DNA of 64,000 bases from Muribaculaceae bacterium (GTDB taxonomy: Bacteria; Bacteroidota; Bacteroidia; Bacteroidales; Muribaculaceae), in assembly GCA_022509205.1 (NCBI GenBank), contig JAFLTR010000002.1, positions 1-64,000 on the forward strand, given 5' to 3'. Below the pieces are notes generated by a model. It searched no databases, was not told the DNA's origin, and worked only from the letters and a program-made list of their open reading frames with translations. Shown here piece after piece: positions 1 to 64,000 of this stretch (positions within the stretch are counted from its first letter, which is position 1; every line of letters starts with the position of its first letter). The translations under genes were made by a program, and so were the position numbers.

Positions 1-214
1 CTTTTACGAGCGGCTCGATAATCTTGCCGTTAACTTTAGCTCCTTCCACAGTGGGAACTCCTACATTTACAGCACCGTCGGCATCAATGAGAAGCACTTT
101 GTCGAAGCTCACTTCGTCACCCTCTTTTACATCCGGGCCGAGATGATGAACATACAGATACTTGCCGGCTTCGACCTTGAACTGCTGTCCTTTAATTTCT
201 ACAATTGCGTACAT
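1..214 (-). CDS. rplU: 50S ribosomal protein L21 (partial, 3' end outside window)
   Basis: The reverse strand from the ATG at 214 reads [20 protein letters not shown] and continues with [14 protein letters not shown], the characteristic N-terminus of bacterial L21, a large-subunit protein that binds 23S rRNA. About 71 codons are visible and the gene runs off the left edge, so it is absent from the ORF track. It is divergent from hisS. In many bacteria rplU is followed by rpmA (L27), which would lie outside the window. Identification rests on my own translation of the first 214 bases and on family knowledge; I am confident of it. Confidence 0.93.
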
Positions 215-320
215 TTGTTTAACTAATGATTTTCAATCATTTCCGTTGGGCGGAGACCCCTATGGCCTCGCTTTTTCTGCCTTGGCGGATTTCGCGACTG
301 CAAAATTAAGCATTTTTTCG

Positions 321-328
321 TAAATTTG
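321..328 (+). promoter_or_regulatory. -7 promoter box for hisS
   Basis: TAAATTTG matches the Bacteroidetes primary-sigma -7 consensus TAnnTTTG and lies 19 bases before the hisS ATG. No clear -33 TTTG box is visible at the usual distance, so the call rests on the -7 box and position. Confidence 0.5.
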
Positions 329-347
329 CAATATAAATCATTATTAT

Positions 348-1709
348 ATGGCAACAAAACCATCCATACCTAAAGGCACACGTGACTTCGGGCCTTCTGA
401 AATGGCCCGCAGAAATTATATTTTCGATACTATCAGAAAGGCTTTCAAACTTTTCGGCTACACCCCCATTGAGACCCCGGCAATGGAAAATCTATCCACT
501 CTTATGGGTAAATATGGTGAAGAAGGTGACAAACTTCTCTTCAGAATACTCAATTCCGGAGACTATCTTAAAGATTCGCCACAAACTCTGATTGCAGAAA
601 GGGATTCACTTGCTTTGACTACACATATTTCCGAAAAAGGATTGAGATACGATCTGACTGTGCCGTTTGCCAGATTCGTGGTGCAAAACCGCAATGATAT
701 CCAGCTACCATTCAAGCGTTGCCAGATACAACCGGTGTGGCGGGCCGACCGGCCGCAGAAAGGCCGTTACCGCGAGTTCTACCAATGCGATGCCGATATA
801 GTGGGGAGCGAATCACTTTGGAATGAGGTGGAACTTCTCGAAATGATAGATGAAGTTTTCCGGAATCTGAAGGTGAGAGTAGCCATAAAACTTAACAACC
901 GTAAAATACTGACAGGGATAGCAGAACTTATCGGTGAAAGCGACAGGATAGTTGATATTACCGTTGCAATAGACAAGATAGAGAAAATCGGGCTCGAGAA
1001 AGTGCAGGAGGAACTGCTTTCCAAGGGCATAAAGGAGACTGCGGTAGAAAAGCTGGCCCCAATACTGGAATTGAAAGGTGATAACGCCGAAAAGATTGCA
1101 AGTCTCAAGGAAGTGTTAAAGAATTCCGAGGCCGGACTAAAGGGAGTTGAAGAACTGGAATGGGTTGTGGCTCAATTCGATGATTTGGGACATGACTGCG
1201 CGCTGGATGTGGATGTGTCGCTTGCAAGAGGTCTGAATTACTACACAGGCACCATTATCGAGGTGAAAGCCCTCGACGTGGAAATCGGAAGTATAACAGG
1301 TGGCGGACGGTATGACAACCTGACGGGTGTGTTCGGTATGCCTGGACTTTCCGGGGTCGGAATCTCATTTGGAGCCGACCGTATCTATGACGTGTTGAAT
1401 CAATTGAATCTATATCCCGAGGCTATCGGGGAGAGCGTGAAGGTGCTTTTCCTGAATTTCGGTGAGAAAGAGGCGGCAGAATCCATGAAACTCGTTAAAG
1501 AGCTTCGGGAGAAAGGAATCTCAGCCGAACTATATCCCGATGCTGTGAAACTGAAGAAACAGATGGCTTATGCCGATTCGCTGAAAGTGCCGTTTGTGGC
1601 AATGATCGGAGAAACGGAATTGGCCGATAAAACAGTGAATTTAAAGGAAATGGCGAGTGGGACCCAAGTGAAGTTCCCCATCACGGAATTAGCCTCAAAA
1701 ATAAGATAA
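348..1709 (+). CDS. hisS: Histidine--tRNA ligase
   Basis: Class II aminoacyl-tRNA synthetase that charges tRNA-His in the cytoplasm. The 453-aa product has the class II catalytic core in its first two thirds: [11 protein letters not shown] near residue 100, the motif 2 region around residues 128-150 ([19 protein letters not shown]), and the histidine-binding ARGLNYYTG signature near 292. A motif 3-like glycine-rich stretch ([11 protein letters not shown]) follows, then the C-terminal anticodon-binding alpha/beta domain. Length fits the longer HisRS type. The ATG at 348 gives the canonical KGTRDFGP N-terminus. A short 9-base gap separates it from the next plus-strand gene, so the two are probably co-transcribed. 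Confidence 0.97.
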
Positions 1710-1718
1710 TCAGGAATT

Positions 1719-2921
1719 ATGATAAGCAAGGAGCAGTTTCTCCTCCGTCAGCCTTCGATGCCGGAAGAGACGGAGACAGATAAATTTTATTTCGGAATCT
1801 GCAATCGGCTTGCAGAAGTGGCCAAAGAGCGAGATCTTTTCCCATCGTATCCTGAAAAGGTGGTGGAAAGGGCTGCACTGGCCATGACAGGATATTATCA
1901 GGATGTGGTGAGCGATGCCGGGATCTGGCGCTCATTTATAGATGAATGTCGTAGACTCTACGGCTTCACAGTCCCCTTCTACAGCAAAGACGGTGATGAA
2001 TATTTCGACTATGAATTGAATCAAGCCGATGTGAAATTCATGGTCTGGTATGCCCTATCGATGAATTATGAAAACCGTAGGGTATGCTATCCTTATGACA
2101 AGGAGATTCTGGAGGGAGCCGAGGTTTGGTATCATGAACTTGAAGCCTATTATGACGAGGCGCCGATACCGGTTAACTATCGTTTTTCAGCAGAACTTGA
2201 GATACATAATGAGGAAGACAGGCCTGAGATCATGCGGCTTGCCAACTGGCTCTTCCTTCATTGCTATCTGATGACTCCGGCCTTTGCCATGTCACTATCC
2301 GAAATTGCTTCCGAATATGATCTTTCAAAAGAGGATGGTGTTGTCGAGATGCAGAAACGTCTTGACATAGCCATGTGGCAGGATCCCACAGGACCTCTCG
2401 CCCTCTATCTCGGCGAATGGTTATATCTTATCGTGGAGGGGAAACCGGCTCCCGAACCCAAGGAAAAGAAACAAAGCGAACCTCATAAATATTACACTGC
2501 CTTCACTCAATACACCGGAGGTAAGACCATACAATTTTTTTCCACCTATGAGGAAATGAACAGATTTTTCATAGAAGCATTAGGTTGGGCTGAAGGAGAG
2601 GAGCACCTTAATCAGATAAAAAACGACAGAGACTTTGTATTGATGGTAGAAGAACGGAAAGGAATGTTGCTCGCAAGGAACATAGCCAAGTGTATTTCTT
2701 GTCCCGATAACAATCTATATGACAAGGAATATGCCGAAAATCATGCAATGGATCTATTGACAGAAAGGGGATTATGTCCCGGCGACCTTTTAAGATATGT
2801 ATGTTCCCACGGATGGTTGCCGGATGCACATTTCCCGGATACCGATGATTATAAAATTGTGGGAGAAACGTGGGATTTTATTTCCCGTTGCTATCTTCAA
2901 TCCTACTACAGGGGAGATTGA
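1719..2921 (+). CDS. Uncharacterised 400-aa protein downstream of hisS
   Basis: I do not recognise this protein with certainty; it may belong to a Bacteroidales-restricted DUF family (DUF3843 is one possibility, unverified). It is soluble, acidic and rich in Trp and Tyr (for example WRSFIDECRRLYGF, MVWYALSMNYENRRVCYPYD). There is no signal peptide or membrane segment. A charged linker near residues 245-255 (PEPKEKKQSEPHK) separates an N-terminal alpha-helical half from a C-terminal half. The ATG lies 9 bases after hisS, implying co-transcription. A stable hairpin follows the stop codon. The ORF is real by length, context and coding character. I assign no function. Confidence 0.85.
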   Translation: MISKEQFLLRQPSMPEETETDKFYFGICNRLAEVAKERDLFPSYPEKVVERAALAMTGYYQDVVSDAGIWRSFIDECRRLYGFTVPFYSKDGDEYFDYELNQADVKFMVWYALSMNYENRRVCYPYDKEILEGAEVWYHELEAYYDEAPIPVNYRFSAELEIHNEEDRPEIMRLANWLFLHCYLMTPAFAMSLSEIASEYDLSKEDGVVEMQKRLDIAMWQDPTGPLALYLGEWLYLIVEGKPAPEPKEKKQSEPHKYYTAFTQYTGGKTIQFFSTYEEMNRFFIEALGWAEGEEHLNQIKNDRDFVLMVEERKGMLLARNIAKCISCPDNNLYDKEYAENHAMDLLTERGLCPGDLLRYVCSHGWLPDAHFPDTDDYKIVGETWDFISRCYLQSYYRGD

Positions 2922-2926
2922 GTCAG

Positions 2927-2967
2927 AAGTTGCGAACAGCCCGGATGCTGTCGGCATCGCGACTTTT
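2927..2967 (+). terminator. Candidate intrinsic terminator after the 400-aa gene
   Basis: AAGTTGCGA (2927-2935) pairs with TCGCGACTT (2957-2965) with one G-U. An inner ACAGC/GCTGT stem lies inside, and a TTTT run follows. It lies between convergent genes, six bases after the upstream stop. Confidence 0.5.
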
Positions 2968-2993
2968 GATTGCAGAGTCATGTGTTTTGGGAA

Positions 2994-3722
2994 TCAAGAC
3001 CCGCGTTTGAATATTGAATCGAGTTTCAGCTTTATTACCCCGAACATAGCTTCACCGAAAATGGAGCTGTTCATTTTGGATGTACCCAACCGGCGGTTGA
3101 CAAAAATAATCGGAATTTCCGAGATCTTGAACCCTTTCCGGTGGGCCTTGAATTTCATTTCTATCTGAAAGGCATAACCTTTGAATTCAATTTTGTCGAG
3201 GTCGATAGATTCGAGCACTCTTCTACGGTAGCATACAAATCCGGCAGTGGCATCCCGAAGTTTCATACGGGTGATAAACCTCACATAAGCGGATGCAAAA
3301 TAAGACATCAGTACACGCCCCATGGGCCAGTTGACAACATTCACACCGGAGACATACCTGCTTCCAATCGAGACATCGTAGCCTTTGTCCTTGCTATTGT
3401 GATAGAGTTTTGTGAGATCATCCGGATTATGGGAGAAATCGGCATCCATCTCTATGATATAGCCATAATCCCGTTGAAGAGCCCATTTGAAACCATGGAT
3501 ATAGGCAGTGCCCAGACCCAATTTTCCCTCTCTTTTCTCAAGATATACCCTTTCGGGATATTGCTGCATCAGAGACTCCACGGCTTGTGCCGTGCCGTCG
3601 GGAGAATTATCATCTATCACCAACACATCAAAATTATCGGGATATCCCACCACTTTCTCCACTATGGCCGAGATATTCTCGATTTCATTGTAAGTCGGTA
3701 TTATTACAAGGGCCTTATGCAT
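2994..3722 (-). CDS. Polyprenol-phosphate mannosyl/glycosyltransferase (GT2, DPM1-like)
   Basis: A 242-aa GT-A fold family 2 glycosyltransferase of the dolichol-phosphate-mannose synthase type. It would transfer a sugar from a nucleotide donor to a polyprenyl phosphate on the cytoplasmic face of the membrane. Visible motifs are the N-terminal IIPTYNEIENI, VIDDNSPDGT near residues 35-45, and the metal-binding DADFSHNPDDL around residues 93-103. It lacks the C-terminal membrane helices of the longer GtrB/DPM type, so it is the short soluble form. The monocistronic gene converges on the upstream 400-aa gene and diverges from gldE. A -7 box sits only seven bases before the ATG. The exact sugar is not deducible. 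Confidence 0.9.
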   Translation of the reverse strand: MHKALVIIPTYNEIENISAIVEKVVGYPDNFDVLVIDDNSPDGTAQAVESLMQQYPERVYLEKREGKLGLGTAYIHGFKWALQRDYGYIIEMDADFSHNPDDLTKLYHNSKDKGYDVSIGSRYVSGVNVVNWPMGRVLMSYFASAYVRFITRMKLRDATAGFVCYRRRVLESIDLDKIEFKGYAFQIEMKFKAHRKGFKISEIPIIFVNRRLGTSKMNSSIFGEAMFGVIKLKLDSIFKRGS

Positions 3723-3729
3723 TTCGATG

Positions 3730-3737
3730 CAAATTTA
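3730..3737 (-). promoter_or_regulatory. -7 promoter box for the glycosyltransferase gene
   Basis: The minus strand reads TAAATTTG (CAAATTTA on plus) followed by seven bases and the ATG. This spacing predicts a leaderless or nearly leaderless transcript. Confidence 0.5.
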
Positions 3738-3758
3738 ATAAAAAAAACGATTAAAGAC

Positions 3759-3795
3759 TAAGGCAGTGCATAAGTTAAAGCTATTTAAGGCAGTG
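3759..3795. repeat. Direct repeat TAAGGCAGTG x2
   Basis: TAAGGCAGTG occurs at 3759-3768 and again at 3786-3795 in the intergenic region between the divergent glycosyltransferase and gldE genes. The 27-bp period (about 2.5 helical turns) is seen directly. Any regulatory role is speculation. Confidence 0.5.
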
Positions 3796-3841
3796 ACCCT
3801 AAATTTTACATTCTGAAACATCTACACTCCGCAACTTGCAA

Positions 3842-3866
3842 TTGTCGCCTTATTAAATTAACTTTG
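3842..3866 (+). promoter_or_regulatory. Promoter for the gldE-PPTase-mutS2 operon
   Basis: A TTG at 3842 and TAACTTTG (3859-3866) approximate the Bacteroidetes -33/-7 pair. The leader to the gldE ATG is about 45 nt. The spacing is slightly shorter than consensus. Confidence 0.5.
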
Positions 3867-3916
3867 CATTAAATCCTGAAAAGATATCAAAGAGGATTTG
3901 ACTATTTTAGAAATAT

Positions 3917-5281
3917 ATGGACCTCGACGTCGACCCTTTACCATCTCATCCTCTCTTCATCCCACTTGAAATTATTACAAGGAAAGCAATAGAATTTCAT
4001 GCCCCTCAAGATTGGGTGGCCTGGAGTTTTGTTGTTTTTGCAGCCTGCTTAGGTTTGGTTATCTCAGCTTTTGTATCAGGTAGTGAAATCGCCTACTATG
4101 GTCTTTCACCATCCGAGTTAGACACCCTTGAAGAAGATGATTCCCCATCAGCCACTAAAAGCAGATTTCTGATCAACCATAGCGAGAAACTGCTTGCAAC
4201 AATCCTGATAGCCAACAATCTTGTGAATATCACAATCGTAATTCTTCTGAATTATGCCATCAATCAGATTGTTACGTTTACAAGCGCAGCTCTTGACTTT
4301 ATCTGTCAGACTGTGGTGCTGACATTCCTCTTACTTCTTTTCGGAGAGATTTTCCCGAAACTCGTGGCAAGGAACAAAACACTCAAATGGGTCAACAAAA
4401 CATCCGGCACTCTCCTTTTGCTTTATAAACTCGCCTCCCCCCTATCCTCGCTTATGGTGAGATCTTCTCTGCTGTTTAATCGTTTTATTTCAAAAAAGCA
4501 GGAACAACTCTCAACCGATGAACTTGAAAAAGCTCTAAGCATATCCGATATCAAGGAAGCCCAAGACAAGGAGATGCTCGAGGGTATCCTATCTTTCGGA
4601 GAAAAGGAAGCCGGAGACATCATGATATCCCGTGTAGACGTGACAGCCATCGAGTATCACGACTCATGGTCGGAGGCTGTGGATGTGATAATCAAATCCG
4701 GTTATTCAAGAATTCCGGTCTATGATACATCGCAGGATGCCATCAAAGGTATACTTTATTCAAAAGATCTGCTCCCATATATCGGCAAACAGGGAGATTC
4801 ATTCCGTTGGCAGACACTCTTGAGGGAGGCCTATTTTGTGCCGGAAACCCGAAGAATCGATGACCTACTTGAAGATTTCAGGAAACGCAAGATTCATATC
4901 GCAATAGTTGTGGATGAATATGGGGGTACTCAAGGGATCGTGACCCTCGAAGATATAATTGAGGAGATTGTGGGAGAAATAGATGACGAATATGACGAGA
5001 AAACATCTATGTATCGCAAAATCAACAACAACACCTATATTTTTGACGCCAAGATTCCTTTGGGTGATTTCTGTCATATCCTAAACATAGACGAGGAGGA
5101 ACTCGGAGAGACCGGAGAAGCAGAAACACTCGCCGGGCTGCTGTTGGAAATTAAAGGTGATTTCCCCACAATGAAGGAGACTATAGCAAGAGGCCCGCTA
5201 CGATTCCAGGTGATACAAATTGAAAAACACAGAATAACAAAAGTGAAAGTATGGACGAAAGATTCCCCGACGAATTCGTGA
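3917..5281 (+). CDS. gldE: GldE-type CNNM/CBS-domain membrane protein
   Basis: A 454-aa CorC/HlyC (CNNM-type) membrane protein, the family annotated GldE in Bacteroidetes. Four parts follow in order: an N-terminal DUF21/CNNM transmembrane block (helices near residues 35-60, 95-145 and 160-180), a linker with MISRVDVTAIEY, a CBS pair (about 235-360, with SRIPVYD and VVDEYGGTQGIVTLEDIIEEIVGEI), and a C-terminal CorC transporter-associated domain. Relatives are linked to divalent cation handling. The gliding name comes from Flavobacterium and is not evidence for gliding here. It leads an operon: the PPTase ORF overlaps its 3' end by 31 nt, and mutS2 follows. Confidence 0.88.
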   Translation: MDLDVDPLPSHPLFIPLEIITRKAIEFHAPQDWVAWSFVVFAACLGLVISAFVSGSEIAYYGLSPSELDTLEEDDSPSATKSRFLINHSEKLLATILIANNLVNITIVILLNYAINQIVTFTSAALDFICQTVVLTFLLLLFGEIFPKLVARNKTLKWVNKTSGTLLLLYKLASPLSSLMVRSSLLFNRFISKKQEQLSTDELEKALSISDIKEAQDKEMLEGILSFGEKEAGDIMISRVDVTAIEYHDSWSEAVDVIIKSGYSRIPVYDTSQDAIKGILYSKDLLPYIGKQGDSFRWQTLLREAYFVPETRRIDDLLEDFRKRKIHIAIVVDEYGGTQGIVTLEDIIEEIVGEIDDEYDEKTSMYRKINNNTYIFDAKIPLGDFCHILNIDEEELGETGEAETLAGLLLEIKGDFPTMKETIARGPLRFQVIQIEKHRITKVKVWTKDSPTNS

Positions 5282-5934
5282 CATGGCATCATAAGACTCC
5301 AATAGGAGTGAAGATAGATGAAGTGTTCGGAATGGACTCCAAATCCGGGAAAGTTTGGCTTGAACTTGCCCGACAAATTTATTGCGAACAAGGGGAACCA
5401 AACTATCGGGTGATGGAGCATTTCAATAATGGAGCTCCTTTTTTGGAAGGTTATCCGGGAAGAATCTCTATAACCCACACAAACCATTTTTTTGCTGTGG
5501 CCACCCTTCCAAAAACGCCCGAAACGGATCTCGAAAAATTTAGTCCACGCTCGTCTATGGGTATCGATGCGGAGAGTCTTGATCGGAAACAGGTAGTAAA
5601 AATAAGGGAGAAATTCCTTTCTGACAAAGAGCAAGAGATGATAGCTGAAGATAACTTGCAGGAAAATATATTAGCCTGGACATCGAAAGAGGCATTATAT
5701 AAAGCAGCAATGACCCCCGGGCTCGATTGGAAGAATGACCTCTCAATCATCAGATTGCCTAAACTTGACGAAAATCCGGAGGCCAGAGGGGAAAGATCTT
5801 TAGGAGAAGCCCTGATAACATTTCCTGCAGAAACCGGCATTGAGCCCCAATCAATGGTTCTATACAGCTATGAATCCTACGGTTGTTGCGTCACAATCGC
5901 ATTATCACCAAAAGCAGCCAAATTCGGAAAATGA
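5251..5934 (+). CDS. 4'-phosphopantetheinyl transferase superfamily protein
   Basis: A 227-aa Sfp-type transferase that would move phosphopantetheine from CoA to a carrier-protein serine. The two diagnostic metal/CoA motifs are visible: SMGIDAE near residues 106-112 and AWTSKEALYKA near 147-157 (W..KEA..K). The ATG at 5251 overlaps gldE by 31 nt. An in-frame GTG at 5278 overlaps the gldE stop as GTGA and is an alternative start that shortens the protein by nine residues. Its TGA overlaps the mutS2 ATG, so the three genes are translationally coupled. The carrier-protein target is not present in the window. Confidence 0.9.
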   Translation: MDERFPDEFVTWHHKTPIGVKIDEVFGMDSKSGKVWLELARQIYCEQGEPNYRVMEHFNNGAPFLEGYPGRISITHTNHFFAVATLPKTPETDLEKFSPRSSMGIDAESLDRKQVVKIREKFLSDKEQEMIAEDNLQENILAWTSKEALYKAAMTPGLDWKNDLSIIRLPKLDENPEARGERSLGEALITFPAETGIEPQSMVLYSYESYGCCVTIALSPKAAKFGK

Positions 5935-8396
5935 TATATCCTAAAGATTTTGAACAGAAAATCGGATTTGCTCCGCTCCGAAATCTTTTGATGGAGAAAT
6001 GTGAAACCGTGATGGGACAAAATCTTGTCTCCGATATGAATTTCACTACTGACCGTAAATTCCTGAAAAAAGAGTTGGGCAATGTTGAAGAGATGAAGCA
6101 ATTGATTTCTTCAGGAATTTCCTTGCCACAATTCAGTTTCTTTGACGTGTCGGGATGGCTTAAACAACGTCGGTCGCCGGGCTCTTTTCTCTCAGCCGAG
6201 CAACTCTATCAGTCGGCCCTGACTTTCAGGACAATGAAAGAATTACACGATTTTTTCAATGTTGAAAACTCTGCAACTCCCGAATGCCCGAATCTAAGGC
6301 TCACATTTAAAGAAATCCCTCAGTTTGAAAACCTGGAGCGTGAAATTTTCCGGTGTATAGACAGAGATTCAAATGTAAAAGACAACGCTTCGCCACGCCT
6401 TTTTGAAATCAGAAGGAATCTGGAGTCTCTTTCCCGTTCTATGCATAAAATAATGAGAAGAGTCATCGATTCTTCTGCAAGTCAAGGGATTGTAGACAAG
6501 GAAGTGACTCCGGTGATACGTGACGGGAGACTGGTTATTCCCGTTTCCTCTGCCAACAAAAGGAATCTGTCGGGAATAGTGCACGATACAAGCGCAACCG
6601 GCAAAACAGTATTTATCGAGCCATCAGAAGTGGTGGAAGCCGGTAACCGTCTTCGTGAACTTCAAAACGAAGAGGAACAGGAAATCATCATCATCCTGAC
6701 TTTCCTCACCGATCAGTTGAAACCTTTCTACGATGATATAACTTCCGGCTGTCATCTCCTTGCAGTTTATGATTTCATTAAGGGTAAAGCTCTTTTCGCA
6801 ATTGAGACCGGAGGTGAATTACCCGTAATTGAGGAACAACCGGAGATAGACTGGTTTCATGCCGTGCATCCAGGGTTGTTACTTAACCTTCGGAATCATG
6901 GAAGAGAGGTTGTGGCCATGAACTTAAGGCTCGACAATAAAAACCGGATTCTTATAATTTCGGGTCCAAACGCCGGAGGAAAATCTGTGAGTTTAAAAAC
7001 TGTGGCAACAGTACAATATATGATGCAATGCGGACTCTTGCCGACACTCTACTCTAATTCCCACATGGGGATTTTCTCCAATATCTTTATAGATATCGGA
7101 GATGAACAGTCGATGGAGAACGATTTGAGCACATATTCATCCCATCTGACAAACATGAAGTTTTTCCTCCAGAAAGCCAATCCAAAGACCCTCATACTGG
7201 CAGATGAGATGGGATCCGGGACAGAACCCCAGATAGGAGCTGCATTGGCTCAGTCAATTCTGGAAAAACTCGGGAAAAGTGGTTGCTTCGGTGTCATAAC
7301 TACGCATTATCAGAATCTGAAAGTATTTGCAGAAAATGAAAATGGCTTTATAAACGGAGCCATGCTTTACGACCGTCAGAATCTGCGTCCCACTTTCCAA
7401 CTGTCGGTGGGTGAACCCGGAAGTTCCTTCGCTCTTGAAATAGCCCGCAACATCGGGCTGCCCGTTGAGGTGGTGGAAATGGCAAAAAATCTTGTCGGAT
7501 CTGAATATGTGGATTCAGAAAGATTCCTTCTCGACATCCAAAGAGATAAACGCTATTGGAAAAACAAACGGCTGGAGATAAAAGAGAAAGAGAACAAGCT
7601 AAATCGTCTTCTCGAACAATATGAAGAGAAAGCCGCTGAACTGAAACAACAGAGAAATACAATCCTGAAAGAAGCACGCCTGGAAGCAAAAGAGATTCTG
7701 GAGGGAGCAAACACACAAATTGAGCGCTCAATCCATGAGATCAGAAAGTCTCAGGCTGAGAAAGAGAAGTCGAAAGCCGTAAGAAAGGAGCTTGAGGAGT
7801 ATAAAAAATCTATGGATTCGGATGTTTCAAATGTGGAAATGCCGGCTGCCTTAAAGCCTCTGAAACATAAAAGCCGCAGAAAAAAACAGGAGAATGAGAC
7901 GGCTAAAAATACCGTTGAAACCAAGAAAGATTTTGCTGTAGGTGATTTTGTTAAGATGGAAAACGGAGGAGTCAGCGGCACTATCATTTCTATCAGTGGG
8001 AAAAAAGCGGAAGTGGCTTTCGGCAATCTTAGAACCAAAATTGATCTCGACAAACTATTACCGGCCAAAAAGCCACAAACCTCTGCAACAAAAGATACGG
8101 TCATTTCATCCCAAACGAGTCAAACTTCCGAAAGTCGTCAACGACAACTTAATTTTAAGAATGAGATAGATGTGAGAGGGTTCAGAGCTGATGAAGCTTT
8201 ACAGGCAATAACGTATTTCCTTGATGATGCCCTGCAGTTTAATGCTTTAAAAGTTAGAATCTTGCATGGAACAGGTCATGGTATATTGCGGACACTAATA
8301 CGTCAACAACTTAAAAGTAATCCCAATATAAAGGATTTCCATGATGAAGATGTAAGATTCGGTGGTGCAGGTATTACAGTTGTGGAATTGGCATAA
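5931..8396 (+). CDS. mutS2: Endonuclease MutS2
   Basis: An 821-aa MutS-homologue ATPase/endonuclease. In other bacteria this family acts in suppression of recombination or in ribosome-collision rescue. The order is a MutS core and lever region, Walker A GPNAGGKS at about 345-352, Walker B LILADEMGSG near 422-430, and a long charged coiled-coil clamp (about 510-650). A KOW-like segment (VGDFVKMENGGVSGTI) follows, then a C-terminal Smr nuclease domain from about 746 (IDVRGFRADEAL, HGTGHGILR). I moved the start from the listed 5883 to the ATG at 5931. That ATG forms an ATGA overlap with the PPTase stop and gives the usual MIYPKDFEQKIGF N-terminus. Confidence 0.94.
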   Translation: MIYPKDFEQKIGFAPLRNLLMEKCETVMGQNLVSDMNFTTDRKFLKKELGNVEEMKQLISSGISLPQFSFFDVSGWLKQRRSPGSFLSAEQLYQSALTFRTMKELHDFFNVENSATPECPNLRLTFKEIPQFENLEREIFRCIDRDSNVKDNASPRLFEIRRNLESLSRSMHKIMRRVIDSSASQGIVDKEVTPVIRDGRLVIPVSSANKRNLSGIVHDTSATGKTVFIEPSEVVEAGNRLRELQNEEEQEIIIILTFLTDQLKPFYDDITSGCHLLAVYDFIKGKALFAIETGGELPVIEEQPEIDWFHAVHPGLLLNLRNHGREVVAMNLRLDNKNRILIISGPNAGGKSVSLKTVATVQYMMQCGLLPTLYSNSHMGIFSNIFIDIGDEQSMENDLSTYSSHLTNMKFFLQKANPKTLILADEMGSGTEPQIGAALAQSILEKLGKSGCFGVITTHYQNLKVFAENENGFINGAMLYDRQNLRPTFQLSVGEPGSSFALEIARNIGLPVEVVEMAKNLVGSEYVDSERFLLDIQRDKRYWKNKRLEIKEKENKLNRLLEQYEEKAAELKQQRNTILKEARLEAKEILEGANTQIERSIHEIRKSQAEKEKSKAVRKELEEYKKSMDSDVSNVEMPAALKPLKHKSRRKKQENETAKNTVETKKDFAVGDFVKMENGGVSGTIISISGKKAEVAFGNLRTKIDLDKLLPAKKPQTSATKDTVISSQTSQTSESRQRQLNFKNEIDVRGFRADEALQAITYFLDDALQFNALKVRILHGTGHGILRTLIRQQLKSNPNIKDFHDEDVRFGGAGITVVELA

Positions 8397-8435
8397 CCAG
8401 CAAGAGCCGATATTTCACTTTATATTTAAACCCAA

Positions 8436-8467
8436 GAGGGTGAGTCAAAAATTTTTGACACACCCTC
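8436..8467. terminator. Bidirectional terminator palindrome
   Basis: GAGGGTGAGTCAAAAA followed directly by TTTTTGACACACCCTC forms two 16-bp arms with one mismatch and no loop. It lies between the convergent mutS2 and prolyl oligopeptidase genes, as expected for a shared terminator. The A/T core would supply U-tracts in both directions. Confidence 0.6.
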
Positions 8468-8496
8468 AAATCTGTTTAAAGGATTTTACCTCTCTC

Positions 8497-10623
8497 CTAT
8501 TCCTGCGGAGTCACTCCTATATTATTGAATATGAAAGAATATATATCGGTATATTCATCAATAACTTTTGATATCGGTTTGCCACCACCATGTCCGGCCT
8601 TGGAGTCAATCCTAATAAGCTTAGGTGCGTCACCGGTATCAGATGCCTGTAACTGCGCTGCATATTTGAAAGAATGGGCCGGGACAACCCGGTCGTCATG
8701 ATCGGCTGTTGTCACCAATATTGCCGGATAGACTGTGCCATCGTTCTTAATGTTATGAAGCGGCGAGTAGGAATATAGATATTCAGCCATCTCTGCTGAA
8801 TCATCGCTCCTTCCGTAATCGGAAGCCCAGTTCCAGCCAATAGTGAAGAGATGATAACGCATCATATCCATCACACCTACTCTTGGAATGGCTACTTTGA
8901 AAAGATCGGGGCGCATATTTACAGTTGCACCTACGAGAAGACCGCCGTTACTACCACCTTCAATCGTAAGATAATCCGGAGATGTGTATTCATTTGAAAT
9001 CAGATATTCAGCTGCTGAAATAAAATCATTGAATACATTTTTCTTATTCAACTTAGTGCCTGCCTGATGCCATTCCTCTCCGTATTCCGAACCACCACGA
9101 AGGTTAGTTTGAGCATAAATTCCGCCATTTTCCAACCATAATAAACGATTGGGAGAAAATCCGGGGGTCAAAGAAATATTGAAACCTCCGTAACCGTAAA
9201 GGTACACCGGGTTCTGACCGTTTTTCTCAAGACCTTTCTTGTAAGTCAGGAACATGGGGACTTTTGTGCCGTCGCTTGACGGATAGAAAACCTTTTCTGT
9301 CACATAATCATCAGGATTGAAACCTGCAAGTTCCGTCTGATGTATCAGGGTGCTTTCTCCGGTTTTCAAATCAAGGGCATACTGGCTCGACGGAGAAGTG
9401 AAAGAGACAAAGGAATAAAAAACTTCGTCTGAATCCTTATCTGCAGATATGCCGATAGACCCGTAAGATGGAAGTGTGACTTCACGAATCAGCAAACCGT
9501 CCGGATCATATTCAAACAATTTGTCGGAGGCATCCTTTTCCATTTGCACCAGCAATCTTCCGCCGGCAGGATAGACTCCTTTAATCACTGCCTCTCCTTG
9601 GGGAATAATCTCTTTCCAATTTTCTTTACGCGGATTATTAAGGTCAATTTGCATTACTCTCTTATTGGGAGCATTGAAATCTGTCATTACAATAGCCTTA
9701 TTTCCATCTACATCAATCAAATTGATATCATAATCCTGAGAGGGTTCGATCACTTTCCAATCACCACCGTTTTTCAGATTTTTGAACATAAGAGAGTTGC
9801 CATTTCCTTCTCCGCTTGCTGTCACAAAAAGATAGTCTTCCGATTCAGGAACGTATGCCGAATGAAAATGCAGGGGATTTTCTTTGTCTTCATAAACGAG
9901 CTTATCCTCGCTTTGAGGAGTGCCGATTGTATGATAGTAGATCTGATGGTTTTCATTGGCATTTGAAAATTCCTTACCCTTTTCAGGTTTAGGATATGAA
10001 CTATAATAGAAGCCGTTGCCTTGCCATTGTGCACCTGTGAACTTAGCCCACTCTATATGATCGTCGAGCAAGTCGCCTGATTCCGTGTCCATGACAAAGA
10101 TTTCATTCCAGTCGGAACCGCTTCTTGAGATGATGTAGGCGGTGTATTTGCCGTCGTTGCTCATCATCATTCCCTGAAGAGCCACGGTGCCATCTTCCGA
10201 AAGAGTGTTGGGATCAAGAAATACCTGGCCTTCACCATCGAGTTTGTCTTTACGATAGAGTACACTCTGATTTTTCAATCCATCATTTTCAAAATAATAG
10301 TATTTACCATCCTTCTCTTTGAAAAGCAAACCTGTTTTCTTATAATTGTTAAGATCGGTGAGTCTTTTTCTCAGTTTTTCGCGATAAGGGATACCCTGAA
10401 GATAAGATTCCGTCAAAGCATTTTCAGCCTTTACCCATTCAAGGGTTGCCGGAGCAGTATCATTTTCAAGAGGACGATATGGGTCAGCCACAACAAGACC
10501 TTCATAATTATCCGTTACGCTTTCATCCATAGGAGCGGCTGGATATTCCAGTTTCTGCTGGGATCCACACCCGGCTGTCATAGCCAAAATTGCTGCCATA
10601 GACATTAATTTTATATTTTTCAT
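8497..10623 (-). CDS. Prolyl oligopeptidase family serine peptidase (S9A), lipoprotein
   Basis: A 708-aa S9A peptidase that cleaves after proline in short peptides. The N-terminus has a lipoprotein signal (MAAILAMTAGC, lipidated Cys at 19), so it is probably anchored in the envelope rather than cytosolic. The N-terminal two thirds form the beta-propeller. The C-terminal alpha/beta hydrolase carries Ser558 (GGSNGG), Asp643 (DHDDRV) and His678 (AGHGGG). These positions and motifs match the catalytic triad known from mammalian prolyl oligopeptidase. The gene is monocistronic, converging on mutS2, with a 142-base gap to the next upstream gene that shows no clear promoter box. Confidence 0.93.
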   Translation of the reverse strand: MKNIKLMSMAAILAMTAGCGSQQKLEYPAAPMDESVTDNYEGLVVADPYRPLENDTAPATLEWVKAENALTESYLQGIPYREKLRKRLTDLNNYKKTGLLFKEKDGKYYYFENDGLKNQSVLYRKDKLDGEGQVFLDPNTLSEDGTVALQGMMMSNDGKYTAYIISRSGSDWNEIFVMDTESGDLLDDHIEWAKFTGAQWQGNGFYYSSYPKPEKGKEFSNANENHQIYYHTIGTPQSEDKLVYEDKENPLHFHSAYVPESEDYLFVTASGEGNGNSLMFKNLKNGGDWKVIEPSQDYDINLIDVDGNKAIVMTDFNAPNKRVMQIDLNNPRKENWKEIIPQGEAVIKGVYPAGGRLLVQMEKDASDKLFEYDPDGLLIREVTLPSYGSIGISADKDSDEVFYSFVSFTSPSSQYALDLKTGESTLIHQTELAGFNPDDYVTEKVFYPSSDGTKVPMFLTYKKGLEKNGQNPVYLYGYGGFNISLTPGFSPNRLLWLENGGIYAQTNLRGGSEYGEEWHQAGTKLNKKNVFNDFISAAEYLISNEYTSPDYLTIEGGSNGGLLVGATVNMRPDLFKVAIPRVGVMDMMRYHLFTIGWNWASDYGRSDDSAEMAEYLYSYSPLHNIKNDGTVYPAILVTTADHDDRVVPAHSFKYAAQLQASDTGDAPKLIRIDSKAGHGGGKPISKVIDEYTDIYSFIFNNIGVTPQE

Positions 10624-10765
10624 TCCTTTTTGATTTATTATTTTCTTAGAGTATTTTCCAAAATTTTCGTTGAAAGATGGTTAAACCGATTCATTAGATA
10701 AGGCTCATCTGGTTCCGCAGCATATAGGGACAGATGAATAAAACTATTGCGGTATTTAGTAATCC

Positions 10766-11902
10766 CTAAATCGGGAGAGCCAAAAGCGGGAGATCTCGTT
10801 CGAAAAGGAGACGATGGGCAATTCCCGGATTAAAAAGTCTCATAAAGGCATTCTTTTTACGGTTAGGCACTATGATAAGTTCCGTGCCTCTTTGAGATTC
10901 ATAGTTATTGAAATCGGCCATGAAAGTTTTAGCCGGAAAAATTGCTGTGGTGAAATGTGCAGCCGGATAAGTGGTGGCGAAATAATTTTTTAGATTGAAA
11001 AGCTTATTTTTTAGTCCCTTATCCTGCTTGTCGCTTGTAGGAATCAGAGTTATATTAACCTCAGGATATTCAAACATTCTCATGAATGTGTCCATACAGA
11101 TTAAGTCATGCTGGTCTAAATTGCAAAGATAGATCACTTCTTTAAGATTTTTCATCAAAGTGAAATTGCAATTTTCCGGAATTGACAAAAGAGGCACTCT
11201 GCAATCATCAAGCACTTCCGCGGTAACACTTCCAATCAGTTGCTCACCCTTCTTTTCTTTTCCTCTTGTCACCATGACTACCAGCGAAGGAGGAGACAAT
11301 CTGCAGTATTCTTTTATGACATCTTCGGCCACCCCATCTTCCATCCGGGCATCAAACGGCAGATCCGGCAAAAGACCCTCTTTCTGTTGCTCATGAAGGG
11401 TGGCTATTAGAGCTTTCATCCTTTTTTTTCCCTGTTTTTGCAAATCCTTTGACAACTCTACTTCATTATATTCCTCTTCAAGTGAGTTGTCTATGCCAAG
11501 ATTCGAGGCTTCATCAAGCGAAAAAGATGTGCTGAATACAGGTGTGGGATATGCATGAAGCAACACCGGTTTGAGATGAAGATAGTTTGCCAGATCAAAT
11601 CCGGCCTTGCATGCACAGATACTGTAGTCATTAAAATCCACGGGTAGCAACAGTTCTCCCTTGTGACCAGAGAAAATGTTACCCATATTCATCGATGTGA
11701 GATGCTCGATACTTTCAGTCACTTTCAGAGCCATCGGAAGATCTTTTTCATAAATCATTACCCTGACCCCAACTGCTATGGGAGCGCTGGAAGCGACATA
11801 ATTCTGGAGCTTCACCTCAATGCCATGTGCCTCAAGAATTTTCTTGAGAGCCAAAGCATGTTCAGATGTATGAATTGCCAGTGTTAAAAAATTGTCATCC
11901 AT
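10766..11902 (-). CDS. Universal stress protein with N-terminal DUF2007-like domain
   Basis: A 378-aa soluble protein. Residues 1-70 (LTLAIHTSEHALALKKILEAHGIEVKLQN) resemble the DUF2007 signal-transducing fold. From about residue 82 (GELLLPVDFNDYSICACKAGFDLA) a UspA domain begins and a second, more diverged UspA-like half follows (LKEVIYLCNLDQHDLICMDTF). Tandem Usp proteins bind nucleotides and accumulate under stress in other bacteria, but the ligand cannot be told here. It lies downstream of the small HTH gene, separated from it by a strong terminator hairpin, so it may have its own promoter or depend on readthrough. Confidence 0.85.
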   Translation of the reverse strand: MDDNFLTLAIHTSEHALALKKILEAHGIEVKLQNYVASSAPIAVGVRVMIYEKDLPMALKVTESIEHLTSMNMGNIFSGHKGELLLPVDFNDYSICACKAGFDLANYLHLKPVLLHAYPTPVFSTSFSLDEASNLGIDNSLEEEYNEVELSKDLQKQGKKRMKALIATLHEQQKEGLLPDLPFDARMEDGVAEDVIKEYCRLSPPSLVVMVTRGKEKKGEQLIGSVTAEVLDDCRVPLLSIPENCNFTLMKNLKEVIYLCNLDQHDLICMDTFMRMFEYPEVNITLIPTSDKQDKGLKNKLFNLKNYFATTYPAAHFTTAIFPAKTFMADFNNYESQRGTELIIVPNRKKNAFMRLFNPGIAHRLLFERDLPLLALPI

Positions 11903-11913
11903 AATCTATAAAA

Positions 11914-11936
11914 GGCGTTCCGAAATTCGGAACGCC
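11914..11936 (-). terminator. Intrinsic terminator after the HTH gene
   Basis: A perfect GGCGTTCCGAA / TTCGGAACGCC inverted repeat has a single-base centre. On the minus strand it is followed by a TTTT run. It lies between the 86-aa HTH gene and the universal stress gene. Confidence 0.75.
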
Positions 11937-11961
11937 AAACTTTTCATGTACCCTTCTTGCT

Positions 11962-12222
11962 TTAATCCTCTTTGTTTTGTTCTTCAAGGATTTTAACAGC
12001 CATATCATAAATGGTTGTATCATCAAGCACAACGATTCCACCATCGGGCCCCGGCTCGATGTGCATCCCCACATTCTTGCCGAACTGATAATTTACACCA
12101 CCGAAATAATTTCTTACTGTCTGCACTGTCAAGTTCAGTTCGTCGGCTATACGATGAGTTGCCCCATCGGGCAGACTGTCTTTGAGCCTGCGAAGCTCAT
12201 TGAATGTGATTGTTTTGCTCAT
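11962..12222 (-). CDS. Small helix-turn-helix DNA-binding protein
   Basis: An 86-aa protein of a type common in Bacteroidales, with an N-terminal HTH (TFNELRRLKDSLPDGATHRIADELNLTVQTVRNYFGG). The helix pattern ATHRIADELNLTVQTVRNYF resembles a Fis/LuxR-like turn-helix unit. The C-terminal half (IEPGPDGGIVVLDDTTIYDMAVKIL) looks like a small beta/alpha cap rather than a ligand domain. It probably binds DNA, but neither target nor signal can be inferred. It sits between the Bat operon and the universal stress gene and ends in a strong terminator hairpin. Confidence 0.78.
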   Translation of the reverse strand: MSKTITFNELRRLKDSLPDGATHRIADELNLTVQTVRNYFGGVNYQFGKNVGMHIEPGPDGGIVVLDDTTIYDMAVKILEEQNKED

Positions 12223-12347
12223 ATTGGGTTATTTTTAAGATTTTTATTCTTATTATTTTATTTCGCTAATTTAAACATTATTTCCTCCTTATGCAAAGAT
12301 TTTTCTTTCTTCTATTGCTGTTTTATAACATATTGTTTAAAAACTTT

Positions 12348-13175
12348 TCATATAACTGCTATATCTTTGGCTTCCACCCATCCGATATAATCCGAATTCA
12401 AACGAATCTTATACCAGTTTATGTTGCCCTCGGCGTCTGTTTCTTCTGATATGATTCTCACTTTGGTGCCACGCGTCAAGACCCCTTCATTCTGTGATTT
12501 ATCCCCGTTAAAATTAGGTTCTGTCTGAAGTTCTGCCTTGTAAGTCACCACCACTCCATATTCATGATTTTCGACTTCGGCTGCTCCCATATATGCACAC
12601 ACCAGACAAACCATACTCAGACCCAGAAGAATAATGCCGCCAAAGAATCCTGTCTTTCTCATCAAAACGTTAGAATTGAACAGATACAGGCAGACGCAAC
12701 CTGCAAACAAGAGAAAAAAGGCAGCAGCCCATCCTGCCCAGGCATTTGAAGAGGTCTCCTTAGCTACAGAAGTATGTACAGTCTGAAAAAAATTAGGAGT
12801 GTCTTCTGTCACCTTCTTGCGTTTTCCTTTCTGCTCCGCTTTATTGGCATCCTCAATTTTGCCGCTGAGGAATTTTAAATTTCCGTTTATTCTCTTGTTC
12901 GACGGATCAAGCTTCTTTGCCTTCTGATAGCAAAGCATAGCATTGGCTATATCTCCTTCCTGATAATAAGCATTGCCTAAATTGAAAAGCAACGGGGCTG
13001 AAACACCTTTTTCCATTGCCACGGCATTATAAATTTCAATAGCTTCCTGAAAGTTACCATTGTTATAGGCCGAGTCAGCTGCTGCTACTGTTGGTAATTC
13101 TTGAGCAGAAATCCCCCCGATCACGAATTGAAGCAAGAGGGTCGAAATTATTATCTTGAATATATCGGTTTTCAT
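12348..13175 (-). CDS. batE: BatE: TPR and SH3 domain membrane protein
   Basis: A 275-aa protein ending the Bat operon. The order is an N-terminal signal (to ISAQ, about residue 25), two to three TPR units (about 35-105, with APLLFNLGNAYYQEGDIANAMLCYQKAKKLDP), and two transmembrane helices (about 145-167 and 175-197). A bacterial SH3 domain follows (about 205-275, with VLTRGTKVRIISE and WYKIRLNSDYIGWVEAKDI). This architecture matches BatE of Bacteroides. The Bat proteins form an envelope complex linked to aerotolerance and stress in B. fragilis. It lies 41 bases downstream of batD. Confidence 0.9.
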   Translation of the reverse strand: MKTDIFKIIISTLLLQFVIGGISAQELPTVAAADSAYNNGNFQEAIEIYNAVAMEKGVSAPLLFNLGNAYYQEGDIANAMLCYQKAKKLDPSNKRINGNLKFLSGKIEDANKAEQKGKRKKVTEDTPNFFQTVHTSVAKETSSNAWAGWAAAFFLLFAGCVCLYLFNSNVLMRKTGFFGGIILLGLSMVCLVCAYMGAAEVENHEYGVVVTYKAELQTEPNFNGDKSQNEGVLTRGTKVRIISEETDAEGNINWYKIRLNSDYIGWVEAKDIAVI

Positions 13176-13216
13176 CCTGATAATTTCTACATGATATTTG
13201 TGAAACGGAGACTTAA

Positions 13217-15028
13217 TTATTTAAAGCCCTCTTCCAGAGTATTCATCATACCGATTGTGCGATCGTAAATCTCTTGCATTTCCGAAGCTGATGCTGATGG
13301 AGCGTATTTTTCAAACTCAACATCATCGATCAGTTTGATTAGACTTTGAATATCCTCATCCGGAATATCTCTTACAGCAAGCTTACCGCTAATATTATCC
13401 CGGCTTAATTCTGAAGTAGGGATGCTTAGTTTGTCACCCAGATATCCCCATAAAGACATGAGGATTTCATCCAGGAAGCTGTCTCTGTTGCCTGATTTCA
13501 TATAAGCAAAGGCTTTCTTCAGGCGACGACGTGCCATACGGTTGGCTTTGCGGCTTCTCACAGCCAGCATATCTGAATTGGCGGCAATATATGATTTGTA
13601 AGAAATATAGGCAACTATGATTCCTCCTATAGGAATGATATAGAACAACCAATAAAGGAAGTCATAAACGAAAGGACGATGACGGAAAGATAGCGGGCTC
13701 ACAACAGGGAGCAACTCCGGATTGAAGGCTCCTACAGATTTAATCTGCGACTTCTCAGATCCCGTTCCCCGTTCCACTGCAATGGTATATCCCTGAGCCA
13801 CGCTTGTTTCATATTTCTCAGTAGCAGGATTGAAATAGACAAGTTTAACTTCGGGTAGCCGGAATGTCCCCCATTCCAAAGGCATGAAGGAATAGTCATA
13901 TTTTATACTGCCTGACACATCATATCTTCCGACATTTACATTAGACTCTGATGTCGGGGTATAGACTTCAAGCTCGTCAGGATAAATATTCTGCAGATCT
14001 GGCAAAGTGACATATTTAATGTTTCCAGACCCTTCCACTGTGTAAACAATAGAAGCAACCTGATTTGTCACAAATTTCTGAGCCGGTAGAGATGATTTGA
14101 TGGTAAAATGTCCCACACCTCCGGAGAAATCCGCAGGCACAGGCTTGGGCAGACTCTTCACATTCACCGTGAGCTCATTGGGCGTTACATTCAACTGAAG
14201 GGGCTTGGACACAGACATGTGGCCATAGAAAGGATCTCTGTAATATTCTCTCTGGTCTACGCTTACAGTATAGGTATTACCCTTCACGGTCAGTTTTCCT
14301 TCATGCTGCGGGAATATTATATAACGGGCTATGATTGCTGTGGCATAAGTCTTACCATTGTAAGTCTCGTATTCCAGGGAAGTCGAGATGTCTTTGGATT
14401 CCTCAACCACAAAACCGTCAAACTTGGGAGAAGCGGTTGCCCCTATGAATTTGATGGCATCATAGGTGGAATAAAGTTTCACAGTATAGAGGATAGCCTG
14501 GTTGACATAAGCTGATAATTGAGACACTTCTGCCCGCATAAAGAGATTGCCGTCTCCTTTCCCTATATATTCCGGTTTGTCGCTTGTGCCTCTTCCGTTT
14601 CTTTGGCTTCCGCTGTTATTTCCCGGTGGTGTCTGTTCAGGCATCGGTGCTCCAATTGCATAATTCACAACATTACTTTTTACACCTCCTACAGTAATCG
14701 GGCCGAAACTATAGCTCCCTTCTGTATGGGCACGTAATGTCATAGTCCATGTGTAACTGACACTTTGAGTCACTTTCCCGTTTACACTTGAAAAACTGGA
14801 TGATTGACCGGTTCTATCAAAATAAATCACTCTCGCTCCCGGCACATCGTTAGGTTTATCAGGATTTCCGCTCAAATCCTTCACCTGTATCGTAATATAA
14901 AAAAGGTCGCCGGTGGAGATCTCTCTCTTTCCCCTACCCGGTGAGACTGAAAGAGTCACTGACTGTGCCTCCGCATCTATAACGAAGAGAAATGTCAGCA
15001 AAATCAGGGCAAAAAAACTACGAAGCAT
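13217..15028 (-). CDS. batD: BatD: oxygen-tolerance protein
   Basis: A 603-aa BatD family protein. It has an N-terminal signal peptide (FFALILLTFLFVIDAEAQS), a long extracytoplasmic beta-rich region (about 25-440) made of Ig-like repeats, a transmembrane helix near 455-480 (YWLFYIIPIGGIIVAYI), and a basic cytoplasmic tail with SRKANRMARRRLKKA. In the family BatD works with the VWA proteins BatA and BatB. The ORF track starts at GTG 15031. I prefer the ATG at 15028, which overlaps the batC stop by one base (TGATG). Confidence 0.92.
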   Translation of the reverse strand: MLRSFFALILLTFLFVIDAEAQSVTLSVSPGRGKREISTGDLFYITIQVKDLSGNPDKPNDVPGARVIYFDRTGQSSSFSSVNGKVTQSVSYTWTMTLRAHTEGSYSFGPITVGGVKSNVVNYAIGAPMPEQTPPGNNSGSQRNGRGTSDKPEYIGKGDGNLFMRAEVSQLSAYVNQAILYTVKLYSTYDAIKFIGATASPKFDGFVVEESKDISTSLEYETYNGKTYATAIIARYIIFPQHEGKLTVKGNTYTVSVDQREYYRDPFYGHMSVSKPLQLNVTPNELTVNVKSLPKPVPADFSGGVGHFTIKSSLPAQKFVTNQVASIVYTVEGSGNIKYVTLPDLQNIYPDELEVYTPTSESNVNVGRYDVSGSIKYDYSFMPLEWGTFRLPEVKLVYFNPATEKYETSVAQGYTIAVERGTGSEKSQIKSVGAFNPELLPVVSPLSFRHRPFVYDFLYWLFYIIPIGGIIVAYISYKSYIAANSDMLAVRSRKANRMARRRLKKAFAYMKSGNRDSFLDEILMSLWGYLGDKLSIPTSELSRDNISGKLAVRDIPDEDIQSLIKLIDDVEFEKYAPSASASEMQEIYDRTIGMMNTLEEGFK

Positions 15029-15816
15029 CACCAGTTTCTTTTATTCTTATTTCTTTGTCGGCTTTTTTCAGCATTCTGACCTGCCACTCTGGCTCTGGTT
15101 TGATTTTCCTTATTTTCGATAGCGTTAAGAATCTGTTCGGCCGTCTGCTGATTAAGGCTTTGTTGTTGCTGTTCCTGTTGGTCCTGTTGGTCTTGATTTT
15201 GATCTTGTTCCTGATCCTGATTTTGCTCTTGATCTTGATTCTGTTCTTGCTCCTGATCCTGTTGGTCTTCCTGATTCTGTTGATCTTGATTCTGGTCTTG
15301 ATTCTGATCTTCGTTTTGAATCTTCAATTGAGCGATCCTGAGATTTCTACGCGCATTGTCATCCCCGGGATTTAGTCTTAATGATCTTTTGTAATAATCC
15401 ACAGCCTTCTGATAATCCTGAGAATTAAAAGCCACATTACCAAGATTATAATTAGCTTTAGAAGCAAGGTCTGGACGACGAGAACCCAAATTTGCCACCT
15501 GCTCCATGTTTTTAAGACCGGTTTCCAGCACTTTTTTTGCCGCAGCTGAAGTGTCGTTGGGATTTGAGCCGATTTGTATCTCTGAAAGTCCCAGATTATA
15601 TCGTCCTACGAGTGATGCAGGATTTTCTTCAAGAGCTTCCTGATATTGTTTCAATGCGTCTTTGAATTTTCCTTCCTCATAAAGCTTGTTGCCTTTAGTA
15701 ATGTGGTTGCGCTCCTTCTTGGTTGATGCTTCCTCATTCCCTGCCGCTTTAATATCATTCCAAAACGACAATAATATCAAAGCTGACAGAATATATATTT
15801 TCAGAAATTTTTTCAT
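15028..15816 (-). CDS. batC: BatC: TPR protein with Gln/Asp/Asn-rich tract
   Basis: A 262-aa TPR protein between batB and batD. It has an N-terminal signal peptide (IYILSALILLSFWNDIKAAG), TPR units at about 37-70 and 122-156 (ANYNLGNVAFNSQDYQKAVDYYKRSLRLNP), a low-complexity Gln/Asp/Asn/Glu tract at residues 167-224, and a basic C-terminus (KSRQRNKNKRNW). BatC family members commonly have a charged or Q-rich tail, but the near-periodic DQ/NQ repeats here are striking. The ATG overlaps the batB stop (ATGA), and its own stop overlaps the batD start, so the three are coupled. Confidence 0.9.
   Translation of the reverse strand: MKKFLKIYILSALILLSFWNDIKAAGNEEASTKKERNHITKGNKLYEEGKFKDALKQYQEALEENPASLVGRYNLGLSEIQIGSNPNDTSAAAKKVLETGLKNMEQVANLGSRRPDLASKANYNLGNVAFNSQDYQKAVDYYKRSLRLNPGDDNARRNLRIAQLKIQNEDQNQDQNQDQQNQEDQQDQEQEQNQDQEQNQDQEQDQNQDQQDQQEQQQQSLNQQTAEQILNAIENKENQTRARVAGQNAEKSRQRNKNKRNW
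15145..15318 (-). repeat. Low-complexity Q/D/N/E codon repeat inside batC
   Basis: About 170 bp of near-periodic CAA/CAG-GAT-AAT/GAA codons encode a tract of DQNQDQ and EQNQDQ units (residues 167-224). The complementary strand shows runs of ttgatcttgattctg. Such tracts can change length by slippage in steps of six or more bases. Confidence 0.8.
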
Positions 15817-16859
15817 GCTGTCTCCTTCTTGAAGAATGTAATTTTATCCAACCATCCGATTTTTCTGTCAAGAATAAATATATCCAGCACTAACAAAGCA
15901 AGTGCAAACACAGCAAAAATCGGGAATAATTCATCATGCACCGCCGAAATATTCGATTCCAGAGAAGCCTTCTTCAAAGTCTCCAATTGTTTGTCTAATT
16001 CATTCAGGGCTTCCCGGTTTGAGGCGTTCACATAAATACCGTTACCGGCACGGGCTATGTTAGCAGCCAGATCCTCATTCAATGCCGTCATCGCTCGTTC
16101 CCCCGTGAAAGGATCAATCATATATCCACCGTTTTTTAAAGGAATCGGCACTGCAACACTACTGCCAAGTCCGACTACATCAATCTGGATGCCATCATGG
16201 GCAGCTTTTTGTGCTGCTGCCATCACACCCTCTTCATCTTCAAGTTCATCAGCATCCGTGATAAGTATAATTGCTTTCCCAATATTCTTATCCTGGCTGA
16301 AAGAGGTGGTGGCCATACGAATAGCGGAAGAAATATCTGTGCCTTGATTATCTATTTGGGATGGGTCGATGGAATTTAAAAACATTTTCGCCGACACGTA
16401 ATCGTTGGTAACGGGTATAAGGGTATATGCATCACCGGCATACACAATAAGGCCCACACGGTCATTGTCAAGCCGGTTAATGAGTTTTTCAAGCATAAGT
16501 TTGGCTGTGCGCATTCTGTCGCTCCCTTTCTCATCGGATGTTGAAGAAGCGTACATGGAGTTACTTGCATCCATTGCTATTATTACCTCAATACCCTCTT
16601 TAACTGTTTTTTCATCTTTCACTCCTCCCCAGGGACGAGCCAGACAGAAAACAATCAGGAAAAGAGCAGCCATCTCAATCGTGAGTTTTAATGGAGGTTT
16701 GAACGGAGAAACCTCCGGCATCAATGGTGCAAGTGTGGCAGGATTACCAAACTTCTTCAATTTTCTATATCTGGCATAGCGAGCCCATGCATAGAGAAGT
16801 ATGAAGAAAGGTATCAGCAAAAGCAAAAACAGTAGTCCTGTATGTGCGAAACTGAACAT
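15813..16859 (-). CDS. batB: BatB: VWA-domain membrane protein
   Basis: A 348-aa protein with two N-terminal hydrophobic segments (about 8-28 and 58-76), a von Willebrand A domain (about 88-290) and a C-terminal transmembrane helix (IFAVFALALLVLDIFIL). The MIDAS metal site is intact: DASNS at 97-101 and the later ILITDADELEDEEG strand. In the family BatA and BatB are paralogous VWA proteins displayed in the periplasm and bind partners through a divalent metal. It overlaps batC by four bases and lies 24 bases after batA. Confidence 0.92.
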   Translation of the reverse strand: MFSFAHTGLLFLLLLIPFFILLYAWARYARYRKLKKFGNPATLAPLMPEVSPFKPPLKLTIEMAALFLIVFCLARPWGGVKDEKTVKEGIEVIIAMDASNSMYASSTSDEKGSDRMRTAKLMLEKLINRLDNDRVGLIVYAGDAYTLIPVTNDYVSAKMFLNSIDPSQIDNQGTDISSAIRMATTSFSQDKNIGKAIILITDADELEDEEGVMAAAQKAAHDGIQIDVVGLGSSVAVPIPLKNGGYMIDPFTGERAMTALNEDLAANIARAGNGIYVNASNREALNELDKQLETLKKASLESNISAVHDELFPIFAVFALALLVLDIFILDRKIGWLDKITFFKKETA

Positions 16860-16883
16860 TATCTTTTTTAATTTGTAGGTTGT

Positions 16884-17858
16884 TTATGGTATCCTTCTTA
16901 ACACTGTGTATCGCAAGAGGAGATAAAGCCCAAGAGCACATAAAGAAAGCAGTATCCATGGCTCGAAATTTTCCTCCGTATATGTGAACCTGTCGACATC
17001 CAGAATACTTTTTTCCAATTTATCAATCTCCTCAAACACATTCTTAAGAACTTTCTCATCTTTTGCCCTGAAATATTTGCCATTTGTCACATTGGCAATT
17101 TCTCTTAGAGATTCTTCATCAATCTTGGTTTCTATTGTAGTGGAAGAAAATCCGTAAGGGTCAGGTATATTTATCGTGCCGTTGGTGCCTACTCCAATTG
17201 TGTAGACTCTGACACCTTTCTGTTTAGCTATCTGTGCGGCAGTGGCAGGGGGCACTTCTCCGGCATTGTTGGTGCCGTCGGTCAAAAGTATGATACTTTT
17301 CGATTTTGCTTTACCGGAGGTAATACGGTTGATGGCGCTGACGAGACCGTCTCCTATAGCTGTTCCGTCATTCAGATCCCCCATATTTATATTGTCAATG
17401 GCATTGATAAGAGCAGCCCGGTCGTTGGTCAGCGGCATCAGAGACAGGCTCTCACCGGCAAAAACCACTAATCCCATATTGTCATGTTCGCGCTGATTGA
17501 CAAATTTAGAAGCTACATCTTTGGCGGCAGCAAATCTTGAAGGTTTGAAATCTTTTGCCATCATACTTCCGGATATGTCAATAGCCAGCACAATATCTGT
17601 GCCGTTAATACGAGATTTATTGAAATTGTCATGAGTCTGTGGACGAGCCAAAGCTACAATCAGACCCCCAATAGCTACAAGTTGCAGGGCAAAGCATACA
17701 TGTATCAATATCTGTTTCCAGGATATTGGAAGTTTTGCAATAGGGGATGTTGTGGATATTCCCAAGGAGGGATTTGCATTCCTCTGTTTCCAGATATACC
17801 ACGCCACCAAAGGAATATAAAGTAGGAAAAGAAATAAAAGTCCGGGATGTTTCATCAT
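16884..17858 (-). CDS. batA: BatA: VWA-domain membrane protein
   Basis: A 324-aa VWA protein, paralogous to BatB. It has an N-terminal helix (LLFLFLLYIPLVAWYIW), a second at about 50-72, then the VWA domain with a complete MIDAS (DISGS at 94-98, LLTDGTNN near 189) and a C-terminal helix (WILLSLCALGLYLLL). Two consecutive ATGs begin the ORF. The first overlaps the upstream gene's stop as ATGA and is taken as the start. The gene lies in the middle of the moxR-to-batE operon. Confidence 0.92.
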   Translation of the reverse strand: MMKHPGLLFLFLLYIPLVAWYIWKQRNANPSLGISTTSPIAKLPISWKQILIHVCFALQLVAIGGLIVALARPQTHDNFNKSRINGTDIVLAIDISGSMMAKDFKPSRFAAAKDVASKFVNQREHDNMGLVVFAGESLSLMPLTNDRAALINAIDNINMGDLNDGTAIGDGLVSAINRITSGKAKSKSIILLTDGTNNAGEVPPATAAQIAKQKGVRVYTIGVGTNGTINIPDPYGFSSTTIETKIDEESLREIANVTNGKYFRAKDEKVLKNVFEEIDKLEKSILDVDRFTYTEENFEPWILLSLCALGLYLLLRYTVLRRIP

Positions 17859-18850
17859 TCAATCCCTCCTTCCTTCTCTCCTTCCGATTGCTCCTGAGGC
17901 ACTGTCTCTTCTACGAATTTAACAGCGTTGTCATAAGCTGCAATACTGTCGGCAGGCAAGGGTCTCACTTTAGCAAATTTCACAAAATCGGCCACATTCA
18001 GAATTTGCTTTACATAATCCCTCTTGTCTTTCAAATCGCTCTCATAGATTTTATCCATAATCTGACGGGAGGTCATTTCCATGGCATTGATACCAAATCG
18101 CTCGAAAAGGTAAACTCTGAGAATATCTGTAAGATCGGTAAAATATTCCTTTTCCATACCTTGTTCCCAAAGCTTACGGTTTTTAAGTCGTTGTAAAGAA
18201 TCAAGAGCAACAGCCCATGGTTTGGGCGCCACCTTTGGAGCGATGAAAGGAATACCTTTTCGTTGATAATTTCGCATCCCGTAAAGGAAAGCACAAATGG
18301 CAAGGAATATTATTAGCCAAACCCACCAGAAATCGAGTAGCCAATCGGGTAGCCAATCATAAAATCTGCTCCCGTCCGGACCCTGTACATTGGCTAATCC
18401 CGCAATAGTGTCGTCTGCCGTCACATTTACAGGATAAACCTTGAAAGTCAAGGTATTCGACAATGCTGAATCTCTCCCGGAATAGTAGACAAACGGAGGT
18501 AAGGTATAAGTACCTGAATCGAAAGTTTGAACAGGGATACTAAAATTAAGCTGTAGTTTTCCGGAACCAAGTTCAAGGGTATCTACAGTGTAGTTTGTTC
18601 GTAATTCCACACTGTCTCCACAGAGTGTGGCATATCCCCTGGCACGGTCTATCTCCTGAAAAATCGATAATCTCCCTTGAGTGCCCTTATTCTCTACTAC
18701 TTCCAGATGCAATGTATTGATATTTCCCATCAATACGTCTACGGAATCCAATTCGGCCTTTATGCTGATATTGGCAGCGCGGGAAAGGGATAATCCCAGT
18801 AAAACCGTTGTAAATAAAAGGATTTGTCTTATCTTTTTAGCCATCTGCAT
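17855..18850 (-). CDS. Bat-operon membrane protein between DUF58 and BatA
   Basis: A protein of about 331 aa in the position occupied in Bacteroidales Bat operons by an uncharacterised membrane protein (DUF4381-like in its C-terminal half). It has an N-terminal signal (ILLFTTVLLGLSLSRA), an extracytoplasmic beta-rich region to about 170, one transmembrane helix (LLDFWWVWLIIFLAICAFLYGM), then a cytoplasmic helical region with WEQGMEKEYFTDLTDILRVYL. That last motif is typical of proteins paired with MoxR/VWA systems. The listed start at 18856 is TTG. I prefer the ATG at 18850 (MQMAKK), with ATG 18844 also possible. Its stop overlaps the batA start. Confidence 0.85.
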   Translation of the reverse strand: MQMAKKIRQILLFTTVLLGLSLSRAANISIKAELDSVDVLMGNINTLHLEVVENKGTQGRLSIFQEIDRARGYATLCGDSVELRTNYTVDTLELGSGKLQLNFSIPVQTFDSGTYTLPPFVYYSGRDSALSNTLTFKVYPVNVTADDTIAGLANVQGPDGSRFYDWLPDWLLDFWWVWLIIFLAICAFLYGMRNYQRKGIPFIAPKVAPKPWAVALDSLQRLKNRKLWEQGMEKEYFTDLTDILRVYLFERFGINAMEMTSRQIMDKIYESDLKDKRDYVKQILNVADFVKFAKVRPLPADSIAAYDNAVKFVEETVPQEQSEGEKEGGIE

Positions 18851-18869
18851 AGCCAATACTTATCTTTTT

Positions 18870-19748
18870 CTATCTTCTTGCACTCCTATTATGAAAGAGA
18901 GAGAGCAATGCCTTTACATAGTCTTCATCTGTAGTGACACTCACCATATCAACACCGCAGCGTGTCATAGTAGATGATATTTTTTGCTGGCGCTCATACC
19001 ATGCCTTATCAAACGCCCTTCTTACACGGCTTGAAGAAGTATCAATCCATCTGTCAAAACCGGTCTCCATATCCCTGACTTTCACCAATCCTACATTCGG
19101 CATCGATGCATCCCTCCGATCATAGACCTGGATAGCAGCCAAATCATGTTTCCGGTTTGCAATCGACATACTTGAAAAATAGTCATGGTTGTCAATCATA
19201 TCACTCAAGAGAAAAGCACTGCAACGCTTCTTCAAAGCGTTGGTCATGAATTTCAAGGCGACATCGATATTGGTGCCTCTACTTGTAGGCACCAAATCAA
19301 TAATTTCTCTAATGATCAATAGAATATGTTTCCTTCCTTTTTTGGGAGGTATGAACTTCTCGATATGATCACTGAAAAAGATCACTCCCACCTTGTCATT
19401 GTTTTGAATTGATGAAAAGGCAAGTGTGGCAGCTATCTCTGCGATTCTTTCTTTCTTACTCTCGCCCACGGCTCCGAAATCACTGCTCCCGCTTACATCT
19501 ATCAGAAGCATCATCGTAAGCTCGCGTTCCTCCTCATATACTTTCACATACGGTCGGTTGTGGCGAGCAGTGACATTCCAGTCGATATCTCTGATATCGT
19601 CGCCCGGTTGATATTCCCTCACTTCCGAAAAAATCACACCCCTCCCCTTGAAAGCAGTGTGATATTCTCCGGCAAAGATATTCTGACTCAATCCACGAGT
19701 CTTAATTTCTATCTTCCGGACTTTTTCAAGAAGTTCCTTGGCATTCAT
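18870..19748 (-). CDS. DUF58 domain protein (MoxR-associated VWA-like)
   Basis: A 292-aa DUF58 protein with no membrane segment. It shows the family N-terminal signature GRGVIFSEVREYQPGDDIRDIDWNVTARHN (residues about 36-64) and then a VWA-like fold with DVSGS at 84-88. DUF58 proteins are obligatory neighbours of MoxR AAA+ ATPases and are thought to be their adaptor or client. It follows moxR by 46 bases and precedes the membrane Bat genes by 19 bases, consistent with one transcript. Confidence 0.92.
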   Translation of the reverse strand: MNAKELLEKVRKIEIKTRGLSQNIFAGEYHTAFKGRGVIFSEVREYQPGDDIRDIDWNVTARHNRPYVKVYEEERELTMMLLIDVSGSSDFGAVGESKKERIAEIAATLAFSSIQNNDKVGVIFFSDHIEKFIPPKKGRKHILLIIREIIDLVPTSRGTNIDVALKFMTNALKKRCSAFLLSDMIDNHDYFSSMSIANRKHDLAAIQVYDRRDASMPNVGLVKVRDMETGFDRWIDTSSSRVRRAFDKAWYERQQKISSTMTRCGVDMVSVTTDEDYVKALLSLFHNRSARR

Positions 19749-19794
19749 TAATTTCTTTTTTTCTCAATTAATAATATCGCGAAAGCCATAAGAA

Positions 19795-20790
19795 TCAAGG
19801 CACAGCAACCTTATCCAAGATAGCTGTGATAACTTCGTCGGCACTTATATTATTTGCCTCCGCTTCATACGACAGTCCTATCCTGTGGCGCATCACATCA
19901 TGGCACACCGAACGCACATCTTCCGGAATTACATACCCTCTTCCCTGCAAGAAAGCGTATGCTCTCGAAGCCAAAGCCAAGCTTATCGAAGCACGTGGAG
20001 AGGCTCCGTAAGATATAATGCTCGACAGATCAGCCAAGCCATATTTTGAAGGTTCGCGGGTTGCAAATACTATGTCTACGATATAATTCTCTATCTTTTC
20101 GTCGATATAGATCTTCTCTACTATTTTCTGCACTTCTACTATCTCATGTGGTTGGATCACCGGAGTTATAGGAGAGGTCACAGAAACGATATTCTGGCGT
20201 ATAATAGCCTTCTCCTCTTCTTTATTGGGATAACCAATCACAACTTTGAGAAGGAAACGGTCGGTCTGAGCTTCAGGCAAAGGATAAGTACCCTCCTGCT
20301 CTATCGGGTTTTGTGTAGCCATTACAAGGAAAGGATTGTCGAGCTTGAAGGTTTCCTCCCCGATTGTCACCTGTCTCTCCTGCATAGCTTCAAGAAGGGC
20401 ACTTTGCACCTTTGCCGGGGCCCTGTTGATTTCATCTGCAAGAACAAAGTTTGCGAAAATAGGGCCTTTTTTCACTTCAAAGCTTTCATTCTTAACGCTA
20501 TAAATCAGCGTTCCGATTACATCAGCCGGCAAAAGGTCGGGAGTGAACTGAATTCGACTATATTTTGCATCTACAAGAGATGCCAAAGTCTTGATTGCCA
20601 ATGTTTTTGCCAAACCGGGCACACCTTCCAGCAATACATGGCCATTACACAATAAAGCTATCAACAGAGAATCCACCAAATGTTTCTGGCCAATAATCCT
20701 ACGATCCATGCCAGTGCGGATCATACTCACAAAACTTGCCTTAGAGGCTATCAGGTCATTGAGTTCCCTGATATTTACCGTTTCACTCAT
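19795..20790 (-). CDS. MoxR-family AAA+ ATPase
   Basis: A 331-aa AAA+ ATPase (AAA_3 core plus lid). Walker A is GVPGLAKT at 56-63, Walker B is FVLADE at about 116-121, sensor 1 is MATQNPIEQEGTYPLPEAQTDRF, and the lid includes YGASPRASISLALASRA. MoxR ATPases act as chaperones that remodel VWA partner proteins; here the partners are the DUF58, BatA and BatB products downstream. It is the first gene of the eight-gene operon, with a promoter box and palindrome directly upstream. Confidence 0.94.
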   Translation of the reverse strand: MSETVNIRELNDLIASKASFVSMIRTGMDRRIIGQKHLVDSLLIALLCNGHVLLEGVPGLAKTLAIKTLASLVDAKYSRIQFTPDLLPADVIGTLIYSVKNESFEVKKGPIFANFVLADEINRAPAKVQSALLEAMQERQVTIGEETFKLDNPFLVMATQNPIEQEGTYPLPEAQTDRFLLKVVIGYPNKEEEKAIIRQNIVSVTSPITPVIQPHEIVEVQKIVEKIYIDEKIENYIVDIVFATREPSKYGLADLSSIISYGASPRASISLALASRAYAFLQGRGYVIPEDVRSVCHDVMRHRIGLSYEAEANNISADEVITAILDKVAVP

Positions 20791-20828
20791 CTTTATTTCG
20801 TTGTCTTGTTAATTCGTTTGTTGGGATG

Positions 20829-20836
20829 CAAAAATA
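20829..20836 (-). promoter_or_regulatory. -7 promoter box of the moxR-bat operon
   Basis: The minus strand reads TATTTTTG, a match to TAnnTTTG, about 40 nt upstream of the moxR ATG. It lies directly beside the palindrome at 20835-20860. Confidence 0.5.
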
Positions 20837-20860
20837 GATATTATCCTTGAATAATATCTA
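20835..20860. promoter_or_regulatory. Perfect 10-bp inverted repeat: operator of bat operon or thiL terminator
   Basis: TAGATATTAT - ccttga - ATAATATCTA is a perfect palindrome with a six-base centre. On the minus strand it fills the -33/-7 spacer of the moxR promoter, where a repressor site would be. It also lies about 80 bases past the thiL stop and is followed by TTTTTG, so it could instead be a weak terminator. The sequence alone does not decide. Confidence 0.55.
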
Positions 20861-20940
20861 TCTTCTTTAGTTAAACATTATAAAGCTATTAACTATTTTA
20901 TACAAAAAAATGTTAAATCAAGGTTGAGGTTATTAAACAA

Positions 20941-21975
20941 TCAATGGTTGAAAGCGTTCCAACCCTGTGCCTTAATTGGAATTTCTCCACCGTCGCGAGT
21001 CACAAGGGCCGCTCCAAGAGTCGGTTCAGTGACATAACCAATCATCTTCACCCCTTCCATTTTTTCGACCTTTTCATGGTCGGTCAATGGCACAGTGAAA
21101 AGTAGCTCATAGTCTTCCCCTCCATTCATTGCGGCTGTGACAAGGTTCATATTGAATTCCTCCGCCATTAATGCCGTCTGATAGTCGATGGGTAACTTGT
21201 CTTCATAAACCCGACATCCCACGTTGCTCTCTTTGCAGATATGCAATAATTCAGAAGAAAGTCCGTCGCTGACATCAATCATGGATGTTGGCTTAATATC
21301 TTTTTGCTTCAACAACTCCACTATGTCCCTCCTTGCTTCGGGTTTAAGCTGTCTTTCGAGTATGTATTCCTTACCTGCAAAATCCGGTTGGAAATCTTTT
21401 TGTCCAGCTGCCACAGAATTCTCTCGTTCAAGAAGTTGCAAACCCATAAAAGCAGCTCCCAAATCTCCACTCACACAAATGATATCCGTGGGTTTAGCAC
21501 CGGTACGTCTCACTTCTTCCCCTTTTGCGACATCTCCTATACACGTGATGCTTATTACAAGTCCCGTGACGGAAGCGCTGGTGTCACCCCCTACCAGGTC
21601 GACCCCATAGACCTCGCAGGCACGACGAATGCCGGAATACAAGGTCTCGATATGCTCAACGGTAAAGCGGCTTGAAACTCCTATGCTAACGGTTATCTGC
21701 CTCGGAGTGGCACCCATGGCATAGATATCACTGAAGTTTACAATGGCCGATTTATAACCAAGATGTTGCAGAGGGACATATCGAAGATCAAAATGTATCC
21801 CTTCAAGCAAAAGATCTGTAGTGACCACTACATCTTTTTCTCCAAAAGTCAAAACCGCCGCGTCATCCCCAACGCCTAACTTGGTCTCGGGATTCTTTAA
21901 TGGAAAATCTTTTGTCAACCTGTCGATCAACCCGAATTCACCAAGTTCGCTTATCTCAGTCTCTTTCTCTGACAT
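20941..21975 (-). CDS. thiL: Thiamine-monophosphate kinase
   Basis: A 344-aa kinase that phosphorylates thiamine monophosphate to thiamine diphosphate, the last step of cofactor synthesis. It shows the PurM/ThiL-fold N-terminal nucleotide motif GVGDDAAVL (about 35-43), VVTTDLLLEGIHFDL, VGGDTSAS, and the C-terminal IDVSDGLSSELLHI and GGEDYELLFTV. It lies 14 bases downstream of the purine nucleoside phosphorylase gene and appears to be the last gene of the run that starts at sppA or earlier. Confidence 0.95.
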   Translation of the reverse strand: MSEKETEISELGEFGLIDRLTKDFPLKNPETKLGVGDDAAVLTFGEKDVVVTTDLLLEGIHFDLRYVPLQHLGYKSAIVNFSDIYAMGATPRQITVSIGVSSRFTVEHIETLYSGIRRACEVYGVDLVGGDTSASVTGLVISITCIGDVAKGEEVRRTGAKPTDIICVSGDLGAAFMGLQLLERENSVAAGQKDFQPDFAGKEYILERQLKPEARRDIVELLKQKDIKPTSMIDVSDGLSSELLHICKESNVGCRVYEDKLPIDYQTALMAEEFNMNLVTAAMNGGEDYELLFTVPLTDHEKVEKMEGVKMIGYVTEPTLGAALVTRDGGEIPIKAQGWNAFNH

Positions 21976-21989
21976 TCCTCTTTACAACT

Positions 21990-22814
21990 TTAAATCCTTT
22001 TCAACATCTCCGTGATAAGAGCAGTCATATTAGGTTGGGCTTTAAGGGCAGCCTTTTGTACCTCCTCATGAGTAGGTACTTCCTTGATATCTTTTCCGCC
22101 AAGATCTGTAATCACAGATACGCCAAAAACTTCCATCCCGGCATGATTAGCCACAATTACTTCAGGAACGGTAGACATACCCACTGCATCGCCACCTATA
22201 ATTCTGAAATATTCATATTCTGCGGGAGTCTCGAATGTGGGCCCGGGAGTACCGACATATACGCCATGCATTAATCTCATTTCTTTTTCTTCAGCAATTC
22301 TGTCTGCTAATGAAATCAATTTGTGGCTATAAGCTTCTGTCATTGCCGGGAAACGAGGACCAAGTTCCTCGAAGTTTTTTCCCCTTAACGGATTCTCCGG
22401 GAAAAGATTGATATGGTCTGTGATAACCATCACATCTCCAACCTGAAATTCCTTATTCATCCCTCCGGCGGCATTACTTACAAATAAAGTCTTGACTTTA
22501 AGGTTTTGCATGACTCTCACCGGGAAAGTCACTTGTTTCATGTCATAACCCTCATAGTAATGGAAACGACCCTGCATGGCCATAACCCTTTTTCCACCAA
22601 GGGTTCCAAATATAAGGCGACCGCTGTGGCCTTCAACAGTCGACACCGGGAAATTAGGGATATCCTTGTAGTCGATTGCCTGACTGTTTTCAATATAATT
22701 TATTAGATCTCCAAGACCTGTGCCCAGAATTATCCCGATTTGAGGGATGTCAGAAACTTTTGTTCTAAGGAATTTTGCTGATTCCTCAATCTTTTCCAAA
22801 TATGTCTTTTCCAT
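21990..22814 (-). CDS. Purine-nucleoside phosphorylase (trimeric, inosine/guanosine type)
   Basis: A 274-aa phosphorylase that splits purine nucleosides with phosphate to base and ribose-1-phosphate (salvage). Motifs of the trimeric PNP family are present: GIILGTGLGDL, VEGHSGRLIFG, NAAGGMNKEFQVGDVMVI, and GDAVGMSTVPEVIVANHAGM. The ORF track begins at 22871. I use the ATG at 22814 (MEKTYLEKIEESAKFL), which gives family length; the extra 19 residues upstream are Lys/Asn/Ile-rich and look like untranslated leader. It follows lpxK after a 105-base gap that shows no clear promoter box. Confidence 0.93.
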   Translation of the reverse strand: MEKTYLEKIEESAKFLRTKVSDIPQIGIILGTGLGDLINYIENSQAIDYKDIPNFPVSTVEGHSGRLIFGTLGGKRVMAMQGRFHYYEGYDMKQVTFPVRVMQNLKVKTLFVSNAAGGMNKEFQVGDVMVITDHINLFPENPLRGKNFEELGPRFPAMTEAYSHKLISLADRIAEEKEMRLMHGVYVGTPGPTFETPAEYEYFRIIGGDAVGMSTVPEVIVANHAGMEVFGVSVITDLGGKDIKEVPTHEEVQKAALKAQPNMTALITEMLKRI

Positions 22815-22919
22815 GATACTATTTTTTAATTTTATTGAATTAACTTTAATTACTTGATTTTGGTAAGTCAATTATGATTTTATTCATTTTACATTTTTTT
22901 AATCGGTCTTTGCCAATTT

Positions 22920-24020
22920 TCATAATTTTTTCTTACGATTGATCTCCTGTTTGAGTTCATCAATCAGATCGTGATCGTCTACACCCTTCAACATTCTCAC
23001 AGAAATTGGAAGATAGAATGTAAATGGTTTCAATTCTTTAGGGAAATATGGGTTATGCATAAGCCTGACAGCGTCTTTTTCAGTTGTAAGAATAATCTTA
23101 CGCTGCCCTTTCATCGCCTCGAATTTCTTTTGAATCTCCTGAATATCCCGTTTCGTAAAGTCATGGTGATCAGGAAAATGATTCACTTTTACTTTAAATG
23201 GGTATTGCCTGATATGTTTTATAAAATATCGGGGATGAGCAATACCCGTCAGCAACATAACGCTGTCATTGGATGTAAAATCATGAAGTGCTACGGAATA
23301 AAGGGCATCATCTACAAAAACCGGTTCCGGGAATCCATAGTCATACCTTGAAAAGAAGAGTTTCTGGAAACTCATAAGATCAAGATATTTCGACGACATT
23401 CTAAAATCTATTGGCTGAAGGTCATCGGGACACTTAGTCACTACAACCATATCTGCCCTGTTCACCTCTCTTGAGCTTTCCCTAAGCCTTCCCAAAGGCA
23501 ATAATTTATCTTTATAGAAAGGTCGATGATAATCGGTAAGTAATATAGAAATCTTGGGTTTTACCCATCTGTGCTGGAAGGAATCATCCAGTACTATAAC
23601 ATCAAGATCAGGGAAAAGACGCTGCAGCTCTTCTATACCCCTTCGACGGTTCTCGCAGGTAGCTACCTTTACTCTTCCATGAAATTTCTGATAAATCTGG
23701 TAAGGTTCATCCCCAATTGTAGTTGGAGTGCTCTTAGCATTGGCAAGCACAAATCCCTTGGTCTTACGTTTATACCCGCGACTCAATACCGCTACATTAT
23801 ATCCGGAAGCTGCAAGGCGGCTTGCAATATATTCCACATGAGGAGTCTTACCTGCACCTCCCACAGTGAGATTCCCGACCCCAATAATAGGGATATCATA
23901 TTCCACAGACTTCAGGAACTTCTGCTCAAACATCCAGTTTCTCACTCCGGCGATCGAGCCATAGATCCATGAAGCGGGAGTCAATAATCCCTCTATTATT
24001 TTATCTTTGGTTGTTCTCAC
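22920..24020 (-). CDS. lpxK: Tetraacyldisaccharide 4'-kinase
   Basis: A 366-aa LpxK that phosphorylates the lipid A precursor at the 4' position on the inner face of the cytoplasmic membrane. The N-terminal helix (LLTPASWIYGSIAGVRNWMFEQ) matches the family. The P-loop region GVGNLTVGGAGKTPHVEYI lies near residues 47-65, with VIVLDDSFQHRWVK further on. The start codon is GTG at 24020; no in-frame ATG precedes it before a stop. Presence of LpxK fits a lipid A-making Bacteroidales. It lies 15 bases after sppA. Confidence 0.94.
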   Translation of the reverse strand: MRTTKDKIIEGLLTPASWIYGSIAGVRNWMFEQKFLKSVEYDIPIIGVGNLTVGGAGKTPHVEYIASRLAASGYNVAVLSRGYKRKTKGFVLANAKSTPTTIGDEPYQIYQKFHGRVKVATCENRRRGIEELQRLFPDLDVIVLDDSFQHRWVKPKISILLTDYHRPFYKDKLLPLGRLRESSREVNRADMVVVTKCPDDLQPIDFRMSSKYLDLMSFQKLFFSRYDYGFPEPVFVDDALYSVALHDFTSNDSVMLLTGIAHPRYFIKHIRQYPFKVKVNHFPDHHDFTKRDIQEIQKKFEAMKGQRKIILTTEKDAVRLMHNPYFPKELKPFTFYLPISVRMLKGVDDHDLIDELKQEINRKKKL

Positions 24021-24035
24021 TATGATTATATGTCT

Positions 24036-25832
24036 TTATAAAACCACCTTGATTTCAGGCATAAGAGCTTGTACAGGCTTCCTCTCAAGTACCCGTATCA
24101 CTTTATTTACCATTACAGACGAAACCTGAGGAGCCAAAAGCCTCCCCATTTCTATTTTACCTTTCTCTTGCACATTAATGATCTCCGGAAGGAAGTCCCA
24201 GACCCTCGAATTAAATCTCGGATAACGACTAACTCCATAATTCTCTATATTCAGGTCCTTTGCTACCCAATCTATGGCATCCTCCAGGCTTCCGAGCTCA
24301 TCCACAAGTCCTATTTTCATTGCCGTCACTGCATCCCAAACTCGTCCTTCTCCTATCCTGCGAACCTTGGCTTCCGACATCTTACGTCCATTGGCTACCC
24401 GAGCCACAAACTGATTATAGCCATCTTCTACCATTACCTGCATCCCTGCAAGTTGTTTCTCGTTCAAAGGTTTAAAAAGGCTCGGGAAATTGGCCTCGGG
24501 ATTTGTAGAGACAAATTCCATATTCAACCCAAGTTTTTCAATAAGGCCTTCCACATTTGGGATCAACCCGAAGATACCTATAGAGCCCGTGATAGTCAGC
24601 GGATCAGCAAAGATTCGGTCGGCTCCCGCTGATATCCAGTAACCTCCGGAGGCTGCATAATCCCCCATCGAAACTACCATCGGTTTACCCTTCGACTGAA
24701 AATAATCGAGAGCTTCACCTATCTGTTCGCTTCCGAAAACTGATCCACCCGGAGAATTTACTCTTAACACCATTCCCTTGATGTTTTCATTCTCAGCAAG
24801 GGATGTGATCAATGGTACAAATTTCTCATAATTGATAGTATTAGTGCCCCCACCGTCGACAATCTCTCCGCTTGCGTACACTACAGCTATCTGTTTTTTG
24901 GGATTGATGCCCGACATAAGCTCTTCCTGCGAAACTAAAAGAGAAGGGCTTACAAAATTCAATTTATCCACTTTTTTGTTAATTGCAGCAGCAATTATTG
25001 AATCCATGCTCCTCTCATAGACCACAGCGTCCACAAGTCCTTGGCGGCTCGCAAATTCTCCCTGATGAAGAAAAATGAAATCATCATTGATGAGGGAATC
25101 GATTCTTTGCGATGTCAGCTCACTGCGTTGCTGACAAATTCCATCGAGTATCACATTCCACATATTCCCGTATAAGGTGTCTAACTGAGCCCTTGCCGGC
25201 TCACTCATGCGCTCATTTATATAGGGTTCTACAGCAGATTTATATGTGCCGACTTTAACTACCTGAAATTGTACTCCTAATTTGTCAAAAAGACCTTTAA
25301 AAAAGGGAGTGGCACCTCCTAATCCTTTCAAACCTACAGCGCCTCCGGGATTAAGATACAATTTGTCTGCCACACTCGCGATATAGTAATCTCCCATCGC
25401 AAGCATATCTCCATAGGCAATTATCGGTTTTTTACTCTCTTTGAAATCCAAAAGAGCATTCCTGAGTGCATTCAAAGTAGCAGGAGCCGCCACTATTGAA
25501 TTGCATTTAAGATATATGGCTTTTATATTTTTATTTTCCGCGGCTTCCCCTATGGCTGTGATAAGTTCTGTCAAAGACTGCTTTTTATCTATCGACCCCG
25601 AAATAATCGAACTATAATCAAAGTCAACAGGCATTGCAATTTCATCAAGTTCTCCCTGAAGATCGATAGTCAAGACACTGTCTTTGCTAACTTGGTTATT
25701 ATTCGTCTGGGCAACTCCTAATTTAGCGATAACACCCACTGCAACCACAACGCATACAGCTCCGAACAACACGATAGCTATCCAGGCTCCTATAAATGAA
25801 GAGAGGGCGTTTAGAAAAAATTTCCTCAACAT
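24036..25832 (-). CDS. sppA: Signal peptide peptidase SppA, 67K type
   Basis: A 598-aa tandem-domain SppA, a membrane-anchored serine/lysine-dyad protease that degrades cleaved signal peptides. It has an N-terminal transmembrane helix (about 12-36), a first protease-like half with the candidate general-base lysine in GTYKSAVEPY (about 198), and a second half with the nucleophile in YAASGGYWIS (Ser about 395). The LTITGSIGIFG stretch is also typical. The length fits the E. coli-like double form rather than the short Gram-positive form. It lies 41 bases after glmM. Confidence 0.94.
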   Translation of the reverse strand: MLRKFFLNALSSFIGAWIAIVLFGAVCVVVAVGVIAKLGVAQTNNNQVSKDSVLTIDLQGELDEIAMPVDFDYSSIISGSIDKKQSLTELITAIGEAAENKNIKAIYLKCNSIVAAPATLNALRNALLDFKESKKPIIAYGDMLAMGDYYIASVADKLYLNPGGAVGLKGLGGATPFFKGLFDKLGVQFQVVKVGTYKSAVEPYINERMSEPARAQLDTLYGNMWNVILDGICQQRSELTSQRIDSLINDDFIFLHQGEFASRQGLVDAVVYERSMDSIIAAAINKKVDKLNFVSPSLLVSQEELMSGINPKKQIAVVYASGEIVDGGGTNTINYEKFVPLITSLAENENIKGMVLRVNSPGGSVFGSEQIGEALDYFQSKGKPMVVSMGDYAASGGYWISAGADRIFADPLTITGSIGIFGLIPNVEGLIEKLGLNMEFVSTNPEANFPSLFKPLNEKQLAGMQVMVEDGYNQFVARVANGRKMSEAKVRRIGEGRVWDAVTAMKIGLVDELGSLEDAIDWVAKDLNIENYGVSRYPRFNSRVWDFLPEIINVQEKGKIEMGRLLAPQVSSVMVNKVIRVLERKPVQALMPEIKVVL

Positions 25833-25873
25833 ATTTCTTTTCTATTCTCTACTCTATTCCTTATTATTTACTA

Positions 25874-27256
25874 CTAATTTCCTTGTGTAATCACCATCAT
25901 TACTTCATTAGCCAAATCATTTGCCTTTTCAGCTGTGGCCGCCTCGCTATAAACTCTTATAATCGGTTCTGTATTGGATTTCCTGAGGTGAACCCATCCA
26001 TCCTCAAAATCAATCTTTACCCCGTCGATATCAGTAATTTTCTCTCCTCTGAATTTTTCTTTCACATTATCAAGAATCTTGTCTACATCTATCTCAGGAG
26101 TTAACTCTACCTTATTTTTTACTATACAATAATCAGGATAACTCTTTTTAAGCTCACTCACTTTCTTACCTACTTTCGCAAGATGAGTAAGGAATAGTGC
26201 CACACCAACGAGGGCATCACGTCCATAATGCAATTCCGGATAAATCACTCCGCCGTTTCCTTCTCCTCCAATTATTGCCCCGGTTTCCTTCATTTTTTCA
26301 ACCACATTCACTTCACCAACGGCAGAGGCTGAATAGTAACAACCATACTTATGAGTGACATCGGCTAAAGCCCTGGAACTGCTCAAATTGGAAACTGTGG
26401 AACCGGGTGTTTTTCCCAAAACATAATCGGCAACCGCTACAAGGGTGTATTCCTCCACAAACATCTCACCATTTTCCATCACAATAGCAAGTCGGTCGAC
26501 ATCAGGGTCCACTACAAATCCCACGTCTGCCTTTTCTTTTCTCATCAATTCTGAAATTTCAGTCAGATTCTGTGGTATTGGTTCCGGGTTATGAGCAAAT
26601 TTACCTGTAGCTTCGCAATTGAGTTCTATGATATTTTTTACTCCGAGCGACTTCAAGAGGGCCGGCATGACTAATCCTCCAACAGAGTTAACGGCATCAA
26701 TGGCTACTGTGAAATTAGCTTTCTCAATGGCATTTGTGTCCACGAGTTTAAGGTTCTTCACCAATTCGATATGGCGCATGGTCCATGTTTCATCCCGAAA
26801 TTCTTTACCGAGTTGATCCACTTCGGCAAATCGGTAATCTTCCTTTTCCGCCGCTGCAATTATCTCTTTACCCTCTTTGTCACTCAAAAATTCTCCTTTG
26901 GAATTCAATAATTTAAGAGCGTTCCATTGACCGGGATTATGGCTCGCAGTTATAATTATACCGCCATCTGCTCCACATCCTGTGACAGCCACTTCTGTGG
27001 TAGGTGTAGTGGCAAGTCCAATATTTATCACATCAAGTCCCATAGCCATGAGTGTTCCAACTACCAGTTTCTCCACCATAGGGCCACTTACTCTGGCATC
27101 ACGGCCAACGACTATTTTCCCGGCCTCAGGGTTCAGTTTCCGGATAAATTGAGCATAAGCAGCTGTAAATTTCACTATGTCAATCCCGGATAAACTTTCA
27201 CCCGGATTGCCCCCTATAGTTCCTCTTATTCCTGATATCGATTTTATTAGTGCCAT
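25874..27256 (-). CDS. glmM: Phosphoglucosamine mutase (alpha-D-phosphohexomutase)
   Basis: A 460-aa phosphohexomutase. In peptidoglycan and LPS precursor synthesis GlmM converts glucosamine-6-phosphate to glucosamine-1-phosphate. It shows the phosphoserine loop TASHNPGQW (Ser at about 105), the Mg site DPDVDRLAI near 245, the sugar-binding GGEGNGGV, and the C-terminal phosphate loop RKSNTEPIIRVY. In Bacteroidetes this family is named GlmM, but a phosphoglucomutase or phosphomannomutase role cannot be excluded from sequence alone. It lies 75 bases after the DUF4827 gene. Confidence 0.88.
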   Translation of the reverse strand: MALIKSISGIRGTIGGNPGESLSGIDIVKFTAAYAQFIRKLNPEAGKIVVGRDARVSGPMVEKLVVGTLMAMGLDVINIGLATTPTTEVAVTGCGADGGIIITASHNPGQWNALKLLNSKGEFLSDKEGKEIIAAAEKEDYRFAEVDQLGKEFRDETWTMRHIELVKNLKLVDTNAIEKANFTVAIDAVNSVGGLVMPALLKSLGVKNIIELNCEATGKFAHNPEPIPQNLTEISELMRKEKADVGFVVDPDVDRLAIVMENGEMFVEEYTLVAVADYVLGKTPGSTVSNLSSSRALADVTHKYGCYYSASAVGEVNVVEKMKETGAIIGGEGNGGVIYPELHYGRDALVGVALFLTHLAKVGKKVSELKKSYPDYCIVKNKVELTPEIDVDKILDNVKEKFRGEKITDIDGVKIDFEDGWVHLRKSNTEPIIRVYSEAATAEKANDLANEVMMVITQGN

Positions 27257-27331
27257 TTACTTCTTTTTCTCAAATATTTTTATAGCATTAATGCAAAAAT
27301 AAAAATGACTAAATTATTATTGTGTCACAAA

Positions 27332-27949
27332 TCAATAAATCGGTTTGAAATACTTGACATTAATGATATAGGGGATGCAATAACTCTGCTCTTCAGTGAA
27401 TCCGTAATAGCTTTTCAACACCAGATTCACCTCCGAATTATAACCTACATATTGCAACGGCATCTGTATCCCTGTTCCCCATTTGGTGGTGGTTGACAAG
27501 TATGTATTTTTGTAGACAAAACTGGTTGTACCATTCGGCAGATATTCACTGTTGCCGGTCGGACCCGTGCTAATATCCTCATAAAGATCCTTTATACTCT
27601 CCCTTAAGAAACGGAAATAAACCAAATCCCCGTTTGATACCATTTCTTCAAAGTCAGCACTGACGACCTGCATATATACATAGCCCTCCTCATCAAGTTT
27701 ATAAAAAGGCGCGTTCTCACCCCATACTTCTCCGTTTCCATCGACTGACTCGCATGTAACGATATCTTTATAGTCTTCCGGAAGTTCCAAAGCCACATTA
27801 TGGTTTGATAAATACCAGTTGCAGGCACGTTCCTCCTCTCTAAGCAATTCCGAATAACTCTGAGTCTTGCTGCAACTTCCGAAAATGCTCACAGCCAAAA
27901 GACCTACCGAAATATAAGATAATATTTTATTTTTTCCTCTTTTTATCAT
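27332..27949 (-). CDS. DUF4827 family lipoprotein
   Basis: A 205-aa lipoprotein with a signal ending in a lipobox (AVSIFGSCSK; Cys about 26). The mature part is FKBP-like in flavour (MVSNGDLVYFRFLRES near the middle, GTGIQMPLQYVGYNSEVNLVLKS toward the end). It resembles the DUF4827 family, which is found beside glmM/nrnA in Bacteroidales. Function is unknown; a peptidyl-prolyl-isomerase-like fold is only a guess. Its ATG overlaps the nrnA stop by one base (TAATG), implying coupled translation. Confidence 0.8.
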   Translation of the reverse strand: MIKRGKNKILSYISVGLLAVSIFGSCSKTQSYSELLREEERACNWYLSNHNVALELPEDYKDIVTCESVDGNGEVWGENAPFYKLDEEGYVYMQVVSADFEEMVSNGDLVYFRFLRESIKDLYEDISTGPTGNSEYLPNGTTSFVYKNTYLSTTTKWGTGIQMPLQYVGYNSEVNLVLKSYYGFTEEQSYCIPYIINVKYFKPIY

Positions 27950-28971
27950 TATTTCAAATATTTGTCAAATTCATCCATATTGGCAATTAGAATATTCCTA
28001 CATTCCATAAGACTTCCATGAAATTCCGCTCCGGCCGCCTGAATATGTCCTCCGCCCCCATAAAGTTTTTTACATATTTCAGACACGGGGAAATCACGAC
28101 AACTTCTTCCTGAAATCTTCACACAGTCCGGATCTTCCCTCATAAAGATGGAATAAATCATACCCCTTACCTCCAATGGACGGTTGACGAGTCCCTCAGT
28201 GTCTCCTTTTTCGTAAGAAAACTTTTTCAATTCCTCCTGATCAAGGGTAATTAATGCACATTTATGCTCCGGGAAAATCTCCATTTTCTGAGACAGTGCA
28301 TAGGCCTCAAGTTTCAGACTGTTAAGACTGCGAGTATTCAATGCCTCTTTGATTATCCGGTCTTTATCCACATCCTTCTCCAACAATCGCATCAGAATGT
28401 CATATAAATCAGGATAATTCACATTCACAGTGAAATTACGCGTATCGGTTATAATACCTGCAAGGATACATGTGGCACAATCTTTATCGACCTTCTCATA
28501 CAAACCCATTGCGGCTATAATGCGGAAAACCAGCTCACAAGTAGAAGACATACGGGGATATGAGAAAGTTAGTTCGGCGAAACTATCAGGTTCCGTGTGA
28601 TGATCTATCAGGACTTTAGGTGCTGCAGCCCCCTGAATTAAAGGAGCCAAAGCATCTTGGCGTGAAGGGGTATTGAAATCACAACATATTATCAGGTCAC
28701 TTTTCTCTACTGTAGTTTCACAAAATTCTTTATGACTTGTATAGACAGCAATTTCTTTGAAGCCGGGAAGAAAGGCAAGACTTTGCGGTGCTTTGTCGGG
28801 CACAACTACAGTAGCCTCTTTCCCCATACTGCGAAGTAAATGCCATAATCCCAATGTGCTGCCGATAGCATCGCCATCCGGTCGTACATGACATGTCAGA
28901 ACCACCCGTTCACTTGAATCAAGCTTTTTGAGCAATTCCTTTGCCAGTCTTTTCTCTATTATTTTTTCCAT
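27949..28971 (-). CDS. nrnA: DHH-family bifunctional oligoribonuclease/PAP phosphatase (NrnA-like)
   Basis: A 340-aa DHH/DHHA1 phosphoesterase. NrnA-type enzymes degrade short oligonucleotides and 3'-phosphoadenosine 5'-phosphate. Motifs are HVRPDGDAIGS, CCDFNTP, the signature LIDHHTEPD, and the DHHA1 glycine loop GGGGHIQAAG. The track start at 29046 is too early. The -7 box TAAATTTG (28984-28991, minus) lies between it and the ATG at 28971, and the 25 extra residues are not family-like. It probably heads the run toward glmM. Confidence 0.9.
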   Translation of the reverse strand: MEKIIEKRLAKELLKKLDSSERVVLTCHVRPDGDAIGSTLGLWHLLRSMGKEATVVVPDKAPQSLAFLPGFKEIAVYTSHKEFCETTVEKSDLIICCDFNTPSRQDALAPLIQGAAAPKVLIDHHTEPDSFAELTFSYPRMSSTCELVFRIIAAMGLYEKVDKDCATCILAGIITDTRNFTVNVNYPDLYDILMRLLEKDVDKDRIIKEALNTRSLNSLKLEAYALSQKMEIFPEHKCALITLDQEELKKFSYEKGDTEGLVNRPLEVRGMIYSIFMREDPDCVKISGRSCRDFPVSEICKKLYGGGGHIQAAGAEFHGSLMECRNILIANMDEFDKYLK

Positions 28972-28983
28972 CTCTTGAATTTG

Positions 28984-28991
28984 CAAATTTA
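28984..28991 (-). promoter_or_regulatory. -7 promoter box for nrnA
   Basis: The minus strand reads TAAATTTG twelve bases before the ATG at 28971. It supports the shorter nrnA start and a very short leader. Confidence 0.5.
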
Positions 28992-29103
28992 CGAAATTCC
29001 TACGCATTTCCCAACTCAATTTTCCGCTTATTTGGATATGAACCATTCCACCTTCAGAACGTTTAAATAATATATATGTTTTATTATTTTAAAAAATCTG
29101 ATT

Positions 29104-29412
29104 ATGAAAAAGTTAGCTTTATTATTATGTGGCATTGGAGCGTTAGCGTTTGTAAGTGCAAGTGCATCTGATTATGTAACCTCACAAAATGAACCTCAGG
29201 CACAGGAACAGTGTCAGCCTGCTCCTTGTTATCCCGACTCAACTTGCTATCAGCTTCCCTACAATCTACCTGCTGCCAATGTGCCTTGCACAACAGATAC
29301 AATTTGCAACCCGGCTCCTTGCAATGTTGCGGCTCCTTGCTACACTCCAACACCTTGCACCACACCGGCTCCTGCACAGACTCAAAATACCTCATACAAC
29401 GGTTGCTGCTGA
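29104..29412 (+). CDS. Small secreted cysteine/proline-rich protein
   Basis: A 102-aa protein I do not recognise. It has a clean Sec signal peptide (MKKLALLLCGIGALAFVSASA) and a mature region of about 80 residues with ten cysteines. These mostly follow proline in repeated units such as QPAPCY, NPAPCN, AAPCYTP and PTPCTTP, and the protein ends in GCC. Thr, Pro and Gln dominate and there is no charged core. It could be a disulphide-linked or metal-binding envelope peptide. The alternative frames at this locus (29102-29483) are shadows. The gene stands alone between the nrnA promoter and a terminator, so it is probably its own transcript. Reality is supported by the signal peptide, its own terminator and the patterned cysteines. 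Confidence 0.72.
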   Translation: MKKLALLLCGIGALAFVSASASDYVTSQNEPQAQEQCQPAPCYPDSTCYQLPYNLPAANVPCTTDTICNPAPCNVAAPCYTPTPCTTPAPAQTQNTSYNGCC

Positions 29413-29466
29413 AATTTAGCAGTTACTTGGGGATAACGAGATCTCAATCAAATAACCCAAGCAATC

Positions 29467-29503
29467 AACATCCTAAATGTTGACTGTTTGGGATGTTTTT
29501 TGC
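29467..29503 (+). terminator. Intrinsic terminator after the Cys-rich gene
   Basis: AACATCCTAAA pairs with TTTGGGATGTT (one U-G) across a nine-base loop and runs straight into TTTTTT. This is a good rho-independent terminator. Confidence 0.75.
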
Positions 29504-29647
29504 TTGTTTCGCACTTTTCAATTCCGGTAAGATGGATCGATAAGTAAAAAATTGACGTATACTTTTTTATTTTTGCAATTTCCCTTTTTCGCTATACAAA
29601 GGCACAGTAATTTTCTAAGTGTCTTAGGTGACTTTAATAATTTTTCC

Positions 29648-29655
29648 TAATTTTG
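29648..29655 (+). promoter_or_regulatory. -7 promoter box for maeB
   Basis: TAATTTTG matches TAnnTTTG 25 bases before the maeB ATG. A second possible promoter lies upstream (TTGAC at 29552 with TATTTTG at 29569), which would give a leader of about 100 nt. Confidence 0.45.
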
Positions 29656-29680
29656 CACAACCCTTAAAACTATATTTCAA

Positions 29681-31954
29681 ATGGCAAAAGTCACCAAAGA
29701 AATGGCCCTGGAATACCATGAAGAAGGTAAGCCGGGCAAAATTGAGATAGTACCGACAAAACCTTATTCATCGCAGCGCGACCTCGCCTTAGCATATTCT
29801 CCTGGCGTCGCTTTCCCCTGTCTGGAAATTGAAAAAGATCCCGAAGATGCCTACCGCTACACCAACAAGGGTAACCTTGTGGGAGTTATAAGCAACGGTT
29901 CCGCTGTATTGGGTCTTGGGAATATCGGTGCACTCGCCGGTAAACCGGTTATGGAAGGTAAGGCCCTCCTTTTTAAGATATTTGCCGGTCTGGATGCTTT
30001 CGATATTGAAATCAATGAGAAAGATCCTGAAAAATTAATACAAATCGTAAAATCAATCACTCCTACTTTCGGTGGCATCAACCTTGAAGATATAAAGGCT
30101 CCGGAATGTTTCACTATCGAGAGACGCCTTAAAGAGGAATGTGAGATACCAATCATGCACGACGATCAACATGGCACGGCCATTATTTCCGGAGCCGGCC
30201 TCCTCAATGCCCTAATGATTCAAGGTAAAAAAATCGAGGATATTAAATTAGTGGTCAACGGTGCCGGGGCTGCCGCTATCAGTTGCACAAAACTTTATGT
30301 TGCTCTCGGTGTAAAAACTGAAAATGTAGTTATGTGCGATTCAAAGGGTGTGATACGTGCCGATCGTGAAGGGCTGAACGCAGAGAAGAAAATATTCGCC
30401 ACCACCCGCGACCTTCATACCCTGGCAGAAGCCATGGTGGATGCCGATGTCTTCCTGGGTCTTAGTGTAAAAGGTGTGGTGACTCCTGAAATGATTAAGA
30501 CAATGGCGCCTCGTCCCATTGTGTTTGCGCTTGCAAACCCTGATCCTGAAATTACTTATGATGAAGCCATTGAATCGCGACCCGACGTGATAGTTGCCAC
30601 CGGGAGAAGCGATTATCCCAACCAGATCAATAATGTGATCGGGTTCCCATATATTTTCCGCGGGGCACTCGACTGCGGCGCCACAGCCATTAATGAAGAC
30701 ATGAAGATAGCGGCTGTGTATGCGATTGCCGATATTGCCCGTCTTCCTGTACCCGCAGTGGTCGATGAGGCATACGGTCGTAATAACATCAAATTCGGTC
30801 GCGATTATATACTTCCGAAACCCCTTGATCCCCGATTGCTTCTATGTGTAGCCCCGGCTGTGGCAGAAGCAGCAGCAAAATCGGGTATTGCCAAACGTCC
30901 CATCAAGAATTGGGATGATTATCAGGTGAAACTTCGCAAGATGATGGGCGACGACGGTAAGATGATGCGTCGTCTTGCAGAACTTGCACGCGAAGACAAG
31001 CGCAGAGTCGTGATATGCGAGGGCAATACCGACAATATGCTACGTGCTGCTGTCCGAGTTGCCAACGATGGAGTATGCCGTCCGGTAGTGCTTGGAAATG
31101 AAGAGATGATTGAAAAGCGGGCCAATCGACTTGGTCTTGATCTCTCGGGAGTGGAGATTGTCAATCCACGCCACGACCGCGAAGAAGTGACACGTCATCG
31201 TTATGCTTCAATACTTGCCGACAAGAAAGGTCGTCAGGGTTATACCTACGATCTAGCTCTTGAGAAAATGTACGACCGTTCCTACTTCGGCATCATGATG
31301 GTAGAGGCCGGAGATGCTGACTCCTGTTTAGTTGCTTCATATTCAGCAGGAGAAACCGTTGCTGTTGACCTGGCTTCTATTATTGGGATTCAGGATGGCT
31401 TCGATCATTTCGCAACCATGCATGTGCTCAATACCAGAAAAGGAACTTTTTTCATTGCCGATACTGCCGTGAATCCGGATGCCGACACAAAGGCCCTCGT
31501 AGACATTTCTCGTTTGGCCGACAAGGCTGTGAGATTCTTCGCCTCTGAACCGGTGATTGCAATGTTAAGTTACAGTAATTTCGGGTCCTCACAATCTCCC
31601 GAAGCTACCAAAGCAGCCGAAGCAGTCAAGATTCTCCACGAGAAATATCCCGAAATAAAGATTGATGGTGAAATGCAAGTGGATTTTGCATTGAGTACCA
31701 AGCGACGCGATGAGCGGTTCCCGTTCAATTATATCAAGGGTAAGAAGGTTAATACATTAGTGTTCCCAAATCTGACAGCTGCAAACGTCACCGGAAAATT
31801 CCTCCTCAGTATGGGTATCGGTTCTATCATAGGACCTATCCAGGTGGGTCTTAAAAAACCGGTCTACTTCGTCAACGGTAATGCCACAGAGAGTGAAATC
31901 TACGACCTCGTTACAATTTCGGCTGTTGAAGCAAGCCTCGTTCATAAGAAATAA
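29681..31954 (+). CDS. maeB: NADP-dependent malic enzyme with C-terminal phosphotransacetylase domain
   Basis: A 757-aa MaeB-type enzyme that decarboxylates malate to pyruvate. The N-terminal malic enzyme domain (about 1-430) shows [18 protein letters not shown], the Rossmann [15 protein letters not shown] and [23 protein letters not shown]. The C-terminal part (about 430-757) is a phosphate acetyl/butyryltransferase-like domain, known in this family to be regulatory rather than catalytic. Length fits the fusion. It converges on mdh with a shared terminator, giving a malate-centred pair. Confidence 0.95.
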
Positions 31955-31976
31955 GAACTGACAGCAACCCTGATAC

Positions 31977-32013
31977 AAAAAAGATGCAGACTGATAAAAT
32001 CTGCATCTTTTTT
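31977..32013. terminator. Bidirectional terminator between maeB and mdh
   Basis: AAAAAAGATGCAGA and TCTGCATCTTTTTT form a perfect 14-bp stem with a nine-base loop. The A/T ends give U-tracts in both directions, fitting the convergent maeB/mdh arrangement. Confidence 0.8.
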
Positions 32014-32074
32014 GTATGTTCTTATCTATTTTTAAGAGTTTACACTTCTCTTTTTATAGATTCTAAACCTTGTT

Positions 32075-33004
32075 TTATTCAGGGAGAGCTGAGTTGGTTT
32101 TGCGAACTGCCTCTGCGCTCTTGCGGAAAAGTTCTTTCTCCTCCTCATTGAGCGGCAATTCAATAATTTTCTTGATACCGCCTTTACCGAGCAGACAGGG
32201 CACTCCGATGCAAAGATCACTCTCGCCGTATTCACCCTCTACCAAAGCAGAGCAAGGGATGATGGCATCTTGATCGTGGATTACAGCTTCAGCCACTTCT
32301 GCTGCAGCAGCTCCCGGAGCATACCATGCAGAGGTGCCAAGAAGTTTTGTAAGTGTTGCACCTCCAACCATAGTATCTGCTACTATTTTGTCGAGCTGCT
32401 CGTCGCTTAGACATTCCTTAACGGGCACTCCTCTCAAAGTTGCAAATCTCTTAAGAGGTATCATGGTGGTGTCACCGTGACCGCCGATCACCATACCTTC
32501 CACTTCATTCGGATTGGCCTTCATCTCTTGACTGAGATAATATTTGAAGCGGCTGCTGTCGAGCGCACCACCCATACCGATGATACGATTTTTGGGCAAT
32601 CCTGAAACCTTGTGGATCAAATAGGTCATAGTATCCATTGGGTTAGAAACGCAAATTATGACAGCATTGGGGCTATATTTCAACACGCTCTCTGTTACAC
32701 TCTTCACAATCCCGGCATTCACTCCGATGAGCTCCTCGCGTGTCATACCGGGTTTCCTTGGGATACCGGAGGTAATGATCACGACGTCACTGTCCTTGGT
32801 TGCCTCATAATCACTTGTGACACCTTTGATGCGAGTATTCATATCCAGAAGGTTAGCTGTCTGCATCATGTCCATAGCCTTTCCTTCAGATACACCCTCT
32901 TTAATATCTATCATCACAACTTCATCGGCCACCCCACGGATAGCCAATACATTTGCGGCAGTGGCACCTACATTACCGGCACCTACAACTGTAATTTTTG
33001 ACAT
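32075..33004 (-). CDS. mdh: Malate dehydrogenase (LDH-like)
   Basis: A 309-aa NAD-dependent malate dehydrogenase of the lactate-dehydrogenase-like class. It starts with the Rossmann VVGAGNVGATAANVLA. The substrate-discriminating loop SGIPRKPGMTREEL (about 79-92) has the Arg pair that selects dicarboxylates. Further motifs are VSNPMDTMTYL and the catalytic His176 in VIGGHGDTT. In Bacteroides it serves the reductive branch to fumarate and succinate. The gene is monocistronic, with the -7 box TATCTTTG on the minus strand at 33074-33081 and a shared terminator with maeB. Confidence 0.95.
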   Translation of the reverse strand: MSKITVVGAGNVGATAANVLAIRGVADEVVMIDIKEGVSEGKAMDMMQTANLLDMNTRIKGVTSDYEATKDSDVVIITSGIPRKPGMTREELIGVNAGIVKSVTESVLKYSPNAVIICVSNPMDTMTYLIHKVSGLPKNRIIGMGGALDSSRFKYYLSQEMKANPNEVEGMVIGGHGDTTMIPLKRFATLRGVPVKECLSDEQLDKIVADTMVGGATLTKLLGTSAWYAPGAAAAEVAEAVIHDQDAIIPCSALVEGEYGESDLCIGVPCLLGKGGIKKIIELPLNEEEKELFRKSAEAVRKTNSALPE

Positions 33005-33073
33005 AACTTTATTTATTATATGGTTTATTTACTACGTTTCCCTACCCAAGTCCAGCAGGAGGGTCTAATAGTG

Positions 33074-33081
33074 CAAAGATA
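33074..33081 (-). promoter_or_regulatory. -7 promoter box for mdh
   Basis: The minus strand reads TATCTTTG about 70 nt upstream of the mdh ATG. No clear -33 box was found at the usual spacing. Confidence 0.45.
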
Positions 33082-33146
33082 TTGATTTTTTCTTGAATTA
33101 TGAAGAAAAATTCAAGGTTGGTTGTATCCTGAATTTATTTCTTTTT

Positions 33147-33752
33147 TTATTCCTCCAAAGGTTTCGGCCCTTCCCTTACAATCTCGGGAGTTTCACCGAT
33201 ACAGTCTATAATGGCAGAGGGCTGCAAGGAACCTTCCTCCCCTTTAATTATGAGGTCGATCTTGTTGTTGTAGGCTTCTTCGATCAGATCCGGATTTGTT
33301 CCAAAATCATCATCTTCAAACTTGATCGATGTTGACAACAAAGGATTTCCGAGTGCTTCCACTATTTTTCTGACAGCCTCATTATCAGGTATCCTTATTC
33401 CAACAATTTTCCTACCCTTAAAGGCCCTGGGAAGAGATGAAGAGGCCTTGAAGAGGAAAGTGAATGGTCCCGGCATGTTTTCTTTCATAAGTTTGAACGC
33501 ATAATTATCAAACTTTGCATAATCCGACACCATCGAAATATCATTACAAAGTATCGACAGGTTAGTTTTCTCCGGGTTTATCCCTTTCAGACGACACACT
33601 TTCTCTATTGCCTTGGGGTTCAAGGCATCACAGGCTATAGCATAGAGAGTGTCGGTGGGAAGAATGATTACTCCACCATCTTTCAGCACTTCAACAGTGG
33701 CTTCGATCTGATTTTCGGCTATGTTGTCGTTGTAAATCCTTAATGTTTCCAT
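33147..33752 (-). CDS. tsaC: L-threonylcarbamoyladenylate synthase (short TsaC/YrdC type)
   Basis: A 201-aa YrdC-domain protein making threonylcarbamoyl-AMP for the tRNA t6A37 modification. The start METLRIYNDN at 33752 is chosen over the listed 33791, because it gives the usual family N-terminus ahead of GGVIILPTDTLYAIACDA. Further motifs are NPEKTNLSILC, MPGPFTFLFKAS and the C-terminal SLQPSAIIDC. It lacks the Sua5 C-terminal domain. The first 62 bases overlap the preceding Cys-rich membrane protein ORF out of frame. Confidence 0.92.
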   Translation of the reverse strand: METLRIYNDNIAENQIEATVEVLKDGGVIILPTDTLYAIACDALNPKAIEKVCRLKGINPEKTNLSILCNDISMVSDYAKFDNYAFKLMKENMPGPFTFLFKASSSLPRAFKGRKIVGIRIPDNEAVRKIVEALGNPLLSTSIKFEDDDFGTNPDLIEEAYNNKIDLIIKGEEGSLQPSAIIDCIGETPEIVREGPKPLEE

Positions 33753-33936
33753 TCTCTCTTCGTTTTTTATTGCAACTGTCTTCCAATGCACAACCGCAAC
33801 AACCGTTTGAATCCTTGCTTTTGTTCTTCTTGACCAGTTTCCAGATTATCCAGCAACAAGCCGCCAATAGGGCTAAGCCAACCAACGAATACTGGATGAT
33901 CATATCCGGTGAATATCCTTGTTCCGATCCGGTCAT
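33691..33936 (-). CDS. Small FeoB-associated-like Cys-rich membrane protein
   Basis: An 81-aa protein with one transmembrane helix (about 14-35, IIQYSLVGLALLAACCWIIWKLV) followed by a basic stretch and the GCCGCALEDSC cluster near 46-56. This layout resembles the FeoB-associated Cys-rich membrane protein family, but no feo gene is nearby, so an iron role is unproven. The ATG overlaps the topB stop (ATGA). The final 20 residues (ENGNIKDLQRQHSRKSDRSHC) lie inside the tsaC start region in another frame and look unselected. It could be a real protein with a chance tail, or a slightly longer version of a natural shorter one. Confidence 0.65.
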   Translation of the reverse strand: MTGSEQGYSPDMIIQYSLVGLALLAACCWIIWKLVKKNKSKDSNGCCGCALEDSCNKKRRENGNIKDLQRQHSRKSDRSHC

Positions 33937-35792
33937 TTATCTTTTTTAGATGTTTTCTTACCCTGTTTCTTTTTTGGCTCTTCATTATGTTGGTCCGTGA
34001 TGATACGTCGATCGCTTCCATCCTGCATCACCGATAACGTGATCTCAGTCACCATGGCTTTTATTTCGGATATGAAGTCCTCCGGACTATACTCTCCTTT
34101 CTCGATCTGACGCAGCTTTCCCTCCCAAATGCCGGTAAGTCTGGCACTTTTCAGCAGCTCTTCCTTAATCACAGTCATCAGATCTTTAGCCGCATCAGTA
34201 GCCTTAATTGATTTCCTCTCTTTCACGATATAGCCGCGTTTATAAAGTATTTCAATTATTGCAGCTCTTGTGGAGGGGCGTCCGATACCATTCGCTTTGA
34301 GAGCTTCTCTCAGATCTTCGTCGTTAACTGTGGCTCCGGCTGTCTCCATCGCTTTCAAGAGGGTTCCTTCGGTGTAATATTTCGGAGGCTGAGTGGTCTT
34401 TTTCACAAGTTTAGGTTCATGAGGTCCCGTTTCTCCCTTTGAGAATTCAGGAAGAATGGCTTCCTCCTCCTTATCATCTTTTTTATCATCATCTCCTCCG
34501 GTGTCATTGACATACACAGCCTTCCAGCCCAAGGATGTCACAGTGCGTCCGGTTGCTTTAAACCCATATTTATCACATTCTCCGGTAACTATAGTCTGCA
34601 TAAATGTAAAATCCGGATAAAACACAGAAATAAATCTTTTGGCTATAATGTCAAATATTTTTAATTCCGTATCGGTCAGATTGGCCGGCAACGACTGACC
34701 GGTTGGAATGATGGCATGGTGGTCCGTGACCTTCGAATTGTCAAAAACTTTCTTGCTTTTGGCAAGTTTGTTCCCTCTCAACGGTTCAAGCAAATTTTGA
34801 TAACGGCTTAGGGAGTTCAGGATATTCTTGCAATTTTTATAGACATCATCAGGGAGATAGGTGGTATCGACTCTGGGGTAAGTTGTCACTTTTTTTTCAT
34901 ACAACGACTGCACAGTCTTTAGAGTCTCTTCTGCTCCCAGATTTAATTTCCTGTTACATTCCACTTGCAATGAAGTGAGATCGAAAAGTCTTGGAGGAGC
35001 CTCTTTACCGGTTTTTTTTGTAATATCCTTAATAATGAACGGGAGATCCTTTATCTTTTGAATTATCTCATCCCCTTTTTCTCTCTTTTCGAATCTTTTC
35101 CCTGTGTAAGAAAAAAGTACATTCCTGTAGATCGTTTTGAGTTCCCAATAATCCTGAGGTACAAAATTCTCTATTTCCAACTGACGGTTAACCACCAGGG
35201 CCAAAGTAGGGGTCTGTACCCTACCGATGGATAATATCTGGCCTCGACCTCCATATTTCAAAGAATAAAGTCTTGTGGAATTTATTCCCAAAACCCAGTC
35301 TCCAATAGCACGACAGAGACCGGCCAGATAAAGACTTTCATAATGTTTCTCCGGTTTCAGGTTATTAAAGCCTTCCCGGATTGCATCATCCGTCATGGAG
35401 TTTATCCAGAGCCGTTTCACAGGTTTCTTACAACCTGCTTTCTGCATTACCCATCGCTGAATCAATTCACCCTCCTGGCCGGCATCACCGCAATTTATTA
35501 TTTCGTCGCATTGCAAAATTAGCCGGGCTATGGTCTCGAATTGCTTTTTGTAAGTTTCATTGTCGATAAGCCGAATTCCAAAACGTGGCGGTATCATAGG
35601 AAGAGCCGACATAGTCCAGTGCTTCCAATTGGGAGTATAATCCGAGGGCTCCTTAAGACAACACAGATGGCCGAACGTCCAAGTGACACAATATCCGTTA
35701 CCCTCTATATATCCATCATGACGTGAGGTTGCACCTAAGATCCTTGCAATATCGCGGCCTACACTCGGTTTCTCAGTGATACAAAGAATCAT
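33933..35792 (-). CDS. topB: DNA topoisomerase III
   Basis: A 619-aa type IA topoisomerase that relaxes or decatenates DNA through a 5'-phosphotyrosine link. It has the TOPRIM N-terminus (CITEKPSVGRDIARILG; acidic triad region CGDAGQEGELI) and the active-site tyrosine in VTTYPRVDTTYLP (about 307). GIGRPSTRAAIIEILYKRGYI also appears. The Lys-rich end (EEPKKKQGKKTSKKDK) shows no zinc fingers. It overlaps mazG upstream by four bases and the Cys-rich gene downstream by three, so mazG-topB-small gene-tsaC look like one operon. Confidence 0.93.
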   Translation of the reverse strand: MILCITEKPSVGRDIARILGATSRHDGYIEGNGYCVTWTFGHLCCLKEPSDYTPNWKHWTMSALPMIPPRFGIRLIDNETYKKQFETIARLILQCDEIINCGDAGQEGELIQRWVMQKAGCKKPVKRLWINSMTDDAIREGFNNLKPEKHYESLYLAGLCRAIGDWVLGINSTRLYSLKYGGRGQILSIGRVQTPTLALVVNRQLEIENFVPQDYWELKTIYRNVLFSYTGKRFEKREKGDEIIQKIKDLPFIIKDITKKTGKEAPPRLFDLTSLQVECNRKLNLGAEETLKTVQSLYEKKVTTYPRVDTTYLPDDVYKNCKNILNSLSRYQNLLEPLRGNKLAKSKKVFDNSKVTDHHAIIPTGQSLPANLTDTELKIFDIIAKRFISVFYPDFTFMQTIVTGECDKYGFKATGRTVTSLGWKAVYVNDTGGDDDKKDDKEEEAILPEFSKGETGPHEPKLVKKTTQPPKYYTEGTLLKAMETAGATVNDEDLREALKANGIGRPSTRAAIIEILYKRGYIVKERKSIKATDAAKDLMTVIKEELLKSARLTGIWEGKLRQIEKGEYSPEDFISEIKAMVTEITLSVMQDGSDRRIITDQHNEEPKKKQGKKTSKKDK

Positions 35793-36613
35793 TTGTTTTC
35801 TTTATCGTTTTCAAGACCCAAAGGTTGTCCATGCTCAAGATCCTTCGCTTCTTCCCAGATCTTATCCATTTCAGCAAGGGTCATATCTTTCAGATTCTTA
35901 CCCATATCTTTGGCCCTCGATTCAAGATATCCGAATCTTCTTATAAATTTACGGTTAGTCTTTTCAAGTGCATTCTCCGGATTCACGCCATAAAGACGAG
36001 CAGCATTAATCACAGCAAACATAAGGTCGCCAAACTCCTGCTCGAGTTTATCTTTATCGCCGCTCTTTATTTCTGCTTCCACTTCATCTGCCTCCTCTTT
36101 TACCTTTTGCCACACCTGTTCCCTCTCTTCCCAGTCAAAACCCACATTCGCCGCTTTTTCCTGAATACGGTTGGCTTTTATCAGCGATGGCAAGGATTTA
36201 GGCACTCCGGAAAGCACTGTCTTGTTGCCTCCCTTTTCCTTAAGTTTGATCTGCTCCCAATTCTTAGAAACTTCCTCCGGAGAATCTGCCGTCACATTGC
36301 CATATATATGTGGATGTCGGAAAATAAGCTTATCGGTCAAAGTATTACATACATCAGCGATATCAAACCGACCTTTTTCACTTGCAATCTTTGAATAAAA
36401 GCCAATGTGAAGCAATACATCTCCGAGTTCCTTCTTAATATTGTTAACGTCATCATCAAGGAGAGCATCCGTAAGTTCATAAACTTCCTCAATCGTATTA
36501 GCCCTTAAGGATTCATTAGTTTGCTTTGCGTCCCACGGACATTTCTCTCTCAAAGTGTCTAATACATTTAAAAACCTAAGGAATGCCTCGCTTTTTTCTT
36601 TCTCAGAATGCAT
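35789..36613 (-). CDS. mazG: Nucleoside triphosphate pyrophosphohydrolase MazG
   Basis: A 274-aa two-domain MazG, a house-cleaning NTP pyrophosphohydrolase. The first domain has CPWDAKQTNESL and the metal motif NTIEEVYELTDALLDDD..ELGDVL. The second has EEREQVWQKVKEEADEVEAEI..EFGDLMFAVINAARL. The length fits the E. coli-type tandem enzyme. Its stop codon overlaps the topB start (four bases). A palindrome with a -7 box lies 100 bases upstream of the ATG. Confidence 0.94.
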   Translation of the reverse strand: MHSEKEKSEAFLRFLNVLDTLREKCPWDAKQTNESLRANTIEEVYELTDALLDDDVNNIKKELGDVLLHIGFYSKIASEKGRFDIADVCNTLTDKLIFRHPHIYGNVTADSPEEVSKNWEQIKLKEKGGNKTVLSGVPKSLPSLIKANRIQEKAANVGFDWEEREQVWQKVKEEADEVEAEIKSGDKDKLEQEFGDLMFAVINAARLYGVNPENALEKTNRKFIRRFGYLESRAKDMGKNLKDMTLAEMDKIWEEAKDLEHGQPLGLENDKENK

Positions 36614-36713
36614 CTTTAATATCTTTATATTTTAATGGGTTAGCTTTTCATAGCATTTTTTCCATTCATGAGGTTTTTTTATGAAAAACCCATAATCTGC
36701 CGTTTAAAACCCA

Positions 36714-36741
36714 TTGGCAAAATTAATGAATTTTTTGCCAA
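36714..36741. promoter_or_regulatory. Palindrome TTGGCAAAA-N10-TTTTGCCAA over the mazG promoter
   Basis: Perfect nine-base arms at 36714-36722 and 36733-36741. On the minus strand TAATTTTG (36725-36718) inside it matches the -7 box of a mazG promoter. The region also lies upstream of the divergent flippase-like gene, so the palindrome could be an operator or part of divergent promoters. Confidence 0.5.
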
Positions 36742-36859
36742 AATTCTCCGGCCATTCATAATTTCACACTCCCTCACCTTATCCTTTCAAATTATTTTGG
36801 TAACTTTACAAGACAGTATGGAGAATTCCTGATCCCTTGAAACAAAATAATATCTTTTT

Positions 36860-38041
36860 ATGGACCAGAACCACCTGAATGATCCTCAAAATAAAGTTCC
36901 GACTGATAAGCACCCATCTTTAAAACAGAGATGGGAGAAACTTCAGCAGAATAAATATTTTGCGATGGCCAAGAAGATTTTTGGTTACGTATTCAGGTAT
37001 GGATTCCCATTAGCCGTTTCGGTTTGTCTCATACTTTGGTTGTTTCATAAAGTGAATTTCCATCAGGTGATGGATATCGTGCATCATGGCTGTAACTACC
37101 TTTACATAGGGATAATGATGGTTACAACAGCTATCGCTCTTATGATTCGTGGAGTGAGGTGGGGACTACAGTTGACGGCAGCAGGCGTCAAACCAATGAC
37201 GACTTTCTGCGAATTCGTTACTTTATTCGGAGCTTACGCTCTCAATCTTGTTTTCCCTCAAATGGGAGAGGCGTGGAGATGTGTTTTCGTCAGTAAACGT
37301 CAGAAAGCCCCTCTTTCTACGGTAATAGGCACAGATATCGGAGATAGGTTTGTCGACTGGGTTATAATAATGATTCTTTTTATTATTGCTCTAATAGTAG
37401 CCCATCCCTTCATTATGGAATTTCTCAACCATTATGAGATAGGAAGAGAGGTGAAGAATGTGGTGTCAAACGCCACTCTATGGGTCTCCGTGGGAGGTAG
37501 TATTGCTTTCCTTGTGGCTATTCTTTATTTCTTCCGGTCAAAAAAATGGGTGCAATCTATTGTCCTAAATATAAAAAGGATGTGGCATGGATTTAGTATT
37601 ATCTTCCACATGAAATTGTGGTGGCTTTATCTTCTACTATCTATCTTTACCTGGATTTGTTATTATATTGAAACTTATGTCTGTTTTTTCTCTTTCGACT
37701 ACACTATGGCCCTGGTCAACCAGCCGGGCATGGCTTATGGACTTATCCCGGGTCTTGTGGCCTTTGTGTTCGGAGCCCTCTCAATGGGAATCCCGTCGAA
37801 TGGAGGACTGGGACCCTGGAACCTTGCCATAATGTTCGCGCTCTCGCTCTTCGGTGTGAGTAACACTGAAGGAACTGCTTTCAGCATCGTTATGTGGTCA
37901 TTCCAGGCAATGACCTATGTATTCCTCGGCCTGATTGCATTAGCTTATATAATGGTGACCGGACGGAAACTAAAAAAGGATTCCGAAACCACGATGGAAT
38001 CGTCTACCACCCCTGAAACAAACCCAACCACCACAAACTAA
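36860..38041 (+). CDS. Flippase-like integral membrane protein (LPG synthase TM/AglD family)
   Basis: A 393-aa polytopic protein with about eight transmembrane helices, matching the UPF0104/lysylphosphatidylglycerol synthase TM-domain family. It opens with a soluble basic stretch (1-35) and ends with a Ser/Thr/Pro-rich tail. Typical family segments are LMIRGVRWGLQL, TLFGAYALNLVFPQMGEAWRC, DRFVDWVIIMILF and GIPSNGGLGPWNLAIMFAL. No catalytic aminoacyl-transferase domain is present, so a lipid-flipping or lipid-linked sugar role is more likely than amino-acylation. It is monocistronic. A possible -7 box (TAACTTTA) lies at 36800. Confidence 0.85.
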   Translation: MDQNHLNDPQNKVPTDKHPSLKQRWEKLQQNKYFAMAKKIFGYVFRYGFPLAVSVCLILWLFHKVNFHQVMDIVHHGCNYLYIGIMMVTTAIALMIRGVRWGLQLTAAGVKPMTTFCEFVTLFGAYALNLVFPQMGEAWRCVFVSKRQKAPLSTVIGTDIGDRFVDWVIIMILFIIALIVAHPFIMEFLNHYEIGREVKNVVSNATLWVSVGGSIAFLVAILYFFRSKKWVQSIVLNIKRMWHGFSIIFHMKLWWLYLLLSIFTWICYYIETYVCFFSFDYTMALVNQPGMAYGLIPGLVAFVFGALSMGIPSNGGLGPWNLAIMFALSLFGVSNTEGTAFSIVMWSFQAMTYVFLGLIALAYIMVTGRKLKKDSETTMESSTTPETNPTTTN

Positions 38042-38163
38042 TTGCAAATTTGATTCTGAAATATATTCGAAAATTTAATGAGTATCCGGGAAAATCCCCA
38101 AACCTTAATTTTATGAGTGAACTTTTGAAAAGTTCTTCCCAATATTTGTTAACTCTCTGCTAA

Positions 38164-38188
38164 AGAGGAATTTTTCCCAAAATCCTCT
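38164..38188 (+). terminator. Weak hairpin after the flippase-like gene
   Basis: AGAGGA-a-TTTT and AAAATCCTCT pair around TCCC. A second palindrome AAGAAATTttAATTTCTT follows at 38194-38211. There is no strong T-run. Otherwise the 287-base gap between the flippase-like gene and enolase shows nothing recognisable. Confidence 0.35.
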
Positions 38189-38271
38189 CAAACAAGAAAT
38201 TTTAATTTCTTAACGCCCCCCTTCATTTCTTTGAGTATTTAGAAGGATAAACGATAATGTTATAAATAACA

Positions 38272-38301
38272 AAGGAGGATATGCTTTCACACATCCTCCT
38301 T
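38272..38301 (-). terminator. Intrinsic terminator after enolase
   Basis: On the minus strand AAGGAGGAT...ATCCTCCTT forms a nine-base stem just beyond the enolase stop, followed by TTTG TTATT. Confidence 0.65.
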
Positions 38302-38328
38302 ATTGATTTATATCTTCTAAGATCCGGA

Positions 38329-39657
<1,329 letters not shown>

Positions 39658-39735
39658 TTATCTCTTCTTTAGATATGCTTAACTTTGAAGTTGTAAATCT
39701 ATTTTTATATTATCTAAGGTTAAACAACTTCTTTG

Positions 39736-39766
39736 CAAAGATACAGATTAATACTCAAAATCACAA
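39736..39766 (-). promoter_or_regulatory. Promoter for eno
   Basis: The minus strand has TTGTG (39766-39762) and, about 19 bases on, TATCTTTG (39743-39736), a good -33/-7 pair. The leader to the ATG is about 100 nt. A CTTTGCAAAG palindrome overlaps the -7 box. Confidence 0.6.
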
Positions 39767-39779
39767 TATTTTTCAGCCA

Positions 39780-41174
39780 ATGCCGGAACTATCGGAAATA
39801 AGAAATTTGATCCTCAAACATCTCCCTTTTGTGCCCAATGAAGAGCAGGTTGCTCTTATTCAGGGATTAGCCTGGTTTATCGACCAAAGGTCCCCCCAAG
39901 AGGTGTTTGTTCTTAACGGATATGCCGGCACGGGTAAAACATCCATAATGGGCGCTCTGGTAAAGTCGCTTGCCGAAATTAAAAGAAAAGTTGTGGTCAT
40001 GGCTCCTACGGGAAGGGCTGCTAAAGTGGCTGCTAAACTTGCATTCGGTCAGGCTTCAACTATCCATAAAAGACTTTTTCGAGGCAATTCATTAGATCCT
40101 GCAAACTCAGCGTTTTTCCTGGCACAGAATACTGAAACCGATACTATCTTCATAGTAGACGAAGCCTCTTTAATCACAGACGGTTCCACTCTTAATAATT
40201 CCCTGCTTCTACAGCTTATCAGATATGTCTACTCGGGATCGGGATGCAGCCTGATACTTGTAGGAGATTCTGCACAGTTGCCTCCGGTGGGCCAGGAGAT
40301 TTCTTATGCAATGAATCCTGACCGCCTGCGACAGATAGGTCTAAACCCTTTATTCTTCACTTTGGAGCAACCGGTCCGTCAGGCTTCCGACAGTGGTATT
40401 CTCTTCAATGCCACTATAGCCCGTAGATTTCTTTTCGAAAACTATCCTATAGATCAATTCGCTCTCTATAAAAATGGATTCGAAGATGTGCGTATAATTG
40501 ATCCCTCAGAAATGTTAGATGAGCTTTCATCTTCTTGGGCCCGTGTGGGAAAAGATGAGACTATTGTAATAACTCGATCAAACTTCAGGGCAAATATGAT
40601 CAACAACACTATCCGGCGTTATCTCCTGGATGCAGAAAGTCCCCTGATGGCCGGTGAGAGAATAGTGATTTCAAAAAACGATTATTACTGGAGCCGAATC
40701 AATAAACTCAAAAATTTCCTGGCAAATGGCGAGATTGCCGAAGTAGTGAGGGTAGGTTCAAAGACTAAAAAATATGGGCGCTGGTTTGCAGAAACAGAGC
40801 TTCAAGTGCCCACTACCGGAGAGACAATTTCAGCCCAGATAATGCTAAGAAGCCTTGTGGCAGAGGGTCCCCAGATTCCTCGAGAGGAGATGGAGAGATT
40901 CTACAATAGGGTCTTGGCATCAACTGAAGGAGAACTATCAATCAAGATAAAGGCTGCACTTGAAGACCCTTATTACAACGCCCTCCAAGTAAAATATGGC
41001 TATTGTGTGACCTGCCACAAAGCCCAGGGAGGGCAATGGAAGCATGTTTATATCGACCTTGGTGGACTTCCGCCGGATTTCTCTCAGTCTGACTTCTTCC
41101 GTTGGCTCTATACTGCTATAACCCGTGCTACAGAGAGAATATATTTTATCAATTCTCCTTTCCCGGAAGAATAA
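39780..41174 (+). CDS. RecD/Dda-like SF1 DNA helicase
   Basis: A 464-aa superfamily 1B-type helicase. It has the Walker A region GYAGTGKTSIMG near residues 55-66, Walker B IVDEASLI, motif III LVGDSAQLPPVG, and the C-terminal UvrD_C_2 segment YCVTCHKAQGGQWKHVYIDL followed by FRWLYTAITRATE (motif VI). The ORF track starts at 39645, but the first 45 residues are AT-rich leader. The ATG at 39780 (MPELSEIRNLILKHL) fits relatives. Similar stand-alone helicases of Bacteroidetes are probably repair or replication-restart enzymes; the exact role is not shown. Confidence 0.88.
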   Translation: MPELSEIRNLILKHLPFVPNEEQVALIQGLAWFIDQRSPQEVFVLNGYAGTGKTSIMGALVKSLAEIKRKVVVMAPTGRAAKVAAKLAFGQASTIHKRLFRGNSLDPANSAFFLAQNTETDTIFIVDEASLITDGSTLNNSLLLQLIRYVYSGSGCSLILVGDSAQLPPVGQEISYAMNPDRLRQIGLNPLFFTLEQPVRQASDSGILFNATIARRFLFENYPIDQFALYKNGFEDVRIIDPSEMLDELSSSWARVGKDETIVITRSNFRANMINNTIRRYLLDAESPLMAGERIVISKNDYYWSRINKLKNFLANGEIAEVVRVGSKTKKYGRWFAETELQVPTTGETISAQIMLRSLVAEGPQIPREEMERFYNRVLASTEGELSIKIKAALEDPYYNALQVKYGYCVTCHKAQGGQWKHVYIDLGGLPPDFSQSDFFRWLYTAITRATERIYFINSPFPEE

Positions 41175-41256
41175 AAAACCGCTGGATCAATTGCCTACAA
41201 ATGACAATGATATTCAGGCCGTCTAAATGCAAAAAGTTTCCGATGAGAGTTAAGAC

Positions 41257-42840
41257 TTAAAATTCGCTCGAAAAATGGAACTTTATCTTCGGGAAATCTG
41301 TCTGAGCCATCTGTAAAACATAGTTTGAATCGGCCATGAATACATCTCTACCCTCCTTATCCGTAGCCATGAACTGATGTTTTCTTTTCTTGAAAGCATC
41401 TAAAGCTGCCGGGTCATCGCTCTCTATCCAGCAGGCTTTATACATGCTCATCGGTTCCCATCGGCATTGAGCTCCGTATTCATGCAGAAGACGGTATTGA
41501 ATCACCTCAAATTGGAGTTGACCTACAGTACCAATGATTTTCCGGCCATTGAAAGAGCTTGTAAACAGTTGAGCCACACCTTCATCCATCAGTTGTTTGA
41601 TACCCTTGTCAAGCTGCTTGGCTTTCATGGGATCGGCATTCTCTATATATTTGAACATTTCCGGGGAAAATGAAGGTAATCCTTTGAAATGGATATTCTC
41701 TCCCGATGTAAGGGTATCCCCTATCTTGAAATTCCCGGTGTCAGGTATCCCCACGATGTCTCCCGGAAAAGCCTCTTCCACCACGCTCTTCTTCTGAGCC
41801 ATGAATGCTGTAGGAGCAGCAAATTTCATAACCTTGTCGCTTCTCACGTGTTTATATCCCACATTCCTTTCGAATTTTCCCGAACAAACTTTCACAAATG
41901 CGATACAGGAACGATGATTGGGATCCATATTCGCATGAATCTTGAATACAAATCCGGAAAATCCCTCTTCATCGGGATTTATGGTTCTCTCTTCTGCAAC
42001 AACAGGCTTGGGAGAGGGTGCTATCTTGACAAAACAATTCAGAAGCTCTTTGACTCCGAAAGTATTCAGAGCCGAGCCAAAGAAGACAGGAGCCACTTTC
42101 CCTTCAAGATATTCCTCCACATTAAACTCCGGATAAACTCCATCAATCAACTCAATATCTTCGCGAAGTTTCTCAGCGTCAGCATGTCCCACTAATTCAT
42201 CCACCACAGGATTGTTTACATCGTCAATCTCGACACGTTCACTTATAGTCTGTTTGGAGGGAGTGAAAAGGTCAAGGCCATGTTCATAAAGATTGTAGAC
42301 ACCTTTGAACTTGGCTCCTATATTTATTGGCCAAGTGAGGGGGACAACCTTTATTTTCAGTTCATTTTCAAGTTCATCAAGGATATCGAACGGGTCTCGG
42401 CCCTCACGGTCGAGCTTATTTACAAAAATAATTACGGGAGTGTTTCTCATCCTGCATACTTCCATCAGTCTACGGGTCTGAGTCTCCACACCTTTAGCTA
42501 CATCCACCACTATGATAACTGAATCAACTGCCGTCAGAGTCCTGAATGTGTCTTCCGCAAAATCCTGGTGACCCGGAGTGTCAAGGATATTTATCTTATA
42601 TCCGTCATACTCGAATCCCATTACTGAGGTAGCTACTGATATACCCCTCTGCTTCTCTATCTCCATCCAGTCGGATGTAGCCGTTTTCTTTATCTTATTA
42701 CTTTTAACAGCACCCGCAACATGAATTGCACCTCCGAAAAGCAAAAGTTTCTCAGTCAAGGTGGTCTTTCCGGCGTCAGGATGCGAAATAATTGCGAATG
42801 TCCTTCTCTTCTCTATCTCCTTCTTTAATTCTTCACTCAT
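41257..42840 (-). CDS. prfC: Peptide chain release factor 3
   Basis: A 527-aa translational GTPase that recycles RF1/RF2 after termination. It has G1 [13 protein letters not shown], the switch II region [12 protein letters not shown], the [10 protein letters not shown]4 motif, then domain II and the RF3-specific C-terminus. The internal [28 protein letters not shown] is RF3-specific. The length fits the family. It lies 61 bases downstream of the DUF4924 gene on the same strand and may share a transcript. Confidence 0.96.
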
Positions 42841-42900
42841 TTCAAATTAGTGTGTTAGAATGATCTTTTTCCGCATGTAACCTTGGTTTTTATTTCTCTG

Positions 42901-43449
42901 TCAGTTCAGATTTAGTTCGTTATTGTAATCCTGTTTATAGTACATCGCGAGCACTGCCAGGAACTTTGATATCTGAGCAGCTGCTTGTTTAGTTTCCTCA
43001 GAAATTTCCTTCCCCTGAAGTCGGAGCAAAAGGATACCGTAGAGAGCGTTGAAACAAGTCTCGATTTCTCCTGCCTTATTTTCTCCGGCTTTTGCCCTTA
43101 ATTCCACAATAATGGGCAATGTGTGATAGAATTGAGCCGAATAAGAGGCAAACTTATCGTTGCCGAGAAGTTGTCGGTGGAGATCCTCCAATTGGATTAT
43201 CACATTCTTGTTGATCTGGAGATGTCCTTTATCTGTCACCCCCTCCCGACGCATCATATCGATCAAGGATTCATACCAGTCTCTCATCTCCTTTCTCTGA
43301 GTATCGGAAAGATCCCTATATTGGTCGATAATAGTGGTCTGAATCTTATCGATGTCGAGTCTATTGGCCCTTATAAGATCCTCTATCTGCCACATATAAA
43401 GCAGATATTCCGCTATATTTTCTTTTTTCTTTACTGAAGCTGTGATCAT
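42901..43449 (-). CDS. DUF4924 family protein
   Basis: A 182-aa all-helical soluble protein resembling DUF4924, a family largely confined to Bacteroidetes. It opens with KKKENIAEYLLYMWQIEDLIRANRLD, has a repeated hydrophobic/charged helix pattern, and ends in KFLAVLAMYYKQDYNNELNLN. No catalytic motif is visible and the function is unknown. It follows the upstream lipoprotein gene by 11 bases and precedes prfC, so the three may be co-transcribed. Confidence 0.82.
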   Translation of the reverse strand: MITASVKKKENIAEYLLYMWQIEDLIRANRLDIDKIQTTIIDQYRDLSDTQRKEMRDWYESLIDMMRREGVTDKGHLQINKNVIIQLEDLHRQLLGNDKFASYSAQFYHTLPIIVELRAKAGENKAGEIETCFNALYGILLLRLQGKEISEETKQAAAQISKFLAVLAMYYKQDYNNELNLN

Positions 43450-43460
43450 CTTGTCAGAAA

Positions 43461-44735
43461 TTACTTATAATCTTTTATACACCTCACAGAAAAGGCATCT
43501 GCTTTTGAAGAAGCTGCAGAGGGCGAAACTGTTATCATTTCTTTTCCTGTCTGGTCTTTCACTTGAAATGCCAGCACCGCCATTGCACCCCCGGCGATTG
43601 AAGATGAAGGTGCATTGCTCCAATAATTACCCCACAAACCGCTCATGCTACCCATAAGCATTGCATAAGAACCATCGAAACGGGCTGCTGCAGGGAAAAA
43701 CAACGAGTTACCTTCATTAACTATAAAATGCCAGCCATAATTATAGTCATCCAGACTAATGATGCCGTCATCATTAATATCTTCTACATTGAAGTCTTCA
43801 AATGTCCAGGCATATCCACCGCTCTCTGTGAAAAAGGAGAATACATTTATGGGAGGTACACGCCAACCTGCTGGCGAAGGATCGTAACAAGTTTTTTCTC
43901 CTATGTAGATCGGAGTGTTTAATTTATCTTTTTCCTCACCACGCGGATTCCCCCATAAACTGTCGTCACTATTTTCAGGACTTAGCCAGTCTCTTGAAAC
44001 CGAGAACTGGGAGTAATTGGAAAGGCATACTGTTGGATGAGAAATAGAATATTCCATTGTGTTGTTTTCATTGTTGGCCCAGTCAGAATTTGTTATTTCA
44101 ATCTGATTCCCATTAATGTCATAAATAGGATGCCCTTTTGTGGATGTGTCGCCGGTTACAGTTGGAGAAGCCGGAAAAGGATCCTTCCTCCCCCATTGAT
44201 ATAACATTCCGTATGAATCAGCATCTCCGGGAGTGTTGTTCAGGGCTCCGATATTCATGTTCATTACTTCAAAACCGGTCTCCAAAGATACGGCTTCAAT
44301 TCTTTCCACCGGCATCCAGATATGCCAGCTCCATTCTATCTCATTCTTATCGTTTAGAACTGCAATTACAGCGTTACCTTCTGCCTTGGTTACCTCAAAT
44401 ACAACATAAGGAGTATCGCCATCTTCTAACTCTACATATTTTATCAATCCCTTTTCAGTCTGCCACAATAATTCGGCCCTGACCGGGGATATCTCCGGAG
44501 GAACCGGCAAGCCCTCACCTAGATTAAACTGATTATCGGCCTTGAATTTGTAAGTTCCGGATTGTTGCACTATATAACAGTTCGCCATCTCATCCGCACT
44601 CAGATTTATAACCTCTGCGGATGGTTGCTCCTCAGGATCCTCTTTCGGATCATCAATTTCTTTATTGTTATTGTCGCATGAAAAAAAGAGAAGAAATCCT
44701 GATAAAATTGTAAAACTATAAAATATTTTTTTCAT
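43461..44735 (-). CDS. Surface lipoprotein with FISUMP-like C-terminal domain
   Basis: A 424-aa lipoprotein. The lipobox (FLLFFSC, Cys about 20) is followed by a Glu/Asp/Pro-rich tether (DNNNKEIDDPKEDPEEQP), a form often seen on surface-exposed lipoproteins in Bacteroidetes. A beta-rich N-terminal domain leads into a C-terminal module typical of Bacteroides fimbrillin/FISUMP-like proteins (YGMLYQWGRKDPFPA, CYDPSPAGWRVP, and the final SSKADAFSVRCIKD). A dockerin-like DINDDGIISLDDYN loop (about 317-330) suggests calcium binding. The exact role (adhesin, fimbrial part or glycan-related) cannot be decided. It sits upstream of the DUF4924 gene. Confidence 0.75.
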   Translation of the reverse strand: MKKIFYSFTILSGFLLFFSCDNNNKEIDDPKEDPEEQPSAEVINLSADEMANCYIVQQSGTYKFKADNQFNLGEGLPVPPEISPVRAELLWQTEKGLIKYVELEDGDTPYVVFEVTKAEGNAVIAVLNDKNEIEWSWHIWMPVERIEAVSLETGFEVMNMNIGALNNTPGDADSYGMLYQWGRKDPFPASPTVTGDTSTKGHPIYDINGNQIEITNSDWANNENNTMEYSISHPTVCLSNYSQFSVSRDWLSPENSDDSLWGNPRGEEKDKLNTPIYIGEKTCYDPSPAGWRVPPINVFSFFTESGGYAWTFEDFNVEDINDDGIISLDDYNYGWHFIVNEGNSLFFPAAARFDGSYAMLMGSMSGLWGNYWSNAPSSSIAGGAMAVLAFQVKDQTGKEMITVSPSAASSKADAFSVRCIKDYK

Positions 44736-44753
44736 CTTTTTATAAGATTTTTC

Positions 44754-46253
44754 TTAATTCCTTAATTTAAGTTTAACAACATTTTCTACATGATGGGTAT
44801 GGGGGAACATATCCACCGGCTGCACTTTCTCAACCTTATAGAGAGGATCAAGCAAAGCTATATCACGAGCCTGGGTGGCCGGATTACAGCTGACATAAAC
44901 GATTATCTCAGGCTTGGCTTTTAAAATTACATCCACTACATCTTCATGCATTCCGGCTCGTGGCGGATCCACTATCATGACATCCGGATGGCCATGTTTT
45001 TCTATAAACTTTTCGTTTAAGACGTCCTTCATATCTCCGGCATAGAATTCCGTGTTACCGATACCGTTGATCTCAGAATTTATCCTTGCATCCTTCACGG
45101 CATCCTCCACGTATTCTATTCCAATCACCTTTTGTGCCTGTTTCGCCACAAAATTGGCGATTGTTCCTGTCCCGGTATATAAGTCATAGACAATCGGCTT
45201 CCTCTCCAAGGTTTTCCCTTCTGTCAATCCGGCAAATTCGGCCGTTGTGCAGTATAATTTTTCGGCTTGTCTTGAGTTTGTCTGATAGAAGGATTTAGCA
45301 CTGATCCGGAATTTAAGATCTCCCATTTTTTCCTCAATATAGCCGGGGCCATGAAAAACATTGACTTCTTGATCTGCTATCGAATCGTTCACCTTACGGT
45401 TGATAACATAAACCAACGTTGTAATCTCCGGAAAGGTATTTTGAAGTTCTTTTAAGAAAGTTTCTATCCTTTCAATAGCATTTCCATTCTCATCTGCTGA
45501 ATCTCCAAACACCACGCATACCATTAGTTCCCCGGTAGTAACCGGTCTTATCATTAGGGTTCTCAATAATCCCTTGTTTCCTTTGATATCATAAAAAGCA
45601 GTGGTGGAGTCTCCGAGTTCCGCCCTCTCCTCCAGTTCAAGACCTTTCTCATATATAAAGTTACGAATCCGGTCACCGATCGAATCTTGCAAGTGGCATT
45701 TCTTGATATGCAACACTTTGTCGAAAGAGCCCGGTATATGGAAACCCACTGCATTACTGCCCTCTTCCACCTCTTTCTCTCCTCGGATTTCCTCCCAGCT
45801 TCTCCATCTTTTATTGGAGAATGTATATTCCATTTTGTTACGGTATTTCCACGTCTCCTCGGAGCCAAGAGTCATCGGTATTTCAGGTAATTCCACTTTT
45901 GCAATTCTTTCAAGGGCATCTACAACCTGCTGACGCTTGAATTTCAATTGCTCATCGTATGGAAGATGCTGCCATTTGCAACCGCCACAGACTCCAAAAT
46001 AGTCACACTTTGGAGTAATTCTCAAAGGTGAAGGGCTGACTATCTGAGTTATGCGTCCCTCGGCATAGCTATGTTTCTTCTTCTCTATCTTAACATCCAC
46101 TATATCGCCGGGCGCTCCATAGGGGATAAATATAACAATCGGATTTTCATCGGTATCCTTTAATTTCACCTTTGCGATTGCCTTTCCCTCGGCAGCCACT
46201 CCCGTGATTTCGATGCCTTTCAATTCCGGTAAATCCTTTCGTTTTCTTCCCAT
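44754..46253 (-). CDS. rlmD: 23S rRNA (uracil-C5)-methyltransferase RlmD-type
   Basis: A 499-aa RNA m5U methyltransferase of the RumA/RlmD family. It has an N-terminal TRAM-like domain, an iron-sulphur cluster segment CDYFGVCGGCKWQHL, the SAM-binding YDLYTGTGTIANFVA, and the motif DPPRAGMHEDVV. The catalytic cysteine lies in SCNPATQARDIALL. The listed start at 46274 is a TTG that is part of the -7 box TAAATTTG, so the ATG at 46253 (MGRKRKDLPEL) is used. It is divergent from alkD. Confidence 0.92.
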   Translation of the reverse strand: MGRKRKDLPELKGIEITGVAAEGKAIAKVKLKDTDENPIVIFIPYGAPGDIVDVKIEKKKHSYAEGRITQIVSPSPLRITPKCDYFGVCGGCKWQHLPYDEQLKFKRQQVVDALERIAKVELPEIPMTLGSEETWKYRNKMEYTFSNKRWRSWEEIRGEKEVEEGSNAVGFHIPGSFDKVLHIKKCHLQDSIGDRIRNFIYEKGLELEERAELGDSTTAFYDIKGNKGLLRTLMIRPVTTGELMVCVVFGDSADENGNAIERIETFLKELQNTFPEITTLVYVINRKVNDSIADQEVNVFHGPGYIEEKMGDLKFRISAKSFYQTNSRQAEKLYCTTAEFAGLTEGKTLERKPIVYDLYTGTGTIANFVAKQAQKVIGIEYVEDAVKDARINSEINGIGNTEFYAGDMKDVLNEKFIEKHGHPDVMIVDPPRAGMHEDVVDVILKAKPEIIVYVSCNPATQARDIALLDPLYKVEKVQPVDMFPHTHHVENVVKLKLRN

Positions 46254-46271
46254 ATAATCTGTTTTCGGATG

Positions 46272-46279
46272 CAAATTTA
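46272..46279 (-). promoter_or_regulatory. -7 promoter box for rlmD
   Basis: The minus strand reads TAAATTTG and overlaps the TTG that the ORF track used as a start. The real ATG is 18 bases further in. Confidence 0.5.
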
Positions 46280-46351
46280 CTCATTTTATAAAAAATTTAA
46301 AAATGTTTCTGATTTAGAATCCCTCGCTCCCATTTCGTTAGAATTAGCTTA

Positions 46352-46380
46352 TTGACCTGAATAAAAAATTTGTAAATTTG
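46352..46380 (+). promoter_or_regulatory. Promoter for alkD-like gene
   Basis: TTGAC at 46352 and TAAATTTG at 46373-46380 form a -33/-7 pair. The listed TTG start at 46378 lies inside the -7 box, so translation must begin downstream, at ATG 46429. Confidence 0.6.
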
Positions 46381-46428
46381 CCGGAAGAGGAAAATAGAAC
46401 TTTCTATGACATTTACAATAATAAAATT

Positions 46429-47157
46429 ATGACAGTTGCAGAACTCATCAATGAGGAAATGTCTTCTTTATATGATGCTAAACAGTCCGAGAATCTGAGT
46501 CGGTTCTTCAAGACCGGTAAAGGTCAATATGGCGAGGGAGATAAATTTCTTGGAATAAAAGTGCCTTTTACAAGAAGCGTTGTAAAGAAATATAGCAAGG
46601 TTGTCTCTTTGGAAGATATAGAAAATTTATTGGCTTCTCCATGGCATGAAATACGACTCGCAGGGTTTCTTCTTTTGCTGCAACTCTATAAAAGAAGTCT
46701 TAAAGAGAAAGACACGAAGAAAACGATTAACCTGGTGGATTTCTATCTTGCCAATATAGATAAAGGGAATAATTGGGATATGGTGGATCTTGTTTCGGAG
46801 TTTATTCTTGGAGACTGGATCTTAAGAAACCCCGGAAATGAAAAGATATTAATAAATTTAGCCGGGATGCAGGGATATCTTTGGCATCAAAGAGTAGCTA
46901 TTGTTTCAACCCACTTGCTTATTAAAGCGGGAAAATTTGAAACGACTTTTCAAATAGCTGAAAAATTTCTGACCCATCCTCATGATCTCATACATAAAGC
47001 CACAGGGTGGATGCTTCGTGAAGTTGGCAAAAGAGGCGGGAGACAAGAACTAATAACTTTTCTTGAAAAATATAAATCTGATATGCCAAGAACTATGCTC
47101 CGTTATGCTATTGAGAAATTCTCTGAGGAGGAACGGAAATATTTTATGAGAAAGTGA
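46429..47157 (+). CDS. DNA alkylation repair protein (AlkD-like HEAT repeats)
   Basis: A 242-aa all-helical AlkD/AlkC-type protein built of HEAT-like repeats. AlkD relatives excise N3- and N7-alkylpurines from DNA. It shows the family pattern: FFKTGKGQYGEGDKFLGIKVPFTRSV, LLASPWHEIRLAGFLLLLQLY, NWDMVDLVSEFILGDWI, and near the end THPHDLIHKATGWMLREVGKRGG. The Trp/Asp residues expected to surround the lesion are present, but activity is not proved. The start is ATG 46429 (MTVAELINEEM), set by the promoter. Confidence 0.9.
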   Translation: MTVAELINEEMSSLYDAKQSENLSRFFKTGKGQYGEGDKFLGIKVPFTRSVVKKYSKVVSLEDIENLLASPWHEIRLAGFLLLLQLYKRSLKEKDTKKTINLVDFYLANIDKGNNWDMVDLVSEFILGDWILRNPGNEKILINLAGMQGYLWHQRVAIVSTHLLIKAGKFETTFQIAEKFLTHPHDLIHKATGWMLREVGKRGGRQELITFLEKYKSDMPRTMLRYAIEKFSEEERKYFMRK

Positions 47158-47287
47158 ACTTATGATATTCTCAGATAATGTAGTTGGAAGAGACATGGAA
47201 TCGGCTGGTGAATGGAGAGGATGAATTTCAAGATGTTTGATGTTCCCCTTCCGATTTGATTGCAACCAAATTTTTTGGAAAAAGAAT

Positions 47288-47295
47288 TAATTTTG
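47288..47295 (+). promoter_or_regulatory. -7 promoter box for the module A two-component genes
   Basis: TAATTTTG lies 13 bases before the ATG of the module A response regulator. It suggests that the regulator/kinase pair is made from a housekeeping-sigma promoter, unlike its sigma-54 target operon. Confidence 0.5.
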
Positions 47296-47308
47296 CCAAA
47301 CAAAAGAA

Positions 47309-48631
47309 ATGATCATGGGAAAAACCTGCGGGAGAATTTTAGTTGTGGATGATAATTTGGGAGTAAGAAGGACTCTCAAGGTTATTTTGTCTCCTTACTT
47401 TGAAGAAATACATTCTATTGGATCTCCTACTGAAATTCTGTCTTCGATCGCTGAATATAAGCCTGATGTAGTTTTATTAGACATGAATTTTAAGGCAACT
47501 GTAAATTCCGGCAACGAAGGACTGTTTTATCTAAATGAAATTAAATCTAAATATCCTGGCATAGAGGTTGTGTTATTCACTGCTTACGGAGATATCCCTT
47601 TGGCAGTGGAAGGAATGAAAAAAGGTGCTTTCGATTTTATAGAGAAACCTTGGGATAACGAAAATCTGACTGAAACCCTGAAAAAAGCTGCAGCCAAAAG
47701 CCGATCGCAAAAGTCTTCTCCTTCCTCGGTTGATTCCATGTATTGGGGTAATTCTCCAAAAATTACTGAAATAAGGGAGGTCATAAATAAAGTTTCACCA
47801 ACCGATATATCTATTTTGATTACCGGAGAAAACGGTGTCGGCAAGGATATTGCAGCTAAAGAGATCTTTTCAAGGAGCCTAAGAAAAGATAAGCCTTATA
47901 TAGCGGTAGACATGGGTGCTATTACTGATTCATTACTCGAAAGCGAGCTTTTCGGACATGTGAGGGGCTCATTCACCGGTGCGGTCTCTGACCATAAAGG
48001 TAAATTTGAACAAGCCCAAGGTGGAACTTTATTTTTAGATGAAATTGGTAACCTGTCTTTGCCATCGCAAGCAAAACTTTTAAGAGCCATTCAAAATAGA
48101 GTAATCACAAAAGTCGGTGGAGACAAGGAAATACACGTTGATGTCAGAATAATCAGTGCAACAAACAAGGATTTGAAGAAAGAAGTTGCAGAAGGTCGGT
48201 TTCGCGAAGACTTGTTCTATAGACTTGCAGGATTTCAAATTGAAATGCCTGCATTAAGGGAAAGGAAGGAGGATATAATCGGGTTGGCAGATCATTTTCT
48301 TGAAATCTATTCAAAGAAATATCATAAGAACATTGAAAGTATAGAGATGGAAGCGCTGCTTTATCTGAAAGAACATCATTGGCCCGGAAATATCCGACAA
48401 ATGAAGCAGTTGATAGAGAAAGCTGTGATCTTCGCCGATGGAGACTCCTTGAAAATAGGAGATTTGAAAGCGGGCATATCTCCGGTCTATGAAAATGAAA
48501 AATCTCAGGATGAGAAAGAAATGATTGTAGAAGCATTATCCAAGACCGGAAGAAATATCAGCAAGGCTGCGAAGCTTCTTAATATGAGCCGACCTACCCT
48601 ATATTCCAAAATGAATAAATATAATCTTTGA
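47309..48631 (+). CDS. Module A sigma-54-dependent response regulator (NtrC type)
   Basis: A 440-aa enhancer-binding response regulator. The receiver domain (1-120) has the acidic pair near 14-15, phospho-acceptor Asp58 (LLDMN), Thr91 and Lys113. The AAA+ domain (about 145-380) has Walker A GENGVGKD (173-180), Walker B LFLDEI (241-246), and sigma-54 contact loop GSFTGA (220-225), an unusual variant of GAFTGA. A Fis-type HTH closes the protein (ISKAAKLLNMSRPTLYSKMNKY). A second ATG at 47315 is an alternative start. It is coupled to its kinase by TGATG and probably activates the promoter at 49669. Confidence 0.93.
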   Translation: MIMGKTCGRILVVDDNLGVRRTLKVILSPYFEEIHSIGSPTEILSSIAEYKPDVVLLDMNFKATVNSGNEGLFYLNEIKSKYPGIEVVLFTAYGDIPLAVEGMKKGAFDFIEKPWDNENLTETLKKAAAKSRSQKSSPSSVDSMYWGNSPKITEIREVINKVSPTDISILITGENGVGKDIAAKEIFSRSLRKDKPYIAVDMGAITDSLLESELFGHVRGSFTGAVSDHKGKFEQAQGGTLFLDEIGNLSLPSQAKLLRAIQNRVITKVGGDKEIHVDVRIISATNKDLKKEVAEGRFREDLFYRLAGFQIEMPALRERKEDIIGLADHFLEIYSKKYHKNIESIEMEALLYLKEHHWPGNIRQMKQLIEKAVIFADGDSLKIGDLKAGISPVYENEKSQDEKEMIVEALSKTGRNISKAAKLLNMSRPTLYSKMNKYNL

Positions 48632-49500
48632 TGAATACCTGGATTTGGATAGCCATTGTGGCGGGAGTAGCTATAATCACAATTTTTGTTACTATAGCTA
48701 TGATCAAACACAAGACAGTCAGGAAAATCAATTATATGTTTGATGCCTTTGAGGATGGAGAAACCAATTTCAAATTCAGAGAGAAAGGCAACTTAAACAA
48801 ATCGTTGAACAGATTAAGGGGAATTTTTGAAAAGCAAAAGATTGCAAACGAACAAGAATCATGGACTAAACTTACCCGAGTTCTTACTCATGAAATCATG
48901 AATACGCTGGCTCCGGTCGTCAGCCTGACTGATTCCTTAAACAGAAATGAAAAAATTCTTGAAGATGAAGTTCTGAAAGAAAGTCTTGATATAATTTCGG
49001 ACTCATCGCACCACCTGATAGAATTTGTTAACACATATCGTCAGATAACGGGGATTGCCCGACCCGTAAGACAAAGAATAGATCTTAAGAAAGTCATAGA
49101 GAAAACTATAAAACTGCATGAACAGTTGCTTTCAGAGAAGAATGTTGAAACACTGACCGAATTTCCTGAAGAAGAAATTATAGTGTATGCAGATGAAATG
49201 CAACTGACTCAAGTGTGTCAGAATTTAATCAAGAATGCCTGGCAAGCGGATGCTTGCAATATTGAATTTCATTTAAAAAGATTGTCAGACGATTCTATAG
49301 TTTTATGGGTAAAAAATGATGGGCATCCGATACCTCTTGAGGCGCAGGAGCAAATCTTCATACCATTCTACACAACTAAAGAAGATGGCACAGGTATAGG
49401 TTTAAGCGTTTGCCGACAAATTATGAGATATCATAAAGGATCTATCGACTTATTGCGCAGTAATTCCACAGAAACCATCTTTGAGCTCTCTTTTATTTGA
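48631..49500 (+). CDS. Module A sensor histidine kinase (NtrB-like, one TM helix)
   Basis: A 289-aa histidine kinase with a single N-terminal transmembrane helix (TWIWIAIVAGVAIITIFVTIAM) and almost no periplasmic part. A linker follows, then the DHp helix with H87 in LTHEIMNTLAP, and a HATPase domain with the N box LIKNAWQAD and the G2 box GTGIGLSVCRQIM. There is no PAS domain and no extracytoplasmic sensor, so the signal must come through the membrane or the cytoplasm. The ATG overlaps the regulator stop by one base (TGATG). The listed TTG start at 48628 is less likely. Confidence 0.9.
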   Translation: MNTWIWIAIVAGVAIITIFVTIAMIKHKTVRKINYMFDAFEDGETNFKFREKGNLNKSLNRLRGIFEKQKIANEQESWTKLTRVLTHEIMNTLAPVVSLTDSLNRNEKILEDEVLKESLDIISDSSHHLIEFVNTYRQITGIARPVRQRIDLKKVIEKTIKLHEQLLSEKNVETLTEFPEEEIIVYADEMQLTQVCQNLIKNAWQADACNIEFHLKRLSDDSIVLWVKNDGHPIPLEAQEQIFIPFYTTKEDGTGIGLSVCRQIMRYHKGSIDLLRSNSTETIFELSFI

Positions 49501-49590
49501 ATCTGATTAAATGTAGTGGGTCTGGCTCCGGCATTATAAGTCAAAAATATAGAGCCTGAACTCATCAACTCATAAATATATGCAAATAGA

Positions 49591-49624
49591 TGTACGATGT
49601 CGGTCATTTGTCCGATATCGTACA
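49591..49624 (+). promoter_or_regulatory. Module A palindromic activator site (candidate UAS)
   Basis: TGTACGATGTCGG (49591-49603), eight bases, then CCGATATCGTACA (49612-49624): 13-base arms with one mismatch. The centre (about 49607) is about 88 bp upstream of the predicted start of transcription, the usual place for an NtrC-type regulator. The best candidate ligand is the module A regulator encoded just upstream. This pattern is seen in the sequence; binding is inferred. Confidence 0.7.
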
Positions 49625-49668
49625 TTCTTTATTTTTAACTATATCCTGATAATTAAACGATTACATTA

Positions 49669-49685
49669 TTGGCACGCTCATTGTA
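49669..49685 (+). promoter_or_regulatory. Sigma-54 promoter of module A efflux operon
   Basis: TTGGCACGCTCATTGTA matches the -24/-12 consensus TGGCAC-N5-TTGC[AT] closely, with GG at -25/-24 and TTGT at -12. The predicted start of transcription is about 49696. The same GGC[AG]CGCTCATTGT core occurs in module B (58591). Confidence 0.85.
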
Positions 49686-49727
49686 TCCATAATGTTAAAA
49701 ATGACCATAAGTATCAGGCAAATTAAA

Positions 49728-50975
49728 ATGGATAGAGAATTAACAAAAGAGGAAAAGCGGAAAGAGTCATGGAAACTTTATCTAAGAATAGGGAGTGGCG
49801 TATTATTACTCGCCGTTATTATAATCTGTTTCTCCTTTTTTCTTGATGACAGTATCGATCAAAAAAATATTCGCACGGCAATAGCAGAAAAGGCTACATT
49901 GGAAAGCAGCGTATCGGCTACAGGAAAAATTGTACCACTTTATGAACAAACTATTGTTTCACCGGTGGCTACCAGAATTCTTGAAGTATACTGCGATGAA
50001 GGGGACTCTGTGGTGTCAGGCCAATCGTTATTAAGACTTGATCTTGAGTCTGCGGAAACAGAAAGGAGAAAATTAGCTGATGAAGTTTCCATGAAAAAAA
50101 TAGAATTAGAACAGACTTCCCTTAATACTGAAACTTATCTCACAGACCTCGAAATGAAAATCAAGACTAAGGAGATGGCTGTAGACCATCTGAAAGCGGA
50201 AGTGGAAAATGAGAAAAGGCTTGACAGTATCGGTAGTGGCACCGGCGACAAAATACGCGAGGCAGAACTTGCATACTCTACAGCTCAATTGGAACTCAGG
50301 CAATTAAAAACTCAATTAATGAATGAAAAGAAAACACATGCAGCTATTTATAGGAGCAAACAATTGGAAGAAAGCATTTCTCAAAGAAATCTTCTTGAAA
50401 TGGAACGCACTCTGGATGATGCTAAGGTCAAGGCGCCTAAAACCGGAACAGTGACCTATCTTAACAAAACTTTAGGCACAAGTATTGGCGCAGGAGAAAG
50501 GCTTGCGGTGGTTTCAGATCTTTCCCATTTTAAAATTTCGGCAGAAATTTCAGAAGGTAATGCGCCTAAAATCTCGATTGGTTCTGCTGTCAAGATAAGA
50601 TTCAATAAAAATACTTTAGAAGGTCATATCAGTAGTATTTCCCCGCAAAGTCAAAATGGAATGGTGGAATTTAACATTCTTTTAAATGATGACAGCGATA
50701 AGAGATTAAGATCAGGACTGAGAACCGAGTTAAATGTTGTCTATGATATTCACGATGATATTGTTAGAATACCGAACGGACAATTTTTTCAAGGTCCCGG
50801 CATCTATTCAATGTTTGTTAAGATATCACCCGATAAACTGGAAAGGCGTTCCGTAACACTTGGAGACAGTAATTTTGATTTTGTAGAAGTGAAAAGCGGC
50901 ATAAATCCCGGAGAAGAGGTAGTAATCACAGACATGTCTGATTATAAAGCGAAAAAGACTCTCACATTAAAATAA
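49728..50975 (+). CDS. Module A HlyD/MacA-type periplasmic adaptor protein
   Basis: A 415-aa membrane-fusion protein linking an ABC transporter to an outer-membrane channel. It has an N-terminal transmembrane helix (LYLRIGSGVLLLAVIIICFSFFL), a lipoyl/hairpin region (YEQTIVSPVATRILEVYCDEGDSV), a long coiled coil (about 110-205), then KAPKTGTVTYLNKTLGTSIGAGERLAVVSD and a membrane-proximal domain. The listed start at 49692 is at or before the predicted transcription start (about 49696), so I use ATG 49728 (MDRELTKEEKR). The homologous module B protein also begins MDKEL. Confidence 0.9.
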   Translation: MDRELTKEEKRKESWKLYLRIGSGVLLLAVIIICFSFFLDDSIDQKNIRTAIAEKATLESSVSATGKIVPLYEQTIVSPVATRILEVYCDEGDSVVSGQSLLRLDLESAETERRKLADEVSMKKIELEQTSLNTETYLTDLEMKIKTKEMAVDHLKAEVENEKRLDSIGSGTGDKIREAELAYSTAQLELRQLKTQLMNEKKTHAAIYRSKQLEESISQRNLLEMERTLDDAKVKAPKTGTVTYLNKTLGTSIGAGERLAVVSDLSHFKISAEISEGNAPKISIGSAVKIRFNKNTLEGHISSISPQSQNGMVEFNILLNDDSDKRLRSGLRTELNVVYDIHDDIVRIPNGQFFQGPGIYSMFVKISPDKLERRSVTLGDSNFDFVEVKSGINPGEEVVITDMSDYKAKKTLTLK

Positions 50976-51056
50976 GTAGTAAACCTACTTAGGTTTGGAT
51001 AAAATATATGGAATTTAATTTTTAACAACTGCTTAGACAAATAATCATCAATTTAT

Positions 51057-51731
51057 ATGGAAATAATCAAACTACAAGATGTAGCCAAAGTCTATCGAAC
51101 TAAGGAAATAGAGACGTTGGCCCTTGAAAATGTAAATCTGGAGATACGAAAAGGTGAATTCGTAAGCATAATGGGACCCTCTGGTTGTGGTAAATCTACC
51201 CTTCTCAATATCATCGGTCTTCTTGACAATCCCACCTCCGGTGAAGTCAGAATATTGGATGAATTAACCGTTTCTTTAAACGATTCCAAACTTTCCGCTT
51301 TCCGTAACGAAAATATCGGTTTTGTTTTTCAGAGTTTCCATCTTATTCCCTCTCTTAATGTCACGGAGAATGTTGCTCTTCCGTTGATCTACAGGTCCGG
51401 ATTATCACATAAAGAGCGCATCAGAAAAATCGAAGAAGTTCTGACCCGGCTTGGATTGAGCCACAGAATGCGTCATTTCCCCTCTCAACTTTCAGGAGGT
51501 CAATGCCAACGAGTAGCTATTGCAAGAGCTATCGTGGGAGATCCCAAAATAATACTTGCCGACGAGCCTACAGGTAATCTTGATTCCAAAATGGGTCAGG
51601 AAGTTATGGATATTCTCCATCAGCTAAATAAAGAAGATGGGAAAACTATCGTTATGGTGACTCATAATGAACATCAGGCCCGAGAAACCGACCGCATCAT
51701 CAGATTTTTTGATGGGCGCCAAGTGGGCTAA
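51057..51731 (+). CDS. Module A ABC transporter ATP-binding protein (MacB/LolD type)
   Basis: A 224-aa nucleotide-binding subunit. It has Walker [10 protein letters not shown] at about 40-48, the Q loop FVFQSFHLIPSLNV, the ABC signature [15 protein letters not shown], Walker [13 protein letters not shown] and the H-loop VMVTHNEHQ. This is the classic LolD/MacB/FtsE-type subunit partnering a separate FtsX-like permease. The DNLDxN variation gives no functional clue. It follows the adaptor gene by 81 bases and precedes the first permease by 44. Confidence 0.94.
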   Translation: MEIIKLQDVAKVYRTKEIETLALENVNLEIRKGEFVSIMGPSGCGKSTLLNIIGLLDNPTSGEVRILDELTVSLNDSKLSAFRNENIGFVFQSFHLIPSLNVTENVALPLIYRSGLSHKERIRKIEEVLTRLGLSHRMRHFPSQLSGGQCQRVAIARAIVGDPKIILADEPTGNLDSKMGQEVMDILHQLNKEDGKTIVMVTHNEHQARETDRIIRFFDGRQVG

Positions 51732-51775
51732 ACTTTAAGGGTATCACAACTTCTTAAGCTAAAATTTTCCCAATC

Positions 51776-53068
51776 ATGAACTATATAAAACAATTATTAT
51801 ATGAACTCCGGAATCAGAAGCTGGTGACTTGGGTCAGTATTTCCGGGACAGCTCTTGCAATCTTCCTTATTATGGCCACTTTCATGGCAGATAAAATAAC
51901 CAATGTCAGTATAGCTCCCGAATCAAACCGTGACAGGATCTTAAAAGGTCAGAACATTGATTTCCATTCTCAAGACGGTTCCAGCGGTAGCGGGTGGGGC
52001 ATAGATTATAATCTGGCTAAGAGACTCTACGAAAATCTCGATGGGGTGGAAAGATTATCCTTTATCGCTTATACCTGGAATCCGTATGATGTGGGATTGC
52101 CAAAACAAAACACCATTACTGCCCAGGGCCTGGAAGTGGATGATGAATTCTGGAAGATATATGACTACAAATTTATTTCAGGATCGCCATTTGAGAAAGC
52201 CGAAATTGAAGCAGAAAAAAATTTAGCCATCATAACAGAAAGCACGGCACGTGATCTTTTTAAAGAAACCGATGTGGCAGGAAGAGATATCGATATTGAT
52301 GGACAACCCTACCAAATCAAAGGTGTGGTGGAAGATTCTTTTCCATTGCTTCCGGATGGCACAGTCAAGGTTTTCACCAATTTTTCAAAAAAAGGGTTTG
52401 AAACAAGTTTTGGTGACGGTTTTTTTGGTAAAAGCTCAGTGAGACTATTGCTCGAACCCGGTGTTGATCCTGAAAAGGTGAAACAACAGGTTGAAAAGAG
52501 ATATGCAGATATCAACAGAGAGATTGCTCCGGAAGGAAATGAATTGAAATATCACATGCAACCCTATACCTCTGCTGAGATGAGTTCCGGATCTTTTGGA
52601 AGTAACAATGATCCACAACTCAAATACAAAACGCGACTGAAAGCCCTTATCTATATCATTCTTCTTTTGTTGCCTGCCATCAATCTTAGCAGCATGACTC
52701 AAAGCCGGCTTCAAAAAAGAATCTCGGAAATTGGTGTCAGAAGAGCCTTTGGGGCGAAAAGGAGGGTTATAATCTTCCAAATTTTCACAGAAAATCTAAT
52801 TTTATCTTTTGTAGGAGGAGTGATAGGATTAGGATTAAGCTTGATCTTTATTGCATTTCTAAGCGGTTATTTTGTTTCCGTGACAGATTTAGATTTTAAC
52901 GCAATAACCACATTCAATCTCTCACCGGTGATCTGGCAAATTTTTGATTTCTCAGTTTTCTTCATAGCCTTCGGGTCCTGCTTCGTTTTAAATCTTCTTA
53001 GTGCTTTTGTACCAGCCTGGAGAGCCTCGGCTGTAGAGCCCGCAGTAGCTATTTCAAAAACCCGTTAA
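51776..53068 (+). CDS. Module A ABC permease 1 (MacB_PCD/FtsX)
   Basis: A 430-aa permease. It has an N-terminal transmembrane helix (LVTWVSISGTALAIFLIMATFM), a periplasmic MacB-type domain (about 45-290), and three C-terminal helices (near 300-318, 345-370 and 395-420) of the FtsX fold, including RLQKRISEIGVRRAFGAKRRVIIFQIF. The conserved VKMSEIGVRRAFGA-like stretch before the helices is characteristic. It is joined to a second single permease (gap of 10 bases), suggesting a heterodimeric membrane part. Substrate is unknown. Confidence 0.9.
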   Translation: MNYIKQLLYELRNQKLVTWVSISGTALAIFLIMATFMADKITNVSIAPESNRDRILKGQNIDFHSQDGSSGSGWGIDYNLAKRLYENLDGVERLSFIAYTWNPYDVGLPKQNTITAQGLEVDDEFWKIYDYKFISGSPFEKAEIEAEKNLAIITESTARDLFKETDVAGRDIDIDGQPYQIKGVVEDSFPLLPDGTVKVFTNFSKKGFETSFGDGFFGKSSVRLLLEPGVDPEKVKQQVEKRYADINREIAPEGNELKYHMQPYTSAEMSSGSFGSNNDPQLKYKTRLKALIYIILLLLPAINLSSMTQSRLQKRISEIGVRRAFGAKRRVIIFQIFTENLILSFVGGVIGLGLSLIFIAFLSGYFVSVTDLDFNAITTFNLSPVIWQIFDFSVFFIAFGSCFVLNLLSAFVPAWRASAVEPAVAISKTR

Positions 53069-53078
53069 TCTAAAAAAT

Positions 53079-54308
53079 ATGAAAAGAGCATTGTTGAGCC
53101 AGATGGCTCATGAATGGAAAAACAATATATGGCTGATAATCGAACTTGCCATTGTAACTTTGGCTATTTGGGCTATCATGACTTTGCTTTGGGTGTTATG
53201 TAAGGGCCTAACACAGCCATTAGGGTTCAACCCTACGGATGTTTATACTCTTGATGTAAAAAGTGTGCCGGAATCAAGCCCATATTTTCTTGCCGATTAT
53301 AAAGATAAATATTTTGAAGACAGAAATAAGCTCATAGAAAGGCTTAGAAACAACCCACATGTGGAAGCAGTGAGCCTTCACAACAATTTTGCTCCATTTG
53401 AATATAATTACAGCGGCAATTTCTTCGAAGTAGAAGGTTGGATTCCTGAATCTATCGGATACACGGGTAATGTCAGAAGAGCGGAACCCGAAATTGTCAG
53501 GATTTTGGATATAAAAAGCACCACGGGAAAATCTCAGGATCAACTAATAGGCATGTTACAAAGAGGAGAAGTATTGATTTCTCATAATCGTGGTGTCGAG
53601 CAAAAAATGGGTCCGATTGAAAATATCATAGGGAAAAAAATTTATCCTTATCAGGAAGAGGAAAAAGGGAAAAGAATCGGTGATGTGGTGGATAGAGTCA
53701 GAAGAAGCGACTATGAATATGAAGATAGAGGAGTATTGATTGTGCCAATCGATCCTGTTACGGAATGGGGTGACATTATTTTGAAATTAAAATCGGGTCA
53801 AATCCAAGATTTCATTAATGATTTCAATTCCGACCCTTCTCTTTCTCATCTCCGAAACATCTACCTGTCGAATTTGAAAAGCCTTGAAAAGAAAGGAGAA
53901 GCTTTAAATAAAGAAATTGAAATCAACATACGATTGATGGTTGCCATTTCTTTCTTCCTTTTGGTGACAATATTCCTTGGTCTTCTGGGATCATTCTGGT
54001 TCCGAGTGCAGCAAAGGGTCAGTGAATTTGCAATTCGTAAAACATTCGGAGCCAAAGATTCCGAATTGTTCCGAAGGATTCTGGGAGAAGGTCTGTTGCT
54101 TTTAGTAGCTTCCTTGTTGCTTGTTTCAGCCTGTGTATGGCCTTTTATTAAAAAATTGTCTGACTATACCGGTGAGGATTGGTGGGTGTTCATTGCATTC
54201 GAAGGTATCGTGACCGGGGTCATGGCCATAGGGATTATCCTGAGCCTTTCCTATCCTGCCTGGAGAGCCATGAAGATAGAACCCGCCATTGCCGTTAAAG
54301 AGGAATAA
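53079..54308 (+). CDS. Module A ABC permease 2 (MacB_PCD/FtsX)
   Basis: A 409-aa paralogue of permease 1. It has an N-terminal helix (WLIIELAIVTLAIWAIMTLLWVL), a periplasmic domain (about 50-290), and the C-terminal FtsX block with VSEFAIRKTFGAKDSELFRRIL and LLLLVASLLLVSACVWPF. It diverges clearly from permease 1 in the periplasmic part, which fits an asymmetric transporter. Its stop lies 37 bases before the tolC-A start. Confidence 0.9.
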   Translation: MKRALLSQMAHEWKNNIWLIIELAIVTLAIWAIMTLLWVLCKGLTQPLGFNPTDVYTLDVKSVPESSPYFLADYKDKYFEDRNKLIERLRNNPHVEAVSLHNNFAPFEYNYSGNFFEVEGWIPESIGYTGNVRRAEPEIVRILDIKSTTGKSQDQLIGMLQRGEVLISHNRGVEQKMGPIENIIGKKIYPYQEEEKGKRIGDVVDRVRRSDYEYEDRGVLIVPIDPVTEWGDIILKLKSGQIQDFINDFNSDPSLSHLRNIYLSNLKSLEKKGEALNKEIEINIRLMVAISFFLLVTIFLGLLGSFWFRVQQRVSEFAIRKTFGAKDSELFRRILGEGLLLLVASLLLVSACVWPFIKKLSDYTGEDWWVFIAFEGIVTGVMAIGIILSLSYPAWRAMKIEPAIAVKEE

Positions 54309-54345
54309 TTGTAGATTAATCAACTTCAATTGCAATCCAAAAATA

Positions 54346-55827
54346 ATGCGAATCATTAAAATTCTCATATTAATTTATATTTGTTTGTCATGCAAGGGAG
54401 TAATGAGGGCGGAGAGCCGGGCTCTCCCCCTCTCTCTCCAAGATGCAATGGCGCGGGCTCGTACTAACAGTGTAGATGCTGAGGTTGCCTTAAATCAATT
54501 AAAAAGCGCTTATTGGTCATATCGCTCATATAAGGCAGAATTATTGCCCGAACTTTCCCTTTCCGCAACTGTGCCATCCTACCATAAACAATACAGTCCT
54601 TACATGGATGATACTGGAAGTTATACATTTGTCGCCAATAATTTCCTTCAACTTAACGGTGAATTATCCATTACTCAAAATATATGGTTGACAGGCGGCC
54701 AATTATCCGTAAACTCTTCCTTGGATTTTTATAGGCAGTTAGGGAAAGGCGCCTTCAATCAGTTTATGTCAATACCGGTTGCTTTGACACTTTCACAACC
54801 AATTTTCGGAGTGAACAATATCAAATGGGACAGAAAAATCGAACCTGTCAGATATGAGGAAGCCAAGGCTGAATTCCTTAGCGCTACAGAAAATGTGGCC
54901 CTCTTGGCAATTCAGTATTACTTTTCTTTTCTTTTAGCAAAGGAGAATCTCTCGATTGCAAGGAAGAATCTTGAAAGCGCAGAAAAACTATATGAAGTGG
55001 CCCTTGAAAAGAGGGAAATGGGAAGAATTAGCAAGAATGATCTTTTACAGATGGAACTGAATCTTCTGGATTCCCGCACGGAGGTGACAGATTGTGAAAG
55101 TAACTATAAGAGCAGCATGTTTCAACTCACTACATTCCTTGATTTTGATGAAGGAACAGACATAAGTGCCACAGTACCGGAAGACGTGCCCTTTGTGGAA
55201 ATAAATTATGACGACGCTCTTAATAAAGCGGAAACAAATAATAGTTTCTCAAAAAATATGATGCGGATTCAGCTGGAAGCCGACTATGCAGTGGCTCAGG
55301 CCAAGGGATCGCAACGTGAGATCAATCTTTTTGCTCAGGTGGGATACACGGGCACCGATCATTATTTAAGTGGAAGTTACAGCAATCTAAAAAGCAATCA
55401 GATTGTGCAGATCGGTTTTGAGATTCCTCTTGTCGATTGGGGTCGACGAAAAGGACAGGTTAAGGTAGCCGAAAGTAATCGTAAACTTGTGGAAAGTCGA
55501 GTGAGGCAAGAGACAATGAATTTCCGGCAAAATCTTTTCATCCTGATAGAAAGATACTCCAATCAGTTGCAACAACTTCAGATTGCAAGGCGGGCAGATG
55601 AAATTGCTCAAAAAAGATATGCCACTAATGAGGAGACATTCTTGATCGGCAAGATTTCTACTCTTGATTTGAATGATTCCCGATTGAAAAAAGATGAAGC
55701 ACGACGTAATTTTGTAAATGAACTTTATCTGTTCTGGTATTATTTTTATCAGATCCGAAGTCTGACTCTGTGGGATTATGCCCTAAACACTCCCATCGAA
55801 ACCGATATAGAAGCTTTTGTAAAATAA
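54346..55827 (+). CDS. Module A TolC-type outer-membrane efflux protein
   Basis: A 493-aa outer-membrane channel of the TolC/OEP family. It has a signal region (MRIIKILILIYICLSCKGV), two OEP repeats with helical hairpins (about 60-250 and 290-480), and family stretches such as LSLQDAMARARTNSVDAEVAL and LAIQYYFSFLLAKENLSIARKNLESAEKLYEVALEKREMG. The listed start at 54289 would overlap the permease 2 end; ATG 54346 puts the signal peptide at the N-terminus. It completes the tripartite pump. Confidence 0.9.
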   Translation: MRIIKILILIYICLSCKGVMRAESRALPLSLQDAMARARTNSVDAEVALNQLKSAYWSYRSYKAELLPELSLSATVPSYHKQYSPYMDDTGSYTFVANNFLQLNGELSITQNIWLTGGQLSVNSSLDFYRQLGKGAFNQFMSIPVALTLSQPIFGVNNIKWDRKIEPVRYEEAKAEFLSATENVALLAIQYYFSFLLAKENLSIARKNLESAEKLYEVALEKREMGRISKNDLLQMELNLLDSRTEVTDCESNYKSSMFQLTTFLDFDEGTDISATVPEDVPFVEINYDDALNKAETNNSFSKNMMRIQLEADYAVAQAKGSQREINLFAQVGYTGTDHYLSGSYSNLKSNQIVQIGFEIPLVDWGRRKGQVKVAESNRKLVESRVRQETMNFRQNLFILIERYSNQLQQLQIARRADEIAQKRYATNEETFLIGKISTLDLNDSRLKKDEARRNFVNELYLFWYYFYQIRSLTLWDYALNTPIETDIEAFVK

Positions 55828-55841
55828 ATTTGTTAATTTTG
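55825..55841 (+). promoter_or_regulatory. Tandem -7 boxes for module B two-component genes
   Basis: TAAATTTG (55825-55832) overlaps the tolC-A stop codon, and TAATTTTG (55834-55841) ends four bases before the regulator ATG. They suggest an independent, nearly leaderless transcript for the module B regulator, separate from the sigma-54 module A operon. Confidence 0.45.
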
Positions 55842-55845
55842 GATT

Positions 55846-57171
55846 ATGATATTGATAATCGATGATGATGAGGCCATCAGACTTTCCTTAGGGTTCCTGC
55901 TTAAAAAAGCCGGATATGAATGTGACATGGCAAGTAATCCTGACGAGGCTTTACAAAAAGTGAGGCAACGTGAGTATGAACTCATCCTTATGGATATGAA
56001 TTTTAGCCGGGACACAAGCGGCAGAGAGGGGCTGGAACTTTTAATGAAAACAAAAATATTCCGTCCTGAAAGTCCGGTGATTTTAATAACGGCATGGGGC
56101 AGCATAGACCTGGCAGTAGAAGGCATGAGGGCCGGGGCATACGATTTCATCACTAAACCTTGGCATAATCTTATGCTCCTTCAGCGAATTGAAACGGCAA
56201 TTAAGTTAAATGCCACCCGACAGGAGGAGCCAACGGCTGCCGGCTTTGACAGATCCGGCATAATCGGCAACAACCAAGCTTTAATCGAACTGTTATCCAC
56301 AGTAGAAAAAATATCACCTACTGATGCTCCTGTACTTATTTTAGGGGAAAACGGCACAGGGAAAGAACTTATCGCGAATGCCATCCATAAAAATAGTAAA
56401 CGCAAGGAAAACCCATTTGTAATGGTAAATCTCGGGGGCATTTCCAGATCTTTGTTCGAGAGTGAAATGTTCGGTCACGTAAAGGGTGCTTTCACGGGTG
56501 CCACAACTTCCAGAAAAGGCAGATTTGAAGTTGCCGACAAAGGAACTATTTTTCTTGATGAAATAGGAGATCTTGATTTGGGAAGTCAGGTGAAACTTCT
56601 CAGGGTCTTACAGGAACATAAATTTGAACCTTTAGGTCAGAGCGTTACTAAAAAAGTGGATATAAGAGTGATTTCCGCCACTAATGCCGATATTCCTCAA
56701 ATGGTGACCGACAAATCTTTTCGCGAAGATTTGTTCTATCGTATAAATCTTATCACCCTTAGAATCCCTCCGCTTCGAGACAGAAGGGACGACATACCTC
56801 TATTGGTTAGACATTTCATCCGGCAGGCGGCTCATGCTAATGGACTGGAAGTCCCTGAAATCAAATCCGAAGCTATTGAATTTCTATGCAGGCTCCCCTA
56901 TCCGGGTAATATACGGGAGTTGAAGAATATAATAGAAAGAGCCGTGATAACCGGTGGCACTCAATTAGATAAGAGTGATTTTTCAAATTTTATTTTAAAT
57001 ACCGACACCCCTCCATTAGCCTCCACACCTACAAATCTTGAAGAAATTGAAAAGAAAGCGTTGCAAGAAGCGATGGAAAAATCTAATGGTAATTATACTC
57101 AGGCTGCCAGGATTTTAGGAGTGACCCGTCAGAGCCTTTATCGAAAACTTGAAAAACATGGCTTGAAATGA
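55846..57171 (+). CDS. Module B sigma-54-dependent response regulator (NtrC type)
   Basis: A 441-aa paralogue of the module A regulator. The receiver domain has DDD at 6-8, Asp50 (LMDMN), Thr82 and Lys104. The AAA+ domain has GENGTGKE (168-175), the standard sigma-54 loop GAFTGA (214-219) and TIFLDEIGDL. The Fis-type HTH is YTQAARILGVTRQSLYRKLEKHGL. Its ATG follows tolC-A by 18 bases. It ends in an ATGA overlap with its kinase. It probably activates the promoter at 58591 through the TGTAAAG palindromes. Confidence 0.94.
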   Translation: MILIIDDDEAIRLSLGFLLKKAGYECDMASNPDEALQKVRQREYELILMDMNFSRDTSGREGLELLMKTKIFRPESPVILITAWGSIDLAVEGMRAGAYDFITKPWHNLMLLQRIETAIKLNATRQEEPTAAGFDRSGIIGNNQALIELLSTVEKISPTDAPVLILGENGTGKELIANAIHKNSKRKENPFVMVNLGGISRSLFESEMFGHVKGAFTGATTSRKGRFEVADKGTIFLDEIGDLDLGSQVKLLRVLQEHKFEPLGQSVTKKVDIRVISATNADIPQMVTDKSFREDLFYRINLITLRIPPLRDRRDDIPLLVRHFIRQAAHANGLEVPEIKSEAIEFLCRLPYPGNIRELKNIIERAVITGGTQLDKSDFSNFILNTDTPPLASTPTNLEEIEKKALQEAMEKSNGNYTQAARILGVTRQSLYRKLEKHGLK

Positions 57172-58445
57172 GATTTTCTTTCAGTTTCCTGATATTGTCT
57201 TTGTGTTTCCTGGCATTTGTGGTGATGGCTATAGTCGGAGACATCCCTTATTGGGCATGGTTTATTCCCACCGGCATAGGCATAATGTCAACCCTTACTG
57301 TCTTTAGAGGCACTTATCTTCCTCAAAGCGCTGTGACACGCGGCATGGAATTGATACAGTCACAAGATTACAACAATAGGCTTGTGAAAGTGGGCGAACC
57401 AAGTGCAGATAGAATCGTGGAGCTATTCAACTCTCTGATTGACAAACTTCGGGCCGAAAGATTATTAAACCGAGAGCAGGAAGGTCTTCTCACTTTGCTC
57501 ATAGAGGCTTCTCCCATGGGAGTGGTAATGCTGGATTTCGACAACAGGATCTCTATGGTGAACAAATCTTTCTTGAAAATATTCGGTGTAATGAAAGCGG
57601 AAGAAATAGAAGGAAAGAAAATTAACGAACTCCATTATGATCTGATAGATAGAGCCATTACAGTGCCTCTTGGCAAATCTGAAATAATCCGCGAAAACAG
57701 TTTCAAAATTTATCGGGTGTATCATCTGAATTTCCTGCAAGAAGGATTTAAGAGAGAGTTCTATCTCTTGGAAAGTCTTACAGATGAAATTATGAAAGCC
57801 GAGAAGGCTTCTTATGAAAAAGTGATCAGAACAATTTCCCATGAAATCAATAACACTATGGGAGGAGTACGCTCTGTGCTTGAAGTTATCGGAGATAGCA
57901 GTGAGGACCCTGAAATAAAGAAGGTTGTTGAAAGTTGTGACCGACGGTGTGAAAATATGGGAAATTTCATTCGCGAATATGCAGAAGTAGTGAAATTACC
58001 CTCCCCCGTGAAGAAATCAATAGATCTACAACAGGAAATACAGGCCATGCTGCCTTTTCTTCAGCATCTCGTTCCTGAGAATGTTAGCTTAATCTTCCGC
58101 CAAAAACCATCTTCTTTTAAAATCGATGGTGATTCCGCTCTATTGCAACAGGTGTTGCTCAATATTGTAAAGAATGCCATTGAAAGTATCGAGGGAACCG
58201 GTTTTATTGAAATTGAAGTTTTTGAAGATAATCATAATATAGTGTTGCAAATATCCAATAATGGACTTCCCATTGACAATGATATTGCAAATCATCTCTT
58301 CACTCCTTTTTTCACCACAAAACCTGAAGGGAAAGGGATTGGACTAACTTTAGTAAGAGATGTCTTGACAAACCATTCCGCCGACTATTCTCTTTCAACC
58401 GATTCAGACGGAATAACAAGATTTACCATTACATTCAGGAATTAG
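57168..58445 (+). CDS. Module B sensor histidine kinase with PAS domain
   Basis: A 425-aa kinase. It has two N-terminal transmembrane helices (about 3-22 and 29-47) joined by a loop of only about seven residues, a HAMP-like region (about 55-100), and a PAS domain (about 105-205, EGLLTLLIEASPMGVVMLDFDNRISMVNKSFLKIFG). The DHp domain has H225 (RTISHEINNT), and the HATPase has NIVKNAIESIEG and GKGIGLTLVRDVL. The near absence of a periplasmic loop puts it with intramembrane- or cytoplasm-sensing kinases. The start ATG overlaps the regulator stop (ATGA). Confidence 0.92.
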   Translation: MRFSFSFLILSLCFLAFVVMAIVGDIPYWAWFIPTGIGIMSTLTVFRGTYLPQSAVTRGMELIQSQDYNNRLVKVGEPSADRIVELFNSLIDKLRAERLLNREQEGLLTLLIEASPMGVVMLDFDNRISMVNKSFLKIFGVMKAEEIEGKKINELHYDLIDRAITVPLGKSEIIRENSFKIYRVYHLNFLQEGFKREFYLLESLTDEIMKAEKASYEKVIRTISHEINNTMGGVRSVLEVIGDSSEDPEIKKVVESCDRRCENMGNFIREYAEVVKLPSPVKKSIDLQQEIQAMLPFLQHLVPENVSLIFRQKPSSFKIDGDSALLQQVLLNIVKNAIESIEGTGFIEIEVFEDNHNIVLQISNNGLPIDNDIANHLFTPFFTTKPEGKGIGLTLVRDVLTNHSADYSLSTDSDGITRFTITFRN

Positions 58446-58483
58446 GATATTTTCAAAGGTCTTATTCTGATAAAAACCAACCG

Positions 58484-58540
58484 AAAGTGTAAAGAATGTA
58501 AAGTAGACACTTTACAAAAGTGTAAAGACTTTACACTTTT
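58484..58540 (+). promoter_or_regulatory. Module B palindromic activator-site array (candidate UAS)
   Basis: The array has five copies of the half-site TGTAAAG/CTTTACA. AAAAGTGTAAAG-A-CTTTACACTTTT (58516-58540) is a perfect 12-base palindrome centred at 58528. TGTAAAGT-N4-ACTTTACA (58497-58516) is a second one. A lone AAAGTGTAAAG lies at 58484. The main palindrome is centred about 90 bp upstream of the predicted transcription start, matching module A, but its sequence is unrelated. The module B regulator is the likely ligand. Confidence 0.75.
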
Positions 58541-58590
58541 AAAATATGTAAAATTATATTAAATCATTGATAGTCAACATTATACAATTT

Positions 58591-58607
58591 TTGGCGCGCT
58601 CATTGTT
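58591..58607 (+). promoter_or_regulatory. Sigma-54 promoter of module B efflux operon
   Basis: TTGGCGCGCTCATTGTT fits the -24/-12 consensus, with GG at -25/-24 and TTGT at -12. The predicted transcription start is about 58618, giving a 16-nt leader to the tolC-B ATG. It is nearly identical to the module A promoter core. Confidence 0.82.
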
Positions 58608-58633
58608 ATAGTTGAGGGTGTAAAATTGATAAA

Positions 58634-59971
58634 ATGTTGAAAAAAATAACAGTTTTCTTCTATGCATGTGCTCTGGCTCTGTCATCTCAAATGACAGGGT
58701 CGGAGCCTTTGACTCTCCATGACTGCATGAGATATGCCATTTCAAGGTCAACAAAAATTAAGATTCAGAAAGCTGTCATTTCTGATAAAAGGCTTGAAAT
58801 ACGTGACGCAGTTTTAAGTGCTTTCACACCGGCTATCTCTGCATCGACTTATGCATACTATAATTTTGGCAGGAGTATTGACCCACAAACCAATACTTAT
58901 TTCAATCAGACCTCATTTCATAACAACTATTCTCTCTCAGCTTATATAGATCTGTTTGATGGGTTAACCGCCGTAAATAATATCAGGATTTCCAAAACCG
59001 GACTTTTAATCTCGCAATCGCAAGAAAAACAAGTGGAAGCTGATATTTGTCTTGCTGTAATGGAAGCATATTATAATGTTGTCTATTATTACAGGCTGCG
59101 TGAAGTGTATGAGAATCTTGTCGAGGATGCCTCGCAGGCTTTATCACTTGCCCGACGACAAGAGGCTTTGGGAGTAAAAGGATATGCCGATGTTATCCAG
59201 ATGGAGGCAGACTTGGCTGACAGAAAGTTCGACCTTATCTCCACTGAAAATATGGCCAACGACCAATTCATGACTCTAAAAGCACTTATGTTTTGGGATG
59301 AAGCGGAGGAATTGATGGTGGATTATACCCTACCCTCTTTTGTTGAAGAAAGTTTCGATGCTGAAATGATAACGTTGTTAGCCATGGATAATAATCCGGA
59401 GGTGAAGATGGCTACCTTGAACGTTGAAAATTCCGGAAGGGAATTAAGGGTGGCGAAGTGGTCATTACTCCCATCTATCACTTTATATGGGGGATGGAAC
59501 ACAAGTTTTTACACATATTCCGGATATCATTCCCCCTCTTATAGCAATCAGTTTCGAAACAATATGGGAGAATATGTTGAATTAGGTTTGACAGTGCCTC
59601 TTTACAATAGGTTAAAGGGAGTAACAAATATTCAAAAGAAAAAAAATGCCTATAACAATGCCCGTCTGGAACTTGAACAGAAAAAGATAGATATAGAAAT
59701 TGAAGTGAAAAGAGCCATACAGGATTGTGAGGGGGCTATGACTGCTTACACTCAGTCTTTGAAGAAATCTTCTCTACAAGAGGAAGCTTTCAAATTAAAT
59801 CAAAAGAAACTGGAACAGGGGTTGATTTCTCCTCTTGAATTCCGGATAGCCAACAACAATTATCTGAAAGCAAAATCCGATGAGATGAATTCTCTTTTTA
59901 AATATCTCATTAAACAAGCGGTTGTGAAATACTATAGCGGCATAGAATATATTAATCAAAGTCTCCTCTAA
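58634..59971 (+). CDS. Module B TolC-type outer-membrane efflux protein
   Basis: A 445-aa TolC-family channel with a signal peptide (VFFYACALALSSQMTGSEP). The two OEP repeats show LTLHDCMRYAISRSTKIKIQKAVISDKRLEIRDAVLSAFTPAISAST and ADRKFDLISTENMANDQFMTLKALMFWDE. Low-complexity coiled-coil helices follow toward the end (KKKNAYNNARLELEQKKIDIEIEVKRAIQD). It is first in its operon, whereas the module A channel is last. It is shorter than the module A channel (493 aa) and not a recent copy. Confidence 0.91.
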   Translation: MLKKITVFFYACALALSSQMTGSEPLTLHDCMRYAISRSTKIKIQKAVISDKRLEIRDAVLSAFTPAISASTYAYYNFGRSIDPQTNTYFNQTSFHNNYSLSAYIDLFDGLTAVNNIRISKTGLLISQSQEKQVEADICLAVMEAYYNVVYYYRLREVYENLVEDASQALSLARRQEALGVKGYADVIQMEADLADRKFDLISTENMANDQFMTLKALMFWDEAEELMVDYTLPSFVEESFDAEMITLLAMDNNPEVKMATLNVENSGRELRVAKWSLLPSITLYGGWNTSFYTYSGYHSPSYSNQFRNNMGEYVELGLTVPLYNRLKGVTNIQKKKNAYNNARLELEQKKIDIEIEVKRAIQDCEGAMTAYTQSLKKSSLQEEAFKLNQKKLEQGLISPLEFRIANNNYLKAKSDEMNSLFKYLIKQAVVKYYSGIEYINQSLL

Positions 59972-59973
59972 AT

Positions 59974-60045
59974 CTCCTTCAAAGGGGAGAGACTTGAAGT
60001 TCTTCTAATAGTTACCGACTTCAATCTCTTCTCCTCTTTGGGGAG
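59974..60045 (+). repeat. Long imperfect inverted repeat between tolC-B and hlyD-B
   Basis: CTCCTTCAAAGGGGAGAGACTTGAAGT (59974-60000) pairs imperfectly with ACTTCAATCTCTTCTCCTCTTTGGGGAG (60018-60045), giving a hairpin of about 27 base pairs with a short loop. It lies wholly in the spacer between two genes of the module B operon and could shape mRNA processing or expression ratio. It might also be a small dispersed intergenic element. Confidence 0.6.
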
Positions 60046-60076
60046 GGCAACGGAGATGTTCATCAAGTTTATCATT

Positions 60077-61333
60077 ATGGATAAGGAATTGCCGAAAATA
60101 ACAGGATGGCGAAGAGCAGTTACCAAGAAAGCTATACCCTGGTGGTGTGGAGGAATCGCGATAATTGCAATTGTAGTTCTTTTAGCCACAACATCTTCCA
60201 ACAGTATGAGAGTCGACAGGGCGAATCTCACTACAGCAACTGTTGAGAAAGGTGAATTTAATGATTATACCAGGATTTCCGGAAATGTCCAGCCTTTGGT
60301 TTCGGTGCAATTGTCACCCCACGAAGGTGGAATTGTTCAGGAAATATTGATAGAAGAGGGTTCTCAAGTAAAGACCGGAGATCCTATTTTGATTTTATCA
60401 AATGACAATCTCGACTTGCAAATTTTAAATGCAGAGGCTGAACTGGCTGAAAAAGAAAATATTCTCCGCAACACCATGATCCAAATGGAACAACAGAAAC
60501 TATCCGTGAGGCAGGAGGAACTGCAGTTGTCTACAGAAGTTAAAAGGAATCTTCGTAATTTTAGACAGCAGGAGGCATTATTCAAAGAGAAATTGATTCC
60601 TAAAGAAGATTACCTTAAAGCCAAAGAGGATTATGAGCTCGCTGAAAAAAGATTTCAACTGATAAAAGAAAGGTCGGCTCAGGATTCACTTTATCGAAGT
60701 GTTGAAATCCGGCAGATGCGACAAAGCCTTGAAAACATGCGGATGAATATGGAAATGATAAGAGGAAGAAAAGAGAAACTTATTGTCAGGGCTCCAATCG
60801 ATGGAGAATTGGGATTACTTGATGTGAATTTAGGTCAGTCAGTGGCTGAAGGATCAATGATCGGTCAGATAAATTCCATGGATAGTTATAAACTTGAAAC
60901 CAAGATAGACGAGCATTATATCGATCGGATTGTCCCGGGATTAATAGCTAATTTCGACAGGCAGGGGAAACAGTTTGAAGTAGTATTGAGAAAAGTTTAC
61001 CCGGAAGTTAGGGAAGGTAAGTTCCAGGCTGATTTCAAATTTGAAGAAGAACGTCCAGAGAATTTGAGACGCGGACAAACCTATTATCTTGATCTTCAAT
61101 TAGGTCAACCTGAAGAAGCAGTTATAATACCACGAGGCTCTTTCTACCAGAAAACAGGAGGGAGATGGATCTACGTGCTTGATAAAAATGGGAATAAAGC
61201 AACAAGGCGGGAAATTAAAATAGGACGTCAGAATCCACAGTATTATGAAGTGACAGAAGGTCTTGAACCGGGAGAACAGGTGATCGTATCTTCCTATGAT
61301 AGATTCGGCGATAACGAAACCCTCATATTTTAG
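60077..61333 (+). CDS. Module B HlyD-type periplasmic adaptor protein
   Basis: A 418-aa membrane-fusion protein. It has an N-terminal transmembrane helix (IPWWCGGIAIIAIVVLLATTS), a lipoyl region (SVQLSPHEGGIVQEILIEEGSQVKTGDPILIL), a long coiled coil (about 105-215) and the return strand VRAPIDGELGLLDVNLGQSVAEGSMIGQI. The listed start at 60038 is a TTG inside the inverted repeat. ATG 60077 (MDKELPKITGWRRAV) parallels the module A start MDREL. ATG 60056 is also possible. It probably joins the downstream ABC subunits to tolC-B. Confidence 0.9.
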   Translation: MDKELPKITGWRRAVTKKAIPWWCGGIAIIAIVVLLATTSSNSMRVDRANLTTATVEKGEFNDYTRISGNVQPLVSVQLSPHEGGIVQEILIEEGSQVKTGDPILILSNDNLDLQILNAEAELAEKENILRNTMIQMEQQKLSVRQEELQLSTEVKRNLRNFRQQEALFKEKLIPKEDYLKAKEDYELAEKRFQLIKERSAQDSLYRSVEIRQMRQSLENMRMNMEMIRGRKEKLIVRAPIDGELGLLDVNLGQSVAEGSMIGQINSMDSYKLETKIDEHYIDRIVPGLIANFDRQGKQFEVVLRKVYPEVREGKFQADFKFEEERPENLRRGQTYYLDLQLGQPEEAVIIPRGSFYQKTGGRWIYVLDKNGNKATRREIKIGRQNPQYYEVTEGLEPGEQVIVSSYDRFGDNETLIF

Positions 61334-61415
61334 TTTTTTTGAATAGTCGGAGTTTTTAAAGTTATAACAGATTCAACTAAGAGTACTTCAAGAACTCCGG
61401 CAAGAATCCCAAAAT

Positions 61416-61460
61416 AACTCTAACAACTCTAACAACTCTAACAACTCTAACAACTTTAAC
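61416..61460 (+). repeat. Five tandem copies of the 9-bp unit AACTCTAAC before the ABC-B start
   Basis: AACTCTAAC repeats at 61416, 61425, 61434 and 61443, then AACTTTAAC at 61452; the ATG follows one base later. The tract has no purine-rich ribosome site of its own. Because the repeat ends at the start codon, copy-number change would alter leader length or unwinding but not the reading frame of the protein. Confidence 0.85.
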
Positions 61461-61461
61461 A

Positions 61462-62142
61462 ATGATAAAAGTAGACAATCTTTCAAAAATCTTTCGTACA
61501 GACGAAATCGAAACGACTGCACTTAACGGAGTATCAATGGAAATCAAGGATGGAGAGTTTGTAGCCATAATGGGCCCATCAGGTTGTGGCAAATCCACCT
61601 TGCTCAATATCTTGGGTCTTCTTGATAACCCATCCGGAGGAAGCTATAAATTTGGGGATACGGAAGTGGCCGGTCTCAAAGAAAAAGAGCGGACCAAATT
61701 CCGTAAAGGCAATATCGGATTCGTATTCCAGAGTTTCAATCTTATAGATGAGCTTAACGTGTATGAAAATATCGAACTTCCTCTGAAGTATTTGAATATT
61801 TCCTCTTCCGAAAGAAAGAAAAGAGTGACTGAAATCATGAAAAGAATGAACATAAGTCACCGTGCAAAACATTTTCCTCGTCAGCTTTCCGGCGGTCAGC
61901 AACAACGTGTGGCAATAGCCAGGGCTATAGTTTCAAATCCGAAACTTATTCTCGCTGACGAACCGACGGGTAACCTTGATTCCAAGAATGGTCTTGAGGT
62001 GATGAACCTATTGACTGAACTTAATCAGGAAGGCACCACAATAGTGATGGTGACTCACTCTCCAAAGGATGCTGCCAAAGCTCAACGCACCATCGACCTT
62101 CTCGACGGCAAAATCGTTTCCGACATCTCTAATAATTTATAA
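61462..62142 (+). CDS. Module B ABC transporter ATP-binding protein (MacB/LolD type)
   Basis: A 226-aa nucleotide-binding subunit. It has Walker [10 protein letters not shown], the Q loop [13 protein letters not shown], the signature [15 protein letters not shown], Walker [15 protein letters not shown] and the switch His in [10 protein letters not shown]. It strongly resembles the module A ATPase (same [23 protein letters not shown]-terminus), so both came from one ancestor. It is directly preceded by the nine-base tandem repeat. The permease gene starts 90 bases further on. Confidence 0.94.
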
Positions 62143-62232
62143 AAATTAGTGCAAGCTCATAAACTTCCTTACAATAAATAAATTGGTCTGAAATCTCCGG
62201 ACTTCCTATACAATTTCTAAAAATTAGATTGC

Positions 62233-64000
62233 ATGAAACGGGATACAATCATAAAGGTTCTTTCTTTATCATTAGGACTCACTATTGGTATTGTACTAAT
62301 AGCTAAGATATTTTTTGAGTTGTCTATAAATAAATATATAAAAGACTACGATAGGATTTACTTAATTCAAAGCAATTTAGATAAGGGAGAAGAGCCTGTC
62401 TTGTTTAATAACATCAGCGGAGGTGTAGCTACAGGTTTTAAAAATGAAATACCCGGAGTAGAAACCGTCACCAAGACCACCTCTCTTTTCAACTCCCCGA
62501 ATTTTAAGGATTCAGATGGCAATGTTTGGAAATACGCTTATCCTCAGGCAATCGTGGCTGATTCTTGTTTCTTCGATGTTTTCCCAATGACTGTTTATGC
62601 GGGCAACCCTCATGAGATTTTTAATCAGAGAGACAAAGTTATGATCTCAAAAGCATTTGCGGAAAAATTAGGTGGTGTCAATAAAGCACTCGGAATGGTC
62701 ATTACAAATGAAGACTATGCCGATTTCCCACTAACAGTCGAAGGTGTGTTTGAAAACTTCCCCTCCAACTCAACTATCAGTCCTGAAATTATTTTTTCAA
62801 TGGCTATACTCCCCGAGGTGAGTACAGAAAATTGGGTAGGAAATGATAGATACACCGGGTATGTAAAACTGAAACCGGGAGTTGACACTGAAACATTAAA
62901 AGATGGTATTGACAAGATGCATGCAAACCACCCTCAACTTCAAGAATATGAAAAAATGGGAATGAGGGTATGGTTTACATTAGGAAATATACATAAGGTG
63001 TATTCAGAATCAAACAATGTGAAAAATACTGTCATGGTTCTTTCCATTATCGTATTCCTGATTGTGTCTGTCAGCATTTTAAACTATATCCTTATAGTGG
63101 TGTCGGGAATGGTGAGAAGATCCAAAGATATCAGCATAAGGAAATGTTATGGAGCCGGCAAAATCTCCATTTATTTTATGTTATTTAGGGAAAGCACATG
63201 GCAGATAGTTGCTGCATTGATTATCTCGGCTATAATTATCTTATGCTGCGGGAGCCTTATCAAGGAATACACGGGATTTTATTTCTCTGACCTTCTTGTG
63301 CCTCAGAGCATATTAGCTATTGCTGTTGTGATCTCACTTATCTTTATGATATCCGTTCTGGCACCTGCTAAAATATATTTCAATAAATCGATAGATAAAG
63401 TCTTAAGAGGATATAACTCCGGGGCAAAGAAATGGAAAATGACTCTACTGTCAATTCAGATTGCCATCAATATCTTCATCGTGAGTTTTGTTCTGATATC
63501 AGGTCTTCAATATAATAAAATAATAAGATACAATCCGGGTTATACAACCGACAACATCCTTGTGATAGACTATTTTTCAAGGGAATTCAACAATTATTCC
63601 CGGATTGTAGATGCCGTCAAGTCTATTTCAGGAGTTGAAAACGTTGGATTTAGTAATTCGGTACCGGTTGAACCACAAAGCGGGAATAATGTAACTTTCC
63701 CTGAAGGTAAAGAAGACAGTTATATTCATGTGTCTGATCTATATTGGGCATCTCCTGAAGTTTTTGATATGTTGAACATCCCATTTATTGAAGGAGAAAG
63801 ACCAACCAAACCCTATGAAGTTGCTGTAAGTAAAAGTTTTGTTGAGCAAATGCAAAATCTGGGAGAAGCCGGAGAAAGTCCGCTGGGTAAACTGATAAAT
63901 GTAACTGACAGGTCACAATCAACGCTCACTATCAGTGGAGTGTATGATGACATATTGTTAGGAAATTTAATGTATGCCGATAGTCGTCCAAGCATTTGGG
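62233..64000 (+). CDS. Module B ABC permease (MacB_PCD/FtsX type), partial at window end
   Basis: Open reading frame from ATG 62233 to the window edge (589 codons, no stop), missing from the ORF track because it is truncated. It begins with MKRDTIIKVLSLSLGLTIGIVL (transmembrane helix), followed by a periplasmic domain, then FtsX-like helices near residues 270-295 (TVMVLSIIVFLIVSVSILNYILIVV), and a second set (about 320-395). A second domain then starts. The sequence ISIRKCYGAGKISIYFM is the FtsX RxxGA-like motif. Double-length permeases of this form exist in Bacteroidetes. It is longer than either module A permease. Confidence 0.88.
   Translation, partial: MKRDTIIKVLSLSLGLTIGIVLIAKIFFELSINKYIKDYDRIYLIQSNLDKGEEPVLFNNISGGVATGFKNEIPGVETVTKTTSLFNSPNFKDSDGNVWKYAYPQAIVADSCFFDVFPMTVYAGNPHEIFNQRDKVMISKAFAEKLGGVNKALGMVITNEDYADFPLTVEGVFENFPSNSTISPEIIFSMAILPEVSTENWVGNDRYTGYVKLKPGVDTETLKDGIDKMHANHPQLQEYEKMGMRVWFTLGNIHKVYSESNNVKNTVMVLSIIVFLIVSVSILNYILIVVSGMVRRSKDISIRKCYGAGKISIYFMLFRESTWQIVAALIISAIIILCCGSLIKEYTGFYFSDLLVPQSILAIAVVISLIFMISVLAPAKIYFNKSIDKVLRGYNSGAKKWKMTLLSIQIAINIFIVSFVLISGLQYNKIIRYNPGYTTDNILVIDYFSREFNNYSRIVDAVKSISGVENVGFSNSVPVEPQSGNNVTFPEGKEDSYIHVSDLYWASPEVFDMLNIPFIEGERPTKPYEVAVSKSFVEQMQNLGEAGESPLGKLINVTDRSQSTLTISGVYDDILLGNLMYADSRPSIW

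Follow-up and report, generated by a model that had tools for sequence, protein, structure and literature searches.

It is a classical mechanism that NtrC-type regulators control sigma-54 promoters by way of palindromic sites upstream, and the regulators of the NtrC, ZraR and AtoC type are the closest described counterparts of the one that we designate REGB. REGB shares their receiver-AAA+-Fis HTH architecture, with the GAFTGA and Walker motifs all in place; its full-length relative in the PDB is the NtrC-family regulator 4l4u (315 bits), and its HTH matches Fis and ZraR. As in those systems, the palindromic sites of the locus described here (UAS-A) are found 80-100 bp upstream of the predicted sigma-54 start. 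The transporter genes of the same locus (operon A) resemble tripartite pumps of the MacAB-TolC type and form a complete efflux set, with an HlyD/MacA-like adaptor, a LolD/MacB-like ABC ATPase, FtsX/MacB-type permeases and a TolC channel; operon A differs from MacAB-TolC in that the ATPase and the two permeases are encoded by separate genes and a two-component system is placed at the end.

A link between the two halves of this picture has been described: an enrichment of sigma-54 promoters upstream of COG0577 permease genes was reported for Bacteroidia and called the first evidence of such a link (PMC12316311, 2025). That survey predicts sigma-54 control of FtsX/MacB-type ABC permeases, and the passages of it that we retrieved deal with promoters only, naming no regulator, UAS or nested modules. 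In the literature searched, no description was found of a TGTMCG-N4-CGKACA site or of its ABC efflux operon target, and nothing direct on sigma-54 with either Bacteroides RteB or this transporter architecture. Beyond the known sigma-54/ABC permease link, the present analysis adds a correction of which regulator is assigned to the sites and the finding that two pump modules are nested.

The window, that is, the whole stretch of 64,000 nucleotides of a Muribaculaceae bacterium that was analysed, contains two such modules, each with its own regulator-kinase pair (Table 1). Reading its sequence, we propose that an autoregulated ABC efflux operon is very probably controlled from positions 49591-49685, with REGB, encoded within the operon, as the putative reader of UAS-A, and that the upstream pair REGA-KINA most likely drives pump B. 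The assignment of UAS-A to REGB is drawn from co-occurrence and operon structure. Across Muribaculaceae-type genomes, the tandem UAS-A sites stand at fixed positions and travel with REGB, not with REGA.

Table 1. Coordinates of the genes and control elements of the two pump modules in the window.
Feature	Positions	Strand	Remarks
REGA, NtrC-type response regulator	47309..48631	+	GSFTGA; putative reader of UAS-B, not of UAS-A
KINA, short membrane histidine kinase	48628..49500	+	partner of REGA
UAS-A distal site, TGTACGATGTCGGTCA	49591..49606	+	16 bp; 11/12 against TGTMCG-N4-CGKACA; centre 72.5 bp upstream of -24 GG
UAS-A proximal site, TGTCCGATATCGTACA	49609..49624	+	12/12; centre 54.5 bp upstream of -24 GG
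Sigma-54 promoter A	49670..49685	+	TGGCACG-CTCA-TTGTA; predicted transcription start ~49696
hlyD-A, periplasmic adaptor	49728..50975	+	conserved ATG 49728, MDRE...
ABC ATPase A (LolD/MacB-like)	51057..51731	+	
FtsX/MacB-type permease 1A	51776..53068	+	
FtsX-type permease 2A	53079..54308	+	
TolC-family outer-membrane channel A	54289..55827	+	
REGB, NtrC-type response regulator	55846..57171	+	receiver, AAA+ with GAFTGA, Fis-type HTH; putative reader of UAS-A
KINB, PAS histidine kinase	57168..58445	+	partner of REGB
UAS-B, TGTAAAGACTTTACA	58521..58535	+	centre 65 bp upstream of promoter B -24 GG; more half-sites upstream to ~58487
Sigma-54 promoter B	58592..58607	+	TGGCGCG-CTCA-TTGTT
Module B operon start: TolC-B, HlyD-B, ABC-B	58634..62142	+	FtsX-type genes follow

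An earlier note on this DNA had pointed to a near-consensus sigma-54 promoter in front of hlyD-A, and the comparison with TGGCACR-N4-TTGCW agrees with it: TGGCACGCTCATTGTA is a good -24/-12 element, with GG and GC-type elements at the right spacing, though its -12 reads TTGT and not TTGC. TTGT is the commoner form among the 28 conserved loci (17, with TTGC in 8), so it is no defect of the promoter in the window. A search of the window with TGGCACG-N4-TTGYW returned promoter A as the single exact match; when up to two mismatches were allowed, the 15 matches were near the background of 11.3 expected, and the significance of promoter A therefore rests on its conservation. The genome encodes sigma-54 (rpoN; PF04552 at G000:C1:28019-28528). 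Near copies of the promoter elsewhere in the genome were rejected as promoters of similar operons, which they do not resemble, and on contigs C8 and C38 the copies fall within reading frames. From the spacing to the -12 element, transcription is predicted to start near 49696. The longer reading frame that begins at 49692 would then be unusable, being upstream of the transcript, and the start conserved in relatives, the ATG at 49728, would be preceded by a leader of 32 nt. Between the kinase stop at 49500 and this conserved start there are 227 bases, the same gap as had been given before.

The palindrome was likewise confirmed: TGTACGATGTCGG-N8-CCGATATCGTACA, at 49591-49624, has 13-bp arms that are complementary at 12 of 13 positions, and with its flanks the inverted repeat extends to 17-nt arms (88%). 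Each arm together with its inner flank is, however, a 16-bp near-palindrome in itself, so that the "13-bp arms" turn out to be a tandem pair of 16-bp sites whose centres lie 18 bp apart. Their consensus, TGTMCG-N4-CGKACA, was partly drawn from the relatives that were scored with it, and a version of the motif derived from the window only came before them. The genome-wide search for the palindrome that the earlier note had suggested returned a single occurrence in the 2.3-Mb assembly, also when up to three mismatches were allowed. TGTMCGNNNNCGKACA has one exact match in its own genome, the proximal UAS-A site, and with one mismatch it has 11 matches against 14 for a reversed-pattern control, which gives no wider UAS-A regulon in this genome.

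The positions of the sites were compared in 28 distinct upstream regions, obtained from hlyD-A orthologs of genus and order relatives, from pattern matches and from named genomes; the named relatives are mostly MAGs of Muribaculaceae and other Bacteroidales. In 27 of the 28 loci the distance between the -24 GG and a site scoring at least 11/12 is 53-56 or 72-76 bp, whereas shuffled upstream sequence reaches the same criterion at 1.8e-5 per locus. Both places score at least 9 in 16 loci, and about 12 have a degenerate second site. The outgroup G056, with a REGB of 51% identity, is without UAS-A. Within the genus, an exact motif with a sigma-54 element behind it was followed by an hlyD ortholog in all ten readable cases; the eleventh (L156) is the hlyD locus of G008, where the scan gave no reading frame. 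The conserved position of the sites in 27 of 28 loci and the presence of rpoN thus uphold the view that an enhancer lies here at a workable distance from the sigma-54 promoter.

Which regulator reads these sites is suggested by what surrounds the operon in relatives. In every relative locus of sufficient length the operon adjoins a REGB ortholog (51-81% identity), and KINB too where the contig allows; the two genes are nearly always the last of the operon, after TolC, and in the window a gap of only 18 bp separates TolC-A from REGB. In one locus, L178, REGB-KINB are divergent and upstream of hlyD, still beside the operon. The recognition helix of REGB reads TRQxLYR[RK] in 22 of 23 sequences scanned, and SRGALYRR in the remaining one. 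Two side observations concern these loci: in L039, L040, L047, L048 and L196 the hlyD-A operon contains further FtsX-type permease genes, by insertion or duplication, and L178 (JAMPHR010000009.1) belongs to a MAG titled Paenibacillus sp. that bears this Bacteroidales operon, a title that is probably wrong.

The earlier note had instead paired the palindrome with REGA, the regulator encoded just upstream. Adjacency speaks for this pairing, as 90 bp separate the end of REGA-KINA from the palindrome downstream and the same layout recurs in one further lineage, G108/HAN053 (L174, L213), the only relative with REGA/KINA beside operon A. However, UAS-A and hlyD-A are kept without REGA in 19 genus genomes; REGA accompanies a different site, UAS-B, in all seven genomes that hold it, three of them (G073, G109 and G025) without an hlyD-A ortholog; and in five genomes REGA-KINA are followed by UAS-B and then TolC-B. 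The distributions of hlyD-A/UAS-A and of REGA, as read from these assemblies, are a double dissociation, with the limits that some co-occurrence is to be expected of linked genes in any case and that related genomes do not count as independent; some REGA genes could be missing because the MAGs are incomplete, but several of the genomes without REGA are 92-99% complete. The pairing of REGA with UAS-A by adjacency is most likely wrong, and that UAS-A is the UAS of REGA appears very unlikely, although REGA may cross-regulate through UAS-A in the four genomes where REGA and hlyD-A occur together.

REGB being the preferred reader of UAS-A, a target for REGA is offered by the second module. REGA (at least 74% identity) is found in 7 of the 111 genus genomes searched, and the exact sequence TGTAAAG-N-CTTTACA occurs in the same seven and in G077, whose lone match was rejected as a real site because there is no sigma-54 element behind it. 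In all seven REGA genomes UAS-B lies 64-65 bp from the -24 element of TolC-B. REGA-KINA are followed by TolC-B with no operon A between them in G008, G025, G064, G073 and G109, the last with two small reverse-strand genes in the interval; in the window (47309-62142) and in G108 (L213) the whole of operon A, from hlyD-A to KINB, lies nested, with REGA-KINA before it and the TolC-B operon after it. Since REGA tracks UAS-B, the site before the next TolC operon (58634), one pump module is nested inside another, and REGA-KINA most likely use TGTAAAG-N-CTTTACA to drive the second pump operon, from 58634 onward. The recognition helix of REGA reads SRPTLY[SA]K (11 sequences scanned, some from overlapping loci), so the two modules offer two natural helix/site classes for the study of specificity, TRQxLYR with CG sites and SRPTLYS with AA sites. 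Pairing regulators with the nearest site may mislead where gene modules nest. Loci L116, L214 and L215 are examples of the non-nested REGA-KINA/TolC-B layout. KINA itself is a protein of 290 aa with one membrane segment and a THE motif near residue 87, and it has no Pfam HisKA match.

A second alternative is that the inverted repeat is not a protein-binding site but an intrinsic terminator of the REGA-KINA transcript. A G+C-rich hairpin followed by a U-tract is formally present in the window: the + strand RNA would form 15 pairs (-23.3 kcal/mol, z -6.2), in which the single arm mismatch becomes a G.U pair, with the T-rich tail TTCTTTATTTTT behind, and no other UAS-A loci have hairpins as strong as the two nested ones (-23.3 and -25.0). 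Among relatives, however, hairpin strength and T content differ widely, and what is conserved is a 16-bp site whose distance to the promoter is fixed; this site often lacks a strong hairpin and is followed by few T. The site is also kept where the upstream gene is divergent and no terminator is needed (G033, G010, G032, G026, G012, G007, L178, L183 and L189). On this conservation pattern and the divergent upstream genes we reject termination as the primary function, and we regard a terminator in place of a binding site as highly improbable. As the long hairpin and T-tract are not conserved, 49591-49624 is best read as an enhancer (UAS) and not primarily as a terminator. In the outgroup G056 (L055), upstream of hlyD, a strong terminator-like hairpin with a T-tract, CTGGGCGAAGCGTCCATTAATGGACGCTTCGCCCAG, occupies the place of UAS-A.

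Termination can be at most a second use of the inverted repeat, and such a use is possible where the strongest hairpins are found, with REGA-KINA directly upstream. A more far-reaching and rather doubtful version applies to the nested loci (the window and G108/HAN053): the UAS-A dyad would have been extended to a long hairpin with a second role as terminator of REGA-KINA transcription, and read-through of operon A across the 188-bp gap between KINB and TolC-B would couple pump B one-way to the REGB signal. If true, two nested pump systems would be wired together by position. Finally, it is most improbable that the main reader of UAS-A is another NtrC-type regulator encoded elsewhere in the genome, for although REG-like paralogs and further related kinases are present in these genomes and enhancer-binding proteins are able to act in trans, every relative locus of sufficient length has REGB linked to the operon, and REGB remains adjacent even after rearrangement (L178).

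With REGB as the probable reader, the locus suggests the following course of events. KINB would phosphorylate REGB, dimers of which would bind the two UAS-A sites and assemble an AAA+ hexamer; by DNA looping, this hexamer would remodel the sigma-54 polymerase at 49670-49685. The transcript, starting at about 49696, would then yield the pump together with more REGB-KINB, closing a positive feedback loop. In the window this module is flanked by REGA-KINA on one side and by their likely target on the other. This would provide a concrete regulator-site assignment for a sigma-54 efflux operon in gut Bacteroidales, where control has so far mostly been predicted from promoters.

A third class of sites, approximately TGTATGATTTNTTKACA, was observed before related operons in five loci (L120, L121, L122, L123 and L124), upstream of TolC-B-like genes. 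In four of the five, the same cluster also encodes a regulator resembling REGA (44-48% identity), with the helix TRQTLYNK; L122 ends earlier.
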